In this document: positions 1 through 60,124 of the stretch, in pieces
Layout: each line of letters starts with the position of its first letter
How positions within the stretch are numbered: position 1 is the stretch's first letter
Assembly: GCA_902634455.1 (NCBI GenBank)
Contig: CACPKQ010000007.1
Coordinates: forward strand, 1-60,124
Direction of reading: 5' to 3'
DNA: 60,124 nucleotides
DNA from: an uncultured Pelagibacteraceae bacterium
Lineage (GTDB): Bacteria > Pseudomonadota > Alphaproteobacteria > Pelagibacterales > Pelagibacteraceae
Position numbers and translations under genes: made by a program
Notes under the pieces: generated by a model
Seen by the model: only the letters and a program-made list of their open reading frames with translations
Database searches by the model: none
What the model was told of the DNA's origin: nothing

Positions 1-1032
1 ATTAAGATTTAATTTAAAAGTTAATCTAATAAAAATTATGGATATAAAGGCTATAAGAAGAAATAAATATTTGTTATTAAATAACAGGTAGGATATTTTG
101 AAAAAAATACCACCTCCCGTATAGTCAAATGAGTAATTGAAAAAAAATGTTAAAAAAATAAATACAAATAAAGATTTTAAAACATAATCTTTTTTAAAAT
201 TTTTAAGAAAAAATTTAATAAAAACATTATTAATAATAAATGGAATAGAATAAAAAAATATTAATGATGAAATAATTAGTATTTTATTTGCATAATTAAA
301 TCTAACTATTTCAGAGTTATGTATAGCCCATGTATTATAAATAAAATTTACATCCAAAACAAATAGGTAGTAGAGCATTGGTAGAGCAAGAAAAAAATTA
401 AGTGTAATTATTAAAAATAATTTTTTAGATACTTTATAAAAAGTTAAGTAATTGTAGAAAAAAAAGATAAAAAAAACTGAAAAATTTGGACTAAAATACG
501 AAGAAATAATTAAAAAAATGTTGCTGCACAAACAATTATTAAATTTTTTATTTTTTTTAAATTTTAAAAAGAAAAAAACAGAAATTATAAAAAATAATAG
601 GCCTAAAATTCTACTATCTGGCCATATAGCAAGCGATCTCATTACTGGTGAAATAAAAAATACAGTGGAAATTAAAAAAAGAATGTTATTATTTGTTTCT
701 GGAAATTTTAATTTTATGCACTTATAAGAAAAAAAAATTAATAATGGCAATATATTTAAATGTATTAACCTTATGAAATCTATTTCTAGACCTAAATTAT
801 ATAATAAAGTAATAATTATTAATATAAGTGGAGAATGTCTATCTTGAGTTTTATCGTAATTAAGTAAAGTGTTTAAAAAATCTGACTTAAAATTCTCTAT
901 TAATGTCATTCTCATTTTAAAATCATTGATTGCACCACCTGTGCTATCTTCACCTAAATAAAAACTTATTAATAAAGATAAATAAAGTATTAAAAAAAAG
1001 AATGTTTTGTTTGAGTTATTTGATATTAACAT
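1..1032 (-). CDS. Polytopic membrane protein, glycosyltransferase family 39-like (partial, C-terminus off window)
   Basis: An open frame runs on the minus strand from ATG at 1032 to base 1 without a stop (344 codons), so the C-terminal end is outside the window. An in-frame stop lies eight codons upstream of the ATG. The product is almost entirely hydrophobic segments rich in Phe, Ile and Leu separated by short Lys-rich loops, which predicts many membrane spans. After the first span, residues about 60-70 read KTQDRHSPLILIIITLLYN, resembling the D-R-x-x-P-x loop of dolichyl- or undecaprenyl-phosphate sugar glycosyltransferases (GT39/PMT/ArnT type); IWPDSRILG follows near residue 140. The coding call is sound; the glycosyltransferase assignment is inference from that loop and from the neighbouring sugar epimerase. 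It could be another polysaccharide membrane enzyme. It faces away from the epimerase gene. Confidence 0.7.
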   Translation of the reverse strand, partial: MLISNNSNKTFFFLILYLSLLISFYLGEDSTGGAINDFKMRMTLIENFKSDFLNTLLNYDKTQDRHSPLILIIITLLYNLGLEIDFIRLIHLNILPLLIFFSYKCIKLKFPETNNNILFLISTVFFISPVMRSLAIWPDSRILGLLFFIISVFFFLKFKKNKKFNNCLCSNIFLIISSYFSPNFSVFFIFFFYNYLTFYKVSKKLFLIITLNFFLALPMLYYLFVLDVNFIYNTWAIHNSEIVRFNYANKILIISSLIFFYSIPFIINNVFIKFFLKNFKKDYVLKSLFVFIFLTFFFNYSFDYTGGGIFFKISYLLFNNKYLFLLIAFISIIFIRLTFKLNLN

Positions 1033-1202
1033 ATATTTTTTAACAATTAGTTTTATTACGAAAATATAAATATGAAGTCAAAAAATTTTTTACTCAATCA
1101 TTCACATGTTTACAAGTAATATTTTTTTGTATAAACCACATTCTTATGATCAAGAAATTTTTTAGTTTAAATATAGGAAATTGTTAGGTGATATAAGTTT
1201 TA

Positions 1203-2099
1203 GTGAAAAAAATTATTATTGTTACAGGCGGAGCTGGATTTGTTGGATCTAACCTAATTAATTTCCTTTTAAAAAAAACAAAATTAAGAATAGTTAGTAT
1301 AGATAATTATTCTTCTGGAAATAGAAAAAATCATTGCAAAAATAAAAGAGTAAAATACATTAATGGACAAACAAAAAATATTTCAAAATTATTAAAAAAA
1401 GAGATCAATAAAATCCACTCTTTATTTCATTTCGGTGAGTTTTCTAGAATTTATCAGAGCTTCTTAAATATGAATAAATGTATAAATTCCAATTCTATTG
1501 GCACAAATGCAGTAATAAATTTTTGTCTAGAAAATAAAATTAAATTAATTTATTCAGCAACATCAGCAAGTCTTGGAAATAGTGGCAAGGATAAGAATTT
1601 GTCTCCATATTCATTTACAAAGGCAAAAAATTTAGAATTTTTAGAAAATTTAAAAAAATGGTTTAAATTTAAATATGAAATAATTTATTTTTATAATGTT
1701 TATGGTCCTGGTCAAATTTCTACTGGAAATATGGCTACTGTGATTGGTATATTCGAAGATCACTACAAGAAAAATAAACCTTTGCCAGTTGTTAGTCCAG
1801 GAGCTCAATCAAGAAGATTTACGCATATTTCAGATACTATTAGAGTTTGTTATTTGGCATGGAAAAAAAATAAGTGTAGGCACTATAGTGTAACTAACCG
1901 AAAAGCTTATTCAATTATCGAAGCAGCAAAGTTGTTTAATTCAAAGATAAAATTTATCCCTGCGAGGCAAGGTGAAAGATATGCTTCTGCACTAACTACT
2001 ATGAATTTGTCTAATAAGGTTTTTAGAGTTTATGGTAGAATTAATCTTAAAGATTATGTAAATAATTTCATTAATGCGAGAAAAAAAACACATAATTGA
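1203..2099 (+). CDS. NAD-dependent sugar-nucleotide epimerase/dehydratase (extended SDR family)
   Basis: A 298-residue extended short-chain dehydrogenase/reductase that probably interconverts a nucleotide sugar (UDP-glucose 4-epimerase-like) for surface polysaccharide. The N-terminus holds the Rossmann motif TGGAGFVGSNL (GxxGxxG); the catalytic pair is Y-S-F-T-K (YxxxK) near residues 139-143, preceded by the serine-rich stretch YSATSASLG; FYNVYGPGQ and QSRRFTHISDT are typical substrate-domain motifs. The start is GTG at 1203, with a weak AGGTGA 13-18 bases upstream. At about 300 residues it is somewhat shorter than GalE. It lies next to the 5S gene at the presumed edge of a hypervariable cell-surface region. 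The exact sugar substrate cannot be told from sequence. Confidence 0.85.
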   Translation: MKKIIIVTGGAGFVGSNLINFLLKKTKLRIVSIDNYSSGNRKNHCKNKRVKYINGQTKNISKLLKKEINKIHSLFHFGEFSRIYQSFLNMNKCINSNSIGTNAVINFCLENKIKLIYSATSASLGNSGKDKNLSPYSFTKAKNLEFLENLKKWFKFKYEIIYFYNVYGPGQISTGNMATVIGIFEDHYKKNKPLPVVSPGAQSRRFTHISDTIRVCYLAWKKNKCRHYSVTNRKAYSIIEAAKLFNSKIKFIPARQGERYASALTTMNLSNKVFRVYGRINLKDYVNNFINARKKTHN

Positions 2100-2102
2100 G
2101 TA

Positions 2103-2130
2103 TTTACAATATTTTTTTTTTATATATAAA
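2103..2130 (+). promoter_or_regulatory. Possible sigma-70 promoter for 5S rRNA
   Basis: TTTACA at 2103-2108 and TATAAA at 2125-2130 are separated by 16 bases. The -10 element ends six bases before the apparent 5S 5' end at about 2136. An own promoter would be expected for a 5S gene not linked to 16S-23S. The surroundings are so AT-rich that chance matches are likely, so this is tentative. Confidence 0.3.
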
Positions 2131-2135
2131 TTTGC

Positions 2136-2252
2136 TGCCTGGTGATTATTGCGAAGGGGTAATACCCGATACCATTCCGAACTCGGAAGTCAAGCCCTTC
2201 TGCGCCGATGGTACTATGTCTTAAGATACGGGAGAGTAGGTCGTTGCCAGGC
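2136..2252 (+). rRNA. rrf: 5S ribosomal RNA
   Basis: About 117 bases with conserved 5S features. The terminal helix pairs TGCCTGG (2136-2142) with CCAGGC (2247-2252). The internal loop and helix III segment CCATTCCGAACTCGGAAGTC is the hallmark 5S stretch, followed by CGCCGATGGTACT and GGGAGAGTAGGTCG. No 16S or 23S gene is near it: upstream is a sugar epimerase gene and downstream, ten bases away, rpmJ. No terminator-like hairpin separates it from rpmJ, so co-transcription is likely. The exact mature ends may differ by a base or two. Confidence 0.95.
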
Positions 2253-2262
2253 TTTACAATTT

Positions 2263-2388
2263 ATGAAAATAGCAAGTTCATTAAAATCATTGAAAAAAAG
2301 AGATCTTAACTCTAAGCTTGTAAGAAGAAGGGGTAGAGTTTATATAATTAATAAAAAAAATCCTAAATTTAAAGCAAGACAGAAATAA
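2263..2388 (+). CDS. rpmJ: 50S ribosomal protein L36, cysteine-free form
   Basis: A 41-residue, very basic protein, [14 protein letters not shown] at the N-terminus and [21 protein letters not shown]-like at the C-terminus, matching the L36 type with the RRRGRVYVINK motif (also called YkgO or C-minus). It has no cysteines, so it cannot bind the zinc ion of C-plus L36. The ATG at 2263 sits ten bases after the 5S 3' end with no clear Shine-Dalgarno. An upstream in-frame codon inside the 5S gene was rejected because it would translate rRNA. The next gene, pntAA, begins 12 bases after its stop. Confidence 0.92.
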
Positions 2389-2400
2389 TCTTTGGTTTTT

Positions 2401-3489
2401 ATGATAATTGGCTCAGTATCAGAGAACAAAGATTTAGAGAAAAGAATTTCAATAACCCCAGAAATAGCAAAAAAATATATAAATTTAGGATTTGAACTTC
2501 AATTAAGCGAAAGTTATGGACAACACCTAGGGTTTGAACAAAAAGAATACAAAGAAGCTGGAACCAAATTTCTTAGCGAGGAGACAAAAATAATAAAAAA
2601 TGCCGATATTATTATTCAAATGGGTTTGTTAGATGGGGATAAAACTTCTCTTTTAAAAGCTAACCAAACTTTTATTGCTATTTTAAATCCATATGAAAAT
2701 AAAAATAAGCTTGATCTATTAGTAAAAAAAAAAATTAACCTATTTTCTTTAGAATTATTACCCAGAATTACTAGGGCACAATCTATGGATGTGCTTTCTT
2801 CGCAGGCAAACTTAGCTGGGTATAAGGCTGTAGTAGAGTCATTTTCAACTTTTGAAAAAGCTATACCAATGATGATGACAGCTGCAGGGACTATTTCTGC
2901 TGCAAAAGTTTTAGTTGTGGGTGCCGGTGTTGCAGGCTTACAAGCTATAGCTACTGCGAAAAGAATGGGAGCAATTGTTTTTGCAACAGACGTAAGGATA
3001 GCTTCAAAGGAACAAGTGGAAAGTCTAGGTGGAAAATTTTTGACCGTAGAAGGCGCTGAAAATTTAGAAACAAAAGGTGGATATGCAAAAGAAGCATCTG
3101 AGGAATTTAAAAAAAAACAAGAAGAATTATTAAGCGAGACACTTAAAAAAATTGATATTGTAATTTGTACAGCTTTGATACCAGGAAAAAAAGCTCCATT
3201 AATTATTAAAGAAAATATGTTAAAAAATATGAAACCAGGATCAGTAATTTATGATTTGGCAGCTGTTCAAGGAGGAAATGTAGCATTTACCGAGGTAGAT
3301 AAAATTATTGATAAAAATGGAGTGAAAATAATGGGTGCAAGAAACATTTTAAATAAATTACCCATCTCATCTTCTAATCTTTATGCAAAAAATGTATTTA
3401 ATTTTGTTTCAAATTTATATGATAAAGAGAATAAAAAAATTAATATTAATTTAGATGATGAAATTATTGCCAAAACAATAATAAAGTAA
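2401..3489 (+). CDS. pntAA: NAD(P) transhydrogenase alpha subunit, part 1 (NAD-binding domain)
   Basis: Soluble domain I of the proton-translocating transhydrogenase, which moves hydride from NADH to NADP+ at the expense of the proton gradient. The 362-residue product starts like alanine dehydrogenase/PntA (RISITPEIAKKY) and carries the NAD-binding motif VLVVGAGVAGLQA near residue 170, then ATDVR and the C-terminal GARNILNKLPISSSNLYAKN. I chose ATG at 2401; a TTG nine bases earlier is in frame but gives an atypical extension. PntAA, PntAB and PntB are separate genes here, the usual split alphaproteobacterial arrangement, and follow each other within a few bases. Confidence 0.95.
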   Translation: MIIGSVSENKDLEKRISITPEIAKKYINLGFELQLSESYGQHLGFEQKEYKEAGTKFLSEETKIIKNADIIIQMGLLDGDKTSLLKANQTFIAILNPYENKNKLDLLVKKKINLFSLELLPRITRAQSMDVLSSQANLAGYKAVVESFSTFEKAIPMMMTAAGTISAAKVLVVGAGVAGLQAIATAKRMGAIVFATDVRIASKEQVESLGGKFLTVEGAENLETKGGYAKEASEEFKKKQEELLSETLKKIDIVICTALIPGKKAPLIIKENMLKNMKPGSVIYDLAAVQGGNVAFTEVDKIIDKNGVKIMGARNILNKLPISSSNLYAKNVFNFVSNLYDKENKKININLDDEIIAKTIIK

Positions 3490-3493
3490 ATTT

Positions 3494-3805
3494 ATGGAAA
3501 TAGACCCATTTATATTTAGATTTAGTATTTTTATACTTTCTATTTTTATAGGATATTATGTAGTATGGAGTGTTACCCCATCTTTACACACACCCTTAAT
3601 GTCTGTAACAAATGCGATTTCCTCCGTAATAATAGTTGGTGCAATTATAGCTGCACTAGCAGGAAAAAATGAAAATATATTTGATTCAGCAAACATTTTT
3701 GGATTTTTGGCTATAATTTTAGCAGCTATTAATATTTTTGGAGGTTTTTTAGTTACCCAAAGAATGTTGGCTATGTATAAAAAAAAAAATAAAGATAAAA
3801 AATGA
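3494..3805 (+). CDS. pntAB: NAD(P) transhydrogenase alpha subunit, part 2 (membrane domain)
   Basis: A 103-residue membrane protein with three or four predicted spans and a Lys-rich C-terminus, matching the small alpha-2 subunit that supplies part of the proton channel (domain II). The segment TPSLHTPLMSVTNAISSV is a conserved PntA domain II sequence. It starts four bases after pntAA and overlaps pntB by four bases (ATGA), indicating translational coupling within one transcript. Confidence 0.95.
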   Translation: MEIDPFIFRFSIFILSIFIGYYVVWSVTPSLHTPLMSVTNAISSVIIVGAIIAALAGKNENIFDSANIFGFLAIILAAINIFGGFLVTQRMLAMYKKKNKDKK

Positions 3806-5199
3806 TTTCAGCAAATTTATTAGCAGTATTTTATCTTATTTCAGGTGTACTATTTATTTTAGCACTTAGAGGTCTTTCATCACCAGAAACATCAAGACAA
3901 GGAAATTTGTTTGGAATAATTGGAATGGCAATAGCAATTAGTGTTACAATTGCTTCGGTTGGCAACTTTTCAACAGGTTTTTTATATTTATTGATTTTAC
4001 TACTTATTGGAGGATCAATAGGAGCGTTTATTGCTTTTAAAATACCAATGACTGCAATGCCAGAACTTGTAGCTGGCTTTCACAGTTTAGTTGGACTTGC
4101 TGCTGTTTTTGTAGCTATATCAGCCTTTCTAAATCCTGAAATATTTAATTTAGGATCTCCGGGTAGTATTAAAATAGCTAGTTTAATTGAAATGTCTTTA
4201 GGTGCTTCAATAGGAGCAATAACATTTACAGGATCAATTGTAGCTTTTTTAAAATTAAGAGGGATAATGCCAGGTTCCCCAATTACTTTTTTTGGTCAAC
4301 ATTACTTAAATTTGATACTAGGTCTAATTTTAGTTGGTTTAATCTTTTACTTATGCAAAACGCAGATTAATATTTGGTTTTGGATAATAATTATAATTTC
4401 ATTTTTATTAGGTGTTTTATTAATCATTCCAATAGGTGGTGCGGACATGCCAGTTGTAATTTCGATGCTTAATTCTTATTCAGGCTGGGCAGCAGCTGGA
4501 ATTGGTTTTACTTTAGAAAATACAGCATTAATAATTACTGGTGCATTAGTTGGTTCGTCTGGCGCAATATTATCTTATATTATGTGTAAAGGAATGAACC
4601 GTTCATTTTTTAATGTTATACTTGGTGGTTGGGGAGCAACAGATCAATCATTTTCAAATAAATCTCAAGAACAAAAACCTGTAAAAAGTGGAAATGCTGA
4701 TGACGCAGCATTTTTAATGAAAAATGCATCTTCAGTAATAATAGTTCCAGGTTATGGAATGGCAGTTGCGCAAGCTCAACATGCATTAAGAGAGATGGTA
4801 GATGCTTTAAAAAAAAATGGAGTAAAAGTAACTTATGCTATTCATCCTGTGGCAGGCAGAATGCCAGGTCATATGAATGTGTTATTAGCAGAAGCTAATG
4901 TTCCTTATGATGAAGTTTTTGAATTAGAGGAAATTAATAATGACTTTGCTAATTGCGATGTTGCCTATGTCATAGGAGCAAACGATGTAACTAACCCCGT
5001 TGCAAAAAGTGACCCTCAAAGCCCAATTTATGGCATGCCAATTTTAGATGTAGAAAAATCTAAATCTGTACTTTTTGTAAAAAGAAGTTTATCACCAGGA
5101 TATGCCGGCATTGATAATGATTTGTTTTATAGAGATAATACTTTGATGCTTTTTTCAGATGCAAAAAAAATGACTGAAGATATTATAAAAAGCTTGTAA
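3802..5199 (+). CDS. pntB: NAD(P) transhydrogenase beta subunit
   Basis: A 465-residue inner-membrane protein forming the rest of the proton channel and the NADP(H)-binding domain III. About nine hydrophobic spans fill residues 1-265, including GGADMPVVISMLNSYSGWAA. The soluble C-terminal domain begins near residue 310 with VIIVPGYGMAVAQAQH and contains VAGRMPGHMNVLLAEA and GANDVTNPVA near 391, all conserved NADP-binding elements. Length is normal for PntB. It overlaps pntAB by ATGA and is followed three bases later by the transaldolase gene. In a minimal aerobic genome it is a likely NADPH source. Confidence 0.96.
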   Translation: MISANLLAVFYLISGVLFILALRGLSSPETSRQGNLFGIIGMAIAISVTIASVGNFSTGFLYLLILLLIGGSIGAFIAFKIPMTAMPELVAGFHSLVGLAAVFVAISAFLNPEIFNLGSPGSIKIASLIEMSLGASIGAITFTGSIVAFLKLRGIMPGSPITFFGQHYLNLILGLILVGLIFYLCKTQINIWFWIIIIISFLLGVLLIIPIGGADMPVVISMLNSYSGWAAAGIGFTLENTALIITGALVGSSGAILSYIMCKGMNRSFFNVILGGWGATDQSFSNKSQEQKPVKSGNADDAAFLMKNASSVIIVPGYGMAVAQAQHALREMVDALKKNGVKVTYAIHPVAGRMPGHMNVLLAEANVPYDEVFELEEINNDFANCDVAYVIGANDVTNPVAKSDPQSPIYGMPILDVEKSKSVLFVKRSLSPGYAGIDNDLFYRDNTLMLFSDAKKMTEDIIKSL

Positions 5200-5202
5200 T
5201 TT

Positions 5203-5895
5203 ATGACCAAAATATTTTGCGATATTGCAGATATAAATTTAATAAAAAAATTTAATAAAAAAAATATAGTTAAAGGGTTCACGACCAATCCAAGTTTAAT
5301 GAGAAAAGCTGGAGCTAAAGATTATTCAAAATATTGCAAAAATATCTTAAAGATAACAAAAAAACCGATATCATTTGAAGTATTTGCAGATGATAATAAA
5401 AATATCATCAAACAAGCCTTAAAAATTAAAGAATGGGGAAAACAGATATATGTGAAAGTACCTGTAACAAATTCAAAAGGGATTTTTTTAGGTAAAGCTA
5501 TAAGCTATCTCAGCAAAAAAAATATTAAACTAAATATTACTGCCGTTTATACATCTAAACAAACAGCTAAAATTTTAAAAAAAATAAATAAAAAAACAAA
5601 AGTCATAATATCTATTTTTGCAGGTAGAATGGCTGACAAAGGAAAGGATCCAGTTTCTGAATTTAAAAAAAGTATTATGCTTGCAAAAAAGTATAAAAAT
5701 GTTGAAATTCTTTGGGCAAGTGTAAGAGAACCTTATAATTATCTTCAAGCAAAACAATTAGGGTGTCATATAATAACTATTCCACCAAAAATAATTGAAA
5801 AAATAGAAAATTTTGGAAAGTCATTTAAAGAATTAACAATAGATACTGTTAAAGCTTTTCTTATTGATAGTAGAAAATCTAAATTTAAAATTTAA
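5203..5895 (+). CDS. tal: Transaldolase, small (FSA/TalC-like) family
   Basis: A 230-residue class I aldolase-fold protein. The N-terminus MTKIFCDIADINLIKKF and the block VKGFTTNPSLMRKAG are the transaldolase signature; the Schiff-base lysine is in YVKVPVTNSKG near residue 82, and ISIFAGRMADKGKDP matches the phosphate-binding region. The short form resembles fructose-6-phosphate aldolase/TalC rather than the 320-residue TalB, so either transaldolase or aldolase activity is possible; with tkt in the window, the non-oxidative pentose phosphate pathway is the likelier role. It ends seven bases before the initiator tRNA 3' end on the opposite strand. Confidence 0.88.
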   Translation: MTKIFCDIADINLIKKFNKKNIVKGFTTNPSLMRKAGAKDYSKYCKNILKITKKPISFEVFADDNKNIIKQALKIKEWGKQIYVKVPVTNSKGIFLGKAISYLSKKNIKLNITAVYTSKQTAKILKKINKKTKVIISIFAGRMADKGKDPVSEFKKSIMLAKKYKNVEILWASVREPYNYLQAKQLGCHIITIPPKIIEKIENFGKSFKELTIDTVKAFLIDSRKSKFKI

Positions 5896-5901
5896 ATATT
5901 T

Positions 5902-5978
5902 TGGTTGCGGGGGACGGATTTGAACCGCCGACCTCAAGGTTATGAGCCTTGCGAGCTACCAGACTGCTCCACCCCGCG
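5902..5978 (-). tRNA. Initiator tRNA-fMet (CAT)
   Basis: A 77-base cloverleaf on the minus strand with encoded CCA at 5902-5904 and anticodon CAT in the loop CTCATAA. It is the initiator: the first acceptor base is C facing A at 72 (a C1xA72 mismatch), and the D-stem has A11:T24. Acceptor CGCGGGG pairs with CCCCGCA. The anticodon stem reads CAAGG...CCTTG, so the three initiator G:C pairs at 29-31/39-41 are A:U, G:C, G:C instead of the canonical GGG/CCC. It lies five bases downstream of rpsU on the same strand and probably matures from the same transcript. Confidence 0.97.
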
Positions 5979-5983
5979 GTAAT

Positions 5984-6178
5984 TTAAATTCTATTTTTAA
6001 GTTTGTTTAACTTTTTAACTCTTTTTATATTTTCTTGAAGGATTCTTTTTTTTTTTTCTGATGGTTTTTCATAATTATTTTTTAATTTTATTACTTTGAA
6101 GAAACCATCTCTCTGAAGCTTTTTTTTCAAAATCCTCAGAGCTTGCTCTACGTTATTATCTTTAACTTCTATTTTAAT
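5984..6178 (-). CDS. rpsU: 30S ribosomal protein S21, probable ATT start
   Basis: A small basic protein of 64 residues with the alphaproteobacterial S21 pattern: KIEVKDNNVEQALRILKKK, then LQRDGFFKVIKL and YEKPSEKKKR. S21 helps the 30S subunit recognise the Shine-Dalgarno region. There is no in-frame ATG. The family normally begins M-[Q/K]-V-x-V-R-D-N-N, which places the start at the ATT at 6178 (I-K-I-E-V-K-D-N-N). That ATT is preceded by GGAGG with a five-base spacer. The only ordinary alternative, TTG at 6190, overlaps the GGAGG itself and adds four atypical residues. The product is certain; the start codon is inference. It is followed five bases later by initiator tRNA. Confidence 0.9.
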   Translation of the reverse strand: MKIEVKDNNVEQALRILKKKLQRDGFFKVIKLKNNYEKPSEKKKRILQENIKRVKKLNKLKNRI

Positions 6179-6183
6179 AAAAA

Positions 6184-6188
6184 CCTCC
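6184..6188 (-). promoter_or_regulatory. Strong Shine-Dalgarno deciding the rpsU start
   Basis: GGAGG on the minus strand (CCTCC at 6184-6188 on the plus strand), with TTTTT between it and the ATT at 6178. Most genes in the window have a weaker Shine-Dalgarno or none, so this perfect five-base match is conspicuous. The upstream ACCT could pair with AGGT of the site in a four-pair hairpin, too short to claim regulation. Confidence 0.7.
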
Positions 6189-6252
6189 AAAAAGGTGACT
6201 AATTAACACTTTAAAAGATTTTTGTCTATTACTATTACTATTCATAATATTT

Positions 6253-6822
6253 TTATAAGTTTGATTTTAATTTTTCTTTCTCTTTATTTTCTCTTTTTAC
6301 CCTTCTGTTAGCTTTTTCAATTGCTTCAGCTAATTCTTTTTGAGTAAAAAGACCCATTGCAACAGGATCTTTAGGATTTAAATTATTAAAATTCCAATAA
6401 CTTTTATTCCTTATCGCTGATACTGAATTTTTTGTAACTCCTACCAATCTTGCTATTTGTGAGTCTTTTAAAATTGAATGTTGTTTTATTAGCCATAATG
6501 CAGAGTCAGGTTTGTCTTGTCTTTTTGATAATGGAACATATTTTTTTATTTTTTTATTATTGTCAGATATCTCAACATCATAATTATTAATTTTTAATAA
6601 TCTGTTTTTATCTTTTGAAGATAATTCGATTTCTTCTCTAGTTAATTGGCCAGAATTAATTGGATTATATCCCACTATGCCTTTAGCAACCTCTCCATCA
6701 GCTATTCCTTGAACTTCAACTTCATGTAAATTGCAAAAATCAGCTATTTGTTTGAATGTTAAAGTGGTATTTTCAACTAACCAAACAGCAGTGGCCATTG
6801 GCATTAAAGGTGCGTTAGGCAT
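6253..6822 (-). CDS. trcR: DUF1013 family cell-cycle transcriptional regulator (TrcR-like)
   Basis: A 189-residue protein of the DUF1013 family, largely restricted to Alphaproteobacteria and named TrcR, a cell-cycle transcriptional regulator. Recognisable blocks are [46 protein letters not shown], and in the C-terminal half the helix-turn-helix-like [19 protein letters not shown], followed by [12 protein letters not shown] chose ATG at 6822, which gives the family start [14 protein letters not shown]; the frame runs 28 codons further upstream, but that stretch is the rpmE gene read in another frame. It overlaps the end of rpmE by eight bases, so the two are likely translationally coupled. The family name rests on memory of the motif set. 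Confidence 0.82.
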
Positions 6823-7051
6823 TACTTTTTTTATCAGATCTAAAATTTTGAAATTTTTTGTTAAACTTGCTAACTCTTCCTTTATCAAGAAGTTTTTGTC
6901 GACCACCCGTCCAAGCAGAATGTGATTTTGGATCTATTTCAAGTTTAAGGACTTCACCTTCCGATCCCCAAGTTGATTTAGTTTCAAATTGGCTACCATC
7001 AGTCATTTCAACTATAATTTTGTGATAGTTTGGGTGAATTTTTTTTTTCAT
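6815..7051 (-). CDS. rpmE: 50S ribosomal protein L31, cysteine-free form
   Basis: A 78-residue L31 with [18 protein letters not shown] at the N-terminus, [16 protein letters not shown] in the middle and [20 protein letters not shown] near the C-terminus. It contains no cysteine, so it lacks the CxxC zinc ribbon of zinc-binding L31, like most alphaproteobacterial homologues. Its stop overlaps the ATG of trcR. The 35-base gap to suhB upstream suggests the same transcript. Confidence 0.95.
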
Positions 7052-7086
7052 AGCAGGACTTATAGCAAATGAATTTTTAAAAACAA

Positions 7087-7827
7087 TTAAAAGTTATCAA
7101 GTTTTTCAAGCATTTTTTCGTTAATTGTATTATTCGATGCTTTAATTTCAATATCATTTATTTTAGAAAAGTTAATTTCATTAATTTTACCACCCGACTC
7201 TTTAATAAGTATAATTCCTGCAGCAATATCCCATAAGTGTAAATTTTTTTGAAAGTAACCATCGTATCTACCTGCTGCAACATAAGCCATATCAAGAGCT
7301 GCACTTCCCGATTTTCTAACATTTAATGTTGTCTTAATTTCTTCTTTTCCTCCAGTTGCAAAAAGACAATATTCAATTTTTTTTTTTTTAGAAACTCTTA
7401 TCCTTCGATTATTAAAATACGCACCATTTTTTTTTTCACCATAAAACATTTCATTTTTTATTGGATCAAATATAACTCCAGAAACAATTTCATCATTTAA
7501 TTTTAGAGCAATTGATATAGCAAAATGTGGAATTCCATGTAAAAAGTTTGTTGTTCCATCTATAGGGTCAATAATCCACATATTATTTTTGTCAGATTTT
7601 GTAATTTTTCCAGATTCTTCACTAAGGATCGAATATCCTTTTTTGGATTTTGACAATTCATTAATAATAATTTTTTCGGCTTTTTTGTCAGCATCAGAAA
7701 CAAAGTCTGAAGGACCTTTAATTGAAACTTGTAATTTTTCAACTTCTCCAAAGTCTCTAATCAATAATTTTGAAGCTTTTTCTGCGGCCTTAATCATTAA
7801 GCTTAAATCAGCTGATATCGAATTCAT
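7087..7827 (-). CDS. suhB: Inositol-1-monophosphatase family protein (SuhB-like)
   Basis: A 246-residue Mg2+-dependent phosphatase of the inositol monophosphatase family. The metal-binding residues are visible: E70-E71 in ILSEESG, the DPIDGTTN motif at 87-94, and a late W-D in [27 protein letters not shown] is also family-typical. Substrate is unknown from sequence; SuhB proteins hydrolyse inositol monophosphate and in E. coli also act in rRNA antitermination, which would fit its place beside efp and ribosomal protein genes, though that role is not shown here. It starts four bases after the efp stop. Confidence 0.9.
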
Positions 7828-7831
7828 TTAT

Positions 7832-8392
7832 TTATATTTTTTTTACGTATTCTATTGTTCTTGTATCAACAACAACAATATCATCATCTTCAATAAATGG
7901 AGGAACTTGTATTTTAATTCCATTTTCTAAAGTAGCAGGTTTATAAGATGATGATGCGGTTTGTCCTTTTAATGCAACATCGGTTGTCTTTATTTTGCAA
8001 TTTATTTGACTTGGTAATTCAACTGATATTGGCTTGTCATCATAAAAGCTAATAGTTACCTCTAAATTTTCAGTTAAAAAACTTCCCTTTTCATTTAAAA
8101 TTTTTTTATTAATGTTTATTTGATCAAAAGTTTTACTATGCATGAAGTAATAATTATTTTCATCTTCATATAGATAAGAATATTTTATTTCTTCGACAGA
8201 TGCTTTTTCTAATGTATCAGTTGATCTAAATCTTTCATTTAATTTAGTATTTTTATTTATACTTTTCATTTCAACCTGGTTAAATGCACCCCCTTTTCCA
8301 GGTTTTACATGTTGTGTTTTTACAACTTCCCATAAGTCGTTTTTGTGCTCAATTAACATTCCGGGTTTAATTTCGTTTCCAGATATTTTCAT
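7832..8392 (-). CDS. efp: Elongation factor P
   Basis: A 186-residue EF-P, which binds the ribosome beside the P-site tRNA and relieves stalling at consecutive prolines. The N-terminal KOW-like domain begins MKISGNEIKPGMLIEHK; the loop that enters the peptidyl transferase centre is KPGKGGA, with the lysine at 33 matching the modified K34 of E. coli EF-P. The C-terminal OB domain ends with VPPFIEDDDIVVVDTRT. Neither EpmA nor EpmB is encoded nearby, so the modification state is unknown. The ATG overlaps the thiE stop by four bases. Confidence 0.96.
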   Translation of the reverse strand: MKISGNEIKPGMLIEHKNDLWEVVKTQHVKPGKGGAFNQVEMKSINKNTKLNERFRSTDTLEKASVEEIKYSYLYEDENNYYFMHSKTFDQININKKILNEKGSFLTENLEVTISFYDDKPISVELPSQINCKIKTTDVALKGQTASSSYKPATLENGIKIQVPPFIEDDDIVVVDTRTIEYVKKI

Positions 8393-8889
8393 TTTAATTT
8401 CTTTATAGCATCTACTGGAGTAAGTTTTTTATTATTCCAGATGTAGCTTGAAATAGCTAAAAAGTTTGCTTTATTCAACAAAAGTTTTTTATAATTAGTA
8501 TTTTTAATTCCTCCTATAGCAACTATGGGAATTTTCGTTATTTTTTTTGCGTAGATTAGAGTTTTAATATTTGCCCTATATTTGGTTTTTTTGGTTTTTG
8601 TAAAAAAAAAGGATCCTATAGCTATATAGTCTGCTTTATTTTTTATGGCTTTTTTTATTAATTTTGGTGAATTATGACATGTAATGCCAATAATTTTGTT
8701 TTTTAATATTTTCCTTGCTTCATTTATATTCAAATCTTGTTGTCCTAAATGACAACCGTCAGCATCTAGTTTTTTTGCGAGAATTGGATCATCATTTATT
8801 ATAAATTTAACATTAAATTTTTTTGTTATTTTTTTTATTTTTTTCCCTAGATATAGTTTGTATCTAAATGTTGCTTTTTTTAAACGCAA
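8389..8889 (-). CDS. thiE: Thiamine-phosphate synthase (ThiE family), true start probably further upstream
   Basis: ThiE joins HMP-PP to thiazole phosphate. Visible motifs are FIINDDPILAKKLDADGCH, HLGQQDLN, IIGITCHNSPKLIKKA, ADYIAIGSFFFTKTKK (phosphate loop) and IPIVAIGGI. From the first ordinary start, TTG at 8889, the product has 166 residues, about 40 fewer than usual. The frame stays open upstream into fba and translates as KYIYLISPNKNIDKKFF then KKVAFFQLRLKK, an excellent match to the missing ThiE N-terminus. No ATG, GTG or TTG occurs in that extension; candidates are ATA at 8982 or 8973, or CTG at 9000. It lies directly behind fba and overlaps efp by four bases. Confidence 0.85.
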   Translation of the reverse strand: MRLKKATFRYKLYLGKKIKKITKKFNVKFIINDDPILAKKLDADGCHLGQQDLNINEARKILKNKIIGITCHNSPKLIKKAIKNKADYIAIGSFFFTKTKKTKYRANIKTLIYAKKITKIPIVAIGGIKNTNYKKLLLNKANFLAISSYIWNNKKLTPVDAIKKLK

Positions 8890-8992
8890 TTGAAAAAAAG
8901 CAACTTTTTTTGTTTTTAAAATTAATTTTAAATTAACAAAGAATTTTTTATCAATATTCTTATTAGGAGATATTAAATATATATACTTTGAG

Positions 8993-10012
8993 CTAGGCAG
9001 CTGTTTTAGTTTCGTTTGCTTCTGTCCATTCAGCTTTTACTGAAAGACTATTCATTTTTGATCTATGATTAAATATTTTTTTTGTAGTTTCCAAATCTTC
9101 TTGATGTTTTGACCAATATTTTAAAGCACTTTGCTGTAGAGCTCTTCCATAGGAAAAAGTCATTACAAATTTAGTATCATTTATTTTGTTTATTGTATTA
9201 AGATTTTTGGTTGCTTCTAATTCTGATTGTCCTCCAGATAAAAAAGCTATACCAGCCACTTCTTTTGGAACATTTTTTTTTAAACAGTTAACTGTCATTT
9301 CAGCTATTTCTTCAGTACTTGCTTTTTTATCGTGATCTTTTCCTGGTAAAATCATATTAGGTTTTAAAATTGTTCCACTCAAATCTACATTAAATAAATT
9401 TAACTGTTCATAGCAACTTATTAAAATTTCACTTGTAACTTTATAACACTTATTTATATCATGGTTTCCATCCATTAATAACTCTGGCTCAACTATTGGA
9501 ACCATTTTTGCTTCTTGGACCATTGATGCATATCTTGCAAGCGCATGGGCATTCGATATGATAGATAATTTAGTTGGAGTTGATTTTGATATAGAATAAA
9601 CAGCTCTCCATTTTGTAAATCTTGCACCGAGTTCATAATATTTTTGTAATCTTTCTCTTAAACCATCGAGTCCTTCAGTTATTTTTTCTGTAGAAGAGCC
9701 AGATAATGTTTTTGCACCAGTGTCAACTTTAATGCCAGTTACTGATCCAGCTTTATTAATTAGATCAGGTATTGTTATTCCTGAAGAAGTTTTTTGTTTT
9801 ATTGTTTCATCATATAAAATTACCCCGCCAATAAATTTTTTCATTCCATCAGAAGAGAAAAGAGTTTCTCGAAATTTTAATCTGTTTTCAGGATTAGATT
9901 CTACACCTACAGAATTTAATCTTTTAGTCATTGTCCCGGTACTTTCATCAGCAGCAAGAATCCCCTTACCATTAGAAACAATTTTCATTGCAATTTCATT
10001 TAGTTTTGACAT
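8993..10012 (-). CDS. fba: Fructose-bisphosphate aldolase, class I
   Basis: A 339-residue class I (Schiff-base) aldolase cleaving or forming fructose 1,6-bisphosphate. Motifs: KGILAADESTGTMTKRL near the N-terminus, VPIVEPELLMDGNHD, the active-site lysine in SGTILKPNMILPG near residue 215, and FLSGGQSELEAT. The C-terminus has KAEWTEANET, like eukaryote-type class I aldolases. Unlike class II aldolase it needs no divalent metal. The stop is within reading distance of thiE; pgk ends one base upstream. It belongs to the minus-strand tkt-gap-pgk-fba group. Confidence 0.96.
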   Translation of the reverse strand: MSKLNEIAMKIVSNGKGILAADESTGTMTKRLNSVGVESNPENRLKFRETLFSSDGMKKFIGGVILYDETIKQKTSSGITIPDLINKAGSVTGIKVDTGAKTLSGSSTEKITEGLDGLRERLQKYYELGARFTKWRAVYSISKSTPTKLSIISNAHALARYASMVQEAKMVPIVEPELLMDGNHDINKCYKVTSEILISCYEQLNLFNVDLSGTILKPNMILPGKDHDKKASTEEIAEMTVNCLKKNVPKEVAGIAFLSGGQSELEATKNLNTINKINDTKFVMTFSYGRALQQSALKYWSKHQEDLETTKKIFNHRSKMNSLSVKAEWTEANETKTAA

Positions 10013-10013
10013 T

Positions 10014-11201
10014 TTATTTTGAGCTAATCGCGTTTATACCAGGTAAATTTTTCCCTTCAAGAAATTCTAGAAAGGCACCACCTGCAGTTGAGACAAAAGT
10101 AAAAGAGTCAAATAAATTAAATTTATTAATTGCTGCAACTGTATCACCACCTCCTACGACTGAAAAAATATTATCTTGTTTTGTTTTTGTTGAAATAATT
10201 TTTGCTATTTGTTTTGTTCCATTTTCAAAAAGTGGATTTTCAAAATAGCCCGCAGGGCCATTCCATAAAATAGTATTTGAATTTGATATTATTGATTCAA
10301 TTTTAGAAATTGTATTTTTTCCAATATCCAAAATAATATCATCATTTTCTATTTCACTTATTAATTTATTTTTTCCAGAAGAATCAATATTTTTTGAAAC
10401 GATTACGTCTAGGGGGCATATTATCTTACAATTATATTTGTTCACATTTTTGAAGATTTCATTAACAATTTTTTTGCAACCATCTTCGTTTATAGATTTT
10501 CCTATATTAAGTCCTTTCTCCTTTAAAATTGTATTAGCCATGCCTCCTACAATTATAATATTATCAAATTTTTTTATTAAATTTGAAATTATATTTATTT
10601 TAGTTGAAATTTTAGATCCACCCAAGATACAAGATACAGGTTTTTTAATTTCCGAAGTTATTTTTTTTAATGCATTTACTTCTTCTATTATCTGAATTCC
10701 AAAATAAGATGGGATATATTTAGTTATTGCTTCTATAGAAGCGTGCGATCTATGCGAACAAGAAAAAGCATCATTTACATATATTTCTCCAAGTTTGGAT
10801 AGTTTTTTTGCAAATATTTGTTCATTAGCTTCCTCACCTTTATTAAAGCGAATATTTTCCAACATTATAACAGAGGTATTTTTTATAGAATCTATTTTAT
10901 AAGTAAGTTTTTCATTAATTTCATCCTTAATAAGCATAACCTCTGTTCCCAAAATTTCTGATAATTTTTTAGAAACGGGTTCAAGAGTTAAATTAGGATT
11001 TACTTTTCCTTTTGGTCTTCCTATATGTGATAAAATTATTATCTTTGATTTTTTTTTTAGTAAAAAATTTATAGTTGGAATAACCTTTTCTATTCTATTT
11101 GTTTCAGTAATACTTTTATCTTTTAAAGGAACATTTAAGTCTAAGCGTAATAAGATTTTTTTTCCCGATAGTTTGAGGTTTTCAGTTAATAAACCTTTCA
11201 T
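10014..11201 (-). CDS. pgk: Phosphoglycerate kinase
   Basis: A 395-residue cytosolic kinase interconverting 1,3-bisphosphoglycerate and 3-phosphoglycerate with ADP/ATP. Motifs: LRLDLNVPLKD (PGK signature), ILSHIGRPKG, VNDAFSCSHRSHAS, GGSKISTKI, and the C-terminal nucleotide site WNGPAGYFE and VVGGGDTVAAI. Length is normal. The ATG overlaps the gap stop by one base, so the two are translationally coupled. Confidence 0.97.
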   Translation of the reverse strand: MKGLLTENLKLSGKKILLRLDLNVPLKDKSITETNRIEKVIPTINFLLKKKSKIIILSHIGRPKGKVNPNLTLEPVSKKLSEILGTEVMLIKDEINEKLTYKIDSIKNTSVIMLENIRFNKGEEANEQIFAKKLSKLGEIYVNDAFSCSHRSHASIEAITKYIPSYFGIQIIEEVNALKKITSEIKKPVSCILGGSKISTKINIISNLIKKFDNIIIVGGMANTILKEKGLNIGKSINEDGCKKIVNEIFKNVNKYNCKIICPLDVIVSKNIDSSGKNKLISEIENDDIILDIGKNTISKIESIISNSNTILWNGPAGYFENPLFENGTKQIAKIISTKTKQDNIFSVVGGGDTVAAINKFNLFDSFTFVSTAGGAFLEFLEGKNLPGINAISSK

Positions 11202-12205
11202 TAATTTTTGCTAATATATTTTACAAGATCTATCATTCTGCAAGAAAATCCCCATTCATTATCATACCAGGCAGATATTTTCCCCATGTTTTTTCCCACC
11301 ACGTTAGTTAAAGAAGTATCAATAATTGCAGAATTTGAATTGTGATTAAAGTCAATTGAAACAAGTTTTTCATCAGTTACTTGAAGAATTCCCTTTAATT
11401 GTTTTTTGGATGAACTTCTTAACGACATGTTAATTTTTTTTATTGTTAAATCTTTTTTCGTACAAAAAACTAATTCAATTATAGAAACATTTGGTGTTGG
11501 TACCCTTAATGCAACACCCTCAAGTTTTCCTTTTAATTCAGGTATTATTTCTCCTATAGCTTTTGAAGCTCCAGTTGAAGTTGGCACAATTGACAGCGCA
11601 GCAGATCTTGCTCTTCTAAGATCTTTATGTGAATTATCCAAAAGTCTTTGATCTGCTGTGAAAGCATGCACAGTAGTCATAAAACCCTTTTCAATTTTAA
11701 AATTTTTATTTAATACATGCACCACTGGGGCAAGACAGTTGGTAGTACATGATGCTGCAGAAATAATTTTATCTTTTTTATTTAAAGTTTTTTCATTTAC
11801 TCCGTAGACTATGGTTTTATCGGCATTTTTACATGGAGCTGAAACAATAACTTTTTTAGCACCATTATTTATATGTGTAAAAACTTTTTCTTTAGAGTTA
11901 AATTTTCCAGAACATTCTAACACATAATCAACTTTATGTTTTTTCCAATTAATATCATTCAAATTTATATGTTGGGAAAAGGAAATTTTTTTTCCATTAA
12001 TAATTAAATTTTTTTTATCATATTTGATTTTATAATTAAATCTTCCATGAATTGAGTCATTTTTTAATAATGAACAAGCAATATCAGCATTTGATCTACT
12101 ATTAATATGTTGAATTTTTATATCATTTTTCTTATTTTCGATTAAAGATCGAATAACCATTCTTCCAATTCTTCCAAATCCATTTATTCCAATTTTTATA
12201 GTCAT
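11201..12205 (-). CDS. gap: Glyceraldehyde-3-phosphate dehydrogenase, type I
   Basis: A 334-residue phosphorylating GAPDH. The N-terminal Rossmann motif is INGFGRIGRMVIRSL; the catalytic cysteine is the first Cys of SAASCTTNCLAPV near residue 152; TGASKAIGEIIPELKGKL and the C-terminal WYDNEWGFSCRMIDL are conserved. The residue after the second beta strand is N in HINSRS rather than the usual Asp, so cofactor preference is uncertain. It lies five bases after tkt and overlaps pgk by one base. Confidence 0.96.
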   Translation of the reverse strand: MTIKIGINGFGRIGRMVIRSLIENKKNDIKIQHINSRSNADIACSLLKNDSIHGRFNYKIKYDKKNLIINGKKISFSQHINLNDINWKKHKVDYVLECSGKFNSKEKVFTHINNGAKKVIVSAPCKNADKTIVYGVNEKTLNKKDKIISAASCTTNCLAPVVHVLNKNFKIEKGFMTTVHAFTADQRLLDNSHKDLRRARSAALSIVPTSTGASKAIGEIIPELKGKLEGVALRVPTPNVSIIELVFCTKKDLTIKKINMSLRSSSKKQLKGILQVTDEKLVSIDFNHNSNSAIIDTSLTNVVGKNMGKISAWYDNEWGFSCRMIDLVKYISKN

Positions 12206-12210
12206 ATTAA

Positions 12211-14133
12211 TTAATTTAAAATTTTTTTTACTTTTTTAACTATATTTTCAGTTGTCAAATTAAAGTGTTTATATATTTTTTTGTAAGGAGCACTTTTTCC
12301 AAAATCATCTATTCCAAAAGCAAATCCAGCATCTCCTATGTATTTTTTCCAATAGTCTGTAGTTGAAGCTTCAATTGAAATTTTAATTTTTGTTTCATTT
12401 AAAATTTTAGATTTATATTCCTTTTTTTGTTTATCAAACAATTCATGACAAGGCATTGATATAACTTTTGAATAGATGTTTTCTGTGGCCAATTTTTGAC
12501 TAACTTCGATTCCCAAACTTACTTCAGAGCCTGTGGCAAAAATAGTTAAGCTAATATCGTTATTTGTTCTTAATATTTCGTATGCTCCATTTGAACATTT
12601 GTTTTCTTTAGAAAATTTTTTTCTCACAGGTCCAACTTTCTGTCGAGAAACAGCAATAACACTTGGAGAATTTTCTATTTCTAAAGCCTTTTCCCAGCAT
12701 TCAAAGGTTTCAGTACTATCAGCTGGTCTAAAAACATTTAAGTTTGGAATGGATCTTAATCCAGCCAATTGTTCAATTGGTTGATGAGTAGGACCATCTT
12801 CACCAAGGCCAATTGAATCATGACTCATTAAATAAATTACTTTTTTTTTCATTATGGCTGCTAAACGAATAGAGGGCTTACAATAGTCGCTAAAAATTAA
12901 AAATGTTCCACCGTATGGAATCAGGTTACTATGTAAAGATATACCATTCATTATTCCACACATTGCGTGTTCTCTAACTCCATAATGAATATAATTTCCA
13001 TTAAAGTTTCCAGGTTTAATTATTTTATGATTTATTGTTTTCGTATTGTTTGATCCGGACAAATCCGCAGAACCACCTATTAAATTTGACATTTTTTTAG
13101 AAAGAATAGTTAGTATTTTTTCAGAAGATTTTCTAGTTGCAATCATGTCTAAATTTTTAATTATCTTTTTTTTTTCATTAATAAAAATATTTTTTAAATT
13201 AATCTTATTTTTTTTTATTTTTTCTTTTTTAATGTTTTTTTTATTTTTTCCTATCATTCTCCAGCTATTTAAGATTTTTTTAGGTATTTGAAAGGGTGGG
13301 TATTTCCATTTTAATTTTTTTCTAACCAATCCAACCTCATCTTTACCTAAAGGACTTCCGTGAGAAGAAGCTTTCCCAGATTTATTTGGTGACCCGAAAC
13401 CAATTGTTGTTTTACATGATATTACTGTTGGTTTTTTTGATTTTTGAACTTTTTTTAAAGCTTTAATTATTTGTTTTTCTTTATGTCCGTCAATAAATAT
13501 ATAATCCCAACCATATCCTTCAAATCTTTTTTTAAAGTTATCTGAGACAGCTAGACTAGTAGGTCCATCTATTGAAATTGAATTATTATCAAATAATAAA
13601 ATTAAATTTTTTAATTTTAAATGTCCTGCTAAACTTAAAGCTTCATGACTTATTCCCTCCATTAAACATCCATCACCAGCTAAAACGTAAGTTTTGTGAT
13701 TAATTATTTTTTTACTAAATTTTTCTCTTAAAATTTCTTCAGCAATAGCAAGTCCTACAGCATTAGCTATACCTTGCCCAAGAGGTCCTGTAGTTGTTTC
13801 TATTCCTGATCCAGGTTTATATTCAGGGTGGCCAGCACAAATTGAATTAAGTTGTCTAAAATTTTTTATGTCATTTAATGAAATACTTTTATAACCTGTG
13901 AGGTACAAAATAGAATATAGGAGCATAGATCCGTGACCAGCAGAAAGTACAAATCTATCTCTATTAAGCCAATTAGGATTTTTAGGATCAAATTTCAAAA
14001 AATGTTTAAACAAAACTGTTGCTACATCAGCCATACCCATTGGCATCCCAGGGTGTCCTGAATTAGCTTTTTCCACAGCATCAATTGATAAAAATCTTAT
14101 TGCGTTTGATAAATCTTTATTTTGTTTATTCAA
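12211..14133 (-). CDS. tkt: Transketolase
   Basis: A 640-residue TPP-dependent enzyme of the pentose phosphate pathway. Motifs: [36 protein letters not shown], the TPP site [54 protein letters not shown] and [10 protein letters not shown]. The start is TTG at 14133 with AGGAT upstream; an in-frame stop closes the frame just before, so no longer start is possible. It is the first gene of the long minus-strand cluster ending at the initiator tRNA and is divergent from the coiled-coil gene at 14189, with 55 bases between starts. Confidence 0.96.
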
Positions 14134-14188
14134 AAAATTATCCTATCTGGACTTAGATGACTCAATTTAATATTATAATTATATATAT

Positions 14189-14512
14189 ATGAAAACTCTT
14201 TATGAAAAAGAAAAAAAGCTCAGTGAGGCTATAAAAAAATTACATCTTTTAAATCCAAAAAATTCAAATTTGGAGGAAACTATTAAAAAAATAGATAGCC
14301 AAAAGAATCAATTAGAAATTGAAAAAAAGGATCTAGAATCAAAGTATGGAGAGCTAAAAGAAGAATATAGAAAAATTAAATTAAAATTAGATGAATTAAA
14401 TCAACAAAAAGATAAAGAGCATAAAGAAGAAATAGAATTTTCAGAAAAAATAGATGAATTAAATCAGGAAACAGATACTTTATTAGAAGAAATTGACAAA
14501 TGGCAAATGTAA
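14189..14512 (+). CDS. Small coiled-coil protein preceding zapA (DUF4164-like)
   Basis: A 107-residue protein composed nearly entirely of charged heptad-like sequence (KDLESKYGELKEEYRKIK and similar), predicted as one long coiled coil with no membrane segment. It overlaps zapA by 13 bases, and a similar small coiled-coil gene commonly precedes zapA in Alphaproteobacteria (DUF4164 type). Function is not known; the coupling to zapA suggests a division-related or ZapA-partner role, which is inference. Low complexity makes sequence-based family assignment unreliable. Confidence 0.75.
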   Translation: MKTLYEKEKKLSEAIKKLHLLNPKNSNLEETIKKIDSQKNQLEIEKKDLESKYGELKEEYRKIKLKLDELNQQKDKEHKEEIEFSEKIDELNQETDTLLEEIDKWQM

Positions 14513-14946
14513 ATATTAAATTTAATGGAAAAGAATTTTTACTATCCTGCGAAGATGGTCAAGAAGATCATCTTGAAGAATTATCTGTTCACTTAAATAA
14601 CAAATTTAATAATTTAAAAGAAGCTTTAGGAAATATTGGAGAAAGCAAGCTATTATTAATAACTTCCATTACTGTTATGGATGAATACTTTGAAACAAAA
14701 AAGAAAATAGATGAAAAAATTAAAGAATTAGAAAATATAACTGAAAAATTTAAAGAACTAAAAACATTAGTTAATGAATACAAAGATAGAAAGGAAAGTG
14801 AAATTAATAGATTAAGTGAAGAGCAGATGAATCTAAAAGATGAAATCGATAAAAACAAAGAGGATTACCAAAAAATAATTGATAATGCAGCTGATCAAAT
14901 TGAAAATTTTATCAAAAAAGTAAACTCTGAAAATCAGATACAATAA
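14500..14946 (+). CDS. zapA: Cell division protein ZapA
   Basis: A 148-residue ZapA-type protein that would bind FtsZ and promote protofilament bundling. The N-terminal globular part MANVNIKFNGKEFLLSCEDG with EDHLEELSVHLNNKF and KLLLITSITVMDEYFE matches ZapA; the remainder is a long coiled coil from about residue 60 to the end, extended relative to the roughly 110-residue E. coli protein. The gene order zapA then fau is widespread; the 6S RNA often found between them is absent because only three bases separate the genes. Confidence 0.85.
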   Translation: MANVNIKFNGKEFLLSCEDGQEDHLEELSVHLNNKFNNLKEALGNIGESKLLLITSITVMDEYFETKKKIDEKIKELENITEKFKELKTLVNEYKDRKESEINRLSEEQMNLKDEIDKNKEDYQKIIDNAADQIENFIKKVNSENQIQ

Positions 14947-14949
14947 TAC

Positions 14950-15495
14950 GTGTCAAAATCTAAAATAAGAAAAAGAATTCTTAAACTAAGAATTTTGAAT
15001 AACATTAAAAATGTTCAATTAAATGTAAAAAACATATTTAATTTACTAAAAAAATATAAATTAAAAAATAAAATTATTGGCGGATATTATCCAGTTAATT
15101 TTGAAATTGATGATTTACATATTCTTAGAGAGTTAGAAAGGAGTAAAATTAAAATTTCTTTACCAGTGATTAATGAAAAAAATGGAATGAATTTTTATTT
15201 ATGGTCATTTCATGAGATATTAAGCTTAAATAGATTTGGTATTCCAGAACCAACAAAAGGAAAAATTGTTTATCCAGATATTATTTTGGTTCCTTTAGTT
15301 GCTTTTGATAAAAAACTTTATAGATTAGGATATGGAGGGGGTTTTTATGATAGATATATTGAAAAACTTTCGAAAAAAAAAAAATTTTTAACTATTGGAC
15401 TTGCCCTTTCTTCTCAAAAAGTAAGCAAGTTACCAAATAATAAGCATGATAAAAAGTTAGACATAATAGTAACTGAAAAATATATTTTAAAATGA
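14950..15495 (+). CDS. fau: 5-formyltetrahydrofolate cyclo-ligase
   Basis: A 181-residue enzyme converting 5-formyl-THF to 5,10-methenyl-THF with ATP. Start is GTG at 14950 (SKSKIRKRILKLRIL). The family motifs are IGGYYPVNFEIDD, PEPTKGKIVYPDIILVPLVAFD and the glycine-rich RLGYGGGFYDRYI. It overlaps the next gene by four bases (ATGA) and follows zapA by three bases, as in many proteobacteria. Confidence 0.92.
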   Translation: MSKSKIRKRILKLRILNNIKNVQLNVKNIFNLLKKYKLKNKIIGGYYPVNFEIDDLHILRELERSKIKISLPVINEKNGMNFYLWSFHEILSLNRFGIPEPTKGKIVYPDIILVPLVAFDKKLYRLGYGGGFYDRYIEKLSKKKKFLTIGLALSSQKVSKLPNNKHDKKLDIIVTEKYILK

Positions 15496-16295
15496 GAATT
15501 TTTTTCTTAGGCGACATTGTTGGAAGGTCCGGATGTAATGCGGTTAAAAAATATTTACCAGGCATAATTAAAGAAAAAAAAATTGATTTTGTAATAGTAA
15601 ATGGTGAAAATGCAGCTGATTCTGGTGTTGGAATAACGGAAAATATTGCAAATGACTTTTTTAAAATTGGTGTAGATGTAATTACAACGGGCAACCATGT
15701 CTGGGATCAAAAAGAAACAATAGAGCATATTGAGAGAGAAACAAGACTTTTAAGGCCAGAGAACTTGATAAAAAATTCGCCAGGAAAAGGTTTTGGAATT
15801 TTTCATTCAAAAAATGGATTTAGAATTGCTGTACTAAACTTAATGGGAAATATTTTTATGAAAAAGTGCGATAATGTATTTGAAGCGGCAAAAAATTTTT
15901 TAGAGAGAAATTTTATAAAAAAAGATTATGATTTTTTAGTAGTAGATTTTCATGGAGAAATAACAAGTGAAAAAATGGCAATGGGACATTTTTTTGATGG
16001 AAAAGCTACTTTGGTAGTTGGAACTCATACTCATGTTCCAACTAATGATGCAAGAATTTTAAATAAAGGAACAGCTTATCTAACTGACGCAGGAATGTGC
16101 GGAGATTATGATTCAGTGATTGGAATGAATAAAGAAAATTCGTTAAATCGTTTTTTAAAAAAAGAATCACAAAAACATTTTGCATCAGAAGGCGAAGCAA
16201 GCCTTTGTGGAGCAATAGTTGACTGTATTACAGAAAACGGCCTAGCAAAAAAAATTGAATATTTTATTCGTGGAGGTACTTTAAAAAATTTGTAG
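15492..16295 (+). CDS. YmdB/TIGR00282 family metallophosphoesterase
   Basis: A 267-residue calcineurin-like phosphoesterase of the YmdB family, dimetal enzymes acting on 2',3'-cyclic nucleotides in studied members. Metal and active-site motifs: FLGDIVGRSG, VNGENAADSGVG, TTGNHVWDQKE, DFHGEITSEKMAMGHF and VVGTHTHVPTNDA, with LTDAGMCGDYDSVIGM near the C-terminus. Length is typical. The physiological role in this organism cannot be told; in other bacteria the family affects RNA turnover and biofilm state. It is coupled to fau and followed by yebC. Confidence 0.9.
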   Translation: MRIFFLGDIVGRSGCNAVKKYLPGIIKEKKIDFVIVNGENAADSGVGITENIANDFFKIGVDVITTGNHVWDQKETIEHIERETRLLRPENLIKNSPGKGFGIFHSKNGFRIAVLNLMGNIFMKKCDNVFEAAKNFLERNFIKKDYDFLVVDFHGEITSEKMAMGHFFDGKATLVVGTHTHVPTNDARILNKGTAYLTDAGMCGDYDSVIGMNKENSLNRFLKKESQKHFASEGEASLCGAIVDCITENGLAKKIEYFIRGGTLKNL

Positions 16296-16301
16296 TTGAT
16301 T

Positions 16302-17018
16302 ATGGCAGGACATTCTCATTGGGCAGGTATAAAGCATAAAAAAGGAAGAGCTGACAAACAGCGGTCAAAAATTTTTTCTAAGCTTTCACGAGAGATTACA
16401 GTTGCGGCTAAGCTTGGTGATAAAAATCCAGATATGAATTCTAGACTTAGATCTGCAATACAATCAGCGCGTTCAGCAAATATGCCTAAAGAAAATATAG
16501 AACGTGCAATAGACAAATCTAGAATAAATACAGACACTTCTTTTGAAAAAATAAGATACGAAGGCTTTGGTCCAAAAAAAATTGCGGTAATTGTAGAAAC
16601 TTTAACTGATAACAAAAATAGAACAGCTTCTAAAATAAGAACTATATTTCAAAAAAATGGAGGAAATTTAGGTACACTGGGATCAGCATCACATAATTTT
16701 GAGCATTTGGGAGTAATTAAAATAGATAAAAATGAAATTAATGAAGAAAAAATATTTGATCTAGCATTGAATGCAGGTGCAAAAGAATGTTTCTTAAAAA
16801 AAGATTTTCACGAAATTCACTGTGATAAGAATGAAATATATAATATAAAAAAAAAACTAGAAAAAGATATTAATAACTTTATTTCAACTGATATGGAGTG
16901 GATTTCTATTAATAATTTAAATATTTCAAAAGAGTTTAAGGAAGATACAATTAAATTTTTAGAAGAATTGGAAGATGAAGAAGATATTCAAAATGTTTAT
17001 ACCAATGTTATATTTTAG
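16302..17018 (+). CDS. yebC: YebC/PmpR family DNA-binding/translation factor
   Basis: A 238-residue member of the YebC family (COG0217). The start is ATG at 16302, giving the invariant MAGHSHWAGIKHKKGRADK; a TTG six bases upstream is less likely. Further conserved blocks are KIFSKLSREITVAAKLG, NMPKENIERAID and YEGFGPKKIAVIVETLTDN-like sequence. Members have been described as transcriptional regulators and, more recently, as translation factors for polyproline stretches. The gene precedes the resolvase locus as in most proteobacteria. Confidence 0.95.
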   Translation: MAGHSHWAGIKHKKGRADKQRSKIFSKLSREITVAAKLGDKNPDMNSRLRSAIQSARSANMPKENIERAIDKSRINTDTSFEKIRYEGFGPKKIAVIVETLTDNKNRTASKIRTIFQKNGGNLGTLGSASHNFEHLGVIKIDKNEINEEKIFDLALNAGAKECFLKKDFHEIHCDKNEIYNIKKKLEKDINNFISTDMEWISINNLNISKEFKEDTIKFLEELEDEEDIQNVYTNVIF

Positions 17019-17027
17019 GATAAAAAA

Positions 17028-17522
17028 ATGTTAATAATCGGAATAGACCCAGGAATTACTGGAGCTATCTGCTTTTTTGAAGACGGTCAAGTTAAAGATA
17101 TTATTGAAATGCCAAATATGGCAGAGGGTAAAAAAAATAAACGTCAAATTAACGGACCTCAAATATATAATGAAATTTTATCTAGAATAAAAAATGTTCC
17201 TATAAAAGATATATTAGTTGTCATTGAACAAGTTTCTGCAATGCCAGGACAAGGAGTGACAAGCATGTTTAATTTTGGTCAGTCTTTCGGAGTTATAAAA
17301 GGTGTATGTTCTGCTATGCAATTATCTATGCATTTTGTTCGACCAGTGAAATGGAAAAAATATTATAATTTAATCAAAACTGAAAAAGATGCCAGCAGAA
17401 CTAAAGTAATTGAAATTTTTCCCTATATTTCAGCAAAATTATCTAAGAAAAAAGACGCAAATAAAGCTGATGCGATTTTATTAGCTAGTTTTTTTTATAA
17501 TACTTACCAAAAAGAAGCATAA
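17028..17522 (+). CDS. RuvC-like Holliday junction resolvase, divergent (phage-like) type
   Basis: A 164-residue RNase H-fold nuclease. The first acidic motif is IIGIDPGITGAICFFEDG; the second is VVIEQVSAMPGQGVTSMFN; the C-terminal acidic pair is in KKDANKADAILLASF. These fit the four carboxylates of RuvC-type resolvases, but IDPGITGAI, MPGQG and the RPVKWKK region look more like RuvC-like proteins of phages than cellular RuvC, whose start reads like GIDPGxxxTGWGV. It stands where ruvC-ruvA-ruvB-ybgC usually sit between yebC and tolQ, and none of the other three is present. Resolvase function is likely; equivalence to RuvC within a RuvABC complex is uncertain. Confidence 0.8.
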   Translation: MLIIGIDPGITGAICFFEDGQVKDIIEMPNMAEGKKNKRQINGPQIYNEILSRIKNVPIKDILVVIEQVSAMPGQGVTSMFNFGQSFGVIKGVCSAMQLSMHFVRPVKWKKYYNLIKTEKDASRTKVIEIFPYISAKLSKKKDANKADAILLASFFYNTYQKEA

Positions 17523-17545
17523 AGTTTGACCCTCAAGTCAAATTG

Positions 17546-18250
17546 ATGACACATTTTAGTGTGAAACCATCATTAATGGAAGCTGAAATTACATCTCAAG
17601 CAGTAGGACTTGCTAGTAGCGCAGATTTTTCAATTGGTACACTTTTTTTAAGAGCAGATCTAATAGTAAAATCAGTAATAATTATTTTGATTGCTGCCTC
17701 AGTTTATTCTTGGGCAATTATTATTGATAAATTTAGACTTTTTAAAAAAATAAATAAAAGCTCTGATGCGTTTGAAGAAAAATTTTGGAAATCTAAATCT
17801 GCAGAATCTTTTTATAATAGTTTGTCATCAAATACAGATGACCCAATGACTAATGTTTTTAAAAATTCAATGCAAGTTGTTATGAAATCAAGATCTAAAT
17901 CTAATTTATCAGAAAGATTAAATAGTGTTTTAGAGGGAAACATTGAAAAGCAAATGAATATTATTGATAAAAATTTTACTTTTCTTGCAACAGTAGGTTC
18001 GACAGCGCCTTTCATTGGATTATTTGGCACAGTTTGGGGAATTATGAATTCATTTCAGTCTATTGCAATTTCAAGAAATACAAGTTTAGCTATTGTTGCA
18101 CCAGGAATTGCGGAAGCACTATTTGCTACCGCACTAGGATTGTTAGCTGCCATACCAGCTGTTGTTGCATTTAATAAGTATAGCAGTGACTCTAGAAAGT
18201 ATTTTCAAAAATTAGAAAATTTTTCAAAAAGATTCATAACAATAGTTTAA
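17546..18250 (+). CDS. tolQ: Tol-Pal system proton channel subunit TolQ
   Basis: A 234-residue MotA/TolQ/ExbB inner-membrane protein. Three membrane spans are visible: SVIIILIAASVYSWAIII, then FLATVGSTAPFIGLFGTVWG and IAEALFATALGLLAAIPAVV, the last two with conserved small residues and the FIGLFGTVWGIM motif. With TolR it forms the proton-driven motor that energises TolA during division. The start could be ATG at 17546 or at 17576 (MEAEITSQ); neither has a clear Shine-Dalgarno. Confidence 0.93.
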   Translation: MTHFSVKPSLMEAEITSQAVGLASSADFSIGTLFLRADLIVKSVIIILIAASVYSWAIIIDKFRLFKKINKSSDAFEEKFWKSKSAESFYNSLSSNTDDPMTNVFKNSMQVVMKSRSKSNLSERLNSVLEGNIEKQMNIIDKNFTFLATVGSTAPFIGLFGTVWGIMNSFQSIAISRNTSLAIVAPGIAEALFATALGLLAAIPAVVAFNKYSSDSRKYFQKLENFSKRFITIV

Positions 18251-18252
18251 AC

Positions 18253-18669
18253 ATGTCTTTTAAATTTAACCGTTCATTAAGAGAGCCAATGAGCGAAATA
18301 AATGTAACTCCATTTGTTGATGTAATGTTAGTTTTATTAATTATCTTTATGGTTACTGCACCGTTATTAACAGTAGGTGTACAAGTTGATTTGCCAGAAA
18401 GTTCCGCAGACTCACTGCCTGAAGAACAAGAACCTTTAACTTTGACTATTAATTCTAAAGGCGAGATATTTATACAAGAGTCAAAAGTTGAGTATGATAG
18501 TATTATTGCAAAAATACTAGCTGTTTCAAAAAATAGGACTGATACTAGAATTTTTGTTAGAGGAGATAAAACAATAAACTATGGAAGAGTTCTTGAGATA
18601 ATGGGCATGTTATCAGGCTCAGGTTTTACAAAAGTTGCACTTATTTCTGAACCATACAAAGAGAGATAA
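18253..18669 (+). CDS. tolR: Tol-Pal system protein TolR (ExbD family)
   Basis: A 138-residue inner-membrane protein with one N-terminal span. MSEINVTPFVDVMLVLLIIF carries the essential aspartate (FVDV) near residue 24 that takes part in the proton path, followed by MVTAPLLTVGVQVDLPE and a periplasmic domain with FVRGDKTINYGRVLEIMG. It starts three bases after tolQ and is followed six bases later by tolA. Confidence 0.95.
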   Translation: MSFKFNRSLREPMSEINVTPFVDVMLVLLIIFMVTAPLLTVGVQVDLPESSADSLPEEQEPLTLTINSKGEIFIQESKVEYDSIIAKILAVSKNRTDTRIFVRGDKTINYGRVLEIMGMLSGSGFTKVALISEPYKER

Positions 18670-18674
18670 AAACA

Positions 18675-19481
18675 GTGCATAAGAGTATAGCAGCTTCTTC
18701 AGCTCTTCATATTATATTAATTGTTTTAGCTACACTAAGTCTACCATTTATGTCTCGAAAACCAATAGATTTGCCTCCAATTATATCAGTTGAACTAATT
18801 CAAATAACCGACAAAACAAATATTCCATATGCGCCAAAGGCAAAAAAAATAATTGAAGAAGTAAAAAAAAAAGAAAAATTAGTTTCGGAACAAGCCCCAC
18901 CAAAGAAAGTTAAAAAAGAAAAACCAGATGCTATTCCACTTCCTGATGAAAAACCTGATAAAATTAAAGAAATAGAAGAAAAAAAACAAAATCCTGAAAA
19001 AATAGACGATAAAATTAAACAAGTTTCCGAGTTTGAAAAGAAAGAAATGTTTGATCCAAATGAAATAGCAGCTTTAATTGACAAATCTAAAGAAGAATTA
19101 GCTGAAACAACAGTAAAAAGCAATAAAGTGACACAATCAAGAGATAAAAATATGAATATGAGCGGACTTACTTTATCTGAAGAGGATGCTTTAAAAGCAC
19201 AGATTTTTGGTTGCTGGAGTATTCCGTTAGGTTTACCATATAATGAAAATTTATTAGTGAGAATCAAATTAAAACTAAAACCCGATGGTTCAGTAGTTAA
19301 AACGGAAATACTTGATCATGCAAGAATGAATACTCCTGGACAAGGTTTCTACAAAGTTTTAGCAGAAAGTGCATTAAGAGCTATTAAATTATGTCAACCA
19401 TTACGAGTTCCTTCAACAGGATATGAAAGATGGAAGGATTTACAGTTGAATTTTGATGCTAGAGAAATGTTAGAAGGATAA
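18675..19481 (+). CDS. tolA: TolA/TonB-like energy-transducing protein
   Basis: A 268-residue protein anchored by an N-terminal hydrophobic helix ([17 protein letters not shown]), with a Lys/Glu/Pro-rich extended segment at about 50-150 and a C-terminal globular TonB/TolA-like domain around [30 protein letters not shown] and [11 protein letters not shown]. The middle is shorter than the long E. coli TolA helix. The start is GTG at 18675. It presumably crosses the periplasm to TolB-Pal; position between tolR and tolB supports the assignment. It overlaps tolB by one base. Confidence 0.9.
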
Positions 19482-20827
19482 TGAAAAAAATAAATTTTTT
19501 AATATTTTTATTACTAGTTTTTCTACCAAACAAATCTTATTCATTAATTGAAGTAGATATAACTAGAGGAAATTTAAATCCTTTGCCAATAGCGGTTTCA
19601 CCATTATCATCTGATGAAAAAACAAAAATTGCCCTTGAAAAAGAACTAACAATAAAAGATGTTGGATCAGAAATTGCAAAAGTTGTTGAAAATAATCTTA
19701 GAAAATCTGGTTTATTTAATCCTCTAAACAAAGAAGCTTTTTTACAAAAATCTGATATAGCTCATCACAAACCAAGGTTTGAAGATTGGGCTTTAATTAA
19801 ATCTCAGGCTCTTATTACTGGAAAAGTTAGCCTACAAGAAGAAAATCTAAGAGTTGAATTTAGATTATGGGATGTTTTAGCAGGAAAAGAAATGTTGGCA
19901 CTAGCCTTTACTACTGTTCCAAAAAACTGGAGAAGAGTTGGTCATATAATAACTGACAAAGTTTATGAAAGATTGACTGGAGAAAAAGGATATTTTGATA
20001 CAAGAATTATTTATGTTTCTGAAGAAGGTCCAAAAATAAAAAGAATAAAAAAACTGGCTATTATGGATCAAGATGGTTTTAATACTAAATATTTGACTTT
20101 AGGAAATGAATTAGTCTTAACCCCTAGATTTAATCCAACTAACCAAATGGTTACATACTTATCTTATTTTAAAAATTTACCTAGAGTATATCTTTTAGAT
20201 ATTGAAACAGGACTTCAAGAAGTGGTTGGCGATTTTCCAGGAATGACCTTTGCTCCAAGATTTTCTCCAGATGGAAGAAAAATTATTATGAGTTTTGCGA
20301 AAGATGGTAACTCAGATATTTATACTATGGATCTTGAAAATAGAATAGTTGAAAAGATTACCAATCATCCATCTATTGATACTTCTCCATCTTATTCACC
20401 TAATGGAAAATATATAACATTTAATTCTGATAGAAGTGGTTATCAACAAATATATGTAATGAAAAGTGACGGCTCTAATGTCAAAAGAATTTCATTTGGC
20501 AATGGTCTATATGGAACTCCTGTATGGTCTCCGAGAGGTGATTTGATCGCATTTACAAAATTACACAAAGGAAAGTTTTATATAGGAGTTATGAGAACAG
20601 ATGGCACAGGAGAAAGATTATTAACTGAAAATTATTATCAAGAAGCTCCTTCATGGTCACCCAATGGTAGAGTGCTTATATTTTATAGAGAAACAAAAAC
20701 TAATGACAAGGGTGAAGGTTTTAGCGCAAAACTATGGTCTATAGATTTAACTGGCTATAACGAAAGGCTTGTAAAGACAGAAACTGATGCTTCAGACCCA
20801 TCTTGGTCATCATTATTGAGTAATTAG
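19481..20827 (+). CDS. tolB: Tol-Pal system beta-propeller protein TolB
   Basis: A 448-residue periplasmic protein with signal peptide [18 protein letters not shown]. The N-terminal domain (about 25-165) is followed by a beta-propeller whose repeats are visible as [48 protein letters not shown] and [16 protein letters not shown]. TolB binds Pal and TolA and links outer membrane to peptidoglycan. It overlaps tolA by one base; 105 bases follow before pal, in which I see no gene, only pal's AAGGAG ribosome site. Confidence 0.96.
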
Positions 20828-20932
20828 TCAACATTTATTAAGATTATATTATATTTTTAATTATTGATTTTTAGGCTTGAAAGATCTATCTAGGTGTGAA
20901 ACACTTTAAAAAACAAGATTTAAGGAGCAGTA

Positions 20933-21421
20933 ATGAATTTATTTAAAATTTACAAAAATACCTTGCTGGTTGTTATATTAGCTTTTGCGCTATCTGCTTG
21001 TGCGCAACAGCAAAAATCAGCAACAATAGATTCTCAGATTAAAGATGACGTCTTTATCGGAACAGATACTGTAGAGTATCTAGCAAAAGGTGTGCCAGAC
21101 AGAGTTTTCTTTGCAACAAATGAATCTGTATTAACAACTAGATCAAGAGAGACTTTAAGAAAACAAGCAACATGGTTGAGAGCAAATTCAAGTGTGACAG
21201 TTGTTTTAGAAGGTCATGCAGACGAAAGAGGTACTAGAGAGTATAACTTAGCATTAGGGGAAAGAAGAGCTAATGCTGCAAAAGATTATTTAATGACTTA
21301 CGGAGTTTCTTCAGATCGAATTTCGGTAATTAGTTACGGAAAAGAAAGACCAGTTGATTCAGGCTCAAATCCTTTGTCTTGGTCAAAAAACAGAAGATCA
21401 GTAACAGTTAAAGCAAATTAA
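20933..21421 (+). CDS. pal: Peptidoglycan-associated lipoprotein Pal
   Basis: A 162-residue outer-membrane lipoprotein. The signal ends with the lipobox LSAC (Cys near residue 23). The C-terminal OmpA-like domain has VFFATNESVLTTRSRETL, VVLEGHADERGTREYN and LGERRANAAKDYL with the Asp and Arg that bind diaminopimelate, and SYGKERPVDSGSNP. A good Shine-Dalgarno AAGGAG lies upstream, stronger than in most genes here, consistent with high expression. A strong terminator follows the gene. Confidence 0.97.
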   Translation: MNLFKIYKNTLLVVILAFALSACAQQQKSATIDSQIKDDVFIGTDTVEYLAKGVPDRVFFATNESVLTTRSRETLRKQATWLRANSSVTVVLEGHADERGTREYNLALGERRANAAKDYLMTYGVSSDRISVISYGKERPVDSGSNPLSWSKNRRSVTVKAN

Positions 21422-21431
21422 AATTATTTTT

Positions 21432-21474
21432 AAAGACCCTGCTCACTTTCAGTGATGTTAGGGTCTTTATTTTG
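21432..21474 (+). terminator. Intrinsic terminator after pal
   Basis: AAAGACCCT at 21432-21440 pairs perfectly with AGGGTCTTT at 21460-21468, with an inner TCAC/GTGA stem in the loop, followed by a T-rich ATTTTG. It is the only convincing GC-containing terminator hairpin I found in the window and would close the tol-pal transcript ahead of cpoB. Confidence 0.8.
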
Positions 21475-21500
21475 CCATTATTATCAATACAAATTAATTC

Positions 21501-22502
21501 ATGATGAAATTGAAAATTTTCTGTATTTTTTTTCTAGTTTTGTTTTTTATACCTTTTTCTAACTCTTCATTTTCAGATAATCACAATGTAATTGAAATTT
21601 TAGAAACTATTCAAAAAGATCTTAAAACTTTAGAAAGAGCAGTTTATTCAGAAAATACTTCAAATGATAGTTCTGATAATAATGCAGATAGCAATGTTGA
21701 TCAAAATTCTGAAGATGTATTAACAAGGCATTTATTAAAATTATCTGAAATTGAGATGCAATTTCAAGAGCTTACTAATAAATTCGAGGAAATTAATTTT
21801 AAATTAGATAAGCTTTCTACGCGTTTATCCACAATACAGGCTGATAATCAATTTAGATTTCAACAATTAGAAGAAAAAGCTTCTTCAATTAATTTAACCC
21901 AAAAACAAAATGTTTCATCAGAAAATAAAAATATAGAAGAAAATGTAGAAATTCTCCCTGGCTCTTCCCAACCTCAAGATTTGGGTGCTATTTCTTACAA
22001 AGATAATGAAACTACACTTACATCTCAACAAACTCAATCAATAGACAGCACCGCAAGTGTTGTTACCGAAACTTTTGAAAATGAAGAAAAAATATTACCC
22101 GACACTACTCCAGAAAAACAATATCAATTTGCGACTAGTTTTTTAAAAGTAGGTGATTATAATACTGCCGAAAGAGCTCTTAGAGAATTTGTATTATCAA
22201 ATCCCAAAAATGATTTAGCAGGTAATGCACAATATTGGTATGCTGAGACATTTAGAATTAGACAACTATATACAGATGCTGCATCGGCATATCTTGAGGG
22301 TTATCAAAAATATCCAAAGAGCAAAAAAGCTCCAATAAATTTATTAAAACTTGGAGTATCATTAGTACAGATAGGAGAAAAAGATCAAGGTTGTTTGATG
22401 ATCACAGGTGTTGAAGAACAATACCCAGATGCAAATCAATCTGTTCTTCAAAAAGCAAAATATGAAGAAAAAAAGTTTGAGTGCAAAAAAGAAAATTCAT
22501 AA
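21501..22502 (+). CDS. cpoB: Cell division coordinator CpoB (YbgF), TPR protein
   Basis: A 333-residue periplasmic protein with signal peptide (KIFCIFFLVLFFIPFSNSSF), a coiled-coil region at about 25-125, a low-complexity Gln/Ser/Thr linker, and a C-terminal TPR domain (YQFATSFLKVGDYNTAERAL, FVLSNPKNDLAGNAQYWYAE, SKKAPINLLKLGVSL). In E. coli CpoB tunes Tol-Pal and PBP1B during division. The position just after pal is the conserved one. Two ATGs in a row (21501, 21504) may start it. Its end overlaps the likely start of tilS. Confidence 0.92.
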   Translation: MMKLKIFCIFFLVLFFIPFSNSSFSDNHNVIEILETIQKDLKTLERAVYSENTSNDSSDNNADSNVDQNSEDVLTRHLLKLSEIEMQFQELTNKFEEINFKLDKLSTRLSTIQADNQFRFQQLEEKASSINLTQKQNVSSENKNIEENVEILPGSSQPQDLGAISYKDNETTLTSQQTQSIDSTASVVTETFENEEKILPDTTPEKQYQFATSFLKVGDYNTAERALREFVLSNPKNDLAGNAQYWYAETFRIRQLYTDAASAYLEGYQKYPKSKKAPINLLKLGVSLVQIGEKDQGCLMITGVEEQYPDANQSVLQKAKYEEKKFECKKENS

Positions 22503-23523
22503 AAAAGTACTAAGTTATTTAAAAAATCCAATAATTGGTGAAATATATAAAGAATTTGAAACTTCTTTAATCAACTATAGTAGATCAAAATCATTTGCAG
22601 TAGCAGTATCTGGAGGGCCAGATAGTCTTGCTTTAACCTATTTAGCAAAATGCTTTTCTATTTTAAAAAATTTCAAAATAAAATATTATCATGTTGATCA
22701 TAAATTAAGAGACAAATCTTCAATTGAAGCCCAAAGAATAAAATTACTATTAAATAATTTTGACGTGAAATGTAAAATATTAGTTTGGAAAGGGAGAAAA
22801 CCTCAATCTAATATTCAATCTATTGCAAGAAAAAAAAGATATTTTTTAATATTTAATCAAAGCATAAAGGAGAATATTTATCATATTTTGACCGCCCATC
22901 ATCTCGATGATCTGTATGAAAATTTTTTTATTAGATTATCTAGAGGTTCTGGTTTAAAAGGATTGTCGTCTTTTAATCAATTAAATTCAAAAACAATAAA
23001 GGGAGTAGTAATTTTAAGACCTTTAATTAAGTATAAAAAAGAAAAGCTTTTATATATTACAAAAAAAGTTTTTAATTTTTATATAAATGACCCCTCAAAT
23101 GCCAATACAAGTTTTAAAAGAACGAGAATAAGAAACTTTATTCATAACCTTAAATGTGAAGGTTTTGATGAAAATAAACTTAAACTAACTATTAAAAATT
23201 TAAGTGATTCAAATTACACTATTGAACACTATGTTAGAAAGAATATTGATTTAAATTCAAGTTTTGTAAAATCTAAATCGTCATGTATTATTAATAAAAA
23301 TTTTTTTCGACAGCCCCACGAGATTGTTTTTAGATCTTTATCTATTATTCTTCAAAAGGTTGGAAAAAGATATAATTTGTCAAGGGGCAAAAGTTTGAAT
23401 CAAATTATTGATAAAATTAATTCTCAAAATTTTAATAAAGTAACTCTTTCTGGCTGTATTCTTGAAAAAATCAACAATTCCTTGATTATTTACAAAGAAA
23501 GTAGAAAAAAACGTATAAATTGA
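22462..23523 (+). CDS. tilS: tRNA(Ile)-lysidine synthase
   Basis: TilS modifies C34 of the CAT-anticodon tRNA-Ile so that it reads AUA, a very common codon in this AT-rich genome. The PP-loop ATP site is AVAVSGGPDSLALTYLAK, followed by YYHVDHKLR, ILTAHHLDDLYENFFIRLSR and NDPSNANTSFKRTRIRNF. About 353 residues from ATG at 22462; an ATG at 22408 would overlap cpoB by 95 bases, so the nearer start is preferred, but it is not firmly fixed. The C-terminal substrate domain is weakly conserved. Confidence 0.9.
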   Translation: MKKKSLSAKKKIHKKVLSYLKNPIIGEIYKEFETSLINYSRSKSFAVAVSGGPDSLALTYLAKCFSILKNFKIKYYHVDHKLRDKSSIEAQRIKLLLNNFDVKCKILVWKGRKPQSNIQSIARKKRYFLIFNQSIKENIYHILTAHHLDDLYENFFIRLSRGSGLKGLSSFNQLNSKTIKGVVILRPLIKYKKEKLLYITKKVFNFYINDPSNANTSFKRTRIRNFIHNLKCEGFDENKLKLTIKNLSDSNYTIEHYVRKNIDLNSSFVKSKSSCIINKNFFRQPHEIVFRSLSIILQKVGKRYNLSRGKSLNQIIDKINSQNFNKVTLSGCILEKINNSLIIYKESRKKRIN

Positions 23524-23571
23524 CATAAATTGCACTTGTTTAATTTGCAATAATTCTTACTTTAATTATTA

Positions 23572-25467
23572 ATGAATTTTAAAAATTTAGCAATGTGGGC
23601 TGTCATAGTTTTTTTGACAATTGGCCTTTACAATATGTTTAAAAACCCACAGGGATCTATAAATCAAAAAAATAATATTATTTTTTCAGAATTTTTATCA
23701 GAAGTTGATAATGGACGAGTTGTTCAGGTAGAAATTCAGGGAAACAATATTAGTGGAATTATGTCAAATGGAGAAAAATTTGTAACTTATTCACCAAATG
23801 ATCCTAATTTAATAGAAAAATTATCTGAAAAAGGAGTTAGTATTTCTGCTGCACCATTGGAAGAGAAGATGCCATCACTGCTTGGTATTTTGCTATCATG
23901 GTTCCCAATGCTTTTATTAATTGCTGTTTGGATTTTTTTCATGAGACAAATGCAAGGTGGAAAGGGTGGTGCAATGGGTTTTGGCAGATCTAAAGCCAAA
24001 ATGATGAATGAGATTAAAGGAAAAATTACATTTAATGATGTTGCTGGAATTGAAGAAGCCAAAGAAGAGGTTGAGGAAGTTGTTGAATTTTTAAAAGATC
24101 CAAAAAAATTTAGCAGACTAGGGGGAAAAATTCCTAGAGGATGCCTATTAGTTGGACCTCCGGGAACAGGTAAAACTTTATTAGCAAGAGCTATAGCCGG
24201 AGAAGCTGGTGTACCATTTTTTACAATTTCAGGATCAGATTTTGTTGAAATGTTTGTTGGAGTTGGTGCTTCAAGAGTAAGAGATATGTTTGAACAAGGT
24301 AAAAAACATTCACCCTGTATAATTTTTATAGATGAAATCGATGCAGTTGGAAGAAGTAGAGGAGCTGGCTTAGGTGGCGGTAACGATGAAAGAGAACAGA
24401 CTTTAAACCAGCTATTAGTTGAAATGGATGGTTTTGATACCAATGAAGGCGTAATAATTATAGCTGCAACGAACAGACCTGATGTTTTAGATCCGGCATT
24501 ATTAAGACCGGGGAGATTTGATAGACAGGTGGTAGTATCACTTCCAGATATAATCGGTAGAGAAAAAATATTAAAAGTACATGCAAAAAAAATATCAATG
24601 ACATCAGATATTAATTTAAGAACTGTTGCGAGAGGTACGCCGGGATTTTCCGGAGCAGATTTAGCAAATCTAGTGAATGAATCTGCCTTATTAGCTGCTA
24701 GAAAAAACAAAAGAATTGTAACAAACGAAGAGTTTGACGAGGCTAAAGATAAAGTAATGATGGGCGCTGAACGAAGATCAATGGTCATGACCGAAGAAGA
24801 AAAAAGATTAACTGCATATCATGAAGCAGGTCATGCAATTGTTACTATTAATGAAAAAGCAGCCTATCCAATTCATAAAGCTACAATAATCCCAAGAGGA
24901 AGGGCCTTAGGTATGGTTATGCAACTACCTGAGAAAGATGAGGTTTCTCAAACAAGAGAACAGCTTCATGCTCAGATGGCAATTGCTATGGGAGGAAGAG
25001 TAGCCGAAGAATTAATTTTTGGAGATGATAAAGTTACAACTGGAGCTGCAAGTGATATTGAGCAAGCTACAAAAAGGGCTAGGGCTATGGTTATGAGAGC
25101 AGGACTTAGCAAAGAACTAGGACCAGTTGCTTATGGAGAAAATGAAGAAGAAGTTTTTTTAGGACGTTCAGTTGCAAGACAACAAAATATGTCCGAAGAA
25201 ACAGCAAAAAAAGTCGACCACGAAATTAGAAAATTTGTTGAAAAAGGTTATGAGAAAGCAAAAAAAATATTAACTGAAAAAATTGATGATTTGCATAAAT
25301 TGGCAAAAGCTCTTTTAACATATGAAACTCTAACTGGCAGTGAAATAGAAGATTTAATTAATAAAAATATATATCCTGCTAATAAAGAAAGCTTAAAAAC
25401 CGAAGATAATAATAAGGAAGATTCGGCGCTGGGTTCAATTGGATTAAAACCAAAAGTTGTACATTAA
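23572..25467 (+). CDS. ftsH: ATP-dependent zinc metalloprotease FtsH
   Basis: A 631-residue membrane AAA+ protease degrading unassembled membrane proteins and regulators such as RpoH. Two spans (about 6-22 and 103-123) flank a periplasmic domain. Walker A is GPPGTGKT near residue 196, the second region of homology includes [19 protein letters not shown], and the zinc site HEAGH lies near 417. The Gly-rich [16 protein letters not shown] precedes the AAA domain. Partner genes hflK and hflC and substrate rpoH are also in this window but far away. Confidence 0.98.
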
Positions 25468-25473
25468 CTCATA

Positions 25474-26526
25474 ATGAAAAAGTATTACACAAGAGCGTGT
25501 AATTTTTATTATGGAAAACAATCAAAAATATTGGTTAAAAGTAAAAAAACATTTCCATTAAATGGCAATGATAATATTTCTTTTGATTGTTTAGAAATTA
25601 TTTCAAGAAAAAATAAAAAATTAATTAATATTAAAGAGATAAATAAACTTTCTAAATCATTAAAAAAAAAAATTAATAAAGATTTAAAGAACATTACAAA
25701 AAAAAAAAATTTTTTAAATCTTAAATTAAAAAATTTTCCAATTTTAATGGGGATATTAAATATTACCCCAGATAGTTTTTCTGATGGAGGGAAATTTAAT
25801 AAAAAAAAAATAGCATATTTGCATGCAGTTAATTTAATAAAAAATGGAAGTTCAATAATTGATATCGGAGGGGAATCAACAAGACCTGGCGCAAAAGAAG
25901 TAGAATCAAACATAGAATGGAAAAGAATTTCACAAACATTAAATCAATTAAAAAAGAAAAATTATTTAATATCTATAGATACAAGAAAAAGTGAAATTAT
26001 GGAAAAAGGAATTAAATATGGAGTAAAAATAATTAATGATGTTTCTGCTTTTAATCATGATTGCAATTCAATAAAAATATTAAAAAAATATAAAATTCCT
26101 TTTGTTCTTCATCACATGAAGCAAAACCCAGAAACAATGCAAAAAAACCCTAAATACAATAATGTACTATTAGATATTTATGATTTCTTTGAAAAAAAAA
26201 TTAAACTACTTAGAAAAAATGGAATTTTACATAATAATATTTTTTTAGATCCCGGCATAGGTTTTGGTAAAAATTTGAAACATAATATTACTTTGATATC
26301 AAATATTTCTATTTTTCATAGTTTAGGTTTTCCTATATTAATTGGAACTTCTAGAAAAAAGTTTATAAAAGATATTTCAAAAGTAAACGATAGTAAAGAA
26401 AGGCTAGGCGGAACAATTTCTTCAACTTTATTTTGTATGATGCAAGGAGTTCAAGTATATAGAGTGCATGATGTTAGAGAAATTAATCAAAGCATTAAAG
26501 TTTTCAAAAATTTTTTATTTAATTAA
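25474..26526 (+). CDS. folP: Dihydropteroate synthase
   Basis: A 350-residue folate enzyme joining p-aminobenzoate to dihydropterin pyrophosphate. The core has MGILNITPDSFSDGG, IDIGGESTRPGAKEV, SIDTRKSEIMEKGIKYG and LDPGIGFGKNLKHN, ending with RVHDVREINQSIKVF. An N-terminal extension of about 88 residues (starting YYTRACNFYYGKQ) is present, as I recall for long alphaproteobacterial FolP proteins; its role is unknown. It lies six bases after ftsH and overlaps glmM by one base. Confidence 0.93.
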   Translation: MKKYYTRACNFYYGKQSKILVKSKKTFPLNGNDNISFDCLEIISRKNKKLINIKEINKLSKSLKKKINKDLKNITKKKNFLNLKLKNFPILMGILNITPDSFSDGGKFNKKKIAYLHAVNLIKNGSSIIDIGGESTRPGAKEVESNIEWKRISQTLNQLKKKNYLISIDTRKSEIMEKGIKYGVKIINDVSAFNHDCNSIKILKKYKIPFVLHHMKQNPETMQKNPKYNNVLLDIYDFFEKKIKLLRKNGILHNNIFLDPGIGFGKNLKHNITLISNISIFHSLGFPILIGTSRKKFIKDISKVNDSKERLGGTISSTLFCMMQGVQVYRVHDVREINQSIKVFKNFLFN

Positions 26527-27857
26527 TGAGCAAAAAGTATTTTGGCACTGATGGCATTAGAGGCTCTGTTAATACAGGAAATATTAATGGGGAAATGTTT
26601 TTTAAATTTGGATTGGCAGCGGGTACTTATTTTAAAAACTTAAAAAAAAGTAAACAAATTGCTATAATAGCAAAAGATACAAGGTTGTCAGGCTACACAT
26701 TAGAACCAGCGCTAGTTTCGGGTTTAACTTCAACTGGAATGAATGTTTATACATTAGGACCCTTGCCAACAAATGGATTGGCTATGCTAACTAAATCTAT
26801 GAGGGCAAATTTGGGTATTATGATTACTGCATCACATAATCCTTATTATGACAATGGCTTGAAACTATTTGGACCTGATGGACTTAAATTATCAGATAAA
26901 ATAGAAAAAAAAATTGAAAAACTAATAGACTCAAAAATTTCAAAAAATTTATCAAAACCTAGATTTTTGGGAAGGGTTAAAAGACTAGAAGATGCAAATG
27001 ATAAATATATAAAAATTTTAAAAAATAATTTTCCAAAAAAATTTAATTTAAAAGGTATTAAAATAGCTATAGATTGCGCAAATGGAGCAGGATATAAATC
27101 AGCACCAAAGTTACTAAGATCATTAGGTGCAAAAGTTTATGAAACAGGAACTTCTCCAAATGGTTTGAATATTAATTATAAATGTGGATCTACATTTCCA
27201 AAGAAAATTCAACTATTAGTTAAAAAACACAAAGTAAACCTAGGTATATCTTTGGACGGGGATGCTGATAGAGTTATTTTATCAGATGAAAGAGCTAATA
27301 TAATTGATGGAGATCAAATTATAGCAATGTTGGCAAGTAGGTGGAAAATAAAAAAAATACTTAAAGGTGGGGTTATTGGAACGCAAATGTCAAATTATGG
27401 ATTACAAAATTATTTTCAGGAACATCAAATTAAATTTTTAAGATCGAATGTTGGCGACAGATATGTTAAGGAAAAAATGAAAAAAAATAATTTTAATTTA
27501 GGTGGAGAGCAATCAGGACATATTATACTAGGCAAATTTGCCACAACTGGAGATGGCTTGTTAGTTGCTTTAGAAGTTTTATTTTCAATGAGAAAAGGAA
27601 AAAAAGCAAGTAAATTGCTTAATGTTTTTAAACCTGTACCACAAATATTAGAAAATATTACAGTAAAAAATAAGTCAATTATTAATTCACCAAAGTGTAA
27701 AAAAGCAATTAGATTAGCTTCAAAATTAATAAAAAATAAAGGGAGAATGCTGGTTAGAAAATCGGGCACAGAACCTAAAATTAGAATAATGGGAGAGTCT
27801 GAAAATAGTACTTTATTATTTAAATGTATAAATATAGTTAAAAAATCAATAAGTTAA
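26526..27857 (+). CDS. glmM: Phosphoglucosamine mutase
   Basis: A 443-residue alpha-D-phosphohexomutase making glucosamine-1-phosphate for UDP-GlcNAc. The N-terminus is KKYFGTDGIRGSVNTG; the phosphoserine loop is MITASHNPYYDNG near residue 99; metal-binding DGDADR is in ISLDGDADRVILSD; the sugar-binding EQSGHIIL and phosphate-binding VRKSGTEPKIRIMGE follow. Gene order ftsH, folP, glmM is widely conserved in Proteobacteria. Confidence 0.97.
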   Translation: MSKKYFGTDGIRGSVNTGNINGEMFFKFGLAAGTYFKNLKKSKQIAIIAKDTRLSGYTLEPALVSGLTSTGMNVYTLGPLPTNGLAMLTKSMRANLGIMITASHNPYYDNGLKLFGPDGLKLSDKIEKKIEKLIDSKISKNLSKPRFLGRVKRLEDANDKYIKILKNNFPKKFNLKGIKIAIDCANGAGYKSAPKLLRSLGAKVYETGTSPNGLNINYKCGSTFPKKIQLLVKKHKVNLGISLDGDADRVILSDERANIIDGDQIIAMLASRWKIKKILKGGVIGTQMSNYGLQNYFQEHQIKFLRSNVGDRYVKEKMKKNNFNLGGEQSGHIILGKFATTGDGLLVALEVLFSMRKGKKASKLLNVFKPVPQILENITVKNKSIINSPKCKKAIRLASKLIKNKGRMLVRKSGTEPKIRIMGESENSTLLFKCINIVKKSIS

Positions 27858-27863
27858 AAAAAA

Positions 27864-30855
<2,992 letters not shown>

Positions 30856-30898
30856 TTGGATATCTATTTAATTAAGATAAATAATTATACAATACCTA

Positions 30899-31879
30899 TT
30901 ATTTATCTGAATTTCTTAACTTTTTTAATATTTTTTCAAGCTCTCTCGGTAAATTTGAAGAAAATTCTAATTTCTTACCCGTTGAAGGATGAATAAAACC
31001 GATCATTTTTGCATGTAAAAAGTGCCTATTTAATTTTAAAATTATTTTTTCTAGTTCTTTATCAATTTTATTAAATTTTTTAAATTTTTTTTTATATTTT
31101 TTATCACCCAATATATTATTTCCTTTATAACTCATATGTACTCTTATTTGATGAGTTCTTCCTGTTTCGAGAACACATTCAACAAAACTAAAAGTTGGTG
31201 TTTTAGTGTTTTCAAAAATCTCTAGTGTTTTATAGTTAGTTATGGCTTTTTTTCCTTTTAAAATGCCAACTTCCATTAACTGTCTATTTTTTGAACTTCT
31301 TTTAATTAAAGTTTCAATTTTTCCAGAACTAGGTCTAAGTTTTCCCCAAACAAGAGATTGATATAATCTTTTTATTGAATGTTTTTCAAATTGTTTTGAT
31401 AAATTTTCATGAGTATGATTATTTTTTGCAACTACTATTAATCCTGATGTATCTTTATCTATTCTATGTACAATTCCCGGTCTTAATTCATCATTTATTG
31501 TAGACAAATTTTTTCCACAGTAATTTATTAATGCGTTAACAATCGTATTATTATAATTGCCAGGACCTGGATGAACAGCTATTCCGGATGGTTTATTTAA
31601 TACCAGCAAATCATCATCTTCATAGACAATATCTAATTTGTAATCATAGGGTTTTATAGAAGTTTTTTCTGGCTCAGGTATTTCAAGATTTAAAATATCT
31701 CCATAAGTGATTTTTTTTGAAGGGTCGATCAAAGTTTTATTGTTAAATTTTAATTTTTTTCTTAAAATTAAATTTTTTATTCTTGTTCTACTTATTGATT
31801 GTTGTTTTTTACTTATGAATACATCAACTCTATCTAATTCATCTTTATTTTTTACAATTAAATTAATGATATTTTTCAT
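30899..31879 (-). CDS. rluD: Ribosomal large-subunit pseudouridine synthase, RluD/RluC family
   Basis: A 326-residue enzyme isomerising uridines in 23S rRNA. An N-terminal S4 domain (about 12-75: RVDVFISKKQQSISRTRIKN) precedes the catalytic domain with YEDDDLLVLNKPSGIAVHPG and the catalytic aspartate in PGIVHRIDKDTSGL near residue 140, then ETGRTHQIRVHM and FLHAKMIGFIHP. The S4 domain and RIDKDTSG fit RluD best; RluC cannot be excluded. The gene stands 43 bases upstream of rpoH. Confidence 0.9.
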   Translation of the reverse strand: MKNIINLIVKNKDELDRVDVFISKKQQSISRTRIKNLILRKKLKFNNKTLIDPSKKITYGDILNLEIPEPEKTSIKPYDYKLDIVYEDDDLLVLNKPSGIAVHPGPGNYNNTIVNALINYCGKNLSTINDELRPGIVHRIDKDTSGLIVVAKNNHTHENLSKQFEKHSIKRLYQSLVWGKLRPSSGKIETLIKRSSKNRQLMEVGILKGKKAITNYKTLEIFENTKTPTFSFVECVLETGRTHQIRVHMSYKGNNILGDKKYKKKFKKFNKIDKELEKIILKLNRHFLHAKMIGFIHPSTGKKLEFSSNLPRELEKILKKLRNSDK

Positions 31880-31902
31880 AATTTATAATAATAATACTAT
31901 AT

Positions 31903-31979
31903 GCGTTCGTAGCTCAAATGGATAGAGCGCCAGATTTCGGCTCTGGAGGTTCAGGGTTCGACTCCTTGCGGGCGCACCA
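31903..31979 (+). tRNA. tRNA-Arg (TCG)
   Basis: A 77-base cloverleaf with encoded CCA at 31977-31979. Acceptor GCGTTCG pairs with CGGGCGC (with two G:T pairs); D-arm GCTC...GAGC; anticodon stem CCAGA/TCTGG with loop TTTCGGC, anticodon TCG; T-arm loop TTCGACT. It is on the plus strand, between two minus-strand genes, ending one base before the stop of the ABC permease gene. Confidence 0.96.
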
Positions 31980-31980
31980 A

Positions 31981-32772
31981 TTATTCGCCTATATTTATAA
32001 GTGTTCCTCTTTTACGTGCTTGTGCAAAGGAATAGTAAAATAATGATATTGCAATTAACAAGTAAATTGCATTTAAATAAAATGCATTCATAATATTTTT
32101 ATAATTTACCACCCCATCTATTAAAATACTCCTAGCTTCTTCAAAAATATATACGAGAGGAAGTGAGTAAGCTATATTTTGAAAAAACTGTGGTAAAATT
32201 TCTACAGGATAATAAATACAACCAAAAGGCGCTAACAGAAACATTGTAGACCAAGCAATATTTTCAAATGAAGGACCAAACCTTAACAATCCAGCTGAAA
32301 CAAGTATTCCAAGTGTAATTCCAAACGTGTATAAACTTAAAAAAAGAAAGAACAGGTGTATACCCAGGTCCAACATTGATATTCCAAAAAGAGGAGACGT
32401 AAGTAAAATTGCTGGAACAAGTCCAATTAATGCTCTAATTAAAGCAGTAATAACTAGTGAAACAATTATTTCACCTATTTTAATTGGTGAAATAAATAAA
32501 TTTGTAAAGTTTCTGCTCCAAATTTCTTCAAGAAATAGCATATTAAATCCAATACTAGTTCTAAAAAGAAAATCATAAAGAATTGCGCACGAAAGTATTA
32601 CACCAACAGCATTATTGTAGTAAGTGCTATGGATTGCAAAAAAATTTGATATGAATCCCCATAAAGTTATTTGAATTGAAGGCCAGTAAATTAAATCTAA
32701 AACTCTAGGAAAAGATCTAGTAATTAAATAAAAATGTCTTAAAAAAAGACCATAAATTCTAATTAAGCTCAT
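31981..32772 (-). CDS. ABC-2 type transporter permease
   Basis: A 263-residue inner-membrane protein with about six hydrophobic spans, of the ABC-2 export permease family. RVLDLIYWPSIQITLWGF at the N-terminus and a C-terminal APFGCIYYPVEILPQFFQNI with AYSLPLVYIFEEARSIL are typical. With the ATPase encoded just upstream (14-base overlap) it forms an exporter. Substrate is unknown; members export polysaccharides, lipids or drugs. Confidence 0.9.
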   Translation of the reverse strand: MSLIRIYGLFLRHFYLITRSFPRVLDLIYWPSIQITLWGFISNFFAIHSTYYNNAVGVILSCAILYDFLFRTSIGFNMLFLEEIWSRNFTNLFISPIKIGEIIVSLVITALIRALIGLVPAILLTSPLFGISMLDLGIHLFFLFLSLYTFGITLGILVSAGLLRFGPSFENIAWSTMFLLAPFGCIYYPVEILPQFFQNIAYSLPLVYIFEEARSILIDGVVNYKNIMNAFYLNAIYLLIAISLFYYSFAQARKRGTLINIGE

Positions 32773-33496
32773 TATTACTCCTTGAAAGTTTTAAAAAAAC
32801 TTCCTCCAGATTCTTTCTTCCATGTTTTTTTATTAGTTCTTCCGGAAAACCTTTATCAATTATAATACCATCTTTCATCATTAGTACAGTCTTACATAAT
32901 CTTGTTACTTCATTCATATTGTGTGATGCTAATAATATAGATATTTTTTTTTCTTTTTTATAATTTTCCAAAAAACCTCTAATGTAATCACCGATTTCTG
33001 GGTCAAGAGAAGCTGTCGGTTCATCCAAAAATAAAACAGCAGGGTCATTTATGAGTGCCTTTGCTAAACTCACTCTATTTTTTTGTCCCGAGGAAAGTTC
33101 TCCCGTTATTCTATTTAAAAAATTTTCTAATTTTAGTTTTTCTACAAGATATTCAATTCTATTTTTTATATCTGAAACATTATATAATTTACAGTACACA
33201 ATTAAATTTTGTTTTACTGTAAGTTTTTTTGGTAACTCAATATAAGGCGAAATAAAATTTATTTTTTCTAGAGTTTCTATTCTATTTTCCTCAATTTTTT
33301 TCCCATCTATAAATATTTCTCCATTTGAAGGTTTTAATAAACCTAACATCATTCCTATGGTTGTTGTTTTTCCACAGCCATTAGGTCCAAGTAAACCTAA
33401 AATTTCATTTTGCTTTATATTAAACGAAATACCTCTTACAGCTTCTTTTGTGCCGTATTTTTTTTTAAGATTTTTAACTTCTACTAAGTTTTTCAT
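32759..33496 (-). CDS. ABC transporter ATP-binding protein
   Basis: A 245-residue ABC ATPase. Walker A is LLGPNGCGKTTTIGMMLGL (about 35-53), the signature is ELSSGQKNRVSLAKAL, Walker B is AVLFLDEPTASLDPE and the switch histidine is in LLASHNMNE. It overlaps the permease gene by 14 bases and abuts tsaC by one base. It resembles ATPases partnering ABC-2 permeases; the substrate cannot be inferred. Confidence 0.93.
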   Translation of the reverse strand: MKNLVEVKNLKKKYGTKEAVRGISFNIKQNEILGLLGPNGCGKTTTIGMMLGLLKPSNGEIFIDGKKIEENRIETLEKINFISPYIELPKKLTVKQNLIVYCKLYNVSDIKNRIEYLVEKLKLENFLNRITGELSSGQKNRVSLAKALINDPAVLFLDEPTASLDPEIGDYIRGFLENYKKEKKISILLASHNMNEVTRLCKTVLMMKDGIIIDKGFPEELIKKHGRKNLEEVFLKLSRSNNELN

Positions 33497-34428
33497 TAAA
33501 ATTTGGACGCTCTAATCAATCTATCATTTATTGCTTGACCCAATCCTAAATTTGGAATTTTTTCAACAGAAATACTTTTAAAATTTTTTTTCTTTATCAT
33601 TCTCAAAGTTTTGTATAGTTTTTTTGCTGCTTCTTTAAGATTTTTAGTTTTAGTTAAATAATAAAAATTTTTACCAAATAATTTTCTTTTTTTAATTAGA
33701 ATAAATGCCTCATCTGGTTTTGGTTTTTTGATATTTAATCTAATTGGAATTCCAGGTGAGTAATGAACATTGTTTTGACCAGGCATAATTATTTTTTTCT
33801 TTTTTTTATTAAATTTCATTTTACTTTTTAGAACTTTATTAATTTTACTTATTTCTATTCCTCCCAATCTAAGGATTTGAGGCTTTTTTATTAAATTAAC
33901 TATTGTTGATTCTAAACCTACTCTTGATCTACCGCCATCAAGAACAAATTTAATTTTTTTTCCCAACTCATCTATAACATCTTCTTTAGTTACGGGACTA
34001 ATTTTAGAAGAAATATTAGCACTTGGGGCAGCAAGTGGATAGTTTAATTTTTTTAAAAGTTTTCTTGTCAACTGGTGTTTTGGAAATCTTATAGCTAGTG
34101 TTTTTTTATTATTAGTTACATTTTTTGAAATTTTACTTTTTTTTTTTAACTTTAAAATGAATGTAATGGGACCTGGACAGAATTTTTTATATAGTTTAAA
34201 AAAATTATCATTTAAAACACAATCTTCTTTAAGCATTTTTAAATTTACGTAATGTGTAATTAAGGGATTTTTTTTTGGTCTTTTTTTAAGCCTAAATATT
34301 TTAGATGTAGCTTTATTTGAGTAAGCATTAGCAGCAAGTCCATAAACAGTTTCAGTTGGTATGGCCACACATTCTCCTTTATCTAAGAATAACTTTGATT
34401 TTTTAATATTTGAAAGATTATTATTCAT
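33496..34428 (-). CDS. tsaC: L-threonylcarbamoyladenylate synthase (YrdC/Sua5 family, long form)
   Basis: A 310-residue enzyme making threonylcarbamoyl-AMP for the t6A modification of ANN-decoding tRNAs. The YrdC domain (about 1-200) has VAIPTETVYGLAANAYSN, IFRLKKRPKKNPLITHY, LAIRFPKHQ and PSANISSKISPVT, with DGGRSRVGLESTIVNL. A C-terminal Sua5-type domain follows, beginning at about MPGQNNVHYSPGIPI, so this is the longer Sua5-like form rather than the 190-residue TsaC. It is divergent from xseB with 20 bases between starts. Confidence 0.93.
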   Translation of the reverse strand: MNNNLSNIKKSKLFLDKGECVAIPTETVYGLAANAYSNKATSKIFRLKKRPKKNPLITHYVNLKMLKEDCVLNDNFFKLYKKFCPGPITFILKLKKKSKISKNVTNNKKTLAIRFPKHQLTRKLLKKLNYPLAAPSANISSKISPVTKEDVIDELGKKIKFVLDGGRSRVGLESTIVNLIKKPQILRLGGIEISKINKVLKSKMKFNKKKKKIIMPGQNNVHYSPGIPIRLNIKKPKPDEAFILIKKRKLFGKNFYYLTKTKNLKEAAKKLYKTLRMIKKKNFKSISVEKIPNLGLGQAINDRLIRASKF

Positions 34429-34448
34429 GTAATATTACCAACTATTAT

Positions 34449-34700
34449 ATGAAAGATAAAAATTTGCCAAATAATATTAATTTTATGACATTAAATGAAC
34501 TTACTGATATAGCAAATAATATCATAGAAAATCTTGAAAATGAAAAAAATTTAGAAAATTCAGTTGAAGAATATAAGAAACTTATAAAATTAAATATTTT
34601 AATTGAAAAAAAATTTCAGAATACTTCAAAAAAAATATCCATTGGTGCCAAAGAAAAAATCAACCAAGTTTTAAAAAAAAGAAATGCTAAAAAAACTTAA
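34449..34700 (+). CDS. xseB: Exodeoxyribonuclease VII small subunit (probable)
   Basis: An 83-residue helical protein with MTLNELTDIANNIIENLEN followed by LENSVEEYKKLIKLNILIEK, the spacing of the XseB two-helix pattern (E-x-L-E...L-E-x-S-V-x-x-Y-x-x-G-x-x-L). The sequence is divergent, but the order xseB, ispA, dxs is conserved in Proteobacteria and supports it. I chose ATG at 34449; an ATG at 34410 would place 13 odd residues ahead and overlap tsaC. It overlaps ispA by 17 bases. Confidence 0.7.
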   Translation: MKDKNLPNNINFMTLNELTDIANNIIENLENEKNLENSVEEYKKLIKLNILIEKKFQNTSKKISIGAKEKINQVLKKRNAKKT

Positions 34701-35553
34701 TAAAGTTGCAAAAGATACCAATTATTTTTTATTTAATTTTTTATCGAGACAAAAAAAAACTGATCTTATTTATCCAATGAAATATGGATTATTGCCTGGA
34801 GGAAAAAAAATTAGATCAAAAATAGTTGTTGATGTAGGAAAAATATTTAACGTAAGGTATAAAACTCTTATTCAAATAGGGGCAGCGGTAGAATGCATAC
34901 ACGCATATTCTTTAATTCATGATGATCTACCTTGCATGGATAACGATGATTTGCGTAGAGGTAAACTTTCAACTCATAAAAAATTTGGAGAATCTACTGC
35001 AGTCCTAGCGGGCAATTCTTTACTTACTTTGGCATTTGAAATTTTAAGTGAAAAGAAACTTAACTTGGATAATAAATGTAAAATTAGCTTAGTTAAGTTA
35101 ATATCAAAAAGCTCAGGTCATTCAGGGATAGCCGGTGGACAGTATTCAGATCTAAATTTTGAAAGAAAAAAAGTTTCAATCAATAAAATAATTAATATGC
35201 AAATTAAAAAAACTGGTAAACTTTTTAGCTTTTGCTGCATGGCACCAATAATTATTATAAAAAAAACGTATAAGATAAAAAAATTTGAAAAAATTGGATC
35301 AGAAATTGGTTTACTTTTTCAAATTGTTGATGATTTAATTGATTTTAGAGGAGACTCAAAAAAAGCAGGAAAAAAAACTAAAAAAGATCTAAAAAAAGGT
35401 AAGGCCACTTTAATAGGTTTACTGGGTTCTAAAAATACTATTAAATATGCAGATAAATTGAAATTAAAAATTTTTAACAAACTTAAAATGTATGGAGAAA
35501 AAGCTAACGATCTTAAAAGTACAATTAACTTTATTTTGGAGAGAAATAAGTGA
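34684..35553 (+). CDS. ispA: Polyprenyl (farnesyl/geranylgeranyl) diphosphate synthase
   Basis: A 289-residue trans-prenyltransferase. The first Asp-rich motif is [13 protein letters not shown] (DDxxxxD, the bacterial FPP synthase form) and the second is [27 protein letters not shown] and GGQYSDL are also conserved. It would make farnesyl (or geranylgeranyl) diphosphate from IPP and DMAPP. It overlaps both xseB and dxs (GTG at 35550 overlapping its TGA), so translation is coupled to dxs. Confidence 0.93.
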
Positions 35554-37463
35554 ATAAAAAATATAAATATTTAGATGAAGTGGATTTTCCATCAGATCTA
35601 AAAAAACTTTCTCAATCAGAAATTAAAATACTTGCGAAAGAACTAAGAGAAGAAATGATTGATGCTGTTTCAAAAACTGGTGGTCATTTAGGTGCGGGCT
35701 TAGGCGTTGTTGAATTGACTGTAGCTATTCACTATGTATTTAATACACCATATGACAAACTGATTTGGGATGTTGGCCATCAATCTTATCCTCACAAAAT
35801 AATAACTGGTAGAAAAAACAGAATTAGAACTTTACGCCAAGGTAAAGGATTATCAGGATTTACAAAAAGAAGTGAAAGTGAGTACGATACTTTTGGAGCG
35901 GCACATAGTTCAACATCTATTTCATCAGCACTAGGTATTGCAGTGGCTAATAAACTTTCAAATAAGTCTGATAACGTAATTGCAGTTATTGGAGATGGAG
36001 CAATGAGTGCTGGCATGGCTTATGAAGCTATGAATAATGCAGGGACTAGCAAAACTAAAATGATAGTGATTTTAAATGATAATGATATGTCCATATCAAA
36101 ACCTGTTGGAGCAATGAGAAGTTACCTTGCAAAAATTCTTTCTGGAAAAATTTATTTTAGTTTAAGAGAAACTGTTAGATTAATTATTTCTGCCTTTTCT
36201 AAAAGGTTTAGTAAGAAAGCTGGAGCTGCTGAGGATTTTTTAAGATCAGCAGTAACTGGAGGAACTTTATTTAGTTCTTTAGGCTTTTACTATGTAGGTC
36301 CAATTGATGGGCATAATCTTGATGATTTAATTCCTGTTCTACAAAATGCAAAAAACTTAAATTTTAGAGGACCAATATTAATTCACATAAAAACTGAAAA
36401 AGGAAAAGGGTATGAGTTTGCTGAAAAATCATTGGATAAATTTCATGGTGTTTCAAAATTTAATATAAAAACTGGAGAACAAGAGAAGCAAAAATCAAAT
36501 GTTCCTGCATATACCAAAGTATTTGCAAATACACTTGTTAATCATGGTGAAAAAGACAGTAAAATTATTGGAATAACTGCTGCAATGCCATCAGGAACAG
36601 GAATGGATATTTTTGGAAAAAAATTTCCTAATAGAATGTTTGATGTAGGAATTGCAGAGCAACATGCAGTTACTTTTGCGGCAGGATTAGCAACCGAAGG
36701 ATATAAGCCTTATGTAGCAATTTATTCAACATTTTTACAAAGAGCTTACGATCAAGTTGTTCACGATGTAGCTATACAAAGTTTACCTGTGAGATTTGCA
36801 ATTGATAGAGCAGGTTTAGTTGGTGCAGATGGACCTACCCATGCAGGTTCCTTTGATATAACCTATTTAAGCACACTACCTAATTTTGTTGTTATGGCAG
36901 CAAGCGACGAAGCAGAATTAGTTAAAATGATTAATACCTCAGTTGATATTAATGACAAACCATCTGCATTTAGATACCCTAGGGGAAGTGGAATTGGAGT
37001 GGAGCTACCATCAATTGAAGAAAAAATTGAAATAGGAAAAGGTAGAGTTATTAAAGAAGGTAATAAAGTTGCATTAATTAATTTTGGAGCAAGACTCAAA
37101 GAGTGTTTAATTGCCGAAGAAAACTTAGTTAAAAAAGGGATAAAAATAACGTTAATTGATGCAAGGTTTGCAAAACCACTAGATGAAAATCTTATTTGGC
37201 AATTAGCAATAGATCATGAAGTACTTTTGACAATTGAAGAAGGTTCAATAGGTGGTTTTGGCTCACATATAAGTCAATTTTTAACAGAAAAAAACCTTTT
37301 AGATAATAATTTAAAATTTAGATCAATGATTTTACCTGATAGATTTATTGATCATGATAAACCTGACCTAATGTATAAATATGCAGGTCTAGATTCACAA
37401 GCAATTGAATCAAAAATACTTGATACTTTAAATTCTAAAATTGTAGTAAAAAAAATAAATTAA
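35550..37463 (+). CDS. dxs: 1-deoxy-D-xylulose-5-phosphate synthase
   Basis: A 637-residue TPP-dependent enzyme, first step of the MEP isoprenoid pathway. Motifs: [50 protein letters not shown] site [36 protein letters not shown] and [15 protein letters not shown]. The start is GTG at 35550, overlapping the ispA stop. Its TAA shares the palindromic TTAA with the convergent aroC stop. Confidence 0.97.
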
Positions 37464-38545
37464 TTTACACACTGCGCTTTATTCATTAAATAATGGTCAA
37501 GTAAAACGCAATGCATCATTGCTTCGCCAATAGGAACTGCCCTAATACCCACACATGGATCATGTCTACCTTTAACAGAAATAGATGTGTTTTTTCCAAA
37601 TTTGTCTATAGTTTTTCTAGATTTAATAATTGATGAAGTTGGTTTTACTGCGAAAGAAGCAATTATTTCTTGACCTGTAGATATCCCACCAAGAATACCT
37701 CCGGCATTATTAGTTTTAAACTTTATATTTTTGCCTTTTTTAAATATTTCATCAGAATTTTGTTCGCCAGTAAGCATTGCAGAATTCATTCCAGATCCGA
37801 TATTTACACCCTTAACGGCATTAATGCTCATCATTGCTGAAGCCAAATCCATGTCTAACTTAGAATAAATTGGAGCACCAAGTCCTAGCGGCACTCCTCT
37901 AGCTCTAACTTCAACAATCGCACCACAAGATGTTCCTGCTTTTCTTATACTTAATAAATATTTTTCCCATAACTTTAAAATTGATTTATCAGGACAAAAA
38001 AGTGGATTTTTAAAAATAAAATTATCATTCCAGTTTTTTAAGTCACAACCTAAAATACCAAGTTGAGTAACGGCACCAATAACTTTATATTTTTTTCCAA
38101 TTTTATTTTGTAAAACCTTTTTTGCTATTGCACCGGCAGCAACTCTCGATGCTGTTTCTCTAGCGGACTGTCTTCCTCCTCCTCTATAATCTCTAATTCC
38201 ATATTTTTTAAGATAAGTAAAATCGGCATGGCCAGGTCTAAATTTATTTTTTATAGTTTCATAGTCTCTAGATCTCATATCTTTATTGTAAATAATCATT
38301 GAAATTGGAGTTCCAGTAGTTTTGCCTTCAAAAATTCCAGATAAAATATTTATTTTGTCATCCTCTTTTCTTTGAGTTGTAAACTTTGATTGACCAGGTT
38401 TCCTTTTATTTAACTCTTTTTGAATATCATCCTCTTTAATGTTAATATTAGGCGGGCAACCATCAACAATACATCCAATTGCAGGTCCATGAGATTCACC
38501 CCAAGTTGTGAAACGAAATAGCTTTCCAAAAGTATTAAATGACAT
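37460..38545 (-). CDS. aroC: Chorismate synthase
   Basis: A 361-residue FMN-dependent enzyme, last step of the shikimate pathway. I chose ATG at 38545, giving the family start [20 protein letters not shown]; a longer frame to 38587 has no support. Further motifs: [16 protein letters not shown]-like sequence, [33 protein letters not shown] and [17 protein letters not shown]. It shares stop bases with dxs and is divergent from pdxH, with 33 bases between starts. Confidence 0.97.
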
Positions 38546-38578
38546 TAAATATATTATATAAGTTATTTTGTTGAAATT

Positions 38579-39205
38579 ATGAATCAAAAAAACTCATTTG
38601 GATTAGATAATTGCTTTAAGGATTTAGAAAATCCCATAGATCTTTTCGGAGAGTGGTTTAATGAAGCAAAAAAGACCGAAATAAATGATCCTAACGCATT
38701 TGCATTAGCAACCGTTGGAAAAAGTGGAGAACCATCTGTTCGAATGGTTTTGTTAAAAGATTACAAAAAAAAAGGTTTTATTTTTTATACGAACCTTAAT
38801 AGTAAAAAAAGCGATGATATAAAATTTTGTCCTACTGCATCTATATGTTTTCATTGGAAAAGCTTATTAAGGCAAATAAGAATTACTGGTACAATAACTA
38901 AAGTTTCGGACAAAGATGCAGATGCCTATTACAATTCAAGAAGCTATGGAAGTAAAATAGGCGCCTGGGCATCTAAACAAAGCAGTATTTTAAAAAATAA
39001 AGATGAATTAATTAAAGTTATTGAAAATTATAAAAAAAAATATTCTGAAAAAGACAATGTGCCAAGACCTGATTTTTGGTCAGGGTGGAATTTAAATCCC
39101 CATGAAATTGAATTTTGGTTAAATGGAAAAGATAGAATACATCAAAGATTACTCTATTCAAGAGCAGGAGCAAACGAGTGGCAAAGATATCTTTTAAATC
39201 CTTAA
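38579..39205 (+). CDS. pdxH: Pyridoxamine 5'-phosphate oxidase
   Basis: A 208-residue FMN enzyme producing pyridoxal 5'-phosphate. Motifs: [66 protein letters not shown] and the C-terminal [20 protein letters not shown]. Normal length. Its stop TAA shares the palindromic TTAA at 39202-39205 with the convergent ispB stop. Confidence 0.96.
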
Positions 39206-40215
39206 AAATTTCTTTGTAAACTAAAAGATGTTAAATTTTGTAATATATTTTTTTCTTTAGACTCAGCAAATATACTTAACGAATTGCAAGCAAGATTAAT
39301 AAAATAATCAGCTTTTTTGTAACACTGGGAAATAATATTATATTTTCTGATCATCAATAAAACTTTTTTAAATTCATTTTCTGATCTTTCTTTTTTTTCA
39401 AATAGATCTTTTAATATTTTTTTTTCATCAAATTTTGCTTTTTGATAAAGTAATATTATAGGTAAAGTTATTTTACCTTCATAAAAATCATTTCCAATTT
39501 CTTTACCAAATATTTTTAGTTCAGAGTTATAATCTAAGCTATCATCTGCTATTTGGAATGTTAAACCAAGATTCTTTCCATAAAACTCAAGAGCTTCTTT
39601 CATTTTATTTTCTCTATCAGCTAAAATTGCTCCAACTTTAGTAGCAGCTGAAAATAAGGAAGCAGTTTTTGCTGAAATAATCTTAAAATATGTTTCCTCT
39701 AACATGTCAACCTCACCTCTGTGTTGTAATTGCAAAACTTCTCCTTGTGAAATTTCAGCTGAAGTTGAAGAAAGCAGTTTTAATACTTCTAAACTTCCAT
39801 CATCCACCATCATTTCAAAACATCTACTAAGTAAATAGTCTCCAACCAATATTGAAGACTGGTTTCCCCAAATAAAATTTAAAGTTTTTTTTCCTCTTCT
39901 AATTTCCCCATTATCAATAACATCATCATGCATAAGAGTTGCTGCGTGAATTAGCTCAATACAAGCTGCTAGATTAATATCCCTTACTCCCTTTGAATAT
40001 CCACAAAGATTAGCCGATCCTAAGGTTAGTAAAGCTCTAAGTCTTTTTCCTTTTGTATTTAGATGGTATTTTGTCATTTCTTCAACTAAATTTACTTTGC
40101 TTGATAACTTTGATTTAATTTTTTCTTCTACTAAAACTAATTTATTTTCTACTGAGTTTTTAAGATCAGAATATGAGTCGTTTATTTGATTTTTTAATTG
40201 AACAACTATTCCCAT
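39202..40215 (-). CDS. ispB: Octaprenyl-type (long-chain) diphosphate synthase
   Basis: A 337-residue trans-polyprenyl synthase, probably making the ubiquinone side chain. The first Asp-rich motif is LMHDDVIDNGEIRRGK (DDxxD, lacking the four-residue spacer of IspA), the second is FQIADDSLDYN. KGKRLRALLTLGSANLCG and VGDYLLSRCFEMM are typical of IspB/SdsA. Chain length is not readable from sequence. Divergent from the S49 peptidase gene across a 110-base gap. Confidence 0.94.
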   Translation of the reverse strand: MGIVVQLKNQINDSYSDLKNSVENKLVLVEEKIKSKLSSKVNLVEEMTKYHLNTKGKRLRALLTLGSANLCGYSKGVRDINLAACIELIHAATLMHDDVIDNGEIRRGKKTLNFIWGNQSSILVGDYLLSRCFEMMVDDGSLEVLKLLSSTSAEISQGEVLQLQHRGEVDMLEETYFKIISAKTASLFSAATKVGAILADRENKMKEALEFYGKNLGLTFQIADDSLDYNSELKIFGKEIGNDFYEGKITLPIILLYQKAKFDEKKILKDLFEKKERSENEFKKVLLMIRKYNIISQCYKKADYFINLACNSLSIFAESKEKNILQNLTSFSLQRNF

Positions 40216-40226
40216 AAATTTAAATT

Positions 40227-40251
40227 AGTATAATATATTCTATATTATACT
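40227..40251. repeat. Perfect inverted repeat between ispB and sppA
   Basis: AGTATAATAT and ATATTATACT, ten-base arms with a five-base spacer ATTCT, lie in the divergent ispB-sppA gap. Each arm contains a consensus TATAAT reading outward on opposite strands. It could be a regulator's binding site or two -10 elements; as RNA it has no GC pairs to speak of and no T-run, so it is a poor terminator. Confidence 0.6.
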
Positions 40252-40257
40252 TATCAA

Positions 40258-40285
40258 TTGACGCACCCTATTGTTCAACTATAAG
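40258..40285 (+). promoter_or_regulatory. Probable sigma-70 promoter for the S49 peptidase gene
   Basis: TTGACG at 40258-40263 and TATAAG at 40280-40285, 16 bases apart, in the only intergenic region of suitable size upstream of sppA, 40 bases before its ATG. The -35 match is five of six, in an AT-rich background where TTGAC is uncommon. Confidence 0.45.
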
Positions 40286-40325
40286 TAGACTTTATATTAA
40301 ATAAAAAATTTTATAAGCATTGTAA

Positions 40326-41135
40326 ATGATTTGGTTTTTTAAAAAGAAGAAAATTGTACCTCATATTAAATTAAGTGGTGTAATTGGTAATGTTGGTAAA
40401 TTTAGACAAGGCATAGATTTTTCTAGCCAAGAAGAAATAATAAAAAAGGCATTTTCAATAAAAAAAGCAAGTGCTGTAGCGGTAACAGTCAACTCTCCAG
40501 GAGGATCTCCTGTACAATCTCATTTAATTTATAAATTTATTCGTGAACAAGCTAAAAAGAATAAAAAAAAAGTAATAGTATTTGCTGAAGATGTTGCGGC
40601 TTCTGGAGGATATTTAATTGCATGTTCTGGAGATGAAATTTATGCAAACTCAAGCTCAATTATTGGTTCTATTGGAGTTATTTATTCATCTTTTGGTTTT
40701 AAAGATTTAATTCAAAAAATTGGAGTACAAAGAAGAGTTTATACCGCTGGAAAAAACAAAAGTACATTAGATCCTTTTTTAGATGAAAAGCATGAGGATA
40801 TAGAGAGATTAAAAAATATTCAATTAGAGCTCCACAAAGATTTTATTGATGTTGTTGAGGAAAGCAGAGCTACAAAATTAAAAAAAGAAACTGGGATAGA
40901 ATTGTTTTCAGGAGAATTTTGGTCAGGAAGAAAAGCTAAAGACCTTGGTTTAATTGATGGCATTGGTAATGCTGATCAAATTTTAAAAAAAAAATTTGGA
41001 GAGGAAGTAGTAATTAAAAAATTTGAGAAATCAAAAGGTTGGTTGGCAAAAAAATTATCATCATCCGAAGATCATGCTGACAAAATAATTAGTATTCTTG
41101 AAGAAAGATCTATTTGGCAAAGATATGGTTTCTAA
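40326..41135 (+). CDS. sppA: S49 family signal-peptide peptidase-like protease (SppA/SohB)
   Basis: A 269-residue serine protease of the S49 family. Family features are [17 protein letters not shown], the catalytic serine in [30 protein letters not shown] and the catalytic lysine likely in [16 protein letters not shown], then [19 protein letters not shown]. There is no clear N-terminal span, only an aromatic and Lys-rich start, so it may be peripheral or cytoplasmic (the short SppA type). It overlaps the glyQ start by 11 bases. Confidence 0.9.
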
Positions 41136-42009
41136 AAAAAAAAAAGTTAAAAAAAAAATTTTACAAACTTTTCAAGACACAATTCTGAACCTTCAAAAAT
41201 ACTGGATTAAGCAAGGATGTATAATTTTACAACCTTACGATATGGAAGTGGGAGCAGGAACTTTTCATCCAGCTACTACTCTTAGATCATTAGGACCAAA
41301 ACCTTGGAAGACAGCATATGTTCAACCTTCAAGAAGACCAACTGATGGAAGATATGGCGATAATCCAAATAGACTACAACATTATTATCAATTTCAAGTT
41401 TTAATTAAACCTTCACCTCAAAATATAAAAAAACTTTATTTAAATAGTTTGTCTACAATAGGAATAAAACATCAAGATCATGACATCAGATTTGTTGAAG
41501 ACGACTGGGAAAGTCCCACATTAGGAGCTTCAGGACTTGGATGGGAAGTATGGTGTGACGGAATGGAAATTACACAATTTACATATTTTCAACAAATGGC
41601 AGGAGTCGAATGCAAACCTATATCTGTAGAACTGACTTATGGTTTAGAAAGAATCTGCATGTTTACTCAGGGAAAAAAAAATGTATTTGATTTGATATGG
41701 AATAATGAAGGTACATTATATAGAGAAGTTTTTTATCAAGCTGAGAAAGAATTTTCAGCTTACAACTTTGAATTTGCAAATACTGACAATTTATTTAAAA
41801 TTTTTGAAATGTTTGAAGAAGAAGCAAAATCTTTAATAGAAAAAAAAATTTCCTTGCCTGCATATGATCAATGTTTGAAAGCTAGTCATGTTTTTAATAT
41901 TTTAGATGCAAGAGGAGTTATTGGTGTTGCTCAAAGAGCAGAATATATATCGCGAATTAGAAATTTAACAAAAGGTGTAGGACAAATTTGGTTAGAGAGT
42001 CAAATTTAA
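41125..42009 (+). CDS. glyQ: Glycyl-tRNA synthetase alpha subunit
   Basis: A 294-residue catalytic alpha chain of the tetrameric bacterial GlyRS. Motifs: [73 protein letters not shown] and [13 protein letters not shown] chose ATG at 41125; a start at 41098 lies deeper in the peptidase gene and adds nine residues of no recognisable similarity. glyS follows one base later. Confidence 0.96.
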
Positions 42010-42010
42010 T

Positions 42011-44083
42011 ATGTCTGAATTTTTTTTAGAGTTATTCAGTGAAGAGATGCCTGCAACTCTACAATCAGCTGCTAGAATTAAACTTTTGGAAAATTTTAAA
42101 AATTTTTTTGAAAAAGAAAAAATTGCATACAAAGGTGAAGCAAATTCTTATTCAACTCCAAATAGACTTCTTATATATTTTAAAAATTTAAGTCATGAAA
42201 TAGTTCAAAAACCAGAAGAGATCAGAGGACCAAATATAAATGCTCCAGAAAAAGCTTTAGAAGGTTTCCTAAAATCAAATCAAATAGAAAAAAAAAATAT
42301 TTTTAAAAAAAAAACAGAAAAAGGTGAGTTTTATTTTTACAAAAAGCCTGAAAGAAAAATTCGAACAGAAGAACTATTAAACAGCTACCTTCCAAATATT
42401 TTAGAAAATATACCGTGGAAAAAATCAATGAAATGGGGTGATTATAGCATGTTTTGGGGCAGGCCATTAAAATCAATTTTAGCAATTTTTAATGGCAAAC
42501 CGTTAAACTTTAAATACCACCATTTAATTTGCTCAAATGTAACTTACCTTGACAAAGATTTTGAAGAAAAATTGATAAGATTTAAGGATTTTAAATCCTA
42601 TATGTCTTATTTTAAAAATAGAGGAATAATTATTAATAATAATCTTAGGCGAAATTTTATAGAAAAGGAATTAATTAAAAGTTCATCTAAAAAAAATCTT
42701 AAAGTTTACATTAATGAAAAGTTACTATCCGAGGTTACTGATATAGTTGAAAAACCAAAGGTTATTTTATGTTCTTTTGATAAAAAGTTTTTAGAAATTC
42801 CAAAAGAAATACTGGTTGTAACTATGCAAAAACACCAAAAATATTTTCCTACTTTTGATAAAAAAGAAAATTTAACAAATATTTTTTTTATAATTGCAGA
42901 TATTAAAGATCAAAAAGGCTTTGTTAGAATAGGAAATGAAAGAGTTGTTGAAGCAAGACTTAATGATGCTGATTTTTTTTGGAAAAAAAATAAGTCTCAA
43001 AATCTTGTAAAGCGAGTTTCAATGTTAAAAAATATGAACTATTTTAAAGGATTGGGTACCTACTTTGATAAAGTTCAAAGAATAAGAAAACTAAGTGGTT
43101 TAATTTCAGATGAGTTACTAATAAGCAAAGAAAAAATAGAAATAGCATCAACAATATGCAAAATTGATCTACTATCCGATTTGGTTGGCGAGTTTCCTGA
43201 GTTACAAGGAATTTTAGGAGGACATTTTGCTCAAGCACAAGGCTTTGATAAAGATATCTGTTTGGCTATTAGTGAACATTATTTACCTACTGGTCCGGAA
43301 AGTAAAATTCCCAGAAAACCTTATAGTTTAGCTTTATCTTTGAGTGATAAGATAGACTCACTTGTAGGTTTTTTTGGTATAAATTTAAAACCTACAAGTT
43401 CAAAAGACCCGTATGCCTTAAGAAGATCTACAATAGGGTTAATTAGAATGATTTTAGAAAATAATAAAGAATTAAAAATTAAAGAATTAATTAATTACTC
43501 ATCTCTCACTTATAATGAACAGAATTTAAAATTCGATAACAAAAAAATAAGTCAAGAATTATCAGTTTTTTTTATAGAGAGATTAAAAAATTTCATGAAA
43601 GAAAAAGAAATAAGAGCAGACATTATTGAAAGCACCACATCTTTTTATGGAGTAGATAGTCTATTAAAAATTTATAAAAAAGCTTTAACTTTAAATAAAT
43701 TAATTAAAAATGAAATTGGTACTGATGTGGTTTCTGGCTATAAAAGAGCACACAATATTTTAAACGCAGAACTTAATAATAAAGAAATGGAAATTTCTGG
43801 TTCTGCAGACCCAGGTTTATTTAAAAATGATTTTGAAAAAAATCTATATAAAAAAATTAACGATATTAGAAAATACTATGTAAATTATGGAAATGAAGAA
43901 AATTACGAAGGTATGCTAAAAATATTGGCATCAGCAAAAAAAGAAATTAGTGAATTTTTTGAAAATGTAATTGTAAATGATAAAGATTTAACTTTAAAAA
44001 AAAATAGACTAGAACTACTACAAATGTTGTGTAAAACATTTAACAATTATTGCAATTTTTCTAAATTAGAAAGCATAACATGA
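42011..44083 (+). CDS. glyS: Glycyl-tRNA synthetase beta subunit
   Basis: A 690-residue tRNA-binding beta chain. The N-terminus FFLELFSEEMPATLQSAA is the family signature; RGPNINAPEKALEGFLKSN, VVTMQKHQKYFPTFD, GNERVVEARLNDADFFWKK, LVGEFPELQGILGGHFAQ and DPYALRRSTIGLIRM follow. Length agrees with E. coli GlyS (689). It overlaps ppdK by four bases (ATGA). Confidence 0.96.
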   Translation: MSEFFLELFSEEMPATLQSAARIKLLENFKNFFEKEKIAYKGEANSYSTPNRLLIYFKNLSHEIVQKPEEIRGPNINAPEKALEGFLKSNQIEKKNIFKKKTEKGEFYFYKKPERKIRTEELLNSYLPNILENIPWKKSMKWGDYSMFWGRPLKSILAIFNGKPLNFKYHHLICSNVTYLDKDFEEKLIRFKDFKSYMSYFKNRGIIINNNLRRNFIEKELIKSSSKKNLKVYINEKLLSEVTDIVEKPKVILCSFDKKFLEIPKEILVVTMQKHQKYFPTFDKKENLTNIFFIIADIKDQKGFVRIGNERVVEARLNDADFFWKKNKSQNLVKRVSMLKNMNYFKGLGTYFDKVQRIRKLSGLISDELLISKEKIEIASTICKIDLLSDLVGEFPELQGILGGHFAQAQGFDKDICLAISEHYLPTGPESKIPRKPYSLALSLSDKIDSLVGFFGINLKPTSSKDPYALRRSTIGLIRMILENNKELKIKELINYSSLTYNEQNLKFDNKKISQELSVFFIERLKNFMKEKEIRADIIESTTSFYGVDSLLKIYKKALTLNKLIKNEIGTDVVSGYKRAHNILNAELNNKEMEISGSADPGLFKNDFEKNLYKKINDIRKYYVNYGNEENYEGMLKILASAKKEISEFFENVIVNDKDLTLKKNRLELLQMLCKTFNNYCNFSKLESIT

Positions 44084-46740
44084 AAAAGATAATTTTTAAT
44101 TTTAAATCTAAAGAGGTAAAAAAACTTAAAATTCCAAAAAATATTTTAGGTGGAAAAGGAGCAAACCTTTCTGAAATGGGTAGATTAGGGTTACCAGTAC
44201 CTGCAGGTTTTACAATTTCAACAGAAGCTTGTGACTTATTTTACAAAAATAAAAAAAAATTAAATTTAAAAATTCTTCAAGGGATAAAAAAAGAAATAAA
44301 AAATATTGAAAAAGAGTCTGGTAAAAAGTTTGGTGATTTAACAAATCCTCTTCTGGTTTCAGTTAGATCAGGAGCTAGAGTTTCAATGCCAGGAATGATG
44401 GATACTATATTGAATTTGGGTTTAAACGATAAAACTGTTCTAGCGCTTGCAAAAAAAACATCAAATATGAGATTTGCAAAAGATAGTTATAGAAGATTTA
44501 TCCAGATGTATTCAAATGTTGTTATGGGTATTGAAAATTATAACTTCGACGAATTAATAGATAATTACAAACTTACAAAAGGAGTTCTTTTAGATACAGA
44601 ATTAGAAGCAGAAGATTGGGATGGTTTAATAAGTGATTTTAAAAAAGTTATAAAGGAGAAAGCAAAAAAAAATTTTCCACAAGATGTTAATGAGCAATTA
44701 ATTGAAGCTATTAGTGCTGTATTTTTGTCATGGGAGAGTAAAAGAGCAAAAGTTTATAGAAAATTAAACCAAATTCCATCTGACTGGGGTACAGCGGTTA
44801 ATGTACAGTCAATGGTTTTTGGAAATATGGGAGATGATTGTGCAACTGGAGTAGTTTTTACCAGAAACCCATCTAATGGAAAAAAACAAATTTATGGTGA
44901 ATATTTAATTAATGCTCAGGGCGAAGATGTTGTTGCTGGAACAAGAACACCCCAATACATAACAAACAAATCAAAAAAAGAAAGCGGCTCCAAACAAAGC
45001 TCAATGGAAGAGTTGATGCCAAAAGTGTTTAATCAATTAATAAAAATTCTTAATATTTTAGAAAAACATTACAAAGATATGCAAGATGTGGAATTTACAG
45101 TTGAAAATCAAAAACTTTGGATATTACAAACACGATCTGGAAAAAGAACTGCAAAATCTGCTGTTAAAATTGCAGTAGATATGGAAAAAGAAAAATTAAT
45201 TTCAAAAAAACAATCAGTATTAAGTATTGAACCAAATTCTTTAGATACTCTTTTGCATCCAACTATTGATGAAGAAAGTAAAATTGAAGTAATCGCGAAA
45301 GGCCTGCCAGCCTCACCTGGAGCTGCTAGTGGCAAAGTAGTTTTTTCTTCTGATGAAGCGGAAAGATTAAATGGAATGATGCAAGATACTATTTTAGTTA
45401 GGATAGAAACTTCACCCGAAGATATTCATGGAATGCACGCAGCAAAAGGAATTTTAACTTCACGAGGCGGAATGACAAGTCATGCCGCTGTAGTCGCAAG
45501 AGGTATGGGAAGGTCATGTGTCTCTGGTTCTAGCGAAATAGAAATTGATTATGAAAATAAATTATTTAAAACAAAAAATTTTACCGTTAAAGAAGGTGAT
45601 ATAATTACAATAGACGGATCTACAGGAAGAATAATTTTAGGAGAAGTTAAAACAATTAAGCCTGAAATTTCTGGTGATTTTTTAAAACTAATGAACTGGG
45701 CTGATGAATTTAGAAAATTAAAAATTAGAACCAACTCTGAAACTCCTTTAGATACTAAAATAGCAAGAGATTTTGGAGCAGAAGGAATTGGACTTTGTAG
45801 AACAGAACATATGTTTTTTGATGAAGAAAGAATTTTATCAGTAAGAGAAATGATATTGTCCAAGTCTCGAGATGATAGAAACAAAGCTTTATCTAAGCTT
45901 TTACCTCATCAAAAAAAAGACTTTATAGAAATATTTAAAATAATGGGTGGTTTACCAGTTACTGTAAGATTGTTAGATCCTCCATTACATGAATTTATAC
46001 CTAAAAATGAAAAAGAAATTAACGATGTAGCTACATCATTAAATACACCAAAAAAAGAAATAGAATTAAGAATTAATGAACTACATGAGCAGAACCCAAT
46101 GCTTGGTCATAGAGGATGTAGATTAGGAATTTCATTTCCAGAAATTTATGAAATGCAATGTAGAGCAATATTTGAAGCTTTAATTGAATGTAAAAAAAAA
46201 AAATATAAATTAATTTTACCTGAAATAATGATCCCATTAGTTTCAACAGAGGCAGAAATCAAAATTATGAAAGATTTAGTAATAAGAGTAGCAAAAAAAG
46301 TTCAATTAGAAAATAAAACTAAAATTAACTTTTTGGTTGGGACAATGATAGAGTTACCTAGAGCTGCTTTAAAAGCAAAAGATATTGCAAAACATGCAGA
46401 GTTTTTTAGTTTTGGCACAAATGATTTAACGCAAACTACATTTGGAATTAGTAGGGATGATAGTGGAAAATTTTTAAATGATTATATTGAAAACAAGATA
46501 TTTGATATAGATCCATTTGTTTCAATTGATGAGGGTGTGGGCGATTTAATTGCAATAGCAACCAATAGAGGAAAAAAACAAAATAAAAAACTAAAGCTTG
46601 GAATATGTGGTGAGCATGGTGGAGATCCAAAAAGCATATACTTTTGTTCTAAAACTGGATTGGACTATGTTTCTTGCTCTCCATACAGAGTACCAGTTGC
46701 AAAACTAGCTGCTGCTCAAGCAGAATTAAAAAAATCTTAA
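44080..46740 (+). CDS. ppdK: Pyruvate, phosphate dikinase
   Basis: An 886-residue enzyme interconverting pyruvate, ATP and Pi with PEP, AMP and PPi. The N-terminal ATP-grasp part has LGGKGANLSEMGRLGLPVPA and SVRSGARVSMPGMMDTILNL; the phosphohistidine is in LTSRGGMTSHAAVVARGMG near residue 465; the C-terminal PEP domain has GLCRTEHMFF, NPMLGHRGCRLGI, FSFGTNDLTQTTFGISRDD and GICGEHGGDP. In a genome with gluconeogenic-looking central metabolism it can work in either direction. Its coupling to glyS looks incidental. nadC is convergent two bases away. Confidence 0.97.
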   Translation: MKKIIFNFKSKEVKKLKIPKNILGGKGANLSEMGRLGLPVPAGFTISTEACDLFYKNKKKLNLKILQGIKKEIKNIEKESGKKFGDLTNPLLVSVRSGARVSMPGMMDTILNLGLNDKTVLALAKKTSNMRFAKDSYRRFIQMYSNVVMGIENYNFDELIDNYKLTKGVLLDTELEAEDWDGLISDFKKVIKEKAKKNFPQDVNEQLIEAISAVFLSWESKRAKVYRKLNQIPSDWGTAVNVQSMVFGNMGDDCATGVVFTRNPSNGKKQIYGEYLINAQGEDVVAGTRTPQYITNKSKKESGSKQSSMEELMPKVFNQLIKILNILEKHYKDMQDVEFTVENQKLWILQTRSGKRTAKSAVKIAVDMEKEKLISKKQSVLSIEPNSLDTLLHPTIDEESKIEVIAKGLPASPGAASGKVVFSSDEAERLNGMMQDTILVRIETSPEDIHGMHAAKGILTSRGGMTSHAAVVARGMGRSCVSGSSEIEIDYENKLFKTKNFTVKEGDIITIDGSTGRIILGEVKTIKPEISGDFLKLMNWADEFRKLKIRTNSETPLDTKIARDFGAEGIGLCRTEHMFFDEERILSVREMILSKSRDDRNKALSKLLPHQKKDFIEIFKIMGGLPVTVRLLDPPLHEFIPKNEKEINDVATSLNTPKKEIELRINELHEQNPMLGHRGCRLGISFPEIYEMQCRAIFEALIECKKKKYKLILPEIMIPLVSTEAEIKIMKDLVIRVAKKVQLENKTKINFLVGTMIELPRAALKAKDIAKHAEFFSFGTNDLTQTTFGISRDDSGKFLNDYIENKIFDIDPFVSIDEGVGDLIAIATNRGKKQNKKLKLGICGEHGGDPKSIYFCSKTGLDYVSCSPYRVPVAKLAAAQAELKKS

Positions 46741-46742
46741 AA

Positions 46743-47579
46743 CTAGATCTCTAACTTTATATCTAATGCATTTACACTGTGCGTTATTTCGCCAACAGAA
46801 ATTCTATCTACACCTGTATTTGCAATCTTTTTTACATTTTTTAATGTAACACCACCAGATGCCTCAGTTTCATAATATTTTTTTGAAATTTTAACACATT
46901 TTTTTAATACTTTTGGACTCATATTATCTAATAATAATCTATCAAATTTTAAACCAATTATTTGTTTAAGTTGATTATAATTGTCTATTTCTACAGTGAT
47001 TTTTTTATTTTTTTTATTTTTTATAGCATTTTTGACTATTTGAATGATGCCATGATTTCCTCTAAGGTGATTATCTTTAATTAAATATTCATCACTTAAA
47101 TTAAATCGGTGATTAATTCCCCCACCTAATTTCACAGCATATTTTTGTATAACTCTTAGATTTGGAATAGTTTTTCTAGTACAGCATATTTTACATTTTT
47201 TTTTTACTTTTTTTACAAACTGGTTTGTTTTTGTACTTATACCCGAAATATGAGATAAAAAATTTAAGGCAACTCTTTCACCAATTAATATATTTTTGAT
47301 ATTTCCCTCTATAGTAGCTATTAAATCACCTTTTTTAATTTTTGATCCTTCTTTTTTTTTTATTTTTATTTTAATTTTATTGTCTATTAACTTAAATGTT
47401 TGTATTACAAATTTAAGTCCACCGATAATTCCATTTTGATTAGCAATTAATTTTGCCTTTTTATTAGCATTTTTTTTAATAAGAGATGTGGTTATATCTC
47501 CAGAGGGATAAAGATCTTCATTTAAGGCTAGCTTGCAATTATTTCTTATAAATTGATTGCTTAAAAGTATTTTTGACAC
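46743..47579 (-). CDS. nadC: Nicotinate-nucleotide pyrophosphorylase (quinolinate phosphoribosyltransferase)
   Basis: A 278-residue enzyme making nicotinate mononucleotide from quinolinate and PRPP. Motifs: NEDLYPSGDITTSLI, ERVALNFLSHISGIST, CTRKTIPNLRVIQKYAVKLGG, NHRFNLSDEYLIKDNH, VEIDNYNQL and the C-terminal EASGGVTLKNVKKIANTGVD. The start is GTG at 47579. It follows nadA by five bases; nadB is not adjacent. Confidence 0.95.
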   Translation of the reverse strand: MSKILLSNQFIRNNCKLALNEDLYPSGDITTSLIKKNANKKAKLIANQNGIIGGLKFVIQTFKLIDNKIKIKIKKKEGSKIKKGDLIATIEGNIKNILIGERVALNFLSHISGISTKTNQFVKKVKKKCKICCTRKTIPNLRVIQKYAVKLGGGINHRFNLSDEYLIKDNHLRGNHGIIQIVKNAIKNKKNKKITVEIDNYNQLKQIIGLKFDRLLLDNMSPKVLKKCVKISKKYYETEASGGVTLKNVKKIANTGVDRISVGEITHSVNALDIKLEI

Positions 47580-47584
47580 AGAGT

Positions 47585-48568
47585 TTATCTGCCTATTTGG
47601 GTCATTCTTTCCACAGACTTTCTAGCCATTGCTGCTATATTATGACTAATTTTAATTTCATTAGTTTCATTTACCAAACAATCGTAAATTTTTTTAAGAG
47701 TAATTTTTTTCATATATGGACAAAGGTTACAAGGTTTTATAAACTGAACATTTGGATTTTCGACTTGTACATTATCGCTCATTGTACATTCGGTGACTAA
47801 CAATACTTTTTTGGGTTGTTTTTCTTTTACATATTTTACCATACTAGAAGTTGATCCTGCAAAATCAGAAGCAGATATTACATCTGGAGGACATTCTGGA
47901 TGAGCAATAATTTTAATATCTGGGTTTTCCTTTCTAATATCTTCAACTTCTTTTCCAGTGAATTTCTCATGAACAATACATGTGCCTTGCCAAGAAATAA
48001 TTTTAACTTTTGTATTTTTTTGAACATAATTTGCTAAATAATGATCTGGAAGAAATATAACTTTTTCTACCCCAAGGGACTCAACAACTTTTACAGCATT
48101 TGCCGATGTACAACAAACATCCGTTTCAGCTTTGACTTCTGCCGAGGTGTTTACATATGATACTACGGGCACTCCTGGATATTTTTCTTTAAGCATTCTA
48201 ACATCTTCACCAGTTATTGATGATGCTAATGAGCATCCAGCTTGCATATCTGGAATAAGAACTTTTTTTTTGGGATTCATTAATTTTGCTGTTTCAGCCA
48301 TAAAATGAACACCACAAAGAACAATTATATCAGCTTGAGTTTTCGAGGCTTCAATAGCTAAAGCAAGAGAATCAGCCGATATATCCGAAACACCATGATA
48401 AATTTCTGGAGTTTGGTAGTTATGAGCAAGAATAACAGCGTTTTTTTCTTTCTTTAGTTTATTAATTTTTTCTATTAATGGAGCATGAACTTTCCATTCA
48501 ATTTCAGGAATAACAGATGATATTTTTTTATAAATATCATTTAAAGAATTTTTTTGTAAATTTTCCAT
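47585..48568 (-). CDS. nadA: Quinolinate synthase A
   Basis: A 327-residue [4Fe-4S] enzyme condensing iminoaspartate with DHAP. Motifs: VILAHNYQTPEIYHGVSDI, DSLALAIEAS, IIVLCGVHFMAETAK, DMQAGCSLASSI, AHPECPPDV and CNLCPYMKKITL. Cysteines in CGVHF, the TDVCCTSAN region and CNLCPYM can supply the three cluster ligands. I chose ATG at 48568 over a TTG at 48589. tRNA-Leu starts 67 bases upstream on the opposite strand. Confidence 0.96.
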   Translation of the reverse strand: MENLQKNSLNDIYKKISSVIPEIEWKVHAPLIEKINKLKKEKNAVILAHNYQTPEIYHGVSDISADSLALAIEASKTQADIIVLCGVHFMAETAKLMNPKKKVLIPDMQAGCSLASSITGEDVRMLKEKYPGVPVVSYVNTSAEVKAETDVCCTSANAVKVVESLGVEKVIFLPDHYLANYVQKNTKVKIISWQGTCIVHEKFTGKEVEDIRKENPDIKIIAHPECPPDVISASDFAGSTSSMVKYVKEKQPKKVLLVTECTMSDNVQVENPNVQFIKPCNLCPYMKKITLKKIYDCLVNETNEIKISHNIAAMARKSVERMTQIGR

Positions 48569-48601
48569 TGTTGTAAAATAATTTACCAACTTGAAATCAT
48601 A

Positions 48602-48629
48602 TTGTCATTAATTTAATCTGTCGCATATT
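48602..48629 (+). promoter_or_regulatory. Possible promoter for tRNA-Leu
   Basis: TTGTCA at 48602-48607 and CATATT at 48624-48629, 16 bases apart, with the tRNA 5' end six bases after the -10. Only moderate matches, so tentative; the tRNA stands alone on its strand and needs a promoter here. Confidence 0.3.
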
Positions 48630-48635
48630 TTCTAT

Positions 48636-48721
48636 GCGGCCATGCTGAAATTGGTATACAGGCACGGTTGAGGGCCGTGTGGGCCTAGCCCATGAGAGTT
48701 CGAGTCTCTCTGGCCGCACCA
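48636..48721 (+). tRNA. tRNA-Leu (GAG)
   Basis: An 86-base class II tRNA with encoded CCA ending at 48721. Acceptor GCGGCCA pairs with TGGCCGC; anticodon stem CACGG/CCGTG encloses loop TTGAGGG with anticodon GAG; the long variable arm TGGGCCTAGCCCA forms its own stem; the T-loop is TTCGAGT. Its 3' end is five bases before the stop of selO, which is on the other strand. Confidence 0.97.
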
Positions 48722-48726
48722 ATAAT

Positions 48727-50202
48727 CTAAGTACCACAAAAAGTTTGATATTTTTTTTTGTTTGACGGAGCTGGGAACTGATAATTATTAGTTTTTGTTT
48801 GTTTTTTGTATGGTTTTTCCAAAACTTTTAGAAAATTACTAAATGGATTTAAATCTCCACTATTAGCATCTTTCAAAACTTCTTCTATTTTGTGATTTCT
48901 TGGAATGACTAATGGATTTACTGATCGCATTAATTTTAAATATTTTTCTGGTGAACTATCGTACAGTTTTAAACGCTTTTGCCATTTTTCCTTCCAATTA
49001 ACAAATCCTTGATTTTTATAAATTTTACTTTCTTCAATTTTTTCATCCATCAAAAAACAAAAAGTATTTGTGTAATCGGCATTGTTTTTGTGCATCCACG
49101 ATAACAAATCTATGATTAAACTTTCATCATTTGAATCTTCTCCAAATAAACCTAATTTTCTACGCATCATTTCAAACCAACTTTTTTTATATTTTTCAGA
49201 AAAACTATTTATAATTTCAGTTGCTATTTTAATTGCTTTATCTTTATTGTTATCAATTAAAGGAATTAAAGATTCTGCAAATCTTTCTAGGTTCCATCTA
49301 GCAACACTGGGTTGATTAAAGTAAGCATAACGTCCATGGTAATCTATTGAGCTAAATACAGTTTCTGGATCATATCTATCCATAAAAGCACAAGGACCAT
49401 AATCAATTGTCTCACCTGATATTGTCATGTTATCAGTATTCATTACTCCATGAATAAATCCAACTCTCATCCAGTCAATAATTAGCTTGATTTGTTTTTC
49501 AATTACAATCTTTAGTAATTCGATTGCTGGATTTTTATAATCTTTAATATATGGATAATGGCGTTTAATAGTATAATCAAAAAAAGTTTTTAAATTATTT
49601 TTATCTTTGAAAAAAATAGCATACTGAAATGTTCCAACTCGAATATGACTTGATGCAACACGAGTTAGTATTGCACCTTTCAAAGGTATTTCACGCATGA
49701 CTGTTTCTCCAGTTTTAACAACAGCTAAACTTCTTGTAGTTGGAATACCAAGACCATACATTGCTTCACTAATAATATATTCTCTTAACATTGGTTCTAA
49801 AGCAGCTCTTCCATCACCATTTCTCGAATAAGGGGTTTTGCCAGATCCTTTAAATTGAATATCAAAACGTTTATTGTCCTTAGTAATATGTTCGCCAATA
49901 ACAATCGCTCGCCCGTCACCCAGCATTGTAAAATGACCAAATTGATGACCGGCATAAGCTTGTGCAATTGTATCTGAACCTCTGGGCAATAAATTTCCAG
50001 AAAAAATCAAAGCCAAATCTTTATTGGGTATATTAGAAAAATCTAATCCTATTTCTTTTGATAAAGAGTAATTAAAAGCAACAACCTCTGGTGTATTTAC
50101 TGGTATCGGACTTAACTTTGAAAACATGTAATTTGGCAATTTTGTGTAAGTATTATCAAACTGCCAACCTATTTTATCAATATATGAGTGCGACTTATCC
50201 AT
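48727..50202 (-). CDS. selO: Protein adenylyltransferase SelO (YdiU)
   Basis: A 491-residue pseudokinase-fold enzyme that transfers AMP to Ser, Thr or Tyr of target proteins, linked to redox homeostasis. Motifs: GWQFDNTYTKLPNYMFSKL, AYAGHQFGHFTMLGDGRA, FDIQFKGSGKTPYSRNGDG, AALEPMLREYIISEAMYGLG, FIHGVMNTDNMTISGETIDYG and DRYDPETVFSSIDYHGRY. The C-terminus ends QTFCGT, with Cys at the antepenultimate position where animal homologues carry selenocysteine. The ATG follows the tmRNA coding piece by a few bases. Confidence 0.95.
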   Translation of the reverse strand: MDKSHSYIDKIGWQFDNTYTKLPNYMFSKLSPIPVNTPEVVAFNYSLSKEIGLDFSNIPNKDLALIFSGNLLPRGSDTIAQAYAGHQFGHFTMLGDGRAIVIGEHITKDNKRFDIQFKGSGKTPYSRNGDGRAALEPMLREYIISEAMYGLGIPTTRSLAVVKTGETVMREIPLKGAILTRVASSHIRVGTFQYAIFFKDKNNLKTFFDYTIKRHYPYIKDYKNPAIELLKIVIEKQIKLIIDWMRVGFIHGVMNTDNMTISGETIDYGPCAFMDRYDPETVFSSIDYHGRYAYFNQPSVARWNLERFAESLIPLIDNNKDKAIKIATEIINSFSEKYKKSWFEMMRRKLGLFGEDSNDESLIIDLLSWMHKNNADYTNTFCFLMDEKIEESKIYKNQGFVNWKEKWQKRLKLYDSSPEKYLKLMRSVNPLVIPRNHKIEEVLKDANSGDLNPFSNFLKVLEKPYKKQTKTNNYQFPAPSNKKKYQTFCGT

Positions 50203-50203
50203 T

Positions 50204-50470
50204 AATTTTTTTAGGGGCGTTCTGTTGCCAGGTGCCCCGAACCCCGTAACTTAATTAAAAAATTAATTAAGCTGCAAGTGCAAATTTATTATTTGCATTT
50301 GTAAATTAGCCCGTTACGGCGGAACAATACCGAACGAAAGAATAACTTTTAGACACCCGTCGATTCTAGTTCACCCCCATAAGTTGTAATTGGTGGAGGT
50401 GGTGGGTACTGCCCCCACGTCCGCAATGGTTATTACGAAATTCGTTTATCGTCGTAGTTGGAAAACCAAC
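50204..50470 (-). ncRNA. ssrA: tmRNA, circularly permuted two-piece form
   Basis: On the minus strand the acceptor piece comes first (about 50470 to 50391, ending ...CACCTCC-A-CCA), then a 12-base intervening segment (50390-50379), then the coding piece starting GGGGGTGAACTAGAATCGAC at 50378. GGGGGTG pairs with CACCTCC, with a G3:U70 wobble, the alanine identity element. T-stem GTGGG/CCCAC closes the T-loop. The tag codes ANNKFALAA and stops in a hairpin; CCGTAAC and GTTACGG form the helix enclosing the tag region. The permuted form is typical of Alphaproteobacteria. Outer ends are approximate; 5' GTTGG/CCAAC (50455-50468) makes a hairpin near the start. Confidence 0.95.
50267..50296 (-). other. 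tmRNA tag reading frame (ANNKFALAA-stop)
   Basis: Nine sense codons and TAA on the minus strand. The hydrophobic LAA end is the proteolysis signal recognised by ClpXP-type proteases. The TAA lies in the arm of a perfect inverted repeat, CTTAATTAA, TTTT, TTAATTAAG. The resume codon is taken as the GCA at 50296 by analogy; the tag could begin a codon or two earlier. Confidence 0.88.
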
Positions 50471-50476
50471 ATCTTT

Positions 50477-50504
50477 AATATAAAACGTTAATTCAAAGAT
50501 TCAA
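50477..50504 (-). promoter_or_regulatory. Probable sigma-70 promoter for ssrA
   Basis: On the minus strand TTGAAT (50504-50499) and TATATT (50482-50477) are 16 bases apart, placing initiation near 50470, just before the GTTGG hairpin. The -35 element lies only about ten bases from the divergent thyX ATG, so both genes share this very short control region. Confidence 0.45.
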
Positions 50505-50513
50505 TAATAATTA

Positions 50514-51461
50514 ATGAAATTAACTAAAGAACAAGCTCAAGAAATTAAAGATCAACAATCTCAGGCAAATAACACTAAAAGAGTAACAGCGCCTGAGCTT
50601 GAAAAAATATTGTATGAAGCAATTTCAGTCTTAGATTATGGGTTTATTAGAGTTGTTGATTATATGGGAGATGACACATCAATTGTCCAAGCAGCTAGAG
50701 TTTCATACGGCAAAGGAACAAAAAAAGTAAATACTGATGCTGGTTTAATTAAATATTTAATGAGACATTGGCACAGTACACCATTTGAAATGTGTGAAAT
50801 TAAGTACCATGTTAAGCTTCCAATTTTTATAGCAAGACAATGGATAAGACATAGAACAGCGAATGTTAATGAGTATTCTGCAAGATATTCAATTTTAGAT
50901 AAAGAATTTTATCTTCCTTCTCCAGAAAATCTAGCAGCTCAGTCTCAAAGTAATAGACAAGGTAGAGGAGATGTAATCAAAGGTGAACAAGCAAAAAAAG
51001 TTCTAGATTTATTAAAAAACGATGCTGAACGTACTTATAAAAACTACGAAGAGATGCTTAATGAGAGATATGACGGAAGTATAATTGATGAAAAGAAATC
51101 AGGTTTGGCTAGAGAGTTAGCTAGAATGAATCTAACATTAAATACATATACCCAATGGTATTGGAAAACTGATTTGCTAAATCTTATGAATTTTTTAAGA
51201 CTTAGAGCAGATGATCATGCTCAGTATGAAATAAGAGCTTATGCTGATGTGATGTTGGATACTCTAAAAAAATGGGTGCCCACAACCTATGATGCTTTTA
51301 TGGATTATAGAGTTGGAGGAACAGAAGTTTCTGCAAAAGGAAAATCTATAATTAAAAAACTAATAAAAGGTGAAAAAGTTTCAATTGAAGATTCTGGTCT
51401 TTCTAAAAGGGAGTGGAATGAATTAATGATTGCTTTCGATCTTAAAGATAAAGTGATTTAA
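50514..51461 (+). CDS. thyX: Flavin-dependent thymidylate synthase ThyX
   Basis: A 315-residue FAD enzyme methylating dUMP with methylene-THF and NADPH. The ThyX motif is in [20 protein letters not shown] (RHRxxxxNEYS). Other features: [58 protein letters not shown] and [12 protein letters not shown]. The first 20 or so residues are a Lys/Gln-rich extension. Its last 20 bases overlap the convergent mrp gene. Confidence 0.97.
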
Positions 51462-52254
51462 TTTTTTCTGCAAAATTTAAATATAATTTTGAAATTTCGT
51501 GCTCAGGTTTGTTTTCAACTATGGGCATTCCTAGATCTCCTTGTTTACCAACTTCAGGGTTAATTGGAATTTCTCCCAAGAATTCTTTTTTAAACTCTTC
51601 TGCTGTTTTTTTAACACCACCTTCACCAAAAATAGAATATTTTTTTCCGTCATCTCCTATGAAATGACTCATATTGTCAATTAAACCAATTATTTTAACC
51701 CCTAATTTGTCAAACATTTTTATTCCTCTCTTAACATCTTGTAGAGCTAGCTCTTGAGGAGTTGAGACAATAATTACACCATCCATTTTAATTTCTTGTG
51801 AAAAAGTTAACTGTGTGTCGCCTGTTCCTGGTGGCATATCTACAATTATAAAATCTAAATTATTCCATGCAACTTTTTGAGTAAAAGTTTTTATCGCACT
51901 TGTTACCATTGGACCTCGCCATATCATTGGTGTTTGTTCTTCTGTTAAAAATCCAATAGACATACATTGTATGTCATACTTATTTATTGGTTTTAATGTT
52001 TTGCCATCGCTTTCAGGTTTTGTATTTATTGAAAACAACTTAGGTAAAGAAGGACCATAGATATCTGCGTCAAGGAGTCCAACTTTGCATCCAATCTTTT
52101 TTAATGCTAAGGCAATATTTGTTGCAAAGGTAGATTTACCAACACCTCCTTTAGCACTTGAAATTGCTATTGTGAATTTAGTTCCATTAATTGGGTTCTT
52201 TACAAAGGTTTTAGACTTAATTCCTGCACCTATAGTTGATTTTTTGTCATCCAT
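51442..52254 (-). CDS. mrp: Mrp/NBP35 family P-loop ATPase (iron-sulfur carrier type), lacking CxxC
   Basis: A 270-residue MinD-like P-loop ATPase. The deviant Walker A is [17 protein letters not shown], followed by [52 protein letters not shown] and [19 protein letters not shown]. Homologues usually run to about 350 residues with an N-terminal DUF59/MIP18 domain, absent here, and carry CxxC after NMS; here that stretch reads [19 protein letters not shown] with no cysteine. Fe-S cluster transfer is the family role, but loss of the ligand pair makes it uncertain for this protein. Confidence 0.88.
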
Positions 52255-52305
52255 AAATGTAACTTACCTTGTTTTTATATATAAAGACACTATATAGAAT
52301 GTCAT

Positions 52306-53394
52306 ATGAGTGATTTCAAAAATCAAAGTCCGTGGGGAAGTCCTCCAGGAGGTGGAAATGGCAATGGTGGTTTTAGAAGAGGACCAACACCACCTGACAT
52401 TGATGAAATCATAAAAAAAATTCAAAAAACTATAAATAAATTTTTACCGGGAGGAAAAGGTGGTTCCAGACCAATTATTGTTGGACTAGTTATATTAGCA
52501 GTTGTTTGGACTTTAAGTGGTCTTTATAGAGTTCTTCCAGATGAACAAGGTGTAGTTTTAAGATTTGGAAAATTTGTTAACACAACACAGCCAGGGCTGA
52601 ACTATCATTTTCCCTATCCAGTTGAAACTGTTTTAACTCCAAAAGTAACAAAAGTTAATAGAATAGATATTGGATTTAGATCAGAAAGAGACAGTGGTTT
52701 TTCATCAGGCGTAGTAGCAGATGTTGCAGAAGAAAGTTTAATGTTAACTGGAGATGAAAATATAGTTAACATAGACTTTTCAGTTTTTTGGGTAATAAAA
52801 GATGCTGGAAAGTTTTTATTTAAAATACAAGATCCCCAAGGAACAGTAAAAGCAGCCGCAGAAACGGCAATGAGAGAAGTAATTGCTAAAAGTAGAATTC
52901 AACCAATTTTAACTGAAGGAAGATCTGTTATTGAAACAGAGACACAGGAAATTATCCAAAATATTTTAGATGAGTACAATAGTGGTATTCAAGTAACACA
53001 AGTTCAAACACAAAAAGCTGACCCACCAGATCAAGTAATTGATGCCTTCAGAGATGTTCAGGCTGCTAGAGCAGATATGGAAAGATCAAAGAACGAGGCG
53101 CAAGCTTATGCAAATGATGTAATTCCAAGAGCGAGAGGAGAAGCTCAAAAAATTTTACAGGCTGCAGAAGCATATAAAAAAGAAGTAGTTGCAAAAGCAG
53201 AAGGTGAAGCAAGTAGATTTGTATCTATTTATACAGAATATGCAAAAGCAAAAAAAGTAACTCAAGAAAGAATGTTTTTGGAAACAATGGAAAAAGTTTT
53301 AGCTGATATTAATAAAATTATAATTGATCAAAATTCAGGCTCAGGAGTAGTTCCATACTTACCATTAAAAGAATTAAACACAGGTACAAATTAA
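52306..53394 (+). CDS. hflK: FtsH protease modulator HflK
   Basis: A 362-residue SPFH/band 7 membrane protein that with HflC forms a cage around FtsH. A Gly/Pro-rich N-terminus (SPWGSPPGGGNGNGGF) precedes one span near 61-77 (IIVGLVILAVVWTLSGLY); the periplasmic SPFH domain follows (VLPDEQGVVLRFGKFVN, PGLNYHFPYPVETV), then a helical region with DAFRDVQAARADMERSKNEA. It overlaps hflC by one base. Confidence 0.96.
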   Translation: MSDFKNQSPWGSPPGGGNGNGGFRRGPTPPDIDEIIKKIQKTINKFLPGGKGGSRPIIVGLVILAVVWTLSGLYRVLPDEQGVVLRFGKFVNTTQPGLNYHFPYPVETVLTPKVTKVNRIDIGFRSERDSGFSSGVVADVAEESLMLTGDENIVNIDFSVFWVIKDAGKFLFKIQDPQGTVKAAAETAMREVIAKSRIQPILTEGRSVIETETQEIIQNILDEYNSGIQVTQVQTQKADPPDQVIDAFRDVQAARADMERSKNEAQAYANDVIPRARGEAQKILQAAEAYKKEVVAKAEGEASRFVSIYTEYAKAKKVTQERMFLETMEKVLADINKIIIDQNSGSGVVPYLPLKELNTGTN

Positions 53395-54266
53395 TGAAAC
53401 CAAATAAATTAATAATTCCAGTTATTATTGCTCTTGCTGCTACTGCATTTTTTTCAATATTTATTGTAAAAGAAGTTAACCAAGCAATTGTTTTGCAATT
53501 TGGTGATCCAAAGAGAATAATTTCAAAACCTGGTTTAAATTTTAAAATTCCATTTATTCAAAACGTTGTATTTCTAGATAAAAGAATTTTAAATTTAGAT
53601 ACCCCTCCAGAAGAAGTTATTGCATCCGACCAAAAAAGATTAATTGTTGATGCATTTGCAAGATTTCAAATTGTAGATCCATTAAAATTTTATATTTCAG
53701 TTGGAAACGAAAGAGTTGCAAGATCTAGACTGGCAACGATCATAAATTCAAGATTAAGAAGTGTGCTTGGTAAACAAGAACTACAAACTTTATTATCAAA
53801 AGATAGAACTAAACAAATGGCTTTAATTCAAGAAGGTGTTAATACAGAAGCAGAAAATTTTGGAATAAAAATTGTAGATGTAAGAATTAAAAGAGCAGAT
53901 CTTCCTCCTGCAAATAGTGAGGCAATCTATAGAAGAATGCAAACTGAAAGGGAAAGAGAAGCAAAAGAATTTAGAGCAAAGGGAGCAGAGATGGCAATAA
54001 CAATTACCTCAACTGCTGATAAAGAAGTGACTGTAATTTTAGCTGATGCACAAAAAAAATCTGAAATTATGAAAGGTGAAGGAGACGGATTAAGAAATAA
54101 AATTTTTGCTGATGCATTTGGTAAGGATCCTGAGTTTTTTGCATTTTACCGAGCGATGCAAGCTTACGAAAAAGCTTTGATAGGTGGCGAAACATCATTA
54201 ATTCTATCTCCTGATAGTGAGTTCTTTAAATTTTTTGGAAATATACACAAAAAAAAATCAGAATAA
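53394..54266 (+). CDS. hflC: FtsH protease modulator HflC
   Basis: A 290-residue SPFH protein, partner of HflK. One N-terminal span (LIIPVIIALAATAFFSIFIV) is followed by VNQAIVLQFGDPKRIISKPG, LNFKIPFIQNVVFLDKRIL and the helical segment RMQTEREREAKEFRAKGAE. Order hflK, hflC, DUF2065, degP is conserved in many Alphaproteobacteria and places membrane protein quality control in one operon. Confidence 0.96.
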   Translation: MKPNKLIIPVIIALAATAFFSIFIVKEVNQAIVLQFGDPKRIISKPGLNFKIPFIQNVVFLDKRILNLDTPPEEVIASDQKRLIVDAFARFQIVDPLKFYISVGNERVARSRLATIINSRLRSVLGKQELQTLLSKDRTKQMALIQEGVNTEAENFGIKIVDVRIKRADLPPANSEAIYRRMQTEREREAKEFRAKGAEMAITITSTADKEVTVILADAQKKSEIMKGEGDGLRNKIFADAFGKDPEFFAFYRAMQAYEKALIGGETSLILSPDSEFFKFFGNIHKKKSE

Positions 54267-54278
54267 ATTTTTGAAATT

Positions 54279-54473
54279 ATGAAAGAATTGATCATTGCAT
54301 TTGGTCTTTTCTTATTTATTGAGGGAATTTTATATGCCTTATTTCCATCAAAAATGAAAAATATGTTAAAAAAAATTAATAGTATAAGTGAAAAACAATT
54401 AAGAATAGGTGGATTTATTTTTACAGTAATTGGATTTTTAATAGTCTGGTATATGAAAAAAAATGGTGTTTAA
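54279..54473 (+). CDS. DUF2065 family small membrane protein (YjeT-like)
   Basis: A 64-residue protein with two membrane spans (LIIAFGLFLFIEGILYALFP and FIFTVIGFLIVWYM) joined by a basic loop, matching DUF2065/YjeT, which typically follows hflC. IEGILYALFPSKMKNML is the family core. Function unknown; position between hflC and degP suggests a role with the HflKC-FtsH complex, which is inference. It overlaps degP by 11 bases. Confidence 0.85.
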   Translation: MKELIIAFGLFLFIEGILYALFPSKMKNMLKKINSISEKQLRIGGFIFTVIGFLIVWYMKKNGV

Positions 54474-55869
54474 AAAAATAAAATTTATATTAGTTACTTT
54501 CATATTTTTAAATTTACCTCTTTTAGGTAAAACACAAGACATTCCCTCTTCTTTTGCAGATCTAGCCGAGAAATTAATACCTTCAGTTGTAAATATTTCA
54601 ACAACACAAACAGTTACTACGAGTAGAAATCCTTTTCCATTTCAATTTCCTCCAGGATCACCTTTTGAAGACATGTTTAAAGAATTTGGCACGCCAGAAA
54701 CAAGAAAAGCAAGCGCACTTGGTTCAGGATTTATTATTGATTCCAAAGGTACAGTCGTAACCAATAACCATGTTATTCAAGGAGCAGAAGATATTTTAGT
54801 TAGGGTAAATGGCGATAAAGAATATAAAGCAAAAATTATTGGTGCAGATCCATTTTCAGATATTGCTGTTTTACAAATGGAAACTAAAGATAAATTTATA
54901 CCAGTTAAATTTGGAAACTCAGACAAATCAAGAATTGGTGATTGGGTTATAGCAATCGGAAATCCTTTTGGCTTAGGTGGAACAGTAACTTCTGGAATTA
55001 TTTCAGCAAGAAATAGGAGTATTGGACTTTCAAGATATGAAGACTACATTCAAACGGACGCTTCAATCAATCAAGGAAATTCTGGAGGACCATTGTTTAA
55101 TATGGATGGAGATGTAATTGGAATCAATACAGCAATTTTAGGTCAGTCGGGATCAATAGGAATTGGATTTGCAATACCATCAAATAGTGCAAAAAAAGTT
55201 ATTGATCAATTAATAGAATTCGGTGAAACCAAAAGAGGTTGGCTAGGTGTAAGAATACAATTTGTAACTAAAGAAATTGCAGATGTTGAAAAATTAGATA
55301 AACCAAGAGGTGCACTAGTGGCAAGCGTTGCTGAGAATAGCCCATCAGATAAAGCTGGAATATTAGCAGGAGATATAATTTTGGAATTTAATGGAGAATC
55401 AATAAACAAAATGAACGAATTACCATTAATAGTTGCACAAACAGATGTAGGAAAAACTGTAAATGTTAAAATTTGGAGAAATAAAAAAGAAATAACAAAA
55501 AAAATTACACTTGGAAGATTAGAAACATCTGAAGATTTTAAAATTGTTCAACAACCAGAAAAAACACAAACTTCAGAAATTGAAGGTTTAAAAATCACCG
55601 TAAGAAGGTTAACAAAAGAAGATATACAAAATAGAAACCTTCCAACCTCAACCACTGGTGTTGTTATTACAAAAATTGAAAATGACAGCCCAATTAATTA
55701 TTTAAATATTGATAATATAATTGTAGAGGCACAAAAAAGAAAAATTAAAACCATTGGTGATTTACAAAATACTGTTAAAACAGCTTTAAGAAGTTCGGAC
55801 AAAACAATATTAATCGTAATTTATAATAATCAAAACCAAAGAAGATATATTGGTGTTAAACTTCAATAA
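54463..55869 (+). CDS. degP: Periplasmic serine protease Do (DegP/DegQ family)
   Basis: A 468-residue HtrA-family protease with an N-terminal signal peptide (FILVTFIFLNLPLLGKTQ). The catalytic triad is His in VTNNHVIQGA, Asp in DPFSDIAVLQ and Ser in INQGNSGGPLFNMDGDV. Two PDZ domains follow: the first around RGWLGVRIQFV to KAGILAGDIILEFNG, the second, degenerate, from about residue 370. It handles misfolded envelope proteins. Confidence 0.96.
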   Translation: MVFKKIKFILVTFIFLNLPLLGKTQDIPSSFADLAEKLIPSVVNISTTQTVTTSRNPFPFQFPPGSPFEDMFKEFGTPETRKASALGSGFIIDSKGTVVTNNHVIQGAEDILVRVNGDKEYKAKIIGADPFSDIAVLQMETKDKFIPVKFGNSDKSRIGDWVIAIGNPFGLGGTVTSGIISARNRSIGLSRYEDYIQTDASINQGNSGGPLFNMDGDVIGINTAILGQSGSIGIGFAIPSNSAKKVIDQLIEFGETKRGWLGVRIQFVTKEIADVEKLDKPRGALVASVAENSPSDKAGILAGDIILEFNGESINKMNELPLIVAQTDVGKTVNVKIWRNKKEITKKITLGRLETSEDFKIVQQPEKTQTSEIEGLKITVRRLTKEDIQNRNLPTSTTGVVITKIENDSPINYLNIDNIIVEAQKRKIKTIGDLQNTVKTALRSSDKTILIVIYNNQNQRRYIGVKLQ

Positions 55870-55872
55870 TTG

Positions 55873-56784
55873 ATGGACCTTAAGTCCAAGATAATTTTAA
55901 TTGCAGGTCCGACCGCTTCAGGAAAATCAGAATTTGCAGTAAAAATTGCTAAAAAAATTAATGGAGAAATTATTAATGCTGATAGTATGCAAGTCTATAA
56001 ACAACTTAAAATTTTAACTGCAAGGCCTAATCAAAAAAATCAAAAAAAAATCAAGCATCATTTATATGGATTTCAAAATGTTAACAAAGAATTTTCAACA
56101 GGAGTTTGGTTAAAACTAGCATTTAAAAAAATAAAGGAAATACAAAAAAAAAATAGGGTTCCAATATTAGTTGGTGGAACAGGTTTGTACTTTAAAGCAT
56201 TAACAGATGGTTTAGTTAAAATACCAAATATTCCTTTAAAAACTAGAAATGAAGTTAGATTTATGCAAAAAAAAATTGGACAAGAAAAATTTTATAAAAA
56301 ATTAATTAAATTGGATTCTTTAGCTATTAATAAAATTGATCCTAACGATGTCCAAAGGAGTATAAGAGCATATGAGATAAAAAAATATACAAAAATTTCT
56401 ATGTATAAATGGTTTCAAAAAACAAAAAAATTTTTTAACAAAGATATTTTTTTAAGATTTTATATAGATTTTAATAGAGAAAAATTAATTGAAAGAATTA
56501 GTTCTAGAGTTGAAAAAATGTTTAAAAATGGCGCAATAAAAGAGGTTCAAAGATTCAATAAATTAATAATTAAAAAGGAAAACAGTGCAAATAAAGTAAT
56601 TGGAGTTCAAGAAATATCAAAATATTTGAATGGGGAGATTGGTTTATTAGAGACCAAAAAACAAATTTTGATAAAAACCAGGCAATATGCCAAGAGACAA
56701 GCAACATGGGCTAGAGGTCAAATGATGAATTGGCAAAAAATTGAAGCTCAAAATCTCAGTTCGGCTCTAAAAATTTTCAAATAG
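55873..56784 (+). CDS. miaA: tRNA dimethylallyltransferase
   Basis: A 303-residue enzyme prenylating A37 of tRNAs reading UNN codons. The P-loop is IAGPTASGKSEFAVKIAKK, then INADSMQVYKQLKILTARP, HHLYGFQNVNKEFS, VGGTGLYFKALTDGL and RQYAKRQATWARGQM. I chose ATG at 55873; a TTG three bases earlier is possible. Its substrate DMAPP comes from the pathway started by dxs. Confidence 0.96.
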   Translation: MDLKSKIILIAGPTASGKSEFAVKIAKKINGEIINADSMQVYKQLKILTARPNQKNQKKIKHHLYGFQNVNKEFSTGVWLKLAFKKIKEIQKKNRVPILVGGTGLYFKALTDGLVKIPNIPLKTRNEVRFMQKKIGQEKFYKKLIKLDSLAINKIDPNDVQRSIRAYEIKKYTKISMYKWFQKTKKFFNKDIFLRFYIDFNREKLIERISSRVEKMFKNGAIKEVQRFNKLIIKKENSANKVIGVQEISKYLNGEIGLLETKKQILIKTRQYAKRQATWARGQMMNWQKIEAQNLSSALKIFK

Positions 56785-56833
56785 TTACCTGTAAAACTTG
56801 ACCAATTAATACAATTTCAGCTAGATTGCATAA

Positions 56834-58600
56834 ATGTCAAAATTGTATTCAGGAGCTGAAATTGTATTTAAGTGTTTGGAAGATCAAAATGTTAGTACTA
56901 TTTTTGGTTATCCAGGTGGAGCTGTGCTACCAATTTATGATGAATTAAAAAATCATAAATCGATTAAACATATTTTAGTTAGGCATGAACAAGGAGCTGG
57001 ACATGCTGCCGAAGGTTATGCACGTTCGTCAGGCAAGCCTGGAGTTTTATTAGTTACATCCGGACCAGGTGCTACAAATGCAGTAACAGCTTTAACAGAT
57101 GCTTATATGGATTCGGTTCCTTTGGTTTGTATATCGGGACAAGTTCCAACACACTTAATTGGTACAGATGCTTTTCAAGAATGTGATACTACAGGTATAA
57201 CAAGACCATGTACGAAACATAATTGGTTAGTAAAAGATGTAAAAAATTTATCAGAAGTTATTCATAAAGCTTTTGAGGTAGCTACAACAGGAAGACCTGG
57301 ACCAGTATTAGTTGATATTCCAAAAGATGTTCAATTTCAAAAAGCAATATATAAAAAAAATAAAAAACAAAAAAGAGTAAATGGAAAAATACATAATGTA
57401 TTTAATCAAAATGATATAAATCAATTAATTAATTTAATGGATAAATCATCCAAACCAATTTTTTATACGGGAGGTGGTGTTATAAATTCGGGTCCTAAAG
57501 CTAGCGAACTTCTAAGGGAATTGGTTTCAATAACAGGTTTTCCTATTACATCTACATTACAAGGACTCGGTGCTTATCCTGGAGATGATAGTCAATTTTT
57601 AGGAATGCTTGGTATGCATGGATCTTATGAAGCAAACAATGCAATGCATGACTGCGACTTAATGATTAACATTGGTGCAAGGTTTGATGATCGAATAACA
57701 GGAAAGATAGATGAATTTTCTCCAAAATCAAAAAAAGTTCATATTGATATAGATCCTTCATCAATAAACAAAAATGTAAAAGTTGATTTACCAATTGTAG
57801 GAGATGTTAACCAAGTAATAAGTTCTATAATTAAAACAATAAAAAAAATTAAACCCAATTTTGCAAAATCAAATAAACAGAAGATTTCTAATTGGTGGGA
57901 AAAAATTCAAAAATGGAGATCTATAAAATCTTTTGATTACATTAATAGCACTGAAACAATAAAACCACAGTATGCAGTTCAAAGACTTTACGAATTAACA
58001 AAAAATAAAGACACGTATATAACAACTGAAGTTGGTCAACATCAAATGTGGGCAGCTCAACATTATAAATTTGACAAACCCAATCGATGGATGACATCTG
58101 GCGGACTAGGTACCATGGGTTATGGTTTGCCTGCGGCAGTTGGTGTACAAGTTGCAAATCCAAATAAGCTTGTAATAGATATTGCAGGGGAAGCATCTGT
58201 TTTGATGACCATGCAAGAAATGTCAACAGCTGTTCAATATAGTTTACCAATTAAAATTTTCATTTTAAATAATGAATATATGGGAATGGTTAGACAGTGG
58301 CAGGAACTTTTACACGATAAAAATTATTCAGAAAGCTATACAGCTGCACTACCTGATTTTGTAAAACTAGCCGAAGCCTATGGATGTGTTGGAATTAGAG
58401 CAACAAAACCAGATGAATTAGACGATAAAATTATTGAAATGATAAACACTGATAGACCAGTAATTTTTGATTGTTTAGTTGATAAAGAAGAAAATTGTTT
58501 TCCAATGATACCATCGGGAAAACCACATAATCAAATGTTACTTGGTCCAAAAGACCAAAAAGAAAATAAAATAACTAAGAAAGGAAAAATATTAGTTTAA
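56834..58600 (+). CDS. ilvB: Acetolactate synthase large (catalytic) subunit
   Basis: A 588-residue TPP/FAD enzyme, first common step of branched-chain amino acid synthesis. Motifs: STIFGYPGGAVLPIYDELKN, HEQGAGHAAEGYARSSGKPG, TSGPGATNAVTALTDAYMDS, the TPP motif beginning IAGEASVLMTMQEMST, and NNEYMGMVRQWQELL. In the usual GDGS position of the TPP motif the sequence reads AGEAS, still with the acidic residue. It overlaps ilvH by one base. The 49-base gap after miaA is too short for a leader-peptide attenuator. Confidence 0.97.
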   Translation: MSKLYSGAEIVFKCLEDQNVSTIFGYPGGAVLPIYDELKNHKSIKHILVRHEQGAGHAAEGYARSSGKPGVLLVTSGPGATNAVTALTDAYMDSVPLVCISGQVPTHLIGTDAFQECDTTGITRPCTKHNWLVKDVKNLSEVIHKAFEVATTGRPGPVLVDIPKDVQFQKAIYKKNKKQKRVNGKIHNVFNQNDINQLINLMDKSSKPIFYTGGGVINSGPKASELLRELVSITGFPITSTLQGLGAYPGDDSQFLGMLGMHGSYEANNAMHDCDLMINIGARFDDRITGKIDEFSPKSKKVHIDIDPSSINKNVKVDLPIVGDVNQVISSIIKTIKKIKPNFAKSNKQKISNWWEKIQKWRSIKSFDYINSTETIKPQYAVQRLYELTKNKDTYITTEVGQHQMWAAQHYKFDKPNRWMTSGGLGTMGYGLPAAVGVQVANPNKLVIDIAGEASVLMTMQEMSTAVQYSLPIKIFILNNEYMGMVRQWQELLHDKNYSESYTAALPDFVKLAEAYGCVGIRATKPDELDDKIIEMINTDRPVIFDCLVDKEENCFPMIPSGKPHNQMLLGPKDQKENKITKKGKILV

Positions 58601-59148
58601 TGGTAAAAGCAAAATCAGCTTATAGTATTCCTGGAAAAAAAGGTAAATTAGATACACATATAATTGTAGTATGGGTAGATAATGAGGCCGGTGTATTGGC
58701 TAGGGTTGTAGGTTTATTTTCAGGCAGAGGTTATAATATAGAGTCTTTAACTGTGGCAGAAATTGATCCTAAATTAAATATTTCAAGAATAACAATAGTA
58801 ACAACTGGTACACCACAGGTTATTGATCAAATTAAATTACAATTAAAAAAATTAGTTCCAGTACACAAAGTTGCTGATTTTAAAAGAGAGGATAAAAAAG
58901 TAATATTTAAAGAAATGGCTTTAATGAAGATTGTTGGTAAAGATTCTAAAAGAGATAAAGCTATAAAAATATGCAAAAAACATAATGCTATAGTGTTGGA
59001 CAAAACAAAAAAATCTGTTGTAATCCAAGTTACTGCTTTAAGAGGAGAAATAGATATGATGACAAAAAATCTAAAAAAACTAGGTTTGGTTAGTGTATCG
59101 AGAACAGGCGCTGTAGCTATGACAAGAGGTGCGGAAATATTTAAATAA
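58600..59148 (+). CDS. ilvH: Acetolactate synthase small (regulatory) subunit
   Basis: A 182-residue regulatory subunit with an N-terminal ACT domain (about 20-95: VVWVDNEAGVLARVVGLFSG, RGYNIESLTVAEID, ISRITIVTTG) that binds valine for feedback inhibition, and the C-terminal ALS_ss domain with REMALMKI-like KEMALMKIVGKD and LGLVSVSRTGAVAMTRG. It overlaps ilvB by one base and is followed by ilvC after 18 bases. Confidence 0.96.
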   Translation: MVKAKSAYSIPGKKGKLDTHIIVVWVDNEAGVLARVVGLFSGRGYNIESLTVAEIDPKLNISRITIVTTGTPQVIDQIKLQLKKLVPVHKVADFKREDKKVIFKEMALMKIVGKDSKRDKAIKICKKHNAIVLDKTKKSVVIQVTALRGEIDMMTKNLKKLGLVSVSRTGAVAMTRGAEIFK

Positions 59149-59154
59149 TAATAA

Positions 59155-60124
<970 letters not shown>

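Follow-up and report, generated by a model that had tools for sequence, protein, structure and literature searches.

A conserved AUU start codon behind a strong Shine-Dalgarno sequence at rpsU of Pelagibacteraceae

Main Finding

The rpsU gene, encoding ribosomal protein bS21, was located on a 60,124-nucleotide contig of an uncultured Pelagibacteraceae bacterium (the window, meaning the whole stretch of DNA that was analysed). Judging from comparison with related loci, rpsU of this family almost certainly begins at AUU, a non-AUG codon. The identity of the start and its conservation, an exceptional Shine-Dalgarno (SD) sequence ahead of it, and a swap among relatives between a weak codon with the SD and AUG without it have all been shown by such comparison. 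The favoured explanation, which is rather probable, is that initiation at rpsU depends on the SD and is throttled by a weak start codon, AUU in this family and AUA in its sister family; the arrangement probably limits or controls the amount of bS21. We infer that the weak start lowers and tunes bS21 output in SAR11, with bS21 homeostasis as its purpose. SAR11 bacteria rank with the most abundant cells of the ocean, and their rpsU start appears uncallable by gene finders limited to ATG, GTG and TTG. The features of the locus, in window positions, are as follows.

5984..6178, minus strand: rpsU coding sequence (bS21, 64 residues), PF01165 54.9 bits, start (ATT) inferred from relatives
6176..6178, minus strand: ATT start codon of rpsU, from conservation in the genus and in other genera
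6179..6183, minus strand: 5-nt spacer whose last two bases are T, from the constant -1 and -2 positions in genus rows
6184..6188 (GGAGGT 6183-6188), minus strand: GGAGG SD of rpsU, from conservation and predicted pairing strength
6188..6190, minus strand: TTG, rejected start candidate, absent from many relatives
6189..6193, minus strand: T run at -15 to -11, ahead of GGAGG, near-constant within the genus
6200..6228, minus strand: promoter-like element, TAGACA (6228-6223), N14, TGTTA (6208-6204), from conserved spacing
5902..5978, minus strand: initiator-type tRNA-Met (CAT) gene directly downstream of rpsU, from tRNA search and genus loci
6253..6906, minus strand: TrcR (PF06242, 188.6 bits), gene upstream of rpsU, region used for the tree

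The rpsU Locus and Its Start Site

The start region of rpsU on the minus strand reads TTTTTGGAGGTTTTTATTAAAATAGAAGTT, and a longer reading of the locus is TTTTTGGAGGTTTTTATTAAAATAGAAGTTAAA. The frame opens after TAA 6205-6203 and its stop codon ends at 5984. The product was identified as bS21 by the PF01165 profile, with a score well above the cut-off of 27 bits, and is the sole match to that profile in this genome, which is estimated to be 81% complete. The next genes upstream encode TrcR and bL31. There is no internal methionine in the 64 residues. The sequence-only reading had found no ATG in frame near the start, and this is borne out in the window, where the sole ATG, GTG or TTG in the frame between the TAA and the ATT is TTG 6190-6188. 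That reading also held that this TTG overlaps the GGAGG and lacks a ribosome site of its own; the overlap is indeed one base, and no SD-like word is seen ahead of the TTG in the window. Its central claim, that rpsU starts at ATT 6178 with GGAGG five bases ahead, is strongly supported: the start is kept across two families and is forced by stop codons in many relatives.

Start Codon Among Relatives

A pattern search across 399 genus genomes placed ATT at the rpsU start in 276, whilst a codon beginning with A and not ending in T was found in 23 (ATG 16, ACG 5, ATC 2, ATA 0); the remaining 100 match neither pattern, and the patterns excluded codons beginning with C, G or T. In the subset of 57 genomes with completeness of 90% or more and little contamination, the corresponding numbers are 50, 5 and 2. 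Chance or an assembly error as the source of the ATT was ruled out by its presence in 276 of the 399 genomes. Across 111 loci, a set that includes the window itself twice and some genomes twice, the start is ATT in 105, ATG in three, ATC in two and ACG in one. ATT is also the start at each of 15 loci drawn from five further genera within the family. Of 35 sister-family loci, 34 have ATA and one has ATC, with the start sitting one codon further upstream. The non-AUG starts of both families, AUU, AUA, AUC and ACG, all fall outside AUG, GUG and UUG. As for the conservation of GGAGG-N5-ATT, GGAGG or GGGGG with ATT is kept in most of the genus, and the codon is ATG, ACG or ATC in the 23 genomes and nearly always ATA in the sister family. 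Homologues with an ATG in a different place had been named as evidence that would count against the ATT, and in the genus AUG arises at exactly the ATT codon.

The frame holds no ATG, GTG or TTG upstream of the start codon, back to the preceding stop, in 14 of the 15 other-genus loci, 32 of the 35 sister-family loci and seven of 102 genus ATT rows (duplicate rows were merged in the genus-set counts of upstream starts, spacing, swap and bS21 residues). A non-AUG start is consequently forced in these loci, short of an unseen frameshift. The upstream ATG of three sister-family loci and one other-genus locus is 11 to 16 codons away and ahead of the SD.

A start at TTG 6190, which would make bS21 four residues longer, could be suspected because 95 of the 102 genus ATT rows have the TTG in frame and a GTG lies two codons before the ATT in eight genus rows. 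It is nevertheless most improbable, since the TTG is absent from the other seven ATT rows, from all 15 other-genus loci, from all 35 of the sister family and from all 16 ATG rows. One of the seven TTG-less rows (L073) has an in-frame stop just upstream, the window has no SD-like word to serve the TTG, and AUG, where present, occupies the ATT codon, the TTG being gone there together with the SD (16/16).

A start at the ATA two codons later was also considered and rejected, as the changes to ATG, ACG and ATC hit the ATT codon and the third codon is ATT or GTA in L216 and L219. Codon usage speaks against the start ATT being an ordinary isoleucine codon: in 108 rows the start is ATT in 102, ATC in two and ATA in none, and inside the gene ATT, ATA and ATC occur 341, 231 and 19 times. 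Little weight is placed on this contrast, because a single isoleucine codon inside the gene can be just as invariant, codon 3 being ATA in 107 of the 108. The bare string GGAGG-N5-ATT is not enriched genome-wide, with 16 matches against 44 in the reversed control, so that the evidence rests on the rpsU context and its conservation.

One further locus, L373 (genome G339, C6:70500-71600), keeps the ATT and GGAGG of rpsU, and an eight-T run shifts its frame after DGFF; as the remainder is readable in another frame, this is likely a homopolymer assembly error.

Shine-Dalgarno Sequence, Spacer and Anti-Shine-Dalgarno

Every one of the 105 genus-set rows with a start other than ATG has GGAGG or GGGGG; the spacing is 5 in 104 of them and 4 in the remaining one. 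Within the spacer, -1 is T in 105 of 105 rows and -2 in 103, and -3 and -4 are variable, as are positions -16 to -21. A U at -1 helps weak start codons. The five-T run before the GGAGG is T in 100 to 105 of the 105 genus rows at each of its positions, and is not kept in other genera.

The predicted pairing of the rpsU SD (GGAGGU against an 8-nt anti-SD) is -10.0 kcal/mol, and values in other genera range from -10.0 to -11.6 kcal/mol. For comparison, 220 ORFs of more than about 100 codons were taken from 260 kb (the window and ten 20-kb stretches, ~24% of the genome); none reaches -10.0 kcal/mol at its first ATG or a nearby start, the best being -9.3, and the mock region reached -10 kcal/mol once. 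SDs are barely commoner than in the mock region, with 20 ORFs against 13 pairing at -4 kcal/mol or below, and an SD-like word is absent from 42 of 55 ORFs in the window alone. GGAGG-N4-10-ATG occurs 112 times genome-wide, against 82 in the reversed control, so a comparable SD may be present at some other genes.

The anti-SD is intact, reading GGATTACCTCCTT in this genome and in seven of ten other genomes, and GGATCACCTCCTT in one further genome of the ten; the search gave no match in the other two, G037 and G255, the latter having an ATG start at rpsU. With GGATCACC the query for the 16S tail found no match in this genome, and with N in that place it returned GGATTACC.

Swap Between a Weak Codon With the Shine-Dalgarno and AUG Without It

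In a set of 132 rows, the SD accompanies every start other than ATG and no ATG start. GGAGG or GGGGG is present in 107 of 107 ATT rows, six of six ACG rows (five genomes, one of them twice) and three of three ATC rows, or 116 of 116 with one genome twice, and GGAGG is missing from all 16 ATG rows. The genome counted twice is G007 (L148 and L315), which is also in the tree twice. None of the 107 ATT rows has an SD weaker than GGAGG or GGGGG. A quick tree was built from the upstream stretch together with rpsU, 50 of its 123 inner branches being weak. Ten of the ATG rows form one clade (support 99), and the other six group with six ACG rows in a second (support 98). Supported branches yield three independent contrasts, all with loss of the SD alongside ATG, and with three contrasts only, significance is out of reach (sign test, p 0.25). 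Fisher values take no account of kinship among the rows. The only bS21 residue change linked to the AUG start is at residue 10, V to I.

No link between an ATG start and a weaker SD was found class-wide, where the median pairing is -7.7 for 14 ATG starts and -7.2 for 54 GTG starts in other alphaproteobacterial loci. As ATG-start SDs are not weaker outside these families, the swap is a local pattern. It does provide a natural experiment on the trade-off between start codon and SD, with relatives that have AUU or ACG with an SD and relatives that have AUG without one.

Leader and Neighbouring tRNA

TAGACA and TGnTA are exactly 14 bases apart in 114 of the 115 rows that bear TAGACA, among 126 rows read, and something resembling TAGACA-N14-TGnTA is visible by eye in the sister family. 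If TAGACA-N14-TGTTA is a promoter, for which it is a candidate, the implied leader is roughly 15–20 nt, which would offer hardly enough space for RNA structure. When four stretches were folded, the results were unremarkable (z-scores of 0.20 to 0.98), and an Rfam search at the locus returned just the tRNA and one match below the gathering score. A short ORF ahead of rpsU (ATG 6245), with a stop codon that overlaps the ATT, was noticed by eye in the window and set aside; its frame looked unequal in neighbours.

A tRNA-Met (CAT) gene lies beside rpsU once per locus in 29 genus loci, and 110 such genes were found over 110 loci. In the window, as in the genus loci, its sequence shows a C1.A72 mismatch, which we take to be a mark of initiator tRNAs. 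Initiator tRNAs usually have three G-C pairs in the anticodon stem; in the window tRNA an A-U replaces one of these, and there are five sequence types over the 110 genus loci. The adjacency of this tRNA to rpsU in genus loci could be read as coupling, with the two forming one unit and the AUU start reporting the level of initiator tRNA. Such coupling is quite improbable, as the tRNA is absent from three of 15 other-genus stretches (present in 12) and the sister family has the ATA start yet no tRNA in the stretch (0/5 and 0/10). Elsewhere in the window, a tmRNA gene at 50176-50485 on the minus strand carries the ARAGORN asterisk flag, denoting the permuted form, with the tag ANNKFALAA.

Comparison With the Class, Control Genes and Viruses

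Among 90 other alphaproteobacterial rpsU loci (30 best-scoring and 60 hand-picked, of 184 genomes with a match), the start was read as GTG in 54, TTG in 16, ATG in 14, ATC in four and ATA in two, from alignments to the N-terminus of the family in which ATG, GTG and TTG were given preference. On these readings a weak start seems to be the norm for rpsU across the class, and the order to which the window belongs seems to carry the trend furthest. For rpsO, the control gene, ATG stands at the family start in 25 of 30 loci and 6–7 codons further in at the other five; in the class, 16 of 16 loci have ATG. In the window's family, infC starts with GTG directly after a TAA, so that the AUU-type feedback of IF3 on its own gene is not seen there.

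In the sister family infC appears by eye to have ATA behind GGAG (L113, L116-L123, L126, L127, L129, L133, L134 and L139). Twelve viral bS21 genes (L317-L328) start with ATG in 11 cases and GTG in one, none with AUU, and no GGAGG is seen by eye within the 70 bases shown.

Proposed Mechanism and Alternative Readings

At a throttled, SD-dependent rpsU site, GGAGG(U) would recruit the 30S subunit through the intact anti-SD, and the third-base mismatch of AUU with the initiator anticodon would slow commitment, a step policed by IF3. Synthesis of bS21 would then be held to a ceiling dependent on SD pairing and on initiation stringency, with few other ORFs having an SD. Passages of two sources describe IF3 as discriminating against AUU, AUC and AUA (PMC4611024; PMC5472188), and one of them describes the canonical triplets AUG, GUG and UUG as not discriminated (PMC4611024). 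In further work, Staphylococcus aureus AUU and AUA starts with strong, extended SDs gave yields below AUG in reporters (PMC13009471), and Streptomyces sigR has a GTC start behind AGGAGGTG and is repressed by IF3 (PMC5472188). By analogy, SAR11 rpsU should be SD-dependent and limited in output. One point against an attenuated site is that AUG lineages live without the device; since AUG forms occur in at least two clades, the weak start is dispensable.

The rival readings, whose odds overlap with those of the attenuated site, differ in what is sensed, and any particular sensing by the rpsU start is less likely than the attenuated site itself. A fixed set-point with no sensing is a real possibility, if somewhat short of an even chance: a weak codon and a strong SD would compensate for each other and lineages would drift along a ridge of equal output, of which AUG without an SD is the other end. 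The loss of the SD in 16 of 16 ATG rows is what such compensation predicts, but the combination of AUU or AUA with GGAGG is maintained in two families and several genera, and no SD falls below GGAGG or GGGGG in the 107 ATT rows. Feedback through IF3, in which rpsU output would follow the IF3/ribosome ratio and tie bS21 to initiation stringency, fits what is known of AUU-type codons but is judged unlikely. The starts AUU, AUA, AUC and ACG are all outside the triplets that IF3 does not discriminate against, as given in part of one review (PMC4611024), and sigR and infC offer precedents in passages of another paper (PMC5472188). On the other side, 70 of the 90 other class loci were read as GTG or TTG, which by the same review passages IF3 does not discriminate against (PMC4611024), and the AUG forms in at least two clades do not single this feedback out.

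Slightly less likely again is autoregulation of the Flavobacterium kind, in which ribosomes free of bS21, and so with a free anti-SD, would start on the strong rpsU SD, and the weak AUU would suppress starts by replete ribosomes, so that rpsU would be read mainly when bS21 is short. The scarcity of SDs, the intact anti-SD and rpsU as the apparent standout agree in outline with the system described in PMC9976891, and according to a review S21 would collide with the SD helix in the position that this helix takes in ribosomes lacking S21 (PMC4611024). However, the rpsU SD here is ~6 bp (-10 kcal/mol), as opposed to 9–13 bp and under -13 kcal/mol in Bacteroidota. A tyrosine at residue 40 or beyond is absent from 126 of 126 genus bS21 rows, so Tyr54 has no counterpart; initiation is said to be disturbed generally when bS21 is lost (PMC9723584); and the AUG lineages lost the SD. 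A two-key lock on this principle, also a doubtful prospect at about the same level, would join an exceptional SD, in a genome where SDs are few, to a start codon that is too weak to work on its own, making rpsU readable mainly by 30S subunits short of bS21. If that were true, self-regulation of bS21 would have arisen independently of Bacteroidota, using a shorter SD. The natural pairs make bS21 sensing through initiation testable outside Bacteroidota.

Comparison With Known Systems

No description of an AUU-start rpsU or bS21 in SAR11 was found among open-licence papers and the listed titles and abstract openings. A weak start with a strong SD is already known as a kind; what was not seen described, within the open-licence literature, is its use at rpsU, its occurrence in two families and the natural swap.

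Autoregulation of rpsU in Flavobacteriales (PMC9976891) concerns the same gene and likewise appears to pair an intact anti-SD with an exceptional SD against a background of few SDs, but the SAR11 SD is shorter, the start codon is weak and an equivalent of Tyr54, which stacks on the 16S tail in Flavobacteriales, is absent. The standing of rpsU as the standout SD was seen in 24% of the genome among ORFs of more than about 100 codons, and the genome-wide 112 against 82 leaves room for others. The extended 9–13 bp SD and the stacking of Tyr54 are both missing from SAR11 rpsU, and given the shorter SD and the missing tyrosine, membership of the Flavobacteriales type is not claimed.

Escherichia coli infC (AUU) and Streptomyces sigR (GUC), both repressed by IF3, resemble SAR11 rpsU in having a non-canonical start (passages of PMC5472188 and PMC1780047), and sigR also in combining a conserved start with a strong SD (PMC5472188, in part). 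Here, by contrast, the product is bS21, and infC of the window's family has GTG. Like infC, sigR and ccpN, rpsU has a start outside AUG, GUG and UUG that is conserved and lies behind a strong SD, the start being read by comparison. The AUU and AUA sites of Staphylococcus with extended SDs (cvfC1, ccpN and infC; PMC13009471) are similar in their conserved non-canonical start and unusually strong SD. The lower yield was shown there by reporters (PMC13009471), whereas the rpsU site is known from sequence. SAR11 rpsU differs further in being a ribosomal protein gene, in another phylum and in a genome with few SDs, with relatives that have swapped to AUG and lost the SD.
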